This document shows positions 1 through 33,768 of a DNA stretch of 33,768 bases, one piece after another. The stretch's first letter is position 1. Each line of letters begins with the position of its first letter. A program made the position numbers and the translations under genes. The stretch spans positions 1-33,768 of the forward strand of contig JAJYSZ010000029.1 in NCBI GenBank assembly GCA_021793315.1, written 5' to 3'. The stretch comes from Bacillota bacterium (GTDB lineage: Bacteria; Bacillota; Sulfobacillia; JAJZYS01; JAJYTV01). Under the pieces are notes generated by a model. It saw only the letters and a list, made by a program, of their open reading frames with translations. It was not told the DNA's origin and ran no database searches.

Positions 1-1
1 C

Positions 2-961
2 CATCCTTCCGTGCCTCGTGCAGCCTTGAGCCTGTTCTGGCGGCCGATGGTCTTCGGATTCTACGAGAACCAGGGCACAGGTCCGGGGACGGCTTGGGCA
101 TCTCTTGTGGCCCACGCAAGGCAGATCCAGATCACCAGTCCGTACTGGTACCGCATCAACGCCTCCGGCAACCTGACAAACGACATGGCAGTCCCGCAGG
201 TGACCAAGTTCGCGCACAGCCATCGCAGCTACGTCTGGCCCTTGATCGGCAACTCCGGCACCGACCCCATGTACACTACCTCGACGCGCAGCCAGATGAT
301 CGGGACGATCGAGAGCCTCGTCAAGCGCCACGGCTACGACGGCGTCCTGATCGACTTCGAATTGCTGGCGCCCTATTCGCGCGACGATCTCTCCACCTTC
401 CTGAACGACCTCGGCAAGGCACTGCACCATCAGGGCAAGGGACTCGGTGTGGCGGTCTTCCCCAAGGTGGGCATCAGTCGCGACATGAGCTACCCCTACG
501 ACTACCCGGCGCTCGGCAAGGTCACGGACGCCGTGGTGATCATGGCCTACGACCACCACTACCAGGGCGGCCCGCCCGGTGCCGTGGCGCCGCTGCCGTG
601 GGTGCGCAGCAACGTCGACTTTGCGCTCGGCCACATCCCGAGCGAGCGCATCTACCTTGGCGTCGCCTCCTACGGCTACGACTGGATGAGCTCCGGCCAG
701 ACCAGCACGGTCACGACGCTGCAGGCCCAGGCCCTGCTCAAGAAGTACGGCATCTCGCCCACCTGGGACCCGACCTCCCAGGAGTACCACTTCAGCTACG
801 TCGACGGTGGACTGCACCACGACGTCTGGTACGAGGACCAGCGTTCCTTCGGCCAGAAACTGGCGCTCGCCAAGGCGTCGCGCCTGGGCGGCATTGCCCT
901 CTGGGAGCTCGGCGGGGAGAACCCGGACATCTGGACCCAGCTGCGGCACACGATCTTCTGA
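2..961 (+). CDS. Glycoside hydrolase family 18 domain protein (5' end outside window)
   Basis: The reading frame is open to the left edge, so the start probably lies outside; the GTG at 11 is only the first in-window start codon. The visible part is nearly a whole GH18 TIM barrel. It opens with MVFGFYEN, carries the strand-4 catalytic signature DGVLIDFE (acid/base Glu about residue 117 from the GTG), then VVIMAYDHHY and a closing GGIALWELGG strand. The signature lacks the middle Asp of DxxDxDxE, as in the spore-cortex SleL/YaaH branch of GH18. Such enzymes cleave N-acetylglucosaminyl bonds in peptidoglycan or chitin. In a spore former a cortex-lytic role is plausible, and LysM or export domains could lie upstream, but that is inference. 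The stop is only 4 nt from the stop of the convergent EamA gene. Confidence 0.8.
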   Translation, partial: HPSVPRAALSLFWRPMVFGFYENQGTGPGTAWASLVAHARQIQITSPYWYRINASGNLTNDMAVPQVTKFAHSHRSYVWPLIGNSGTDPMYTTSTRSQMIGTIESLVKRHGYDGVLIDFELLAPYSRDDLSTFLNDLGKALHHQGKGLGVAVFPKVGISRDMSYPYDYPALGKVTDAVVIMAYDHHYQGGPPGAVAPLPWVRSNVDFALGHIPSERIYLGVASYGYDWMSSGQTSTVTTLQAQALLKKYGISPTWDPTSQEYHFSYVDGGLHHDVWYEDQRSFGQKLALAKASRLGGIALWELGGENPDIWTQLRHTIF

Positions 962-965
962 CACG

Positions 966-1769
966 TCAGGCAAGGAGGACCGCGCCGAGGACAACGAGCG
1001 CGGTCCCAGCCCAAGCGAGGGGCGTCGGACGTTCGCGCAGTCTCATATAGCCGAGTCCCGCGGCAAACAGCGGTGCCGTCTGACGCATCGCCACTGTGGG
1101 TGCCAGCGGCCCGAGGCGATAGGCGTAGAGGAGCAGCAGGTACGACGCGAGGCTCAGGGCGCCGAAGACCGGAGCCAGGCGATCCCCCGGACCGGTCGCC
1201 GCTCGCACGGCGAAGGGGGCTGTGAGCACGGTGGCGCCGGTGTAGAGCAGAGCGATGTAGAGCAGCGGCGGGGCATACTGCACGCCCCGGCTGTCGACGA
1301 AGGTGTAGGCGGCGATCAGCACGCCAATCCAGGCCACGCGCAGCAGGTCGCGCGGGCGTTCAGGCTTGCCCGACACGAGGACGCTGCCCAGCAGCACAAG
1401 CGCGATGGCGGCCCATGCGAGAGGCTGCTGGGTCTGGCCGAGCAGCACGAGGGCGGCCAGGGACGCCAGCAGCACGCCGCCTGCGCGCGAAAGCGTATAG
1501 GCCCAGTGAAGTTCACCTGTGCGGTAGGCGGCGGCCAGCGACGTGAAGTAGAGGGCGTGCACCACGGCGGTCGCCAGCAGGTATGGCCAGAGGTCCTCCC
1601 AGGCGGCGTCCCGCCAGAGTCCCACCGACAGCATCAGGGCCAGGACCGCGGAGGAGCCGGTGAGCAGCCACATGAACCTGAGACGCCCGCTCTCCTGCCG
1701 TGCCGCCGCGTTCCACAGGACATGCAGCACAGCGGAGGCGAGCGCCAGCAGCAGGGCCATCTGCGACAT
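966..1769 (-). CDS. EamA/DMT-family transporter
   Basis: This 267-residue, very hydrophobic protein has about ten predicted membrane segments arranged as two similar halves, typical of the drug/metabolite transporter (EamA) superfamily. Features seen are an early ASAVLHVLWNAAARQ helix and a C-terminal repeat ending in ALVVLGAVLLA. Family members export amino acids, metabolites or drugs; the substrate cannot be inferred. The ATG start has an unusually complete Shine-Dalgarno (GGAGGTGATC) just upstream. It is the last gene of a three-gene minus-strand operon behind the Dabb protein (27 nt gap). Confidence 0.85.
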   Translation of the reverse strand: MSQMALLLALASAVLHVLWNAAARQESGRLRFMWLLTGSSAVLALMLSVGLWRDAAWEDLWPYLLATAVVHALYFTSLAAAYRTGELHWAYTLSRAGGVLLASLAALVLLGQTQQPLAWAAIALVLLGSVLVSGKPERPRDLLRVAWIGVLIAAYTFVDSRGVQYAPPLLYIALLYTGATVLTAPFAVRAATGPGDRLAPVFGALSLASYLLLLYAYRLGPLAPTVAMRQTAPLFAAGLGYMRLRERPTPLAWAGTALVVLGAVLLA

Positions 1770-1796
1770 GGGATCACCTCCCCGGCCGCAGCTCGC

Positions 1797-2099
1797 TCAG
1801 AGCTCGATCTGCGCCGACCAGCCGGCTTCGCGCAGCGGGCTCAGGGTCTCCTGCACGAACTTGCGGTGCCGAGGGTCCTCGATGTAGGCGGTGAAGTCCG
1901 CTGGCGACCGGAAATCGAGAGAGACGGCGTAGTCGGCGGGCACGCCGGAGCTGCCCGGCAATCGGAGCGCCGTGCCAACGTGGCCGTCGGCGACGGCTGG
2001 AATCTCCCTCAGCAGCTGCCGGAACGCGGCGTCGAGAGCGGCGACCTCTTCGGAGCGGACGCCCTCCTTGAACTTGAGCAGCAGGACATGGCGGATCAT
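1797..2099 (-). CDS. Dabb (stress-responsive A/B barrel) domain protein
   Basis: The 100-residue protein begins MIRHVLLLKFKEG, the typical first strand of the dimeric alpha/beta barrel (Dabb) family. A middle section (YAVSLDFRSPADFTAYIEDPRHRKFV) matches the family's second half, where the conserved His sits near the barrel mouth. Length is normal. Members are small cytosolic proteins of mostly unknown function, some stress-induced, some catalysing ring reactions. The ATG is preceded by GAGGAGGT at good spacing. It lies 11 nt behind the membrane protein gene and ahead of the EamA transporter, so the three are probably cotranscribed. Confidence 0.85.
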   Translation of the reverse strand: MIRHVLLLKFKEGVRSEEVAALDAAFRQLLREIPAVADGHVGTALRLPGSSGVPADYAVSLDFRSPADFTAYIEDPRHRKFVQETLSPLREAGWSAQIEL

Positions 2100-2110
2100 G
2101 GCGGACCTCC

Positions 2111-2896
2111 TCAGGAGATGATGTCGGCTGGCGCGGCAGTTGCGGTGTGGGTGCGGTAGGTTGCGAACGCCAGGGCTGTCGAGAGCCAGAGTACTGCCGG
2201 ACTGAGGACGATGCCGAGCAGCTGGCCCGACGTGCCGAGGACCTGCTCGATGAGCCCTGCCGCAAGGTCAATGACGATGGCGACCAACAGGACAAGTAGC
2301 CAGTGCCCGAAGCGCCCGCGTCCGTAGGCTGCCGCGAACGCCTGCGAAAAGGCCACGAGAACGGGGACCTGGTCGACGTAGACCTGCGCCTGGGCGGCCT
2401 GCATATAGGGCCCCACGGCCGCGACCAGCACGATGACGATGACGGCGAAGATGCCAAGCAGTCGGTAGACGTCCGTCAAGTTCAGGTTCGCAAGGGACGT
2501 GACGTGGCTGAGGCCCGTGAAGGCGCCCGTCACGGCGAGCAGGAGCAGGATGACGATCGTCAGCGCGATGCCGATCAGGAGGTTGACGCCGAACAGGCCC
2601 AAGGTGCGCCCCCACAGGCGGTAGCCGCGGGTCCAGAAGGCGCTGGGCGGATCCCCGCGCGCCGCCTCCCCCAGGGCGCCGAGCGCGGCGCCGTAGCCGA
2701 ACGCGAGCTCGGCTACGACCGCCAGGACGCCGATCAGCACCACAAGCCCGCCGGCCTGACCGGCGTGGGCGGCGGCGTCGATGGCGACCAGCCCCACGAT
2801 CAGCGCCGCCGCCACGATCGTCAGCAGCAGCTGGACGTAGACATCCGCCCTCGTACGTAAGATCCGGCCCCAAAGGGAAAAGATCGAGGAGACCAC
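2111..2896 (-). CDS. Multi-pass membrane protein of unknown function
   Basis: The 261-residue protein has about six hydrophobic segments with short polar loops and no enzymatic motif I can recognise. The N-terminus is amphipathic and basic (SLWGRILRTRAD) before the first membrane helix. The general look is that of bacterial membrane proteins of the GlpQ-membrane-domain or DUF-type families, but I do not assign one. The start is GTG, with an AAGGGGTGG ribosome binding site upstream. It heads the minus-strand operon with the Dabb and EamA genes. A perfect 12-bp palindrome, TTCATGCATGAA (2908-2919), lies just upstream and could be an operator. Confidence 0.7.
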   Translation of the reverse strand: MVSSIFSLWGRILRTRADVYVQLLLTIVAAALIVGLVAIDAAAHAGQAGGLVVLIGVLAVVAELAFGYGAALGALGEAARGDPPSAFWTRGYRLWGRTLGLFGVNLLIGIALTIVILLLLAVTGAFTGLSHVTSLANLNLTDVYRLLGIFAVIVIVLVAAVGPYMQAAQAQVYVDQVPVLVAFSQAFAAAYGRGRFGHWLLVLLVAIVIDLAAGLIEQVLGTSGQLLGIVLSPAVLWLSTALAFATYRTHTATAAPADIIS

Positions 2897-3036
2897 CCGA
2901 CCACCCCTTCATGCATGAAAACGTCCCGCAGCCGGGCCCGGGATCACCATTCAGTTCGCCCAGGCGGCCTGTCGCTCCTTCGCCAAGGCAGCATCGGGCA
3001 CCGTCCCGCATAGCATCGAGTAGCGGGGGTGACCCA

Positions 3037-3309
3037 ATGGCCGGCGCTGCCGACGAGAAGCACCATGCCCTGAACCTGCGCGACCGCCGTCTGATGGAAC
3101 TGACGGGCGTGACCAAGGTGGAGTCGTTCGACGAGCACGAGATCGCCCTTTCCACGCAGCTCGGAGTACTTTCGGTCAAGGGTGAGAACCTGCACATCAA
3201 GCACCTTGACCTCGAAAACGGCGACCTCCAGCTGGATGGCACCATCCTGACGCTCAGCTACCAGCAGGAGAGCCGGCGCAAGGGGCGTCTGGGCAGGCTG
3301 ATCAGATGA
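3037..3309 (+). CDS. yabP: Sporulation protein YabP
   Basis: The 90-residue product matches YabP in length and motifs: NLRDRRLMELTGVTKVESFDE, then a beta-rich section (LGVLSVKGENLHIKHLDLENGDLQLDG, quoted here only in outline) and a basic tail. YabP is needed for spore cortex or coat formation in Bacillus, where it is transcribed in the mother cell under sigma-E. The track opens the frame at 2911, but the ATG at 3037 gives the normal family length and has GGGGGTGA before it. Its stop overlaps the next start as ATGA, so yabP and yabQ are translationally coupled. I could not define a sigma-E promoter with confidence. Confidence 0.88.
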   Translation: MAGAADEKHHALNLRDRRLMELTGVTKVESFDEHEIALSTQLGVLSVKGENLHIKHLDLENGDLQLDGTILTLSYQQESRRKGRLGRLIR

Positions 3310-3617
3310 TCGATCTGCCGCTGCCGGAGCAGTTTGATCGCCTGCTGTGGGCGGCAGCCGTCGGTCTGTGCCTGGTGCCCCTTTGGTACCTTGTCGCGCG
3401 CACCTGCGGGCGACGAGGCTTCTGGCGCAGCTTTCTGGAATTCTGGCTGCTCGGCCTCCTGGGCGTCGGCGCTGCCGCGGCCCTCTTCGTCGGCACCCTG
3501 GGTGACCTTAGGGCCTACGTGCCGGTGGGATTTGCCGGCGGCGGCGCTCTCGCGGCAGGACTTCTGCACATTCTCCGGGCTCCCTGGCAGGAGACGAGGC
3601 ACAGGCACAGAATCTAA
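3306..3617 (+). CDS. yabQ: Spore cortex biosynthesis protein YabQ
   Basis: The 103-residue protein has about three membrane segments (LLWAAAVGLCLVPLWYLVA, FWLLGLLGVGAAAALFVG, a third glycine/alanine-rich one). It follows yabP with a 4-nt ATGA overlap, exactly the Bacillus arrangement. YabQ localises to the forespore outer membrane in B. subtilis and is required for cortex synthesis. Sequence conservation in this family is low, so the assignment rests on size, topology and position between yabP and divIC. A basic, His/Arg-rich tail ends the protein. Confidence 0.8.
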   Translation: MIDLPLPEQFDRLLWAAAVGLCLVPLWYLVARTCGRRGFWRSFLEFWLLGLLGVGAAAALFVGTLGDLRAYVPVGFAGGGALAAGLLHILRAPWQETRHRHRI

Positions 3618-3626
3618 TCCGACATT

Positions 3627-3658
3627 CTATCCACAAAGTGTGGACAAAATGTGGACAA
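3627..3658. promoter_or_regulatory. Cluster of three DnaA-box-like 9-mers
   Basis: CTATCCACA (3627-3635, plus strand) is followed by two copies of TGTGGACAA (3639-3647 and 3650-3658), whose complement is TTGTCCACA. Each differs at one position from the DnaA box TTATCCACA, and TTGTCCACA is a common box form in high-GC bacteria. The two minus-strand copies start 11 bp apart, one helical turn. The cluster lies between yabQ and the HTH gene, upstream of divIC. It may bind DnaA as a regulatory or titration site; no dnaA, dnaN or AT-rich unwinding region is visible, so an origin is not claimed. Confidence 0.5.
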
Positions 3659-3677
3659 GCAAGGAGGCGAGGCGCAA

Positions 3678-3926
3678 GTGCACCTGGAAATCAGGGGGGC
3701 AGAGCGCCTCAGCTTTCGGGAGCGGCAGGTGGTTACCCTGAAGGAGACAGGGGTACGCCAGGACGCCATCGCGCGTCAGCTCTCGTTGAGCGAGTCCAGT
3801 GTCGCCACCCTGCTCCATCGCGCCAAGACAAAGGGCTATCAGGTCGTCATCGTCATCGATGGTGACCCTCTGGCCTTGAACGACGACAGCTTGGAGGAGG
3901 AAGAGGAGATTGGCGAAGGCAGCTGA
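3678..3926 (+). CDS. Small sigma-70-region-4-like helix-turn-helix protein
   Basis: The 82-residue protein carries one helix-turn-helix of the sigma region 4/LuxR type: LSFRERQVVTLKETG, then DAIARQLSLSESSVATLLHRAK. The rest is a short beta-like strand (YQVVIVIDG) and a very acidic tail (SLEEEEEIGEGS). It has no core-binding region 2, so it is a DNA-binding regulator rather than a full sigma factor. The track starts at 3651, but AAGGAGG at 3661-3667 points to the GTG at 3678. It overlaps the divIC start by 17 nt, which suggests coupling with cell-division gene expression. Its upstream region holds the DnaA-like boxes. Confidence 0.65.
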   Translation: MHLEIRGAERLSFRERQVVTLKETGVRQDAIARQLSLSESSVATLLHRAKTKGYQVVIVIDGDPLALNDDSLEEEEEIGEGS

Positions 3927-4299
3927 CGCGATCGGCCTCGCAGTCCTCCGTGCACCGGCTCCTGCGCGCAAGGCGCCGGCGGAGAAGGAGGAACGGCAGA
4001 GCCAGCCCCGTCGCAAGGCGCGGCGCCGGGTGCGCCTGCGCTTCGGCCGCCTGATGTTCGCCGCGGCGATCGCCTACCTTGTGGGCGCAGGGGCGATCGG
4101 TGAGCTTCAGCTGCTGCACGTGCAGGCGCAGGAGAGCCAAGTACTCCAGAAGCTTCACGTGGTCAAGGGACATGCCGCACAGATGAAGACCGAGTTGCGC
4201 CAGCTGAGGACGCAGACGGGCGAGGCCGAGGCGGTGCGGCAGGTCTTGCACTACGCGCCCAAGAGTGGCGCACCCGTGGTGATCACGGTACAGCACTGA
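3910..4299 (+). CDS. divIC: Septum formation initiator (DivIC/FtsB family)
   Basis: The 129-residue bitopic protein has a basic cytoplasmic N-terminus (RRKARRRVRLRFGR), one membrane helix (LMFAAAIAYLVGAGAIG, about residues 48-64), and an extracytoplasmic coiled coil (ESQVLQKLHVVKGHAAQMKTE). A short C-terminal segment reading RQVLHYAPKSG replaces the usual ARexlgyvkpGE signature. This is the DivIC/FtsB plan; in Bacillus, DivIC works with FtsL and DivIB in the division septum. The start is TTG behind GGAGGAGG at good spacing, and it overlaps the HTH gene. Position after yabP-yabQ supports divIC. Confidence 0.8.
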   Translation: MAKAADAIGLAVLRAPAPARKAPAEKEERQSQPRRKARRRVRLRFGRLMFAAAIAYLVGAGAIGELQLLHVQAQESQVLQKLHVVKGHAAQMKTELRQLRTQTGEAEAVRQVLHYAPKSGAPVVITVQH

Positions 4300-4418
4300 A
4301 GTGTGGCGTTCGGCGGTAGCCGGGCGAACAAAAGGGAAGGCTCCCGTTCGGGACCGTAGGGGAGATGCCGCCCATACGGGGAAGAGCGATGTCGCATGCC
4401 ATACGAGGAGGATGTCCG
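4300..4418. other. Intergenic region between divIC and the DsrE-like gene
   Basis: No gene is supported here. The stretch contains several short GC-rich self-complementary pieces (for example CCCGTTCGGG) but no T-run and no riboswitch class I recognise. It may simply be a leader for the following gene. Confidence 0.3.
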
Positions 4419-4754
4419 GTGGGCAAGATTCTTGTGCTGCTGAACGCCGGTAAGGAGGATCCGACGCGCGTGCGCTCCGGACTTGGCTTCGCAGGCGTGG
4501 CGAGCCAACGCCCGGACGTGGACAAGGTCGCCCTCATCTTCTTCGGCAATGCGGTAGAATTGTTGACCGATCCCGAGTATGTCGGCACAGCGGAGAAGTT
4601 TATCGAGCGTGGCGTCCTGACGCTGGCCTGCCAGGCGCATGCAGAGCAGAAGCAGATCAAGGACCAACTGAGCCAGGGTCCCGTCACGCTGAAGTACGTC
4701 GGCGAGGACATCGTGCGGCTGATCAACGAAGGATACCAGGTCGTCAGCTTCTGA
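4419..4754 (+). CDS. DsrE-family protein
   Basis: The 111-residue protein starts VGKILVLLNAGKEDPTRVRSG and shows the DsrE-like alternation of strands and helices, with VALIFFGNAVELL in the second strand and a closing YLV-type end (GYQVVSF). DsrE/DsrF-like proteins are small cytosolic proteins of sulfur relay or of unknown role. One Cys is visible (LTLACQAHAEQ, about residue 71), at a position often used in the family. The GTG at 4419 has GAGGAGGA at ideal spacing and is preferred to the upstream ATG at 4365. It is inserted between divIC and the S1 gene, unlike Bacillus. Confidence 0.75.
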   Translation: MGKILVLLNAGKEDPTRVRSGLGFAGVASQRPDVDKVALIFFGNAVELLTDPEYVGTAEKFIERGVLTLACQAHAEQKQIKDQLSQGPVTLKYVGEDIVRLINEGYQVVSF

Positions 4755-4809
4755 AGGGGAGCCCATCGCGCTCCGCCGGTGAGGCGAGGGGCGTCAAGCC
4801 GCCCGGTGC

Positions 4810-4830
4810 GGCCGCGTTCGCCACGCGGCC
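4810..4830. other. Perfect 7-bp inverted repeat (hairpin without T-run)
   Basis: GGCCGCG, loop TTCGCCA, CGCGGCC. It lies between the DsrE-like gene and the promoter of the S1 gene and may terminate or pause upstream transcription, although no T-run follows. Confidence 0.4.
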
Positions 4831-4877
4831 GGGGTCGGATCGGCCCGGCTTTCTACCTCCGAGAAGTTGGCCTGCGC

Positions 4878-4907
4878 TTGACTGGACGCGCAGGACCTCG
4901 CTAAACT
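4878..4907 (+). promoter_or_regulatory. Sigma-A-type promoter for the S1-domain gene
   Basis: TTGACT (4878-4883) and TAAACT (4902-4907) are separated by 18 bp, about 50 nt upstream of the preferred start of the S1 gene. This suggests that gene has its own vegetative promoter besides any readthrough from the yabP cluster. Confidence 0.5.
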
Positions 4908-4957
4908 TCGTATCAGAGGTATTGGGCGAATCAGCCCAGTTGGAAAGCGGGGAGACT

Positions 4958-5410
4958 TTGGCGGAGGAAGAGATCGTCGTTGGGTCCGTGGTCGAGGGCG
5001 TGGTGACCGGCATCACGCGCTTCGGCGCATTCGTGTTGCTCCCGGGCGGCAAGACAGGACTTGTCCACATCTCCGAAGTGGCGGATTCCTATGTCAACGA
5101 CATCAAGGAGTTCGTCAAGGAGCAGGACCAAGTCAAGGTCAAGGTTCTGTCGTACGACGGCAACCAGAAGATCGCTCTCTCCATCCGTCAGGCCAAGCCA
5201 GGCGCATCGGCCGTCCGTCCGCGCAGTGGAGGATTCAGCGGCGGCGGCGGCGGCGGCGGCGGTCATGGACGTGGACCCGCACGTCCGCAGAACTTCGAGG
5301 ACCGTCTGGCCCGGTTCATGAAGGAGAGCGAGGATAAGCAGGCGGACTTGCGCCGCCATCACGACTCGCGCCGGGGAGGTCACCACGGCCGCGGCGAAGG
5401 CTCGCTCTGA
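4958..5410 (+). CDS. yabR: S1 RNA-binding domain protein (YabR-like)
   Basis: About residues 5-75 form one S1 domain: IVVGSVVEGVVTGITRFGAF, KTGLVHISEVADSYV and KVKVLSYDGNQKIALSI match the general-stress-protein-13/YabR group. A glycine run (eight Gly), a positively charged linker and an RRHHDSRRGGHHGRG tail follow; they look disordered and RNA-binding. YabR-like proteins bind RNA or ribosomes and sit downstream of divIC in Bacillus, as here. The start is uncertain: TTG at 4958 gives a normal N-terminus with GGGGAG close upstream; TTG at 4922 or 4940 would add 12 or 6 residues. A clear terminator follows. Confidence 0.85.
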   Translation: MAEEEIVVGSVVEGVVTGITRFGAFVLLPGGKTGLVHISEVADSYVNDIKEFVKEQDQVKVKVLSYDGNQKIALSIRQAKPGASAVRPRSGGFSGGGGGGGGHGRGPARPQNFEDRLARFMKESEDKQADLRRHHDSRRGGHHGRGEGSL

Positions 5411-5427
5411 TTCGTAGCGGAACTTCC

Positions 5428-5454
5428 GGGCGTCCTTTCTGGGACGCCCTTTTT
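5428..5454 (+). terminator. Rho-independent terminator after the S1 gene
   Basis: GGGCGTCC, loop TTTCT, GGGACGCCC, then TTTTT. It closes the yabP-to-yabR cluster. Confidence 0.9.
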
Positions 5455-5526
5455 ATGCCTCAGAGACCGGTGGCCTCTTGCGCAGCCTGGACCTGAATGG
5501 CAAATTAAGTATGCCAGTCCACAGAA

Positions 5527-5533
5527 TTCGACA
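5527..5533 (+). promoter_or_regulatory. Possible Spo0A box (TTCGACA)
   Basis: TTCGACA is the reverse form of the 0A box TGTCGAA. It lies in AATTCGACAGAAAGGG, of which a near-identical copy (AATTCGGCAGAAAGGG) precedes the histidine kinase gene at 16363. A 7-mer alone is weak evidence; the shared longer context is what makes it notable. Confidence 0.3.
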
Positions 5534-5550
5534 GAAAGGGCTCGCCGCCC

Positions 5551-5877
5551 ATGTTGGCAAAAGTTCAGGTGCAGGAGCGGACGATACGCGTGGCGCTGCC
5601 GGAAGGCACGGAGCGCACGGTCACCTTCCCAACTGCGATCGCACAGGTCGTGGGGTTTAGGGAGGTCGTCGCCGTCCGCTGTGAACCCGATGCCTACACG
5701 ATGCGAGACCGCAACGTATTCGGCGTCACCGACGTGTCCGGCGAGGTGTGGCGAGTGGACGCCCGGATCGCCGGCTCCGTCTGCACGGAGATCGCCGCGC
5801 AAGCGGAACGGCTGGTCGCATCCCTCTCAGACGGGCGTGTCGTTGCGCTTGATCCGATGACCGGAAAACTGCTCTAG
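5551..5877 (+). CDS. Small protein of unknown function
   Basis: The 108-residue protein is predicted to be soluble and mostly beta. It opens KVQVQERTIRVALPEGTERTVTFPTAIA and contains a repeat-like SGEVWRVDARIAG and DGRVVALDPMTGKLL ending, the latter resembling a PQQ or WD-type blade strand. I do not recognise a family. The ATG at 5551 follows GAAAGGG at 10 nt; a TTG one codon later is possible. It stands alone between the terminator of the S1 gene and the promoter of the reductase gene. Confidence 0.6.
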   Translation: MLAKVQVQERTIRVALPEGTERTVTFPTAIAQVVGFREVVAVRCEPDAYTMRDRNVFGVTDVSGEVWRVDARIAGSVCTEIAAQAERLVASLSDGRVVALDPMTGKLL

Positions 5878-5887
5878 CCGAAGCGCT

Positions 5888-5935
5888 TTGCACGAGCGGC
5901 CGCCTTCTGGTACCATGTGCACAGATTTGTGCACA
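5888..5935 (+). promoter_or_regulatory. Promoter with twin TGTGCACA operator-like palindromes
   Basis: TTGCAC (5888-5893), 17 bp, then an extended -10 TGGTACCAT (TACCAT at 5911-5916). Two 8-bp palindromes, TGTGCACA at 5916-5923 and 5928-5935, start 12 bp apart and cover the expected transcription start. This is the geometry of a repressor site; the repressor is unknown. Only a 20-nt leader separates it from the TTG start. Confidence 0.6.
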
Positions 5936-5954
5936 CGACGGGAGAGGTAGACTT

Positions 5955-7052
5955 TTGGAGCGCTTCGCTTTTATCCTCCATCCCCTGCGCTTCGTCGACT
6001 TCACCCGCAAGTACCCCGCGCTACGCCTGCTGTCCGAATCTTTCGTCGAGAAGGGTTTCAGCCATCTTCCGCCGTACAAGGCCTCCCACATCACGGGACT
6101 TCGCTCACCCACCGGCGTGGAGGCAGAGGGCTGGTTCATCGTCGTGCCCGTCTCCGCCAATCTCATGGTGAAGATGCCATTCCGCGAGGAGATCCTGCCG
6201 CGGCTCGTGCGCGCGGGCAGGGTAGCCGAGGATCTCGGCGCCCGCATCGTCGGACTCGGTGCGTTCACCAAGGTGGTGGGAGACAGGGGCGTCTCGGTGG
6301 CCAAGGCCCTGTCTGTCCCCGTCACGACCGGAAACTCCTATACGGCCGCGTCTGCCGTGGACGGAGCGCTGCTTGCGGCGGAGCGCATGGGCATCCCCGC
6401 ACAGGAGGCCGAGGCGTGCGTCGTGGGAGCCACCGGTGCGATCGGCCGCGCGGTTGCCGCGGCCTTGGCGGGTTCGGTGCGGCGGCTCAGCCTGATCGGT
6501 CGGCGCGTCGACAAGCTGCAGGCCATCAAGCGCAGCATCGACGATCTCGGCACCTACACGGACGTCACGATCGGCACCGACGCGCGGGTCGCGGCCAAGA
6601 CGGCCGACGTCGTCCTGACGGTCTCGTCGGCCACGGGCGTGCTGCTTGAGCCGGAGGACCTGAGGCCGGGGTCGGTGGTCTGTGACGTGGCACGGCCGCG
6701 CAACGTGTCGGAGAAGGTGTACGAGCGGCGCCGCGACGTCCTCGTGATCGACGGCGGCGTCATCGCGGTGCCGGGCAAGGTGGACTTCCACTTCGACTTC
6801 GGCTTCCCGCCCGGCTACGCCGAGGCATGCATCGCGGAGACGATGATCCTGACGCTCGAAAAGCGCTACGAGCCGTACACGCTCGGCCTCGACATCAGGC
6901 CGGAGCGGGTGCGGGAGATTCGTGAGCTCGCCCGCCGCAACGGCTTCTCGGTCGCGGGGTTCCGCCGCTTCGAGCGTGCGATCCCCGAGGCGGAGATCGA
7001 CGCGATCCGCGAGGAGGCGGAGCGCAGCCTGCGCCGCTCGACCAGCGCCTGA
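5955..7052 (+). CDS. Acyl-ACP-reductase/shikimate-dehydrogenase-like NAD(P) oxidoreductase
   Basis: The 365-residue protein has an N-terminal region containing IVGLGAFTKVVGD and TTGNSYTAA, then a Rossmann fold with VVGATGAIGRAVAAAL (dinucleotide binding, about residue 156), ADVVLTVSSATG, and a C-terminal CIAETMILTLEKRYEPYTLG. The order and wording of these motifs resemble cyanobacterial long-chain acyl-ACP reductase, which makes fatty aldehydes; automated annotation often calls Firmicutes relatives shikimate dehydrogenase. The conserved Cys of the reductase is not obvious at its usual place, so the substrate is open. The TTG start has GGAGAGGT at 7 nt. It has its own promoter and a shared convergent terminator. 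Confidence 0.65.
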   Translation: MERFAFILHPLRFVDFTRKYPALRLLSESFVEKGFSHLPPYKASHITGLRSPTGVEAEGWFIVVPVSANLMVKMPFREEILPRLVRAGRVAEDLGARIVGLGAFTKVVGDRGVSVAKALSVPVTTGNSYTAASAVDGALLAAERMGIPAQEAEACVVGATGAIGRAVAAALAGSVRRLSLIGRRVDKLQAIKRSIDDLGTYTDVTIGTDARVAAKTADVVLTVSSATGVLLEPEDLRPGSVVCDVARPRNVSEKVYERRRDVLVIDGGVIAVPGKVDFHFDFGFPPGYAEACIAETMILTLEKRYEPYTLGLDIRPERVREIRELARRNGFSVAGFRRFERAIPEAEIDAIREEAERSLRRSTSA

Positions 7053-7071
7053 GCCGGTTCTCGGCGACCTT

Positions 7072-7102
7072 TTGTGCCCTCTGCCTGAGGCAGAGGGCAC
7101 AA
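7072..7102. terminator. Bidirectional terminator
   Basis: A perfect 14-bp stem, TTGTGCCCTCTGCC / GGCAGAGGGCACAA, with loop TGA. It has T-rich DNA on the right and A/T on both flanks, and lies between two convergent genes. Confidence 0.85.
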
Positions 7103-7103
7103 T

Positions 7104-7340
7104 TTATTGGCGGCCCTTCGTGCGCTGCAGCACCCGGCGGGTGTAGACCGACTGCCAGATCTCCTGCGCCACGAAGAGGAGCACCAGGAGGAAGGCCACC
7201 GGCAGGATCCCTGTCGGAAGCGCCTTGCGCAGCCACAGGATGATGCCGAGCGCCCCCAGGAAGAGCGCGAACCAGGACCAGTAGGCAAGTCTCAGGGCGA
7301 AGCGGCGTTCCTTCTCGGGAAGGTCCGACAGCGATGCCAT
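7104..7340 (-). CDS. Small membrane protein, unknown
   Basis: The 78-residue protein has two membrane helices (YWSWFALFLGALGIILWL and GILPVAFLLVLLFVAQEIW) between a charged N-terminus (SDLPEKERRFALRL) and a basic end. I recognise no family. The ATG at 7340 has AAAGGGGG about 9 nt upstream and is preferred to the ATG at 7373, which would fall inside the neighbouring hydrolase gene. It follows the hydrolase by a short gap and is probably the last gene of that minus-strand operon. Confidence 0.6.
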   Translation of the reverse strand: MASLSDLPEKERRFALRLAYWSWFALFLGALGIILWLRKALPTGILPVAFLLVLLFVAQEIWQSVYTRRVLQRTKGRQ

Positions 7341-7356
7341 GCAGTCCGTCCCCCTT

Positions 7357-8175
7357 TCAAGGCGTTGCGGCACTTCGAAGGAAGTTCAGGATCTCCCTGT
7401 TCGTCTCCTCGCCGAGCTCGTAGTGGAAGAGATGCGAGGAACGCTGGCCCTCGAGCAGGCGGAAGCGCGCGCCGGGGATGGCGTCCGCCACCTCCTTGCC
7501 ATATTCCCATGGGGTCATGAGGTCGCGTTCTCCGCCGAGCACAAGACAGGGCAGGCGCAGATGCGCGAGCCGGGACAGGCGATCCGTGTCGCGGGCCAGG
7601 GATAGGTAGTGCGCCATGGTCTCGTCGCTGACCGAGCGGCTGCCGCGCAGGCCGAGGCCGCCGCCGCCGCTTTCATCCAAGCCTGCGATCAGGGCGCGTG
7701 AGGCCATGAAGTAGGGGAGCATGGCGAGACGATCCTCGAGCGGCTGGCGGACGATGAGCGAGACGATGCGGCTGCGGAGCTCGAGAAAGCTGTCCTGGCG
7801 GCCCCAGGTCGCGAGCAGGATCAGGGAGGCGGTGCGCGAGGGCTCGAGCATGGCCATCTCCTGGGCGACGGCGGAGCCGAGGGACTGGCCGAGGATGTGG
7901 CAGCGGCCCACGCCCAGCGCGTCAAGTGCCGCGAACGCGTAGCCGGCGAGATCCTGGACGTCCTGCGGCAGGGTGCCCGTCGCCAGCCCGAGCCCCGGGT
8001 AGTCCAGCGAGAGGGCGCGGTACCCCGCGGCCTGCAGCGCGCGACCCTGGAGGCCGAGCGCCATGCGATCGGCGCCGGCGCCGGGCAGGAGCAGCACCAC
8101 GTCCCCCGCGTGGCCGAACTCCTGCAAGCTGGCTCGCCTGCCGTCGCGCAACTCCGCTTCGCGATGGCTGCTCAC
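7357..8175 (-). CDS. Alpha/beta hydrolase
   Basis: The 272-residue protein is a typical alpha/beta-hydrolase-fold enzyme. It has an oxyanion-region strand VVLLLPGAGADRMA, YRALSLDYPGLG, the nucleophile elbow GQSLGS (Ser about 98), acid Asp in LGGERDLMTPWEYG, and a late His in RSSHLFHYE. A small cap with a glycine run (ESGGGGLGLRG) lies in the middle. Substrate is not predictable; esterase, haloperoxidase and C-C hydrolase relatives share this plan. The GTG start overlaps the stop of the ornithine-cyclodeaminase-like gene as GTGA, so the two are coupled. The annotated 3' end slightly overlaps the region upstream of the small membrane protein start only if the latter began at 7373. Confidence 0.85.
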   Translation of the reverse strand: MSSHREAELRDGRRASLQEFGHAGDVVLLLPGAGADRMALGLQGRALQAAGYRALSLDYPGLGLATGTLPQDVQDLAGYAFAALDALGVGRCHILGQSLGSAVAQEMAMLEPSRTASLILLATWGRQDSFLELRSRIVSLIVRQPLEDRLAMLPYFMASRALIAGLDESGGGGLGLRGSRSVSDETMAHYLSLARDTDRLSRLAHLRLPCLVLGGERDLMTPWEYGKEVADAIPGARFRLLEGQRSSHLFHYELGEETNREILNFLRSAATP

Positions 8176-9134
8176 GAGAGGAGGTCCACCTCCTGGCCGA
8201 CGCCTTCGGCCTCAGCCCGCCGCAGTACCGTGGCGGCCACCGCGAGGTCCCAGGCGGCGATGCCCTGGGAGAGGAAGAGGGTGACGTCATCGTGGTGGCG
8301 GCGTCCAGGGCGCTTGCCAGCCACCACCTCGCCGAGATTGGGCAGCTCCTCCGCGTCGATCTCGCCGCGCGCAGCGAGCGGCGTGAGTTCGCCGGCTTCG
8401 GCCTTGGCCGTCGGGCGCGAGTCCACCACCACAACTGCGGCGCGGAGCACGGCCGGCCCGTCGAGTTCGCGCTCATGCAGCCGGTTGGAGCCGATGGCGT
8501 TGATGTGCTGCCCCGGCTCGATCTGGCTGCCGAACAGCACGGGCTCGCGCGCGGACGTCGCCGTCACGACGATGTCCTTGCCGGCCACCGCCTCGTCGAT
8601 GCTCGCCGCGGGCTTCACGGTGACTCCGGTGCGCTCGCTCATGCTGCGGCAGAAGGCCTGCAGACGTTCGCGGTTGCGGGCGTAGACATGCGCCTCCTCG
8701 AGATGACGCACCCTGGCGATCGCCTCGAGCTGGCTTTGGGCCTGATAGCCTGCGCCGATCATGCCGAAGCGGCTCGCGTCCGGGTTGGCGAGCACGTCTG
8801 TGGCGACGGCCGAGGCGGCGCCCGTCCGGAGCTGTCCGAGGCGGTTGCCTTCGATCAGGCCGAGCAAACGGCCGTCCTGCTGGGAGAAGACCTGCACGAG
8901 AAAGCGTACGCCGCCCCCTTTCGTCACCACGTACACCTTGCCGCCGATCAGGCCGAGCGTCGGGTGCTCGGCGAAGAGATCCGAGAGGATCGCGCCTGAA
9001 GTGCGCAGGCGGCGCCGCGGTTCCTCGACAAGCCCTGTTTCGCCCTGGGCCAGGCTGAGTTCGCGGACGGCCGCGATCGCATCGTCCATGGTCAGGAGAG
9101 CATCCACTTCAGCCTCACGTATGAGTCGTGCCAC
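8172..9134 (-). CDS. Ornithine cyclodeaminase/mu-crystallin family dehydrogenase
   Basis: The 320-residue protein has the family's N-terminal part (VDALLTMDDAIAAVRELSLAQG), an RTGAASAVATDVLA helix, a Rossmann motif FGMIGAGYQAQSQLEAIA (GxGxxx), an NAIGSNRLHERELD segment and an ending VTLFLSQGIAAWDLAVA. Members deaminate ornithine to proline, or reduce cyclic imines or alanine with NAD(P)H; the precise substrate is undecided. The track starts at 9152, but GGGAGGT at 9144-9150 fits the GTG at 9134. It is the first gene of the operon with the hydrolase and is divergent from homoserine dehydrogenase. Confidence 0.85.
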   Translation of the reverse strand: MARLIREAEVDALLTMDDAIAAVRELSLAQGETGLVEEPRRRLRTSGAILSDLFAEHPTLGLIGGKVYVVTKGGGVRFLVQVFSQQDGRLLGLIEGNRLGQLRTGAASAVATDVLANPDASRFGMIGAGYQAQSQLEAIARVRHLEEAHVYARNRERLQAFCRSMSERTGVTVKPAASIDEAVAGKDIVVTATSAREPVLFGSQIEPGQHINAIGSNRLHERELDGPAVLRAAVVVVDSRPTAKAEAGELTPLAARGEIDAEELPNLGEVVAGKRPGRRHHDDVTLFLSQGIAAWDLAVAATVLRRAEAEGVGQEVDLLS

Positions 9135-9245
9135 GAGGCCAACACCTCCCATGCCATCCTAGCATTCCGCACCGCCCAGGGCTTGGCTACCTGGCCAGGG
9201 TTCGATCCGGTACAATAGCCGGGAGAATGCGAGGCGGTAGGCTTG

Positions 9246-10517
9246 ATGCGCATAGCGGTGCTCGGTCTGGGAACGGTGGGGCGGCACGTCGTCGCGGCGA
9301 TCGACAGCGAGCGTGAGCTCTTCCGTTCCAGGCTGGGTGAAGAAATCGAGGTGTCGCGCATCCTTGTGCGCGACCCGGACAAGAAACGGCCGCAGAGTAT
9401 GCAAGACCGCACCACTTTTGCGGCGGAGGAGATCCTCGCGGACCCGGACGTCGAGATCGTAGTCGAACTCCTGGGAGGATTCGAGCCGGCGCGCAGCCTG
9501 ATCGAGGCCGCGCTCAAGGCGGGCAAGTCGGTCGTGACGGCCAACAAGGAGGTCATCGCGAGGGCCGGCCCCGCGCTATCGCTACAGGCCCAGCCAGGCG
9601 CGGACCTGCTGTTCGAGGCCGCCGTGGCCGGGGGCATCCCGATCATCCGCTCGCTGCAGGAGTCCCTGGCGGGCAACCGGCTCCAAGCGATCTACGGCAT
9701 CGTCAACGGCACCACGAACTTCATTCTGAGCCGCATGCAGCAGGCAGGCGCCAGCTTTGCTGATGCCCTCGAAGAGGCGACAAGGCTGGGCTACGCCGAA
9801 GCCGAGCCAAGCGACGACCTCGACGCCTTGGATGCGGTACGCAAGATCTCGATCCTGGCGTCCCTGGCCTTCGGTGGCTGGGTGGACGTCGACGCGGTGG
9901 CCAAGGAAGGCATCCGGAACATCACCGAGGTGGACATCGCGGAGGCCAGGAGCCTCGGCGGCGTGATCAAGCTGATCGCGCGGGCGGAAGCGACCCCTGA
10001 AGGGCTCACGCTTGGGGTCTCGCCCACCCTCATCCCGCTCGGTCACCCGCTGGCCGACGTCCAGGGCGCGCAGAACGCCATCTACGTGCGCGGCGAGCCC
10101 ATCGGCGAACTGATCTTCCAGGGACCGGGCGCGGGCGGGCCCGCGACCAGCTCGGCGGTCATCGGCGACATCATCGACGCGGCGCGCTCGCGCCGCGTCG
10201 GGGGCCGGAGCGTCGCCCTGCCGCGCGAGCCGGCACCGCTTGTCCCGCTTGGCCGGCATGCCCACGCGTACTACCTGCGGCTTCGGCTGCGCGACGAGCC
10301 GGATGCGCTTGCCCTCGTAGCCCAGGCATTTGCCAGGGCCGGGGTCACCTTGCGCTCCGTGCGCCAGCCGATGCACCTGGGCGGGGCAGCCACGATCTCC
10401 CTCGTCACCGGCCCGACGCGCCGCGCCCAGCTTGAAGAGGCGCGCCTGGCGCTCCGGCGCAGCCCGGCCGTGCTGGCGGAGGAGAGTCTCATCCTGGCGG
10501 AGATGGAACCGGTCTAG
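9246..10517 (+). CDS. hom: Homoserine dehydrogenase
   Basis: The 423-residue enzyme reduces aspartate semialdehyde to homoserine for threonine and methionine synthesis. Seen in order: NAD(P) site IAVLGLGTVGRHVV, VVTANKEVIA, AAVAGGIPIIRSL, the substrate motif GIVNGTTNFILSRM, GYAEAEPSDDLDALDAVRK, and a C-terminal ACT-like domain (YYLRLRLRDEPDALALVAQAF) that usually mediates feedback by threonine. Length is normal. A TTG one codon upstream of this ATG is the alternative start (9243). It stands alone, divergent from the cyclodeaminase operon; a threonine-synthase-family gene lies about 19 kb away in this window. Confidence 0.95.
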   Translation: MRIAVLGLGTVGRHVVAAIDSERELFRSRLGEEIEVSRILVRDPDKKRPQSMQDRTTFAAEEILADPDVEIVVELLGGFEPARSLIEAALKAGKSVVTANKEVIARAGPALSLQAQPGADLLFEAAVAGGIPIIRSLQESLAGNRLQAIYGIVNGTTNFILSRMQQAGASFADALEEATRLGYAEAEPSDDLDALDAVRKISILASLAFGGWVDVDAVAKEGIRNITEVDIAEARSLGGVIKLIARAEATPEGLTLGVSPTLIPLGHPLADVQGAQNAIYVRGEPIGELIFQGPGAGGPATSSAVIGDIIDAARSRRVGGRSVALPREPAPLVPLGRHAHAYYLRLRLRDEPDALALVAQAFARAGVTLRSVRQPMHLGGAATISLVTGPTRRAQLEEARLALRRSPAVLAEESLILAEMEPV

Positions 10518-10602
10518 ACCTTGGCTTCGCCGGACCCGCGCGGGAAAGAAGACAGGCCAATGGTGCTGCCCGCCAGCCGGGCATGGCGTGCTCTTCTTGG
10601 GC

Positions 10603-10633
10603 CGAAAGGGCTGGCTTGGCGGCCCTTTCGTTT
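10603..10633 (+). terminator. Hairpin, probable terminator between hom and the S9 peptidase
   Basis: CGAAAGGGC (10603-10611), a 10-nt loop, GCCCTTTCG (10622-10630), then TTTG. The T-run is short. Another hairpin, TGCCCG/CGGGCA, lies just upstream, so a leader structure for the peptidase gene is an alternative reading. Confidence 0.55.
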
Positions 10634-10713
10634 GCGCTAGGCCGGTCCAGGACAGGGATCCGTACTGGCCCGGCGAAGTGCCTTGCGTACGCCAAAAGGA
10701 GGCATTCCGCCCC

Positions 10714-12810
10714 GTGCAAAGCCGCTTTGACCCAGTGACCCTCGACGATATCGCACAACTGCCGGCCCCCGGCTGGGGACACCCTGGTTCGCTCCGGTTT
10801 CTGCCGGACGGGAGCGGCGTTCTCTATGTACAGCCCCGCCAGGGCGAACTTGCCCAGGATCTCTGGCTTTACGAGATCGAGGAGCGCAAGGGGCGCATCC
10901 TGGTGGAAGCGCAGGGCCAGTCGCAGCCTACGTCGCTGGCGGAGCAGCTGCGCCGTGAACGCCTGCGCCAGGCCTACGTCGGCGTGACGTACTTCGATGT
11001 GGCGCAGGACACCCTGGTCGTGCGCCGCGGCGACGAGATGCTGGCGGGCAAGGTGCGCGGCGATCTCGATGCCGTGCCGGCGCTCGCCCGTGCCGAAGCT
11101 CCCAAGCTGTTCCCCGACGGCCGGAAGGTGGCCTACGTCGAGGACGGCAACCTCAAGGTGCTCGATCTCGGCAGCGGTGCCGTGACGCAGCTGACGCAGG
11201 AAGCTGAGCCCGGCCTCTCTTTCGGCCTCGCGGAATACGCCGCTCAGGAGGAACTCGACCGCGGCGAAGGCTTCTGGATCTCGCCCGGGGGAGATCAGAT
11301 CGCGCTCTGCCGCGTGGACGAGCGGCACATCCCGCTCTACTCGATCGTGCACCAGGGAGCGGGCGACGTCTGGCTCGAGCAGCACCACTACGCCTTCGTC
11401 GGCCAGGAGAACGCAAAGGTCACCCTCGGCGTCGTATCGGCGTCGGGCGGCGAGATCACCTGGCTCGAGGGCCACGGCGAGTACATCCTGCGCGTCGCGT
11501 GGACGGGGCGCGGCCTCATGGCCCTGTTTTGCGACCGCGAGCAGCAGCACGCCGAGTGGCGGCTCTACCGCGCCGGCGACCAGGCGGGCGAGGTCGTATG
11601 GCAGGAAGAGAGCCTGCCCTGGTTCAACGTCGACGACGCCACGCGCTTTTTGGATGACGGATCGATCCTTTTCCGCAGCGAACGTGACGGCTACCAGCGC
11701 CTCTACCTCCAGAGTGCCCACGGCCAGACCAAGGTGGTCACGCCCGAGGGCTACCTCGTCTACGACCTCCTGGACTTCGATCAGAAGAGCGGCCTCTTCC
11801 GCTGCGTGGGCAGCGCAGAGGATCCCACCGTCCGCCACGTCTACGAAGGCAGGCTGGACGGTGCCGGTCTGACCGTCCTGACGGTGGAGCAGGGGCTGAA
11901 CTACGCAGTCTTCTCGCCGGACCACCGCCGCTACGTCCTGCAGGTGACCTCCCCACAGCACCCGGTGCGCACCACCCTGCACGACACGCAAGGCGCCCAA
12001 GCCGTAGTGATGCACGAGTTCCCGGGCCTGGACGCCGATGCCCTGGGGCTCAAGCCCCCCGAGTACATTGACATCAGGCGGCCGGACGGTCTCGTGCTGC
12101 ATGCCGCGCTCTATCGCCCGCAGGGGCTCCAGGGCCCCTTGCCGCTGATCGTCTCGGTCTACGGCGGTGCGCACGCGCAGATGGTGGTGAAGTCCTGGGA
12201 CATGACGACCGATCTTCGCGTCCAGTACCTCGCCCAGCGGGGCTACCTCGTGTTCAAGCTCGACGGACGCGGCAGCTCAGGCCGCGGCCTTGTCTTCGAA
12301 GCTCCGCTCGACCGATCGTTTGGCACAGTGGAGCTCGAAGACCAGGTCATCGGGGTCAAGACACTGGTCGACCAGGGACTCGTGGATCCGGAGCGCGTGG
12401 GCATCTTCGGCTGGAGCTACGGCGGGTACATGACGCTGACTGCCCTGACCAAGGCGCCGGACGTGTTCAAGGCGGGTGTCGCCGGCGCGCCGGTGACGGA
12501 CTTCCGCTGGTACGACACCGCCTACACCGAACGCTACATGGGAACCGACGAGGACAACCACGAGGGCTACGAGGAGGCCAGCGTCCTTCCGCACGTGGAG
12601 GGTCTCAAGGGGGACCTTCTCATCGTGCACGGTATGGTGGACGAGAACGTGCACTTCCGGCACACAGCGCAGCTCCTCGCGCGTCTCATCGAACTGCGCA
12701 AGCCGTTCGAGATCGCCACGTTGCCGGAATCGCGCCACATGGTGCGCGGTTTCGAGCAGCGACGGTTCGTTTGGGAGCGCACGCTCGAGTTCCTGCGCCA
12801 GAAGGTGTAG
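10714..12810 (+). CDS. S9 family prolyl oligopeptidase (DPP-IV-like)
   Basis: The 698-residue protein has an N-terminal beta-propeller of the DPP-IV type (LRFLPDGSGVLYVQ, WISPGGDQIALCRVDE) over about residues 20-440. A C-terminal alpha/beta hydrolase domain follows, with nucleophile Ser568 in GWSYGGYM, Asp643 in VHGMVDENVHF and His675 in SRHMVRGF. These enzymes release N-terminal dipeptides with proline or alanine from peptides. There is no signal peptide, so it should be cytosolic. The track runs far upstream, but AAAGGAGG at 10696-10702 marks the GTG at 10714. The long antisense frames on the other strand are shadows. Confidence 0.9.
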   Translation: MQSRFDPVTLDDIAQLPAPGWGHPGSLRFLPDGSGVLYVQPRQGELAQDLWLYEIEERKGRILVEAQGQSQPTSLAEQLRRERLRQAYVGVTYFDVAQDTLVVRRGDEMLAGKVRGDLDAVPALARAEAPKLFPDGRKVAYVEDGNLKVLDLGSGAVTQLTQEAEPGLSFGLAEYAAQEELDRGEGFWISPGGDQIALCRVDERHIPLYSIVHQGAGDVWLEQHHYAFVGQENAKVTLGVVSASGGEITWLEGHGEYILRVAWTGRGLMALFCDREQQHAEWRLYRAGDQAGEVVWQEESLPWFNVDDATRFLDDGSILFRSERDGYQRLYLQSAHGQTKVVTPEGYLVYDLLDFDQKSGLFRCVGSAEDPTVRHVYEGRLDGAGLTVLTVEQGLNYAVFSPDHRRYVLQVTSPQHPVRTTLHDTQGAQAVVMHEFPGLDADALGLKPPEYIDIRRPDGLVLHAALYRPQGLQGPLPLIVSVYGGAHAQMVVKSWDMTTDLRVQYLAQRGYLVFKLDGRGSSGRGLVFEAPLDRSFGTVELEDQVIGVKTLVDQGLVDPERVGIFGWSYGGYMTLTALTKAPDVFKAGVAGAPVTDFRWYDTAYTERYMGTDEDNHEGYEEASVLPHVEGLKGDLLIVHGMVDENVHFRHTAQLLARLIELRKPFEIATLPESRHMVRGFEQRRFVWERTLEFLRQKV

Positions 12811-12837
12811 GGCGGATCTCGGCGATGACGCGGATGC

Positions 12838-12843
12838 TATAAT
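12838..12843 (+). promoter_or_regulatory. -10 element for tRNA-Leu
   Basis: A perfect TATAAT with an upstream TGC (extended -10), 9 nt before the tRNA. The -35 at the right distance (GATCTC) is weak. Confidence 0.6.
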
Positions 12844-12852
12844 CCGAACTGT

Positions 12853-12938
12853 GCCGGGGTGGCGAAATGGCAGACGCAGGGGACTTAAAATCCTCCGGTG
12901 GAGACACCATGCGGGTTCGAGTCCCGCCCCCGGCACCA
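12853..12938 (+). tRNA. tRNA-Leu (UAA), CCA encoded
   Basis: Acceptor stem GCCGGGG pairs with CCCCGGC, followed by ACCA. The anticodon loop CTTAAAA gives TAA, and a long variable arm (TCCGGTGGAGACACCA region) marks a class II tRNA. Length is 86 nt. It is the integration target of the decayed element downstream: its 3' 59 nt recur at 15063-15121. Confidence 0.95.
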
Positions 12939-13039
12939 GCTAAACCCGCATAGGAATGCGGGTTTTAGCGATCGCCCCTGGCTCCAGCCGAGGGCGGTCT
13001 TGTTATGGTTGGCGCCATCCTGGTATGTCGGTCAACCCG
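12880..13039 (+). repeat. Left direct repeat (attL-like): tRNA-Leu 3' part plus flank
   Basis: The first 59 nt (12880-12938, from the anticodon stem to CCA) match 15063-15121 at 56 of 59 positions by eye. About 100 more nt downstream also align with 15122-15226, though less well, ending in a shared CTGGTATGTCGGT. A duplicated tRNA 3' end is the standard trace of site-specific integration by a tyrosine recombinase. Confidence 0.85.
12942..12967 (+). terminator. Terminator-like hairpin after tRNA-Leu
   Basis: AAACCCGCAT, loop AGGA, ATGCGGGTTT, followed by TAG; the T-run overlaps the stem. It lies inside the left repeat, and a degenerate copy (AACCGCATAAGACAGCGGGTT) follows the right repeat. 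Confidence 0.6.
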
Positions 13040-13470
13040 GCCAGGGCGGCTGAGTGCCTTGGACAAGACCTCGACATCCATCGACAGAATGTGTCGAATG
13101 AAATACAAGTTAGTTCCACGGTCGTGAGCCTTAGCGACTTGTGTCCAAACGTCGAAAGGAGATCCTTTCGAACCGGCATTTGCGTCAAGTTCACCATGCC
13201 CCGCGGCGGGGCACCGTCGGGCATGAAAACAGGACATGGAGAGGCGACGCCAAAGGGGTTGAACGGCGTCTGTGCGGGTGACAGATTGCACGACTGCGCT
13301 CTCGCGCGGCGCCTCACCAAGACTGGGGTCCTCCACCGGGTGACCCCAGGTTCTTTGTGTGTGTCGCGCGTTCTCGCAGGGCCCTATTTTCGGGGCAGAT
13401 GGAGTTGCGTCGGAATGCGGCTTTCGGGCGCCTCCGCCGCACCACCCTTTTGGACCGAGGGCAGACGAAA
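13040..13470. other. Gene-free region of the element, rich in inverted repeats
   Basis: No frame here looks like a gene. Perfect inverted repeats are TCGACA/TGTCGA (13081-13097, 5-nt spacer), TCGAAAGGA/TCCTTTCGA (13152-13171, 2-nt spacer), TGCCCCG/CGGGGCA (13197-13213, 3-nt loop) and CTGGGGTC/GACCCCAG (13323-13349, 11-nt loop). They may be recombination, transfer or regulator sites, or structured RNA. No direct evidence chooses between these. Confidence 0.5.
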
Positions 13471-13519
13471 AGGTGCAACCAGCCAAGCGTGATTGCACCT
13501 CGACAGACTGTGGTACATT
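13471..13519 (+). promoter_or_regulatory. Promoter with overlapping inverted repeat, cargo operon
   Basis: AGGTGCAA (13471-13478) and TTGCACCT (13493-13500) are a perfect inverted repeat with a 14-nt spacer. The right arm contains the -35 TTGCAC (13493-13498). An extended -10, TGGTACATT (TACATT at 13514-13519), follows at 15 bp. The predicted transcript starts at or next to the ATG at 13526. A repressor, perhaps encoded by the operon itself, could bind the repeat. Confidence 0.6.
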
Positions 13520-13525
13520 AGTGCC

Positions 13526-14080
13526 ATGGACAAGCACGCCCACTTGACAAGGCAGTCGAACTGGTTCTGCGCGATGGGGCTGCGTAAGCTCGCCGTGCAG
13601 GAGATGGCACGCGTCACGGGCGACCGCTTGTGGCTCAAGCGAACCTGGGGCGACCGTGCCACGCTTCAGCATGTGCTGGAGTTGCCCGAACGCTTGGACA
13701 AGTGGAAGGGGGTCTGGCTGCTACTCAGCCGACCTACTGTGCTTAGGCACGAACTGCGGCACCATCGGGCTTCGCCAGCAGTGCAGGATGCCTTGTGGGT
13801 GCTCGATTGGCTGCGTGAGGATGCAACAGATCCAGACCTGCGGGCCTTGTCTTTCTGGCTGCAGAACATGCATCTGCGCACCGTCGTCACCGTGGGGGCT
13901 CCGAGCCGTCCGATGTCGGACCCGGTTCGGTTGCAGAAGTCTCTGTACCTCTTGGCATCTGGCATGAACGCCGCCGCTGCCGGCCATCGGTTCCACCGGT
14001 GGGGGTCGCAGCGATTCGACTTGACGCTGCTCCGACGTGGAGCTAGGAGGTTGAGTCGGGCATGGGTTTCCACGACCTGA
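13526..14080 (+). CDS. Unrecognised cargo protein, first gene of a two-gene operon
   Basis: The 184-residue protein is basic and rich in Trp, Leu, His and Arg, with mostly helical character and no membrane segment. Examples are LWLKRTWGDRATLQHVLELPE, a WKGVWLLLSRP strand and RHELRHHRASPAVQDALWVL. I do not recognise a family. The ATG at 13526 is chosen because the predicted promoter ends just before it, implying a leaderless mRNA; no ribosome binding site precedes it. The track's TTG at 13493 would lie inside the -35 box. It overlaps the nucleotidyltransferase gene by 19 nt, so the two proteins probably act together. By analogy with two-gene toxin-antitoxin systems it could be the partner or regulator, but this is inference. 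Confidence 0.6.
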   Translation: MDKHAHLTRQSNWFCAMGLRKLAVQEMARVTGDRLWLKRTWGDRATLQHVLELPERLDKWKGVWLLLSRPTVLRHELRHHRASPAVQDALWVLDWLREDATDPDLRALSFWLQNMHLRTVVTVGAPSRPMSDPVRLQKSLYLLASGMNAAAAGHRFHRWGSQRFDLTLLRRGARRLSRAWVSTT

Positions 14081-14595
14081 GCGATGTCCGGGAGACCTTG
14101 CTAGCCCTCGACAAGGCACCCGAGCTACGCGACACCGCCGACATCACAATCCTGTTGATCGGCGGTGTCGCATTGTATTGCTACGGCATCAGCTACCGGG
14201 AGACCTCGGACATCGATGCTTTCCTCTCAGCAGCGGGGTCCGTACGGCAGACACTTGCCGGCGTGGCACATCGCTTCGGGCTGTTCTTCGATGGCGGAGC
14301 AGTCGGCTGGATGCCCGATGACTGGGATCAGCGAGCCCGACGGTTGAACTGGCCGTTGGAGCATCTTGTCGTTTGGGTGATCGACGAGTACGGCTTCATC
14401 ATCACGAAGATGGGACGGTGGGCCGGTCACGACCAAGAAGACGTGCGGCAGGTACTTCCGCGTATCAGCATGGAGAAACTTCGTGCGTATGTGCGGGAGC
14501 AGAAACCACTCTACATCGGTCGGTCGGAACACATCGACCAAACTTGGCGCGAAGTTTGCGAGATGGCCGGGCGCCTGGATCTCAACATGTTGTGA
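14062..14595 (+). CDS. Nucleotidyltransferase (DUF6036/AbiEii-like)
   Basis: The 177-residue protein carries the nucleotidyltransferase core: LLIGGVALYCYGI (the GG motif) then ETSDIDAFL, with two Asp that should bind metal. Later VWVIDEYGFIITKMGRWAGHDQEDV matches the Lys plus (R/H)D..DV block of DUF6036/AbiEii-type proteins. Members transfer nucleotides to RNA or protein targets, and many are toxins or phage-defence effectors. An AGGAGG lies 11 nt before the ATG, inside the preceding gene. The catalytic residues look intact, in contrast to the decayed recombination genes next door. No experiment-level function can be inferred. Confidence 0.7.
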   Translation: MGFHDLSDVRETLLALDKAPELRDTADITILLIGGVALYCYGISYRETSDIDAFLSAAGSVRQTLAGVAHRFGLFFDGGAVGWMPDDWDQRARRLNWPLEHLVVWVIDEYGFIITKMGRWAGHDQEDVRQVLPRISMEKLRAYVREQKPLYIGRSEHIDQTWREVCEMAGRLDLNML

Positions 14596-14648
14596 CGAAC
14601 GACCGTTGTCCCGTCTTGTCAGGCAATTCGGGCAGGAGTGGACACCAG

Positions 14649-14764
14649 ATGGATCAGCCAGGCGACACGTGCCTGACCACCTCGCAGGTCGCAGCGATGA
14701 CCGGGTACTGGTGAATGTCTTGCGCCGATGGTGCCAGACCGGACGCCTTGCGCCACGCGCGTAG
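14649..14764 (+). pseudogene. Excisionase-like HTH gene, frameshifted
   Basis: From the ATG at 14649 the frame reads MDQPGDTCLTTSQVAAMTGYW and stops at 14714. Continuing in another frame from 14711 gives VNVLRRWCQTGRLAPRA. Joined, LTTSQVAAMTGY-VNVLRRWCQTGRL is a MerR/excisionase-type helix-turn-helix (recombination directionality factor). A single-nucleotide loss near 14709 explains the break, and a stop at 14762 truncates the C-terminus. AGGAG precedes the ATG. Its position beside the integrase remnant fits xis. Confidence 0.65.
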
Positions 14765-14765
14765 G

Positions 14766-14912
14766 CCCCCAGGACCAAGTAAAGTCGTGAGCATCTCCAA
14801 GATGTTGGACCACAAGAGCTTCGCGTTCACAGCGCAGGTCCATGCCCATGCCCACGTTCTTGACGCCACCATCCAGGCGGCGTTGTTCGACCTGCTCGTG
14901 GGAGATGAGTGA
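14766..14912 (+). pseudogene. C-terminal fragment of a tyrosine integrase
   Basis: The frame reading SKVVSISKMLDHKSFAFT followed by HAHAHVLDATIQAALFDLLVGDE and a stop resembles the last ~45 residues of phage-type integrases (KVVSERLGHSS..FTLDVYAHVLP..). The LGH motif is altered to LDH, and the catalytic Tyr before the AH is replaced (VHAHAH), so it could not recombine. The rest of the gene, including the Arg-bearing boxes, is missing. It ends about 150 nt from the right repeat, where integrases usually sit. Confidence 0.6.
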
Positions 14913-14923
14913 ATGGCGCCATT

Positions 14924-14938
14924 GTTGGCGCCATTCTG
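14924..14938 (+). repeat. Copy of GTTGGCGCCATYCTG repeat
   Basis: GTTGGCGCCATTCTG here matches 13008-13022 (one difference) and 15194-15208 (two differences). Three copies near the two ends and behind int could be integrase arm-type sites. Confidence 0.4.
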
Positions 14939-15062
14939 CGCGGCGAACCGGGGGTAAACGGCGGTAACCGTGAGTATAGTCAATGGGGCTCAAACTCGCG
15001 CTACAACCGCATTCATGACTATTCCAGGGAACTGGTGGGTAAGCTCGGGGATTCCCGTCGAT

Positions 15063-15226
15063 GGGACTTAAAATCCTCCGGTGGCAACACCATGCGGGTT
15101 CGAGCCCCGCCCCCGGCACCAACGAAAAACCGCATAAGACAGCGGGTTGCAGTGCTGCCCTCGGCTCCAGGCAGAGGGCAGTTCTCGTACTGGGTTGCTG
15201 CCATTCTGGTATGTCGGTTAGCCCGA
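15063..15226 (+). repeat. Right direct repeat (attR-like): tRNA-Leu 3' remnant plus flank
   Basis: 15063-15121 repeats the anticodon stem to CCA of tRNA-Leu(UAA), with three differences, but the sequence before it is not a tRNA 5' half, so it is not a working tRNA. The following ~100 nt also resemble the DNA after the intact tRNA (GGCTCCAG, then TTCTGGTATGTCGGT). Confidence 0.85.
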
Positions 15227-15424
15227 GTACGACGAGGCTTACGTCATCGGAACCTCAGCGATGGCGCCTGCAGAGATTCTACCTGCGCGATCCGGGAGGT
15301 CTTCCGCTATCTACCCCGCAGCAGGGGACCAGTGATCAGGCTGCGGACTACTACAGCACAGAAGCTGGGGCGGGTTGCCTTAGTTTTGGCTATGCCGCGT
15401 CCCGTTAGGGAATCAGCCACCGAG
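15227..15424. other. Gene-free region after the right repeat
   Basis: I see no gene here. TTAGTTTTGGC at 15380-15390 recurs in inverted orientation at about 15990-16000, on the far side of the TetR remnant; 11 nt can be chance. Confidence 0.3.
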
Positions 15425-15990
15425 TCAATCCACCTGGTGATCTGAGGCACAGGCGCGGACAAATGGAAGGAAGACGGTGTCTACGATCTGGTCTAAGGTG
15501 GAATCCAGTATGGGCCAGCTCGTGGCGCCCCTGATCTCGTTGCGCAGCAGGTCCACGGGCAGGGATGCCATCCGGTCCGTCACCTTCTCTAGACAGACCT
15601 CGCCCCACCGCGCTGCATGGCGCAGGATGGCCATCATGGCATCGCGGCCTGCCTGCCTCCCCAGTTGGAAGGCTTCGCTATCTGTGTAGGAATAGGTCTC
15701 GACGATGAGCCCGAAGAGCGTGTCCCGACCGAATTCGGCTGTTTCGACTGTCACGCGGCGCAGGAGCGCCAGGACATCGCCGCGGAGGCTCCCGGTGTCC
15801 GGGCTGTCGCCCGACAGCATCGGCGCGAAGCGTTGCATGGCGGTGATGACAAGTTCCGCGCGGCTATGCCACCTGCGATATAGGGCAGTTTTGCTTGTCT
15901 GTGCTTTGGCCGCGATGGCCTCCCCATGCACCGAGCGGCCCTCTCCACCCAACCGGTCCTGAGGAGCTCCCAGGGCAAGGCGAAGCCTTG
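15425..15990 (-). pseudogene. TetR/AcrR-family regulator with damaged N-terminus
   Basis: The frame contains a clear TetR DNA-binding helix pair, GEAIAAKAQTSKTALYRRWHSRAELVI, and a ligand-binding C-terminal part (about 150 residues). The first helix is not in this frame: FALPWELLRTGWVE lies in another frame just upstream, and a one-nucleotide indel near 15945 would join it to GRSVHGEAIAAKA. Farther upstream that frame meets a stop. A perfect hairpin, GGCAAGGC-GAA-GCCTTGCC (15974-15992), sits at the break point. I therefore treat it as a probable pseudogene; a start at an internal GTG would lose half of the binding domain. Confidence 0.6.
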
Positions 15991-16000
15991 CCAAAACTAA

Positions 16001-16394
16001 CCGAAGGGCCGGTCTGGGTGCGCTAACCCTGCCGGACCACTGCTACGACAACTTCTTTTGTTCATCACGCCCACGGTTAGGTCAGGAGAGCCAGTTTTCG
16101 GAGACTCCGCGCCATGCGAGGCGGGCGTTCGTGGAGATGGCCACAGACCTGGCGATCAAGGCGAGGTCTGGTCAGGCGTTGTTCACGCGTGAGACTTGTA
16201 TGGCCGATGGTAGCCGACCGACCGCACCGGGGACGCAAGGAACGCTGGTCGAGACCTCCCCGGAAGACCATTCGTCGGGATGGGACACCCTGTCGCCAGC
16301 CTTCGCCAAGGCGCGTCGCCAAAAAGCGATCTCGAGTCAGAGGGAATTTGTAGGTCCGACACAATTCGGCAGAAAGGGCCTTCGGTGGCCGACT
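16001..16394. other. Region upstream of the histidine kinase
   Basis: No convincing gene. The kinase frame is open from 16131, but residues before about 16395 look like translated non-coding DNA. AATTCGGCAGAAAGGG (16363-16378) copies the sequence before the gene at 5551. Confidence 0.35.
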
Positions 16395-18170
16395 ATGTTT
16401 GCGATGGAGCCACTAGTCCTTGGAAGGAGCTTTCCTATCGCCGTTTCCAAAGACAGTTGCCTCATGTTGCTCTCCGCTGCCGGCGTGGTGGAAGGCTGGC
16501 AGACGTTCGACAGCAATTCGACGTTCCTCGGCTACCTGCCGGAAGATGCCGAAGGTTGGCCGCTCGAGACCCTCGTGGGCCCGCCACAGCAGCGGCAGAA
16601 GATCATCGACCACGAATCTCCGGGTCCGTTCCTGGTCCGGGGCAAGGGTGGAACACAGTATTACGTCACGGCGCAGCGGCTTGGCGAAGGCGTCCTGATG
16701 CGCGATGTGACCCGTGTCACAAGCGAAGCTGAAGCCGACCGCGTAAAGGCCTGCTGCAGTGTCCTTGACGGGGCTCATGACGCCGTCCTGGTGGTCAATG
16801 AAGCCGCACGCGTCGTGTTCGGCAGCCTCCAGGCGCAGCGGATGCTTGGCTTTGCGAAAGGCGATCTCCTGGGCCAGCCGATTGCGGGCTTGCTGCCTGA
16901 GTTCGCCGGGGACTTCCCCGTAAACGGCCCGGTTCCTCTGCGTACCGTCCGACAGGACGGCAGCTCGTTCATTGCAGAGACCAGGGTGACGCGCTGGGAG
17001 CATCAGGCCGTCACCTTCTGGATTGTGTGGCTTCGCGACAGGTCCGCCGAGGTGTCCGTTCGGGGCGCGGAGCGCCAGATGGAACGGGGCTTTCGGGCTC
17101 TGATCGGTGGGGTTGAAGAGTACGCCATCTTCACCCTGACGCCGGATGGGCGCGTCGCGACGTGGAACCTGGGCGCGCAGCGCATCAGCGGCTACCGGGC
17201 GGCAGAGGTCATCGGCCAGCACGTCGCCCTTCTCTATCCGAGCGAGGCGCGCCTGGCGAATCGGCCGGAGCAGGCGCTTGAGGCAGCCAAGCGCGACGGG
17301 CTCTTCCTTGAGGAAGCGGAGCGCTTGCGCAAGGATGGATCCCGCTTCCTGGCCAACGTGGCGCTCACTGCGGTCCGCGGGCGCAGGGGCGAGCTGCGGG
17401 GCTTCACGAAGGTAACGCGCGACGTCACGGCCCTGCGGCAGGAAGCGCAGCAGGGCAACGAGCGCTCGGCCGCGGCGGAGCGCGAACAGATTCGTCGCCG
17501 TTTCGTGCAGATCGCTGCGCATGAGTTCCGCAACCCGATGGCAGGCGTCAAGGGGACGCTCGGCCTGGTGCGGGATCGGATCGCCTCGGGGCGTCCCATC
17601 CGCAGTCCGGAGGACCTGCTTGATATGATGGAGCGTGAGGTGAACCGTCTGGCCGAACTGGCCGACGGTATCCTCGACGCCTTCCATACGGAGGACCCGA
17701 GCTGCCCCTTCGACCTTGTGCCCTACGACCTGCGCGAGGCTGTCCAGGCCGCGCTCGGGCCCTTCAAGGCAGCAGGGACCCGCAGCTTCGCCGTGGACCT
17801 GGGCAAGGACCCGGCGCCGGTAAACGGGGATGTCGAGCGTCTGGCCCAGGTCTTCCGCAACCTGCTGTCCAACGCCGTGAAGTATTCGTCGCCCGGTTCG
17901 ACGGTCGGCGTGCGGTTGCGCCGGGAGCAGGCCTGTTTGCGGGTCACCGTCTGGGACCACGGCATCGGCATACCCGCGCAGGACCTGCCGCTGGTGTTCA
18001 AGGACTTTTTCCGCGCGTCGAACCTGAAGGGCAGGGACCCCGGCGGCATGGGGCTCGGCCTGCAGCTGTGCCGTCACATCGTTGATCGGCATCTCGGGCG
18101 GATCTGGCTTGAGAGCGTCGAGAATCTCGGCACCCGCGTCCATGTCTCGCTGCCCCGCCTTGAGGTCTGA
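16395..18170 (+). CDS. Multi-PAS soluble sensor histidine kinase
   Basis: The ~591-residue protein has no membrane segment and about three PAS-like domains. The second is VLDGAHDAVLVVNEAARVVFGS..; the third is VEEYAIFTLTPDGRVATWNLGAQRISGYRAAEVIG with a PAC end GFTKVTRDVTALRQE. Then comes a HisKA domain with H-box AHEFRNPMAG (His about 376) and a HATPase with NLLSNAVKYS (N), DHGIGIP (G1) and GMGLGLQL (G2). It should autophosphorylate on His in response to a cytosolic signal. The start is uncertain: ATG 16395 or 16404; neither has a good ribosome binding site. One nucleotide separates it from the response regulator. Confidence 0.85.
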   Translation: MFAMEPLVLGRSFPIAVSKDSCLMLLSAAGVVEGWQTFDSNSTFLGYLPEDAEGWPLETLVGPPQQRQKIIDHESPGPFLVRGKGGTQYYVTAQRLGEGVLMRDVTRVTSEAEADRVKACCSVLDGAHDAVLVVNEAARVVFGSLQAQRMLGFAKGDLLGQPIAGLLPEFAGDFPVNGPVPLRTVRQDGSSFIAETRVTRWEHQAVTFWIVWLRDRSAEVSVRGAERQMERGFRALIGGVEEYAIFTLTPDGRVATWNLGAQRISGYRAAEVIGQHVALLYPSEARLANRPEQALEAAKRDGLFLEEAERLRKDGSRFLANVALTAVRGRRGELRGFTKVTRDVTALRQEAQQGNERSAAAEREQIRRRFVQIAAHEFRNPMAGVKGTLGLVRDRIASGRPIRSPEDLLDMMEREVNRLAELADGILDAFHTEDPSCPFDLVPYDLREAVQAALGPFKAAGTRSFAVDLGKDPAPVNGDVERLAQVFRNLLSNAVKYSSPGSTVGVRLRREQACLRVTVWDHGIGIPAQDLPLVFKDFFRASNLKGRDPGGMGLGLQLCRHIVDRHLGRIWLESVENLGTRVHVSLPRLEV

Positions 18171-18171
18171 C

Positions 18172-18600
18172 GTGGGCCCCATCTACGTGCTCGACGATGA
18201 GCCGGTGATCCGCTACGTGATCTCGGAGGCGCTGCATGACGCGGGGTATATTACAAGGGATACCGCGTGCGGCGCAGAGGTGCTGCGCTGGCTCCAGGAG
18301 GGCAAGGTCCCCGCGGCGATCGTGCTCGATCTCCTCATGCCGGGCATGAGTGGGAGGGAGTTTCTGCAAAGGCTGCGAGAAAATCCGGCCTGGGCGGACA
18401 CCCCGGTCGTGCTCGTCACAGGCGCCGTATATGCGGACGATACGTTCCCGCCGGAGGATAGTTACCAGGCGCTTGTGCTGAAGCCCTTCGACCTGCGTGA
18501 ACTAGTTTGCGCCGTCCGCAACACGCTGGACGACGCGTGTTTCGGCAGGGGAGGTGGTCGTGGCGTGCGGGAGCCGTCGGGCAACTCGAAGATATCCTAA
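18172..18600 (+). CDS. Single-domain response regulator (CheY/Spo0F-like)
   Basis: The 142-residue protein is a lone receiver domain: acidic pocket YVLDDEP (D8, D9), phospho-acceptor D53 in IVLDLLMPGMSG, T83 in VLVTGA and K104 in VLKPFD. A short Gly/Arg-rich tail follows and there is no output domain. The GTG at 18172 starts one nucleotide after the kinase stop, with TGAGGT just before. Being encoded with a soluble PAS kinase in a spore former recalls Spo0F of the sporulation phosphorelay, but chemotaxis-like or other relays are equally possible. Confidence 0.85.
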   Translation: MGPIYVLDDEPVIRYVISEALHDAGYITRDTACGAEVLRWLQEGKVPAAIVLDLLMPGMSGREFLQRLRENPAWADTPVVLVTGAVYADDTFPPEDSYQALVLKPFDLRELVCAVRNTLDDACFGRGGGRGVREPSGNSKIS

Positions 18601-18884
18601 GCTCTTTCTTCGGCCGCCTTGAGAGGCGCCGGCTAACATCCACATGGGGCGTCGGCACCAGAGCGGAGCGGCCCGCGGCCGCTTGCCGTGGGATCCGAAA
18701 CCGCAAACTAGCGAGTTTTGCAGGGGTTCCATTGCGGTGGAGCCAACTTTAGAATAAGGATATGTTTGCGCAAGCAGAAGGTCTCCGGGAGCGATTGCGC
18801 CCTGGGCCCGGTGATGTCCTGCCACTGCTGCTGGCGCCCTAGGGCTCCGATGTGGGACCTGAGAATTGGCGTGGAGGGGACGCA
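18601..18884. other. Leader region of the ApsK-Sat gene
   Basis: No riboswitch class is recognised. TAGAAT (18750-18755) could be a -10 with a poor -35, and a 26-codon frame opens directly after it at 18762-18842 (MFAQAEGLRERLRPGPG..). Whether this short frame is translated is unknown. Confidence 0.25.
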
Positions 18885-20618
18885 GTGAGCGGAGTTACCG
18901 TATGGTTTACTGGACTGTCGGCATCAGGCAAGACGACCATTTCGCTCCGGGTGGCGGAGCTTTTGCGTGCCGCCGGGGTTCGTGTGGAGCGTCTCGACGG
19001 CGATGTCGTGCGACAAGGACTGACGAGGGACCTCGGCTTTTCGGCGGAAGACAGGCGCAAGAACATCGAGCGGGCCAGCTTCGTCGCGAAGCTGCTTACC
19101 CGCAACGACGTCGTCTGCCTTGCCGCATTCATCTCGCCGTTCGAGGAACTGCGCGACATGGCAAGGCGCGAGATCGGGGAGTTCCTCGAGGTGTACGTGA
19201 CGGCGCCGCTCGACGTCCTCGTGGAGCGTGACACCAAGGGACTCTACCGCAAGGCTCTGGCGGGCGAGATCAAGAACTTCACCGGCGTGAACGACCCCTT
19301 CGAGGTGCCCGAGAACCCAGACCTCGTGCTCGAGACCGACAAGAAGACGGTGGAAGAGTGCGCCCAGGCCGTCCTCGACCTGCTGGTGGAACGCGGATAC
19401 GCCTCCCCGGCCGACCGGGCCGGCGCGCCGGCGCAGGTCGCGGCGAGCCGCGGCGAGGCCGCGCAGGAACTGCCGGCACATGGTGGACAGCTCGTAGACC
19501 GCCAACTGCGCGGCCGGGCCCTGGCGGATGCCCTGGAGCGTGCGAAGAGCTTGCCGAAGGTCTTGCTCGACGAGCGCGCCTACTGGGACCTTGGCCTTCT
19601 CGGGATCGGTGCCCTGAGCCCGCTCGAAGGGTTCATGCGCCGCCCGGATTACGAGACCGTCGTGGAGGCCATGCGTCTGACCGACGGCACGCTCTGGCCG
19701 CTGCCGGTGACGCTTGCCGTCGGACCGGAGCACGGGTCATTGCCGGAGGGTGCCGAGGTGGCGCTGACGGACGCCGGCGGCCGCATCGTAGGCGTCATGC
19801 GCATCCACGACAGCTTTACGCGCGACAAGCGCAAGGAGGCCCAGCTCGTCTACGGCACGACCGACGAGGCGCACCCGGGGGTGGCGCAGCTTTACGCCCA
19901 GGGTGACACGCTGCTCGGTGGCCCGATATGGCTTCTGGATCACCCGGCTGCGCAGGGAGGCGGGCTCGCTCTCACCCCGCGCGAGTTGCGCGCCGCGTTC
20001 GTGGCGCGCGGCTGGCGCACGGTGGTCGCCTTCCAGACGCGCAACGCTCTTCACCGTGCCCACGAGTACATGATCAAGGTTGCCCTCGAGACCCTCGACG
20101 GGGCGATCCTGCATCCTCTCGTCGGCGCCACGAAGTCCGACGATGTGCCGGCGGAGATCCGCATGAGGAGTTACGAGACGCTGCTGAGGCACTATTTCCC
20201 GTCCGACCGCATCATGCTTTCGGGCTTCCCTGCCGCCATGCGCTACGCGGGGCCCCGCGAGGCGGTCTTCCACGCGATCGCGCGCCGCAACTACGGCTGC
20301 ACGCATTTCATCGTCGGGCGCGACCACGCGGGCGTTGGCGGCTACTACGGCACTTACGCCGCTCAGGAGCTGGTCTCGTCGCTCGAGGATGAGATCGGCA
20401 TCCAGGTGTTGAAGTTCGAGAACGCGTTCTACTGCAAGGCCTGCGAGGGCATGGCGACGGAGAAGACCTGCCCGCACGACGCCAGCGAGCGCATAAGCCT
20501 GAGCGGTACGAAGGTGCGTGGGATGCTCCAGGCGGGAGAACTGCCGCCCGGAGAGTTCATGCGTCCTGAGGTTGCGGAGGTGCTGGCTGATGGGTATCGC
20601 GGTGTGGTGGCCGACTAG
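18885..20618 (+). CDS. Bifunctional adenylylsulfate kinase-sulfate adenylyltransferase
   Basis: The 577-residue fusion makes PAPS from sulfate and two ATP. Residues ~1-170 are APS kinase: P-loop WFTGLSASGKTT, RLDGDVVRQGLTRDLGFS, RRKNIERA and GLYRKALAGEIKNFTGV. After a loose linker, residues ~195-577 are ATP sulfurylase: LSPLEGFM, QTRNALHRAHEY, the VGRDHAGVG site and a YCKACEGMATEKTCPH metal-binding cluster. The order kinase-then-sulfurylase is opposite to the human PAPSS arrangement only in detail of origin; it is the same ApsK-Sat order. GGAGGGGA marks the GTG at 18885; the track's 18852 start is too early. A sulfotransferase follows 50 nt downstream. Confidence 0.92.
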   Translation: MSGVTVWFTGLSASGKTTISLRVAELLRAAGVRVERLDGDVVRQGLTRDLGFSAEDRRKNIERASFVAKLLTRNDVVCLAAFISPFEELRDMARREIGEFLEVYVTAPLDVLVERDTKGLYRKALAGEIKNFTGVNDPFEVPENPDLVLETDKKTVEECAQAVLDLLVERGYASPADRAGAPAQVAASRGEAAQELPAHGGQLVDRQLRGRALADALERAKSLPKVLLDERAYWDLGLLGIGALSPLEGFMRRPDYETVVEAMRLTDGTLWPLPVTLAVGPEHGSLPEGAEVALTDAGGRIVGVMRIHDSFTRDKRKEAQLVYGTTDEAHPGVAQLYAQGDTLLGGPIWLLDHPAAQGGGLALTPRELRAAFVARGWRTVVAFQTRNALHRAHEYMIKVALETLDGAILHPLVGATKSDDVPAEIRMRSYETLLRHYFPSDRIMLSGFPAAMRYAGPREAVFHAIARRNYGCTHFIVGRDHAGVGGYYGTYAAQELVSSLEDEIGIQVLKFENAFYCKACEGMATEKTCPHDASERISLSGTKVRGMLQAGELPPGEFMRPEVAEVLADGYRGVVAD

Positions 20619-20668
20619 GGATCGAAAGGTGTGGCTGCCTTGACGCTGATGGGCGTGGGGATCGGGGC

Positions 20669-21565
20669 GTGAAGCCGAACTTCCTGGTCGTCGGCGCGCC
20701 GCGCAGCGGCACGACGACGCTCTATGAGGGTCTGGCCCAGCATCCCGAAATCTACATGAGTCCGCGCAAGGAGCCCTGGTTCAGCGAACTGACGGGCGAG
20801 TACGGCCCGTGGCTCGGACCGCGCGACGGGCAGCCCGTCGCGTCATGGCCGGAGTATGAGGAGCTGTTTTCCGGCGCGAACGGCGCCAAGGCCGTAGGCG
20901 AGGCGTCCACCCTCTACCTCGCGGCGCCAGAGGCGCCGCTTAGGATCAAGCAGAGCCTGCCGGACGCCCGCCTCATCTGCATCCTGCGCAACCCGGTCGA
21001 CCGGGCCTACTCGAACTTTCTCGAGCACGTCCAGGAGGGGCGTGAGACGGAGTTCGACTTCCGCAGAGCCGTCGAGGCGGAGGACGAGCGGCTGCGCAAG
21101 AAGTGGGCACCGTCCTGGGCCTACACCGGTCTCGGCTACTATGGCGAGCAGCTGGCGCGCTACTTTGCGGAGTTTCCGCGCGAACAGATGCTGGTGCTGC
21201 TCTACGAAGACCTGAAAGATGACCGCGTCGGCGTCTACACCCGCATGTTCAGCTTCCTGGGGGTTCATCCCGGCATTATTCCGGTTCTTCCGCAGCGCAT
21301 CAACGAAAACTCCGGCATCCCGAAAAACCAGTTTGTCCACGTGCTGCTTACCCATCCGAACCCGGTGCGCCAGGCGCTGCGCAGCGTCCTGACAGACCGG
21401 CAGCGCAAGTCCGTCCGATCCTGGCTGCTGCACCACACCTTGCAGCGCCCGCATCTCGATCTGGAGTTGCGCGTGGAGCTGACCGAGCGCTTCCGCGACG
21501 ACATCCTGCGCACGGCCGATCTGATCGGTCGGGACCTGAGCGGCTGGCTGGCCCCCCGGCAGTAG
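20669..21565 (+). CDS. PAPS-dependent sulfotransferase
   Basis: The 298-residue protein is a sulfotransferase of the carbohydrate (heparan NDST-like) type. The 5'-phosphosulfate loop is FLVVGAPRSGTTTLYEGLAQHPEIYMS, KEPWFSE follows, and the 3'-phosphate site is ICILRNPVDRAYSNFLEHV. A typical FEFPREQMLVLLYEDLKDD-like segment and a C-terminal RFRDDILRTADLIGRDLSGW complete the fold. It should move sulfate from PAPS to a sugar or other hydroxyl acceptor. The acceptor is unknown. The GTG start lies 50 nt behind the ApsK-Sat gene, whose product supplies its cosubstrate. A strong terminator follows. Confidence 0.9.
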   Translation: MKPNFLVVGAPRSGTTTLYEGLAQHPEIYMSPRKEPWFSELTGEYGPWLGPRDGQPVASWPEYEELFSGANGAKAVGEASTLYLAAPEAPLRIKQSLPDARLICILRNPVDRAYSNFLEHVQEGRETEFDFRRAVEAEDERLRKKWAPSWAYTGLGYYGEQLARYFAEFPREQMLVLLYEDLKDDRVGVYTRMFSFLGVHPGIIPVLPQRINENSGIPKNQFVHVLLTHPNPVRQALRSVLTDRQRKSVRSWLLHHTLQRPHLDLELRVELTERFRDDILRTADLIGRDLSGWLAPRQ

Positions 21566-21570
21566 GGCAG

Positions 21571-21620
21571 GACAGAACACCCGGCACGGCTTCTGCCGTG
21601 ACGGGTGTTCTGTCTTTTTT
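21571..21620 (+). terminator. Rho-independent terminator after the sulfotransferase
   Basis: GACAGAACACCCG / CGGGTGTTCTGTC with an inner GCACGGC-TTCT-GCCGTG hairpin, followed by TTTTTT. Confidence 0.93.
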
Positions 21621-21704
21621 CTGGCCAAGCTACGTGCTACACTGCGCAAAAGCCCTTGCTCCCGGGCGGCGCGGTTGAGCACCACAACGCGAGGAGGCAT
21701 AGGT

Positions 21705-22637
21705 TTGTCAAGCGCGTGTCGCCCGATGCGACGGACCTGGCTCCCCCTGCTGGCGGCGACCCTGTGCGTCTGGGGCATCGCCCACGCGAAGGCGGCAGGG
21801 GCCGCGGAACGTCCCGCTGCCCGCACAGGATTCGTCTGGATGATCACTCTGCGGTCGCTCCGCCGCCTCACGGCGCTGCCTGGGAGCGACCAGGCCGTCA
21901 GGACGTTCTTCTCCTCCAAGCGGTACTCGATCCTGGTCGGCGGCGCGCACAGCAGGTTCCCTTCGCTCCCCGCCAGGCGTTCGCAGGCGTTCGGCAGCTA
22001 CCAAAGCATGCGCAGCGGCGTGGCCCAGAGCATGCCGAGAGGCCCGCGCCTTGTCATCCTGGACCTCGAGCATTGGTCCCAGACGCCCCCCGGCGAGCAG
22101 CAGCATCCCGCGCACTACTACCGGCTCGCGGGCCGGCTGGCCCGCCGCAAGGGGATGGTGCTGGTGGCGACGCCATCCTCGAACCTGGTGGAGCCATGGC
22201 CCGTCCGCTTCGTGCCCGCCTACACGTCGTATCTTCAGAGCGGCCTCGTCGGGCAGGTGGCCAAGTCGGCGGACATCTTCGAGGTGCAGGCGCAGGGCTT
22301 CGAGCGCAGGACCGCACTCTACAAGGAGTTCGTGGTCGCCGCGGCGGACCAGGCGCGCGACGCGAATCCACGCGTGACCGTCATCGCGGGTCTCAGCACG
22401 AATCCCGGCGGACGCGGCGTACCGGCGGCGCAGCTGTACCGCGATGCCATTGCCGTCCGGCCCTATGTCGACGGCTTCTGGCTCAATATCCCAGCGCGCT
22501 CCGAGGCTTGCCTGCGCTGTGGCGTTGCCCGTCCCGAGATCGCATTGGACCTGCTGCGTCGGCTGATGCACGAGCAGGCCTTCCTGCCTGGCGCGGGCCG
22601 CGTGACGGCAGCCGGCGGCGGACAGCGGGGGGCTTAG
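21705..22637 (+). CDS. Secreted protein of unknown function
   Basis: The 310-residue protein begins with a signal peptide (RPMRRTWLPLLAATLCVWGIAHAKA, cleavage about residue 28-32). The mature part alternates strands and helices like a TIM barrel: GFVWMITLRS, LVILDLEHWSQTPPGEQ, MVLVATPSSNL, ADIFEVQAQGFER, VTVIAGLSTNPGG and VDGFWLNIPAR. I do not recognise an active site and assign no family; glycosidase-like folds are possible. TTG at 21705 follows GAGGAGG at 8 nt and is preferred over 21675. Its stop overlaps the convergent stop of the next gene (TTAG). Confidence 0.65.
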   Translation: MSSACRPMRRTWLPLLAATLCVWGIAHAKAAGAAERPAARTGFVWMITLRSLRRLTALPGSDQAVRTFFSSKRYSILVGGAHSRFPSLPARRSQAFGSYQSMRSGVAQSMPRGPRLVILDLEHWSQTPPGEQQHPAHYYRLAGRLARRKGMVLVATPSSNLVEPWPVRFVPAYTSYLQSGLVGQVAKSADIFEVQAQGFERRTALYKEFVVAAADQARDANPRVTVIAGLSTNPGGRGVPAAQLYRDAIAVRPYVDGFWLNIPARSEACLRCGVARPEIALDLLRRLMHEQAFLPGAGRVTAAGGGQRGA

Positions 22638-24433
22638 CCCGCCCGCTCCACACTATGGCTGGCCGTCGCCTCGCTGGTGCGATGGCCAGGCCAGGAGAAT
22701 TGCCATGCCCGCGCCGATGACGTCTCGGTGCGCCTGCGCATGAAGACGATCGCTAGTAGGTAGGGCAGGATCAGGAAGAGGCTGTAATAATAGCGCACGG
22801 ACTGCCCCTGGATGGAGATCGCAAGGCCGAGCACCTGGAACACCCACGGGATGGCCGCGAACAGGACGACGCGACCGCGCAGGAATGCTCCTGCGATGGT
22901 CAGGGCGAAAAGCAGCCACATCACCCAGAATGGGCGCCACAGCCAGATCATGTTGCTGGTCGTAAAGTTGGCGATGCGCCTGAGCGTGTTGAGCAGCGTC
23001 TGCGCAGCGCTGTGCGTCTTGAGGCCCAGGCTGTTCGGTGAGATGCGCAGGGAGCTCAGGGCGATGCGGTAGTCGCCGGTGGGTCGCAGCACGAGGGCGT
23101 TTTCCGTGATGCGCTCGTTCAGGTAGGAACCCGGATAGCGCAGCCCGACCTCGGCCCAGACCTTGAGGAACTCACTGTAATGATGGTCGATCGGGGACTC
23201 GTTGTAGGACGGATTGAAGCGCTTTGACACCAGAAATTGCGGTGTGTACGGATTATATTTGCGCACCCAGTCCTTGAAGGGCATGATCTTCTCGAGATAA
23301 CTCTTCTCCGAGGCCGTCAGGCCAGAGGTGCCATGCTGCGTGATCGCGGCGCTGATCTGGTGGAGCAGCGCCTCGCTGGCGAAGGCCTTGGAATAGGGCT
23401 GGATCCCCAGCATCGGGTAGGCGAAGAGCTGGACGCAAAGAAATCCCACCAGCCAGCCGCCAGCGATCGCAAGCACCCGTCTGCGCTGACTGCGCAGCAC
23501 GAGGAAGGAGCCTGCCAGCACGCCGAAAACCACGCTGAGTCCGTTGTGGGCGAAGAGCGGAATCAGGAGAAGAGCTGCGGCCAAAGCCCAGCTGTGGCCC
23601 CTGCCGGCGAGCCAGGCACCTTTCGTGATGTAGGAGAGGTACATGACGTGGGTGACCCAAAGCACGAGCAGCGAGTAGAGGATGTCGTGCCAGAGCGTCA
23701 CGGTGAAAGTGCCGAAGATCGGTAGGCCGACATACAGGGCGAGCCCGAGAGCCAGCAGCCAGCGCTGAGCCCCATGGCGGTCGAGGTAGGAGAAGAGCGC
23801 AGCGATCAGCGCGGCGCTGAGCAGAAGCTGCAGGAGGCTGGCAGACGCGGGCGTGCCAAGGGGCATGCCGGTCAGCCAGATGTAAAGGGTGTAGACGGCG
23901 GGGCTGTAGTCGCTCAAGCGGAAGGTGAGCGCCTGACTCCATGCGCTGAGTGAGTCGGGGGACATGATACCCGGGAAGTAGCTCAGCCAGAACGGAGCCC
24001 AGGCAAGGATCAGGGCGGCGAACGTCGCGAGGAGCATCTTGTGCTCCAGAAGCCAGGTCCCGGCGCTGCTCGTCTCGTGCCTGCTGTCTTGTGTCAGGGA
24101 CGTGATCCCGAGCCAGCCGACAAACAACAGGGCCATATACCCAAAGAACGCCAAACCGCTATGGGCGCCCAGAAGAAGGATGAGACCTGCGAGCGCGCTG
24201 GTGCTGTGCCACGCCACCGTGACGGCGATGGTCGGATTGGCCCGGCTAGGGTGGGCAAGACGCGTGGCGCCGACCGCGATCGCCGTAACGGCCGCGACCA
24301 GCAGCAGCGAGAAGGCGGAAGGTGAGGAGAGGGCGCCGACGGCCGCCAGGATCAGGAGGGCAACGCCCATCGGTAGGACGAACTGATAAAGGGGCCGGCC
24401 TGGTTTCGTCTGGTAGCCTTGCGTGTGCATCAC
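22634..24433 (-). CDS. Large multi-pass membrane protein (DUF6020/GT-C-like)
   Basis: The 599-residue protein has about 12-14 membrane helices. Between helices it carries WLSYFPGIMSPDSLSAWSQAL, a signature of DUF6020-type proteins that resemble GT-C glycosyltransferases using lipid-linked sugars; the Asp in SPDS lies where such enzymes hold a catalytic acidic residue. A large extracytoplasmic loop (about residues 370-470) is rich in Tyr and Lys. It may modify cell-surface polymers. The GTG start is followed by ATG; no strong ribosome binding site is visible. It ends against the secreted-protein gene, its neighbour by convergence rather than operon. Confidence 0.65.
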   Translation of the reverse strand: MMHTQGYQTKPGRPLYQFVLPMGVALLILAAVGALSSPSAFSLLLVAAVTAIAVGATRLAHPSRANPTIAVTVAWHSTSALAGLILLLGAHSGLAFFGYMALLFVGWLGITSLTQDSRHETSSAGTWLLEHKMLLATFAALILAWAPFWLSYFPGIMSPDSLSAWSQALTFRLSDYSPAVYTLYIWLTGMPLGTPASASLLQLLLSAALIAALFSYLDRHGAQRWLLALGLALYVGLPIFGTFTVTLWHDILYSLLVLWVTHVMYLSYITKGAWLAGRGHSWALAAALLLIPLFAHNGLSVVFGVLAGSFLVLRSQRRRVLAIAGGWLVGFLCVQLFAYPMLGIQPYSKAFASEALLHQISAAITQHGTSGLTASEKSYLEKIMPFKDWVRKYNPYTPQFLVSKRFNPSYNESPIDHHYSEFLKVWAEVGLRYPGSYLNERITENALVLRPTGDYRIALSSLRISPNSLGLKTHSAAQTLLNTLRRIANFTTSNMIWLWRPFWVMWLLFALTIAGAFLRGRVVLFAAIPWVFQVLGLAISIQGQSVRYYYSLFLILPYLLAIVFMRRRTETSSARAWQFSWPGHRTSEATASHSVERAG

Positions 24434-24707
24434 CCGCGTTTATGTATGAAGACGTTCGGAACTTCCGGCCTGGGCAGACTGCCGGCGGTGCTTCCCCTGA
24501 CCAAGTGTAGCGGCGTCGGCTGAGATATGCTGAAGAATTTCCTTAGACGCGTTGGCGGCAGCTGCGGACGCTGTCCCTGGTGGCCAGAAGTCCGGCATGC
24601 CCGTGGGGCCCTTCGGCTGCCGCGCAATGGTGGGTCCGGAGCTCCCGCTATCGTGTAACATCGAAGTGTTCAGGGTGTGCTTGGGCGACCGGACGCCCTG
24701 CCCCGCA

Positions 24708-25631
24708 ATGGAGGTCCTGGTCACGCTCCCACTGTCAAAAGCTCGGGTTGGCCTGGCCGAGGAGCGGCAGATCCGAGGCCGAACTGGCCGCACGGTGCGC
24801 CACCTGATCCGTCACCCCCTCTTCTGGCTTGGTGGCGGGATGCTCTGCTTTCTCCTGGCCTTCTCCTTCCTCGGACCGCTGCTGTTTTCGTATCGTGCGG
24901 GCGAGACGGCGATTGACGTCGCGCAGCAGTTCCTGCCGCCGAGCCCGAGCCACCTGCTCGGGACCAACGTGCTCGGCCAAGATGAACTCGCCCAGATGAT
25001 GATCGGCGGTCAGGCACCCATCATCACCGGATTCGTCGCGACGTTCGTCGCGGCGCTGCTTGGCATTGCCATCGGCCTCGTCTCCGGTTTTGCGGGCGAC
25101 GTCGGCGATTCCTTCCTGATGCGGCTCACGGACATCTTCCTCAGCATCCCGCAGGTGGTGCCGATTCTGCTGCTCGACGCGCTGTTCCAGGCCAGCACGG
25201 AAGTCCTTGTGATCGTGGTGGCGCTTACGTCATGGCCCGCCATGGCGCGCATCGTGCGAGCCCGCACCCTGGCTCTGCGCCATCTGCCGTTCATGGAGGC
25301 CGCGCACGCGAGCGGCGCGAAAGGGCTGCGGCTCCTCTTGCGCCACCTTGTGCCCAACATGCTGGACGACATCATCCTTGCCACGACGAGCCTGTTCGCG
25401 AACGTCGTGCTCATCATGGCGATCACCACCTTCGTGGGCCTGGGGCTGCCGCCACCGTGGAACTGGGCGACGATGTTCGCGGCGAACCTGGCCGGCGTCT
25501 TCGGCGGGCAGTGGTGGACCGTGTTCCCGCCGGGCATCGCCTTCGCGATCCTGCTGTTGTCCGTCTCCTACCTCGGCGAGGCCTTGCGTCAGGCACTGAA
25601 CCCGCAGCAGGCCCGGGAGGTCCGCCAGTGA
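24708..25631 (+). CDS. ABC transporter permease, OppC/DppC-like
   Basis: The 307-residue protein has six membrane helices and an N-terminal extension before LIRHPLFWLGGGMLCFLLAF, as in OppC. LLGTNVLGQDELAQMMIGGQ is the characteristic OppC periplasmic segment, and MEAAHASGAKGLRLLLRHLVPNM is the EAA loop that docks the ATPase. It should import oligopeptides or nickel-like substrates with a partner permease. The start is uncertain: ATG 24708 has no good ribosome binding site, and the track's 24552 adds an unlikely N-terminus. It overlaps the OppB-like gene as GTGA. No ATPase or binding protein is adjacent. Confidence 0.85.
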   Translation: MEVLVTLPLSKARVGLAEERQIRGRTGRTVRHLIRHPLFWLGGGMLCFLLAFSFLGPLLFSYRAGETAIDVAQQFLPPSPSHLLGTNVLGQDELAQMMIGGQAPIITGFVATFVAALLGIAIGLVSGFAGDVGDSFLMRLTDIFLSIPQVVPILLLDALFQASTEVLVIVVALTSWPAMARIVRARTLALRHLPFMEAAHASGAKGLRLLLRHLVPNMLDDIILATTSLFANVVLIMAITTFVGLGLPPPWNWATMFAANLAGVFGGQWWTVFPPGIAFAILLLSVSYLGEALRQALNPQQAREVRQ

Positions 25632-26542
25632 TCACCCTCTACATCGCACGGCGTGTCGGCGAGGCGTTGCTCACGCTTGTTGCCGTCGGCTTTGCCGCCT
25701 TTTTGCTGCTGCACCTCATGCCCTACAATGTTGCGGCGATCCTGGCAGGACCCACGGCATCGCCGGCGGAAGTCGCGCAGGTCGCCGCCGCAATCGGCCA
25801 AAACCTGCCCCTGCCCGTGCAATTCGTGCGCTGGCTTGGCCAGCTTGTCTCGGGCGGGCTCTACCAGACGGCAGCCCGCGCGATGCCGACGCTCGAGCTC
25901 CTCGCGCTCGGCAGCGGACTCGCGATGATCCTGGCGCTCGGCCTCGGCTGGGTGCAGGTCCGATATCCCGACTCGCTGCTGGACCGCGTCGCCGCTTCGC
26001 TGGCCTTCGTGCTCTACACCTTGCCTTCGTTCTGGATCGGGTTCATCCTGATCTACTTCTTTGCGATCGACCTGCTGTGGCTGCCGGCGCAGGGGCCGTC
26101 CCTGAACCCCTCGTCACAGCACCAGTGGTTCCTCTACATGATTCTGCCGGTGGTCACGCTCGCGCTCACCACGATCGCCACCTGGTCCACCAGCGTGCGC
26201 GCCGCCGTGGAAGAGTCCCTGCGCTCCGACTACGTCCGCACCGCAAGGGCCAAGGGTGCGTCGGAGCGTCTCGTGTTCCGCCGTCACGTGCTGCGCAACG
26301 CGCTGCTGCCGCTGATCACCACCGCGGGCATGTCGCTGCCGAGCCTCTTCAACAACGTGATCGCGATCGAGTGGCTGTTCTCGATGCAGGGACTGGGATC
26401 CGGCCTCATCGACTCCCTCACGTCCTTCGACTACGGCACGGCAGTCGATCTGGTCTTCGTGATTGGTGCGGTGACGGTACTCGGAAGCTTTGCCGCCGAT
26501 CTCCTTTACCTACTCGCGGATCCCCGCATCCAGTACCGCTGA
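25628..26542 (+). CDS. ABC transporter permease, OppB/DppB-like
   Basis: The 304-residue protein starts VITLYIARRVGEALLTLVAVGFAAFLLLHLMP, the OppB N-terminus. It has six helices, an EAA loop DYVRTARAKGASERLVFRRHVLRNALLPLIT and the family ending near LADPRIQYR. It forms the channel with the OppC-like protein. GTG start with GGGAGGT upstream, coupled to the preceding gene by a GTGA overlap. Gene order here is C then B, the reverse of most opp and dpp operons, and ATPase genes are missing from the neighbourhood. Confidence 0.88.
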   Translation: MITLYIARRVGEALLTLVAVGFAAFLLLHLMPYNVAAILAGPTASPAEVAQVAAAIGQNLPLPVQFVRWLGQLVSGGLYQTAARAMPTLELLALGSGLAMILALGLGWVQVRYPDSLLDRVAASLAFVLYTLPSFWIGFILIYFFAIDLLWLPAQGPSLNPSSQHQWFLYMILPVVTLALTTIATWSTSVRAAVEESLRSDYVRTARAKGASERLVFRRHVLRNALLPLITTAGMSLPSLFNNVIAIEWLFSMQGLGSGLIDSLTSFDYGTAVDLVFVIGAVTVLGSFAADLLYLLADPRIQYR

Positions 26543-26681
26543 AGGGTAACCGGAGCCGCTGGCGGCGAGCAACGGGGCCTTCTGCGGAGAACTGCCCCAA
26601 GCGAGGGCCAGGGAGGCGCCTGGCCTTTGTGGAAGGGAGCCATGCAGGTCATCACTTCGGACCGCACGGGAGGGCACTGGC

Positions 26682-27449
26682 ATGAAACGGGTCGAGGTTG
26701 AGGTCAGGGAAAGGGCCGCCATCATCACGCTCTTAGGGGAGGAACCCAGTCACCGGCTGTCGTCCGCCATGGCCAAGGACATCCGGTCGGCCATCGAGGA
26801 AGCCCAGGCGAAGCCCGGCGTGCGAACGCTGATTCTCCAGGGCGGCGGCCAGAACTTCTCAGTCGGGGCCGATCTCAAGGAGCGCGCGAAGCTGTCGGCC
26901 GAGCAGTGGCAAGCGCACCACACGGTCTTCGAGCAACTGGCCCTTTCCCTGCAGACCGTCCCGCAGCCGACCATCGCGGCGGTGCGGGGCTGGGCCTTGG
27001 GCGGCGGCGCCGAACTGGCTCTCGGTTGTGACATCGTCGTTGCGGCTCCGGATGCTCACTTTGGTCAGCCGGAGGCTTTGCGCGGCCTCGTCCCGGGCAT
27101 GGGAGGGCCGCAGCTTTTGCGAAAGCGCCTGCCTCACGGCATGGCGGCTTACCTGCTCTACACCGGTGCGACGATCACGGCGGCCGACGCCGTCAGTCTC
27201 GGCCTTGTCACCTTCATCGATGACGATCCGCCGCAGCGGGCGCTCGCGCTGGCAGGAGAGATCGCCCAGGCCTCGCCGGGGGCGGTGCGAGCCCTGCGGC
27301 GCCTTTTGCAGCGAGCTTGCGAAGAGTTCCCTACCGCGTACCGGCAGGAGCTCGCGGCGTGGCGCGCGGCCGTCGATTCCGGCGACGCCGCGGAGGGGGC
27401 GCAGGCGTTTGTCGAAAAGCGGCCCCCGCTCTTTTCGGATCCCAGCTGA
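26682..27449 (+). CDS. Enoyl-CoA hydratase/isomerase family protein
   Basis: The 255-residue crotonase has the two oxyanion-hole segments, NFSVGADLKE and GWALGGGAELALGCD, followed by FGQPEALRGLVPGMGGPQLL, which keeps the Glu equal to Glu144 of rat hydratase. The second catalytic Glu (164 in rat; usual context MEMVLTG) is not present: the sequence reads AAYLLYTG. So hydratase activity is doubtful, and an isomerase or hydrolase role is possible. The ending FVEKRPPLF is typical. ATG follows GGGAGGG. It stands between the permeases and a TetR gene that may regulate it. Confidence 0.85.
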   Translation: MKRVEVEVRERAAIITLLGEEPSHRLSSAMAKDIRSAIEEAQAKPGVRTLILQGGGQNFSVGADLKERAKLSAEQWQAHHTVFEQLALSLQTVPQPTIAAVRGWALGGGAELALGCDIVVAAPDAHFGQPEALRGLVPGMGGPQLLRKRLPHGMAAYLLYTGATITAADAVSLGLVTFIDDDPPQRALALAGEIAQASPGAVRALRRLLQRACEEFPTAYRQELAAWRAAVDSGDAAEGAQAFVEKRPPLFSDPS

Positions 27450-27719
27450 CCGAGAGGCGGTCCGCCTCGCGACGTGAAGGAGCGCCCCGCCTAGAGCGAC
27501 GCGCTCCGAGCCGGGCTGGGAGGGGATTTGGCCGCTTCGTGGAAGATTCAGAAGGTCGGGTAATGATCAGAATGCGTCTGCTTCGGCTCGTCGCGCGAGA
27601 GCGTTGCCATAGGATTCGCATGTTGCATCTTGGGGGAGAACGCATGACCCTTGATGGTCGCCGGTGCGTGGATCCCCTGGCGGCAGTCCGCGGGGATCGG
27701 ACACCGAGGAGGTTTCCCT

Positions 27720-28343
27720 GTGCGAAGCGGTCGTAGACCGCCCGGGAGGCCCCGTCTCGCAGATTTGGCCGAGCCCACCGAGGTGGGCATCCTGCGGGCA
27801 TCGGCCAGTCTGTTCATGGAGCATGGCTACCGCGGCGTCACCATGGACATGGTGGCGGAGGCGGCCGGCCTGACCAAGGCGGCGGTCTATTACCATTTCC
27901 ATGACAAGGCGTCGCTGGTGGTGGCCACGATGCAGCGCACCTTTGAGGGGGCACGCGTCGGCACCGAGCGCATCCTGGCCAAGCCCCGCCCGCTGGCGGA
28001 GCGGCTCGAGGAGATGGCCCAGGTCGTGCTGGCCCTACCGCAGCCCTTCGTCGCCTTCAATGCGTTGATGCATGAGGCCCAGGCCGAACTGTCGCCGGAC
28101 CAGATCGCCACTCTGCGCGAGGCGGAAGCCTCCGTGACGGTGCCCCTGGAGCGGGCGGTGTTCAGAGCGGCTGCAAGCGGTGAGATTCAGGTGGAGGACC
28201 CGCTGCTGCTCGTCCACACCTTCGTCGCAGCGCTGCGTGTGGGGCAGACCATTGCCCCGGACGGGGTGCCGATCTTTCCGGATAGGCAGCGCACCGCGAA
28301 GGTGCTTGTGTCCATGTTCTGGCAGGGCATCGGGCGCGCCTAG
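27720..28343 (+). CDS. TetR/AcrR-family transcriptional regulator
   Basis: The 207-residue protein has a basic arm (RSGRRPPGRPRL) and an intact TetR DNA-binding domain: ILRASASLFMEHGYRGVTMDMVAEAAGLTKAAVYYHFHDKASLV, quoted here as its helices 1-4, then an all-helical ligand domain. Arms of this type occur in regulators of fatty acid metabolism and of efflux. GAGGAGGT at 27706-27713 supports the GTG at 27720; the track start 27651 is too early. Located 270 nt after the crotonase gene on the same strand, so the two may form a regulatory unit. Confidence 0.88.
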   Translation: MRSGRRPPGRPRLADLAEPTEVGILRASASLFMEHGYRGVTMDMVAEAAGLTKAAVYYHFHDKASLVVATMQRTFEGARVGTERILAKPRPLAERLEEMAQVVLALPQPFVAFNALMHEAQAELSPDQIATLREAEASVTVPLERAVFRAAASGEIQVEDPLLLVHTFVAALRVGQTIAPDGVPIFPDRQRTAKVLVSMFWQGIGRA

Positions 28344-28396
28344 GGGTGCCTGACCGATAGAAGGACGCCGGCGGGCGCGTCTTCGCAGCCGCTTCC

Positions 28397-29005
28397 CTAC
28401 GATCCGGCGGGACGCCTGCCATAGGCGTACAGGCCGTTGACGAGGATATGCAGCGCGAGAGGCGCGAGGATGGTGCCTGTGATGAGGACGAGCATGCCGG
28501 CGACAAGGCCGAAGAGGAGGTCCGCAAGAGTCTCGCGCGGGCTGCGGCGGGCGCCGCCGATGCGTCCGAACTCATGGACGCCGAGAAAGAGCACGGCGCT
28601 GAAGGCTACGGCGCCGTAGCCGCCGAGCGGCGGCAGGGCGAGGCTGAGCAGGAAGCCGCGGAAGAGGAGTTCCTCCGACAGTGGCGAGAGCACGGCGACG
28701 GTGAGGGCCGCACCATCCGGCGGACCGTCGTCTGCTTCGTCGCGTCGCACGATGCCTGTGGCGAAGACCGCGAGGTACAGGGCGGCAAGGCCGATCAGGA
28801 TGCTAAGCCCGAAGGCGGGCGGCTCCGGACGCGGCGGCCAGATCCGCAGCGGCAGCCAGAGCGCGAGGACCACCCACGAGGCCAGTGCGATCAGCACTGC
28901 CGTACCGTCGCGGCCCAGCCGACCGGCCGGCGGCAGCAGGGCGCTCAGCAGCGTCGGCGCCAGAAGCCAGTAGGCGAGGAGCAGGATGCTCAGGAGAAGC
29001 GCCAC
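28397..29005 (-). CDS. CPBP-family intramembrane metalloprotease
   Basis: The 202-residue protein has about six to seven membrane helices and the CPBP (CAAX protease/ABI) motifs: SEELLFRGFLL (EExxxR), FLGVHEFGRI (the FxxxH-type second motif) and HILVNGL (third His). These residues bind the metal. Members cleave membrane substrates or mature peptides, some in bacteriocin immunity. GTG start behind GGGAGGCC. It follows the threonine-synthase-like gene by about 35 nt, so it is probably in that operon. Confidence 0.88.
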   Translation of the reverse strand: MALLLSILLLAYWLLAPTLLSALLPPAGRLGRDGTAVLIALASWVVLALWLPLRIWPPRPEPPAFGLSILIGLAALYLAVFATGIVRRDEADDGPPDGAALTVAVLSPLSEELLFRGFLLSLALPPLGGYGAVAFSAVLFLGVHEFGRIGGARRSPRETLADLLFGLVAGMLVLITGTILAPLALHILVNGLYAYGRRPAGS

Positions 29006-29040
29006 GCTCAGGCCTCCCGTGTGCCGCGACCCGGTCGCAC

Positions 29041-30258
29041 CTAGGACCTCAGCTGCAGGACCTCGCGCAGTTCGGCGAGATCTGCGTGGATGGCCTGGGG
29101 CCTGCGTTCGGCGAGCAGGTACTGAGGGGTCTTGAGACCGCTGCCGGTCACCAAGGCGACCACCCGCTCCTGCGCTTCGACCAGGCCGCGGCGGCCGGCC
29201 TCGACGAGGCCGGCCAGGGCGGCGGCGCCAGCCGGCTCGGCCGAGACGCCCGCACGCGCGAGCAGCAGAGCGGCCGCTTTGAGGATGTCCTCATCCGGCA
29301 CCGCCAGCAGGGTGCCATGGCTCTCGCGGATGTCGCGCAGCACCACAGCGGCGCTGACAGGGTCGGGCACGGCGATCCCCTCGGCCACCGTGCCGCCTTC
29401 ACCCCGGGGGAGCGGCGGCAGGTCCTGCAGACGGCGCACCAGCGGGTCGAGCCCGGCGGACTGCACGCCGATCAGCCGCGGCAGCCTGCCATCGGCCCCG
29501 CAGAGGGAGAGCTCCCGGAAGCCTTTGGCCAGGGCTGCGATGGTCGGCCCGTCCCCGACGGGGGCGACCACCACGTCCGGCATGGTCCGGCCAAGCTGCT
29601 CCCAGATTTCGAACGCGACCGTCTTCTTGGCTTCCGTGGTGAGAGGGTTGACCCCAGTGTTGCGGTCCAGCCAGCCGAATTCCCTCGCCGCCAGGCGGGA
29701 CAGATCGAAGGCGGCGGAGTAGCCCTCCGCGACCTCGAGGACATCGGCGCCGGCCGCGAGCATCAGTTGCAGCTTGAGCGGGCTGGTGCCGCGCGGGACG
29801 AAGATCACCGCTTTGAGGCCCGCGGCGGCCGCGCCGATTGCCAGGGACGAGGCCACGTTCCCGGTCGAGGCGCAGGTGACCACCTTCTGGCCGCGCCGGA
29901 TGCCGGTTTCGAGCACGAGCGCCGTCGCCCGGTCCTTGTTGGACGCGCTCGGGCCACGTGCCTCGTCCTTGAGGTACAGGTGGCTTAGGCCGAGTGCGTC
30001 GCCCAGCCTCCCGGCGGTCATGAGCGGCGTGCCGCCCACCGCGAGCGGGTAGCGGATCTCGCCAGGTTCGAGCGGCAGAAGGCGGCGGTAGCGCCAGATG
30101 CCGGAGCCTTCCGCGTCCGTCGGCAGAAGATCCGGGGCGTAGCGGTAGATGATTTCGACGTGGTGGCTGCCGGGGCGGCCGGCGGCGTCATCGATGCCGG
30201 GCGCGGACTCTGAGCTGTCGTCCGGGGCGATGATCCGGATCTCCTCGATCTGCGGCAA
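29041..30258 (-). CDS. Threonine-synthase-family PLP enzyme
   Basis: The ~405-residue protein is a fold-type II PLP enzyme. It has VGGTPLMTAGRL, LYLKDEARGPSASNKDRATALVLE (PLP Lys in NKDR), CASTGNVASSLAIGAAAAGLKAVIFVP, NPLTTEAKKTVAFEIWEQLG and VVAPVGDGPTIAALAKGF. Threonine synthase converts O-phosphohomoserine to threonine; typical members read GSFKDRG where this one reads SASNKDRA, so a related activity such as a threonine-ammonia-lyase- or cysteate-synthase-like one remains possible. The TTG at 30258 begins 17 nt after the upstream gene's stop, and AAAGGA precedes it; earlier starts would lie within that gene. Confidence 0.8.
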   Translation of the reverse strand: MPQIEEIRIIAPDDSSESAPGIDDAAGRPGSHHVEIIYRYAPDLLPTDAEGSGIWRYRRLLPLEPGEIRYPLAVGGTPLMTAGRLGDALGLSHLYLKDEARGPSASNKDRATALVLETGIRRGQKVVTCASTGNVASSLAIGAAAAGLKAVIFVPRGTSPLKLQLMLAAGADVLEVAEGYSAAFDLSRLAAREFGWLDRNTGVNPLTTEAKKTVAFEIWEQLGRTMPDVVVAPVGDGPTIAALAKGFRELSLCGADGRLPRLIGVQSAGLDPLVRRLQDLPPLPRGEGGTVAEGIAVPDPVSAAVVLRDIRESHGTLLAVPDEDILKAAALLLARAGVSAEPAGAAALAGLVEAGRRGLVEAQERVVALVTGSGLKTPQYLLAERRPQAIHADLAELREVLQLRS

Positions 30259-30275
30259 ATCGGGACACCGTCCTT

Positions 30276-31175
30276 TCAGTGCTGCGATGATGCGGCCAGC
30301 AGCCGGTCTGCGACATCGGCGATGTCGCCCCAGCGCTGGACCGCCTGTCGCCATTCGGCGGGTATTGCGTCCTCCCCGTAGTACGCTCCGGCCAGCTGGC
30401 CGTACACGGCACCGGTGGTATCCGAATCGTTGCCGAGGTTCACGGCAAGGTAGAGCCCGCCGAGAAAGCTGTCGCCGTGGTGGAAGGCCCAGAGAGCCGA
30501 CGCCAGCGAGGAGACAACGTAGCCGCCGCCATCGATCTCGGGCGGGCGTCTGAGCTTGTAGTCGCCACGCGCGAGCGCTACGATGGCAGGCTCGAGCGGC
30601 TCATCGTGCCAGAGCCCAGGCTCAGGCGTGTAGAACTCGGCGAGCAGGTCCCGCTTCGGTACCTCCCTCAGCGCTCCAAGCTGGAGTGCCGCGAGGTAGC
30701 GGCAGGCGTCGACGGCTTCTTTGGCCCTGTGCGTCGTCTCGGAGCTCAAGCCCGCATAGGCGATCGCAGCGCGTGGATCCTGGCGGAAGAAGAGCGGGAC
30801 TGGCGCCAGCCGCATGATCGACCCGTTGCCGGCGGCCATCGGATCGTCGCTGCCGCATTTGGGTCCAGGATTGCGGAGGAAGCGCTCGAGGGCATCGCGC
30901 GTCGTGCCGCCGATGTCGAAACAAGTGCCTTGGCTGCTGTATTGCCCGTCGCGCCACCAGGCCACATAGCGGCGGAGCTGGTCCTCACCGTCGAAACCAC
31001 CTGAGGTGAGCAGCGAGTCCGCAAGGCAGAGCGCCATCGAGGTGTCGTCGGTGAACTGGCCTGGCAGCAGTCTGTGCGGACCGCCGCCTTGCATTTCGAA
31101 CACCGGGGCATAGTGCGGGTAACGGCTGAACTCGATGCTTGCGCCAAACGCGTCCCCGACTGCGAGCCCGAGCAT
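30276..31175 (-). CDS. ADP-ribosylglycohydrolase family protein
   Basis: The 299-residue protein has the ADP-ribosylglycohydrolase motifs for two magnesium ions: MLGLAVGDAFGA, GQFTDDTSMALCLADSLL (TDDT), GNGSIMRLAPVPL and the C-terminal NLGNDSDTTGAVYGQLAGAYYG (DSDT). Members remove ADP-ribose from arginine or other acceptors. Homologues usually begin a few residues earlier (RYRGAMLGLAVGD), and here RARYRGA is in frame upstream without ATG, GTG or TTG; CTG at 31203-31205 after AAAGGCGG is the likely candidate. It is the first gene of the minus-strand cluster. Confidence 0.88.
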   Translation of the reverse strand: MLGLAVGDAFGASIEFSRYPHYAPVFEMQGGGPHRLLPGQFTDDTSMALCLADSLLTSGGFDGEDQLRRYVAWWRDGQYSSQGTCFDIGGTTRDALERFLRNPGPKCGSDDPMAAGNGSIMRLAPVPLFFRQDPRAAIAYAGLSSETTHRAKEAVDACRYLAALQLGALREVPKRDLLAEFYTPEPGLWHDEPLEPAIVALARGDYKLRRPPEIDGGGYVVSSLASALWAFHHGDSFLGGLYLAVNLGNDSDTTGAVYGQLAGAYYGEDAIPAEWRQAVQRWGDIADVADRLLAASSQH

Positions 31176-31377
31176 GGCGCCGCGGTAGCGGGCACGGAGA
31201 TCCAGGGTCGTCGCCGCCTTTCAGGGTCGCTGGGCCTGCCTTCGACGCGTCTCGTCGGGCCCCTGCAGACCTCGGTGGCTTGTGAGCTCGTCCTGACAGT
31301 CTCTAACTCCGTTGCCGCAGTTCACCGTGGCCACCTCACTCGTCCACCCCGTAGGCTCGGAGCAAGGGGGCGGCGAG

Positions 31378-31734
31378 GTGGCAGACAAACCGGCTCCGCA
31401 GGTCTACATCCTGCGTCTGGGTAACGCAGCGCAACGAGTGGGAGAGTCTAGGGTGCGTTGGGTCTACGCGATCCAGTGCACTGATGAGGAAGTCCTGCGT
31501 CAGCAGTTCGCACTTCTCGGTTCGGCGCCCTCCCTGGGGGCGCACGAGATTCAGCAGATGCTTGCGGCATTGCCTGCCGACGCCGTCCTGGCCGGTCCCG
31601 GTGAAATCCAGGCGGCCGCCAAGAGAGACCCGGGCCTCCGCCGCGCTCTGCGAGCTGCGCGCGAGGGTCTGCGCGAGGATCCTGGGGCATCGCTGACGAA
31701 CAGGACGCCTGAGCGAGACAAGGGGGCCGTATGA
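31378..31734 (+). CDS. Small protein of unknown function
   Basis: The 118-residue protein is soluble and mostly helical: VYILRLGNAAQRVGESRVRWVYAIQ, then DEEVLRQQFALLGSAPSLGAHEIQQMLAALP and a charged tail. No family is recognised. AAGGGGG supports the GTG at 31378 rather than the track's 31312. It ends 3 nt before the nucleoside hydrolase start, so the two are cotranscribed. Confidence 0.55.
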   Translation: MADKPAPQVYILRLGNAAQRVGESRVRWVYAIQCTDEEVLRQQFALLGSAPSLGAHEIQQMLAALPADAVLAGPGEIQAAAKRDPGLRRALRAAREGLREDPGASLTNRTPERDKGAV

Positions 31735-31737
31735 GGC

Positions 31738-32652
31738 GTGCAAATCCTGTTCGACGGAGATCCCGGCATCGACGACGCACTGGCCATCCTCACCCTGCTG
31801 CGCGAACCGGTAGATGTCCTCGCGATGAGCGCCGTGGTCGGGAACGTGCCGGTGGAGACCGGCTTTCGCAATCTACGTGATCTGGTCGCCCTGGCGGGGC
31901 GGGAGGATATTCCGGTCTTTCGTGGTGCGTCGCGCCCGCTGGTGCGCGACTACGTCTTCGACCCGATGGTACACGGCGTGGACGGACTTGGCGGCGCCAA
32001 GCTCCAGCCCAGCCGGGCGGCTCTGCAGGAGGAGCACGCCGCCATCGCCCTGGCACGCCTGCTTGCAGCGGCCAGCGAACCTGTTACGTGGGTGGCCACC
32101 GGCCCCCTGACCAATGTCGCCATGGTGCTCGGCCTTGATCCTTCGCTGGTGCGCAAGGTGCGGCGTCTTGTCGTGATGGGCGGCAGCACCTTGCGGGGCA
32201 ATGTCACGCCCGCGGCGGAGTTCAACGTCTACGTGGATGCGGAGGCATGGCGGGCCGTGCTGGCCTCGGGCATCCGGCCGGTCATGGTGGGCCTCAACGT
32301 GACGCATATGGTTGGCATGCGGGCAGAGGACTTCGCTGCAGCCGAGCAGATCGATACGCCGGTCGGGCAAGTGGCGGGCACGATGCTCGCGTACTACCGC
32401 CGCGTCAGCACGGAACAAGACTGGGGCGCCCCGAAGCTACACGACGTTGTGGCGCTCCTCGGGGCTGTCTCGCCCGAACTGCTCGAGGTGCGTCCGGCCT
32501 TCGTGGATGTCGAGACAGGGAGTTCCCTGACCTACGGCATGACGGTGGCGGATGACCGTGCCGCCGCCGATCGCTGCAACTGCGACGTCGCTGTGGATGT
32601 CGACGCGGACGCGGTGAAGCGTCGCATGCTCAGGGCCTTGCGCTCCTACTAG
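31738..32652 (+). CDS. Inosine-uridine-preferring nucleoside hydrolase family protein
   Basis: The 304-residue protein opens with the calcium-binding DGDPGIDDALAIL (usually DTDPGxDDA), then VVGNVPVETGFRNLRDL, ATGPLTNVAMVL, VVMGGSTLRGNVTPAAEFNVYVDAEA and HDVVALLGAVSPELL, the family's order. It cleaves the N-glycosidic bond of nucleosides for salvage. GTG start three nucleotides after the previous stop. The next genes are tRNAs with their own promoter. Confidence 0.93.
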   Translation: MQILFDGDPGIDDALAILTLLREPVDVLAMSAVVGNVPVETGFRNLRDLVALAGREDIPVFRGASRPLVRDYVFDPMVHGVDGLGGAKLQPSRAALQEEHAAIALARLLAAASEPVTWVATGPLTNVAMVLGLDPSLVRKVRRLVVMGGSTLRGNVTPAAEFNVYVDAEAWRAVLASGIRPVMVGLNVTHMVGMRAEDFAAAEQIDTPVGQVAGTMLAYYRRVSTEQDWGAPKLHDVVALLGAVSPELLEVRPAFVDVETGSSLTYGMTVADDRAAADRCNCDVAVDVDADAVKRRMLRALRSY

Positions 32653-32678
32653 GACTTTGTTGCGGCCTCCTTCACGCC

Positions 32679-32707
32679 TTGACGCGCGCGGGCGGCGGCC
32701 CTATAAT
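32679..32707 (+). promoter_or_regulatory. Near-consensus promoter of the tRNA cluster
   Basis: TTGACG (32679-32684), 17 bp, TATAAT (32702-32707). It drives the tRNA-fMet, tRNA-Met/Ile2 and tRNA-Lys run. Confidence 0.9.
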
Positions 32708-32725
32708 CACTTGTGCTGGTGAAAT

Positions 32726-32806
<81 letters not shown>

Positions 32807-32817
32807 TTTTGTGGTTC

Positions 32818-32894
32818 GGCGGCGTAGCTCAGTTGGTTAGAGCATACGGTTCATACCCGTAGTGTCGCTGGTTCGAGTCCAGCCGCCGCTACCA
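32818..32894 (+). tRNA. tRNA with CAU anticodon (Met, or Ile2 if lysidine-modified)
   Basis: GGCGGCG pairs with CGCCGCT (one G-T), anticodon stem TACGG/CCGTA with loop TTCATAC, CCA encoded, 77 nt. Sequence alone does not separate elongator Met from Ile(CAU). Confidence 0.93.
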
Positions 32895-32904
32895 AACTTA
32901 GTTT

Positions 32905-32980
<76 letters not shown>

Positions 32981-32993
32981 AATGTGAAGATCG

Positions 32994-33026
32994 GAAACCC
33001 GCTCTGTGAGCGGGTTTCACGTTTTT
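32994..33026 (+). terminator. Rho-independent terminator of the tRNA cluster
   Basis: GAAACCCGCTC, loop TGT, GAGCGGGTTTC, then ACG and TTTTT. Confidence 0.92.
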
Positions 33027-33255
33027 CTCAGCGAACGCTTGCGCCAATACCTGGCATGGCGACAGGTCCGCCACTACGAAGCGCCACTAAGAGAGCGAGT
33101 CGGCAATGGAACCGCACTCGGAGAGAGAAGTGACGCTTTCCAAAGACGACTATGGCCGAAGCGGGTGACAGTGCCGTCACTGTGATCATCCGGCCGAAGT
33201 GACGATTCCCATGGCGACAGGAGTTGCTAATCGCGGTGCGAAGCCCCTCCGGGAC
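33027..33255. other. Gene-free region with imperfect repeats beside the transposase
   Basis: AAGTGACGCTTTCC and AAGTGACGATTCC, and two GGCCGAAG copies (before CGGGTGAC and before TGACG), are repeated. ACAGTG/CACTGT (33166-33181) forms an inverted repeat. The pattern resembles repeat-rich ends of insertion sequences, but I could not define a terminal inverted repeat. Confidence 0.4.
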
Positions 33256-33768
33256 CTACCCTTTACCCACTTCCGAGCTGGGATGAGCAGCCATCCAGGC
33301 GGCAGTGAAGATCTCGGCGCGCTGAAAGCCGCGCCAGAGAACCTTTACGCCGGGCATGCCATCGTCTTTGCGAGCTAAGAAGCCGCCGAGGCGGGCGAGC
33401 CAGATGACGGCGGTGGAGAGTTTAGGCGGCTCGGTAGGCATGTCCATGCCGGCGGTGAACTTTTTGCGGTAGATGGCGAGGTAGATGCCTTTCCATTCGG
33501 CGTCGGTGAAGACCAGGGTGGCTGGCGCGTCCGGGTTCTCGCGAGCGACGTAGGTGAGGTAGAGCACGCGCCAGGCCACGATGCAGTAGGTGGCAATGGC
33601 GTTCTCGAGTCGGCGCAACGTTTCGAACTGCAGCTTCTCGATCTGGCAGCCGCTCTTCAGGGTGTAGTGGAAGCGCTCGATCCGCCAGCGGAAGGAGTAC
33701 CAGCGCACCACGGCCGCTGCCTGCTCTGCCGTTTGCGCCTGCAACGTGGTGAGCAGCACCCAGCCCAC
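33256..33768 (-). mobile_element. IS4/Tn5-like transposase, C-terminal part (cut by window edge)
   Basis: About 170 residues: GWVLLTTLQAQTAEQAAAVVRWYSFRWRIERFHYTLKSGCQIEKLQ contains the Y-x2-R-x3-E-x6-K block (YSFRWRIERFHYTLK) of the IS4/Tn5 DDE superfamily, with the catalytic Glu. RLENAIATYCIVAWRVLYL and a closing PGVKVLWRGFQRAEIF are also typical. The N-terminal part with the two Asp lies beyond the edge. Whether the element is intact cannot be told. Confidence 0.85.

Follow-up and report, generated by a model that had tools for sequence, protein, structure and literature searches.

The window, i.e., the whole stretch of 33,768 nucleotides that was analysed, carries a locus with the gene order yabP, yabQ (weak match), a helix-turn-helix (HTH) gene, a divIC-like gene, a DsrE-like gene and an S1-domain gene. 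The features of this locus are as follows:

3037–3309, plus strand: yabP, sporulation protein (TIGR02892, E = 6.8e-25, above the cut-off); start ATG at 3037 by inspection
3306–3617, plus strand: yabQ, spore cortex protein, weak match (TIGR02893, E = 6.1e-5, below the curated cut-off)
3589–3613, plus strand: sigma-H-type promoter, AGGA (3589–3592), 17 bp, GAAT (3610–3613), overlapping the end of yabQ
3627–3635, plus strand: array unit 1, DnaA box CTATCCACA, with TAT at phase position 3628
3639–3647, minus strand: array unit 2, DnaA box TTGTCCACA
3650–3658, minus strand: array unit 3, DnaA box TTGTCCACA, 11 bp from unit 2
3661–3667, plus strand: Shine-Dalgarno sequence AAGGAGG of the HTH gene, read from the sequence
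3678–3926, plus strand: 82-aa HTH protein, GTG start at 3678 (Pfam Sigma70_r4_2, E = 2.7e-8)
3910–4299, plus strand: divIC-like division gene, assigned by position and size
4365–4754, plus strand: DsrE-like gene (PF02635, E = 2.4e-5), between divIC and the S1-domain gene
4922–5410, plus strand: S1-domain RNA-binding protein, yabR-like (PF00575, E = 3.9e-16)

An iterated profile detected yabQ at the equivalent position in relatives. The divIC-like gene had no Pfam or NCBIfam match at 1e-3; with a profile iterated from the window gene, it was found directly 3′ of the HTH gene in nearly all relatives. The S1-domain protein also matches NF004473 (E = 1.5e-41, below the cut-off). The gap from divIC to the S1-domain gene, which holds the DsrE-like gene in the window, is shorter in most relatives. 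Farther downstream, a TGTGCACAGATTTGTGCACA repeat pair (5916–5935) lies in the gap ahead of an acyl reductase-like gene at 5955.

The profile matches of the 82-aa HTH protein are sigma-70 region 4 and LuxR/GerE. AlphaFold2 gave a confident three-helix HTH flanked by two beta strands, with a mean pLDDT above 90 in every block of the first 60 residues. The nearest folds to this prediction are those of GerE, NarL and sigma region 4, none of them a strong match. The family is present in 87 of the 101 relatives and also in 379 stretches of GTDB genomes, its hosts including Sulfobacillus, Thermaerobacter, Desulforamulus, Pelotomaculum and Fermentithermobacillaceae. In one relative (L213, G035), the HTH gene is spread over two frames owing to a frameshift or sequencing error, and the TTRTNCACA box is absent nearby.

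The original prediction described three one-mismatch DnaA boxes within 32 bp, two of them 11 bp apart on one strand, and placed the cluster between yabQ and the HTH-divIC genes. The window sequence bears out this description in full: each site differs from TTATCCACA at one position, the 11-bp pair consists of minus-strand copies of TTGTCCACA (3639–3647 and 3650–3658), and yabQ stops at 3617. The three boxes occupy the gap between the end of yabQ and the ribosome-binding site of the HTH gene, and the array is better described as the 11-bp-phased units TATCCACAAAG, TGTGGACAAAA and TGTGGACAAG. A first pattern for palindromic boxes gave no match. Shuffles predict 1.57 one-mismatch boxes by chance over the whole 33.8-kb window; three in 32 bp would arise at about 2e-6 per window and 2e-4 per 3.5-Mb genome (arithmetic from the shuffle rate). 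Exact TTRTCCACA occurs 15 times in the whole 3.5-Mb genome, and pairs of it no more than 15 bp apart are found at only two sites, namely the window cluster and the region upstream of dnaA. The cluster is kept at the same location in relatives.

The conservation of the boxes upstream of HTH-divIC, proposed earlier as a check, was confirmed in 80 named or MAG loci, where the 120 bp ahead of each HTH gene (9.6 kb in all) hold 166 copies of TTRTNCACA vs 35 across the other 447 kb and are thus 220-fold enriched in the box. Phasing was counted in 98 non-redundant regions upstream of the HTH gene: TGT pairs at distances of 11, 22, 33, 44 and 55 bp number 258, 184, 110, 53 and 19, respectively, with about one expected each. 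A typical array consists of TTGTANTAA, then TTGT(A/C)CACA, then TTGTGGATAA, this final unit being a reversed perfect DnaA box. Counted from the gene, the units are TGTGGATAA, then TGTACACA or TGTGCATAA, TGT(C/A)CACA and TGTA(C/A)TAA. The last unit is the exact complement of TTATCCACA in 42 of 96 cases and of TTGTCCACA in 13 more; within it, constraint follows the DnaA consensus, box position 5 being among the least constrained. A blind scan with a three-unit pattern found 27 of 300 phylum genomes, with one match each, and all 27 matches adjoin an HTH gene on its upstream side (L190 was checked individually). In the family of the window, the pattern is found on the other strand, so the array is inverted with respect to the usual orientation. 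The array in the window is a local version of one conserved across much of Bacillota.

The array follows a sigma-H-type promoter. AGGA-N17-GAA occurs in 57 of the 98 upstream regions, including that of the window, with 0.016 expected per sequence. Spacers other than N17 were almost never found in these regions, except for N18 in seven; TATAAT-like sequences are present in another 26. The separation of AGGA and GAAT by 17–18 bp is that of the SigH motif derived from mapped transcript ends in Sporomusa, AGGA-17/18-GAAT (PMC12456013). The arrays start 3–34 bp downstream of the GAA element and therefore span the expected transcription start and the early transcribed region, where, judging from the sequence, a repressor would be expected to act.

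The array is tied to the HTH gene and not to yabQ or divIC. The genome of L129 has just one close HTH copy, which lies between tRNA genes, away from yabQ and divIC, and retains a five-unit array. In L255, the HTH gene follows an nth-like gene, and the array is again present. No array was found at the 11 yabP loci examined in genomes lacking the HTH gene, where the only box is a lone TTGTGCACA towards the end of L216. At three of these loci, the fetched stretch contains both yabQ and divIC without an intervening HTH gene; at the other eight, divIC is absent from the fetched stretch, which makes the lack of an array weaker evidence there. Since the array follows the moved gene and was not seen at the loci lacking it, it is a putative operator of the HTH(-divIC) gene, and the view of it as a general yabQ, divIC or yab feature was rejected. 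The same properties, a site directly before a regulator gene that moves with it and is missing where the gene is missing, are those of an autoregulatory operator.

A class-wide pattern scan matched HTH upstream regions, the dnaA-dnaN region of L193, sequence ahead of a thiolase-like gene in two relatives (L208, L209), and simple repeats; array sites elsewhere were rejected as an HTH regulon. The L193 match (about 1501–1541, relative G068) is an 11-bp-phased four-unit array in the dnaA-dnaN interval; no other origin region fitted the pattern. L208 and L209 (G075, G054) carry orthologous four-unit TGT arrays upstream of the thiolase-like gene.

The region upstream of dnaA in this genome holds TTATCCACA, TTGTCCACA and TTATCAACA, i.e., the same consensus in the same +,−,− order, as a comparison suggested with the original prediction revealed. 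The window boxes are clustered near a promoter above chance and agree with those upstream of the genome's own dnaA, as would be expected of a DnaA-regulated promoter; because of this match, DnaA is a likely ligand. Their spacing and box variants are unlike those at dnaA/oriC of relatives. On the gene strand, box position 3 is G in 119 of 133 forward boxes (G:A 119:14) and A in 79 of 117 reverse boxes (79:38). This forward-TTGT/reverse-TTAT bias (odds ratio 17.7, p = 1e-21, with related genomes treated as independent in p-values and box counts) is absent at dnaA loci, and a requirement for TGT in phase would explain it. Same-strand boxes in arrays are spaced by 11 bp in 46 cases vs 12 bp in 10, whereas at dnaA loci the spacing is 12 bp in 23 and 11 bp in 4. 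TTGTACACA was counted 52 times in arrays vs 5 at dnaA loci and TTATC[AG]ACA 2 vs 24 times. Units of the TTGTANTAA type, three mismatches from a box, are common in arrays and rare at dnaA loci, and 11 of the 98 arrays, e.g., in Pelotomaculum, have no TTRTNCACA at all. The strand bias, the phasing unlike that at dnaA loci and the box-free arrays argue for a second reader that is sensitive to orientation; the HTH protein is the likeliest one.

The original prediction held that DnaA may link replication to division and sporulation genes at this site. The conserved boxes and the consensus shared with dnaA speak for it, while the array proved to belong to the HTH gene. As for a DnaA-only reading of the boxes, the oriented 11-bp TGT phase, the non-box units and the box-free arrays imply another reader. 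In the same genome, two further DnaA boxes (CTATCCACA and TTGTCCACA) lie 12 bp apart at G000:C115:10110-10129 (L243 1511–1530), upstream of an hpf-like (ribosome hibernation factor) gene preceding secA, and may be a second DnaA target.

The best explanation, given about an even chance, is an operator that serves the HTH(-divIC) transcription unit specifically and is read by both DnaA and the HTH protein behind a sigma-H-type promoter. The promoter is followed by 11-bp-phased sites around and just downstream of the expected start, ending shortly before the ribosome-binding site. Two overlapping codes appear to fit such sites best, with the HTH protein as the natural second reader. In the first code, several units qualify as good DnaA boxes, as a rule a strong reversed one accompanied by weaker forward ones; DnaA, probably as cooperative DnaA-ATP, would be expected to bind the array and to repress initiation or early elongation. 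In the second code, TGT recurs in nearly every unit on the same side of the helix and with the same orientation, which calls for another reader; the HTH protein, acting as repressor of its own gene, is the likeliest. Both proteins would bind the one array or compete for it, and transcription of HTH and divIC would respond to the replication state during the sigma-H phase. On the other hand, the strong DnaA-box match could mean that DnaA is the sole ligand, the weak units being graded for cooperative loading, and the differences from oriC could mean that DnaA does not bind in vivo. The extension of this operator to a phylum-wide node, in which one array is read both by DnaA and by the HTH protein, its partner or competitor, and the sigma-H-driven synthesis of the regulator and DivIC is gated by replication state, is a more tentative proposal.

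It is unlikely that DnaA acts alone, the strong reversed box nucleating a DnaA-ATP oligomer that spreads over weaker, 2-bp-spaced units toward the sigma-H promoter and represses HTH-divIC. The last units complementary to TTATCCACA or TTGTCCACA and the box order shared with the dnaA of this genome agree with such an oligomer, as do the weak sites 2 bp apart beside strong boxes in Escherichia coli oriC (PMC6727663), but the strand bias at position 3 and the same-strand spacing differ from the dnaA loci, and neither the TTGTANTAA units nor the box-free arrays conform to it. A purely autoregulatory HTH operator, in which TTGTnnACAA-like units just happen to look like DnaA boxes, is somewhat less probable again. 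In its favour, the array accompanies the HTH gene on relocation and is found almost nowhere else, box-free arrays still in phase exist, and the protein has a helix-turn-helix fold; however, an unrelated operator would seldom coincide with the exact TTATCCACA, the commonest last unit, and the conservation pattern is box-like. An RNA element, with TTGTCCACA and TGTGGATAA pairing as a hairpin ahead of the ribosome-binding site, is very improbable. In many species, unit −3 is complementary to unit −1, but the array is inverted in the family of the window and its spacing is explained by the DNA helical period; the hairpin was rejected since the central pair is broken by A opposite G in 18 of 60 arrays with no compensation and an Rfam search gave no match. 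A functionless chance cluster, suggested by single boxes elsewhere in the genome, is the least credible, being already refuted by the phylum-wide conservation and phasing.

The coordination of replication and division is poorly understood. The array, which many spore formers keep behind a sigma-H-type promoter and ahead of divIC and an uncharacterised regulator gene, is a specific candidate open to experiment, and it gives an HTH family as yet without a name a likely target. It looks like a hitherto unstudied switch through which replication could be coupled to division and sporulation. The literature search found no paper joining DnaA boxes and divIC.

FtsL is the partner of DivIC. In Bacillus subtilis, DnaA binds the region upstream of sda, and the ftsL promoter is bound by DnaA in vivo (PMC8203912). 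The array resembles the sda, ftsL and dnaA promoters of B. subtilis in having clustered DnaA boxes at a sporulation or division gene promoter. It differs in being linked to an HTH-divIC gene and a sigma-H-type promoter and in its strict 11-bp phase with one orientation. E. coli oriC has strong boxes beside runs of weak sites with 2-bp gaps, i.e., an 11-bp period (PMC6727663), whereas the array described here lies in a gene leader and not an origin, and its units, TTGTANTAA among them, share a phased TGT. Small HTH regulators that control their own genes (LuxR/GerE, sigma region 4-like) likewise have an operator directly before the gene of a small DNA-binding protein, and the modelled fold of the HTH protein resembles that group. 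Unlike those regulators, it is a stand-alone 82-aa protein with flanking beta strands, without receiver or core sigma domains.
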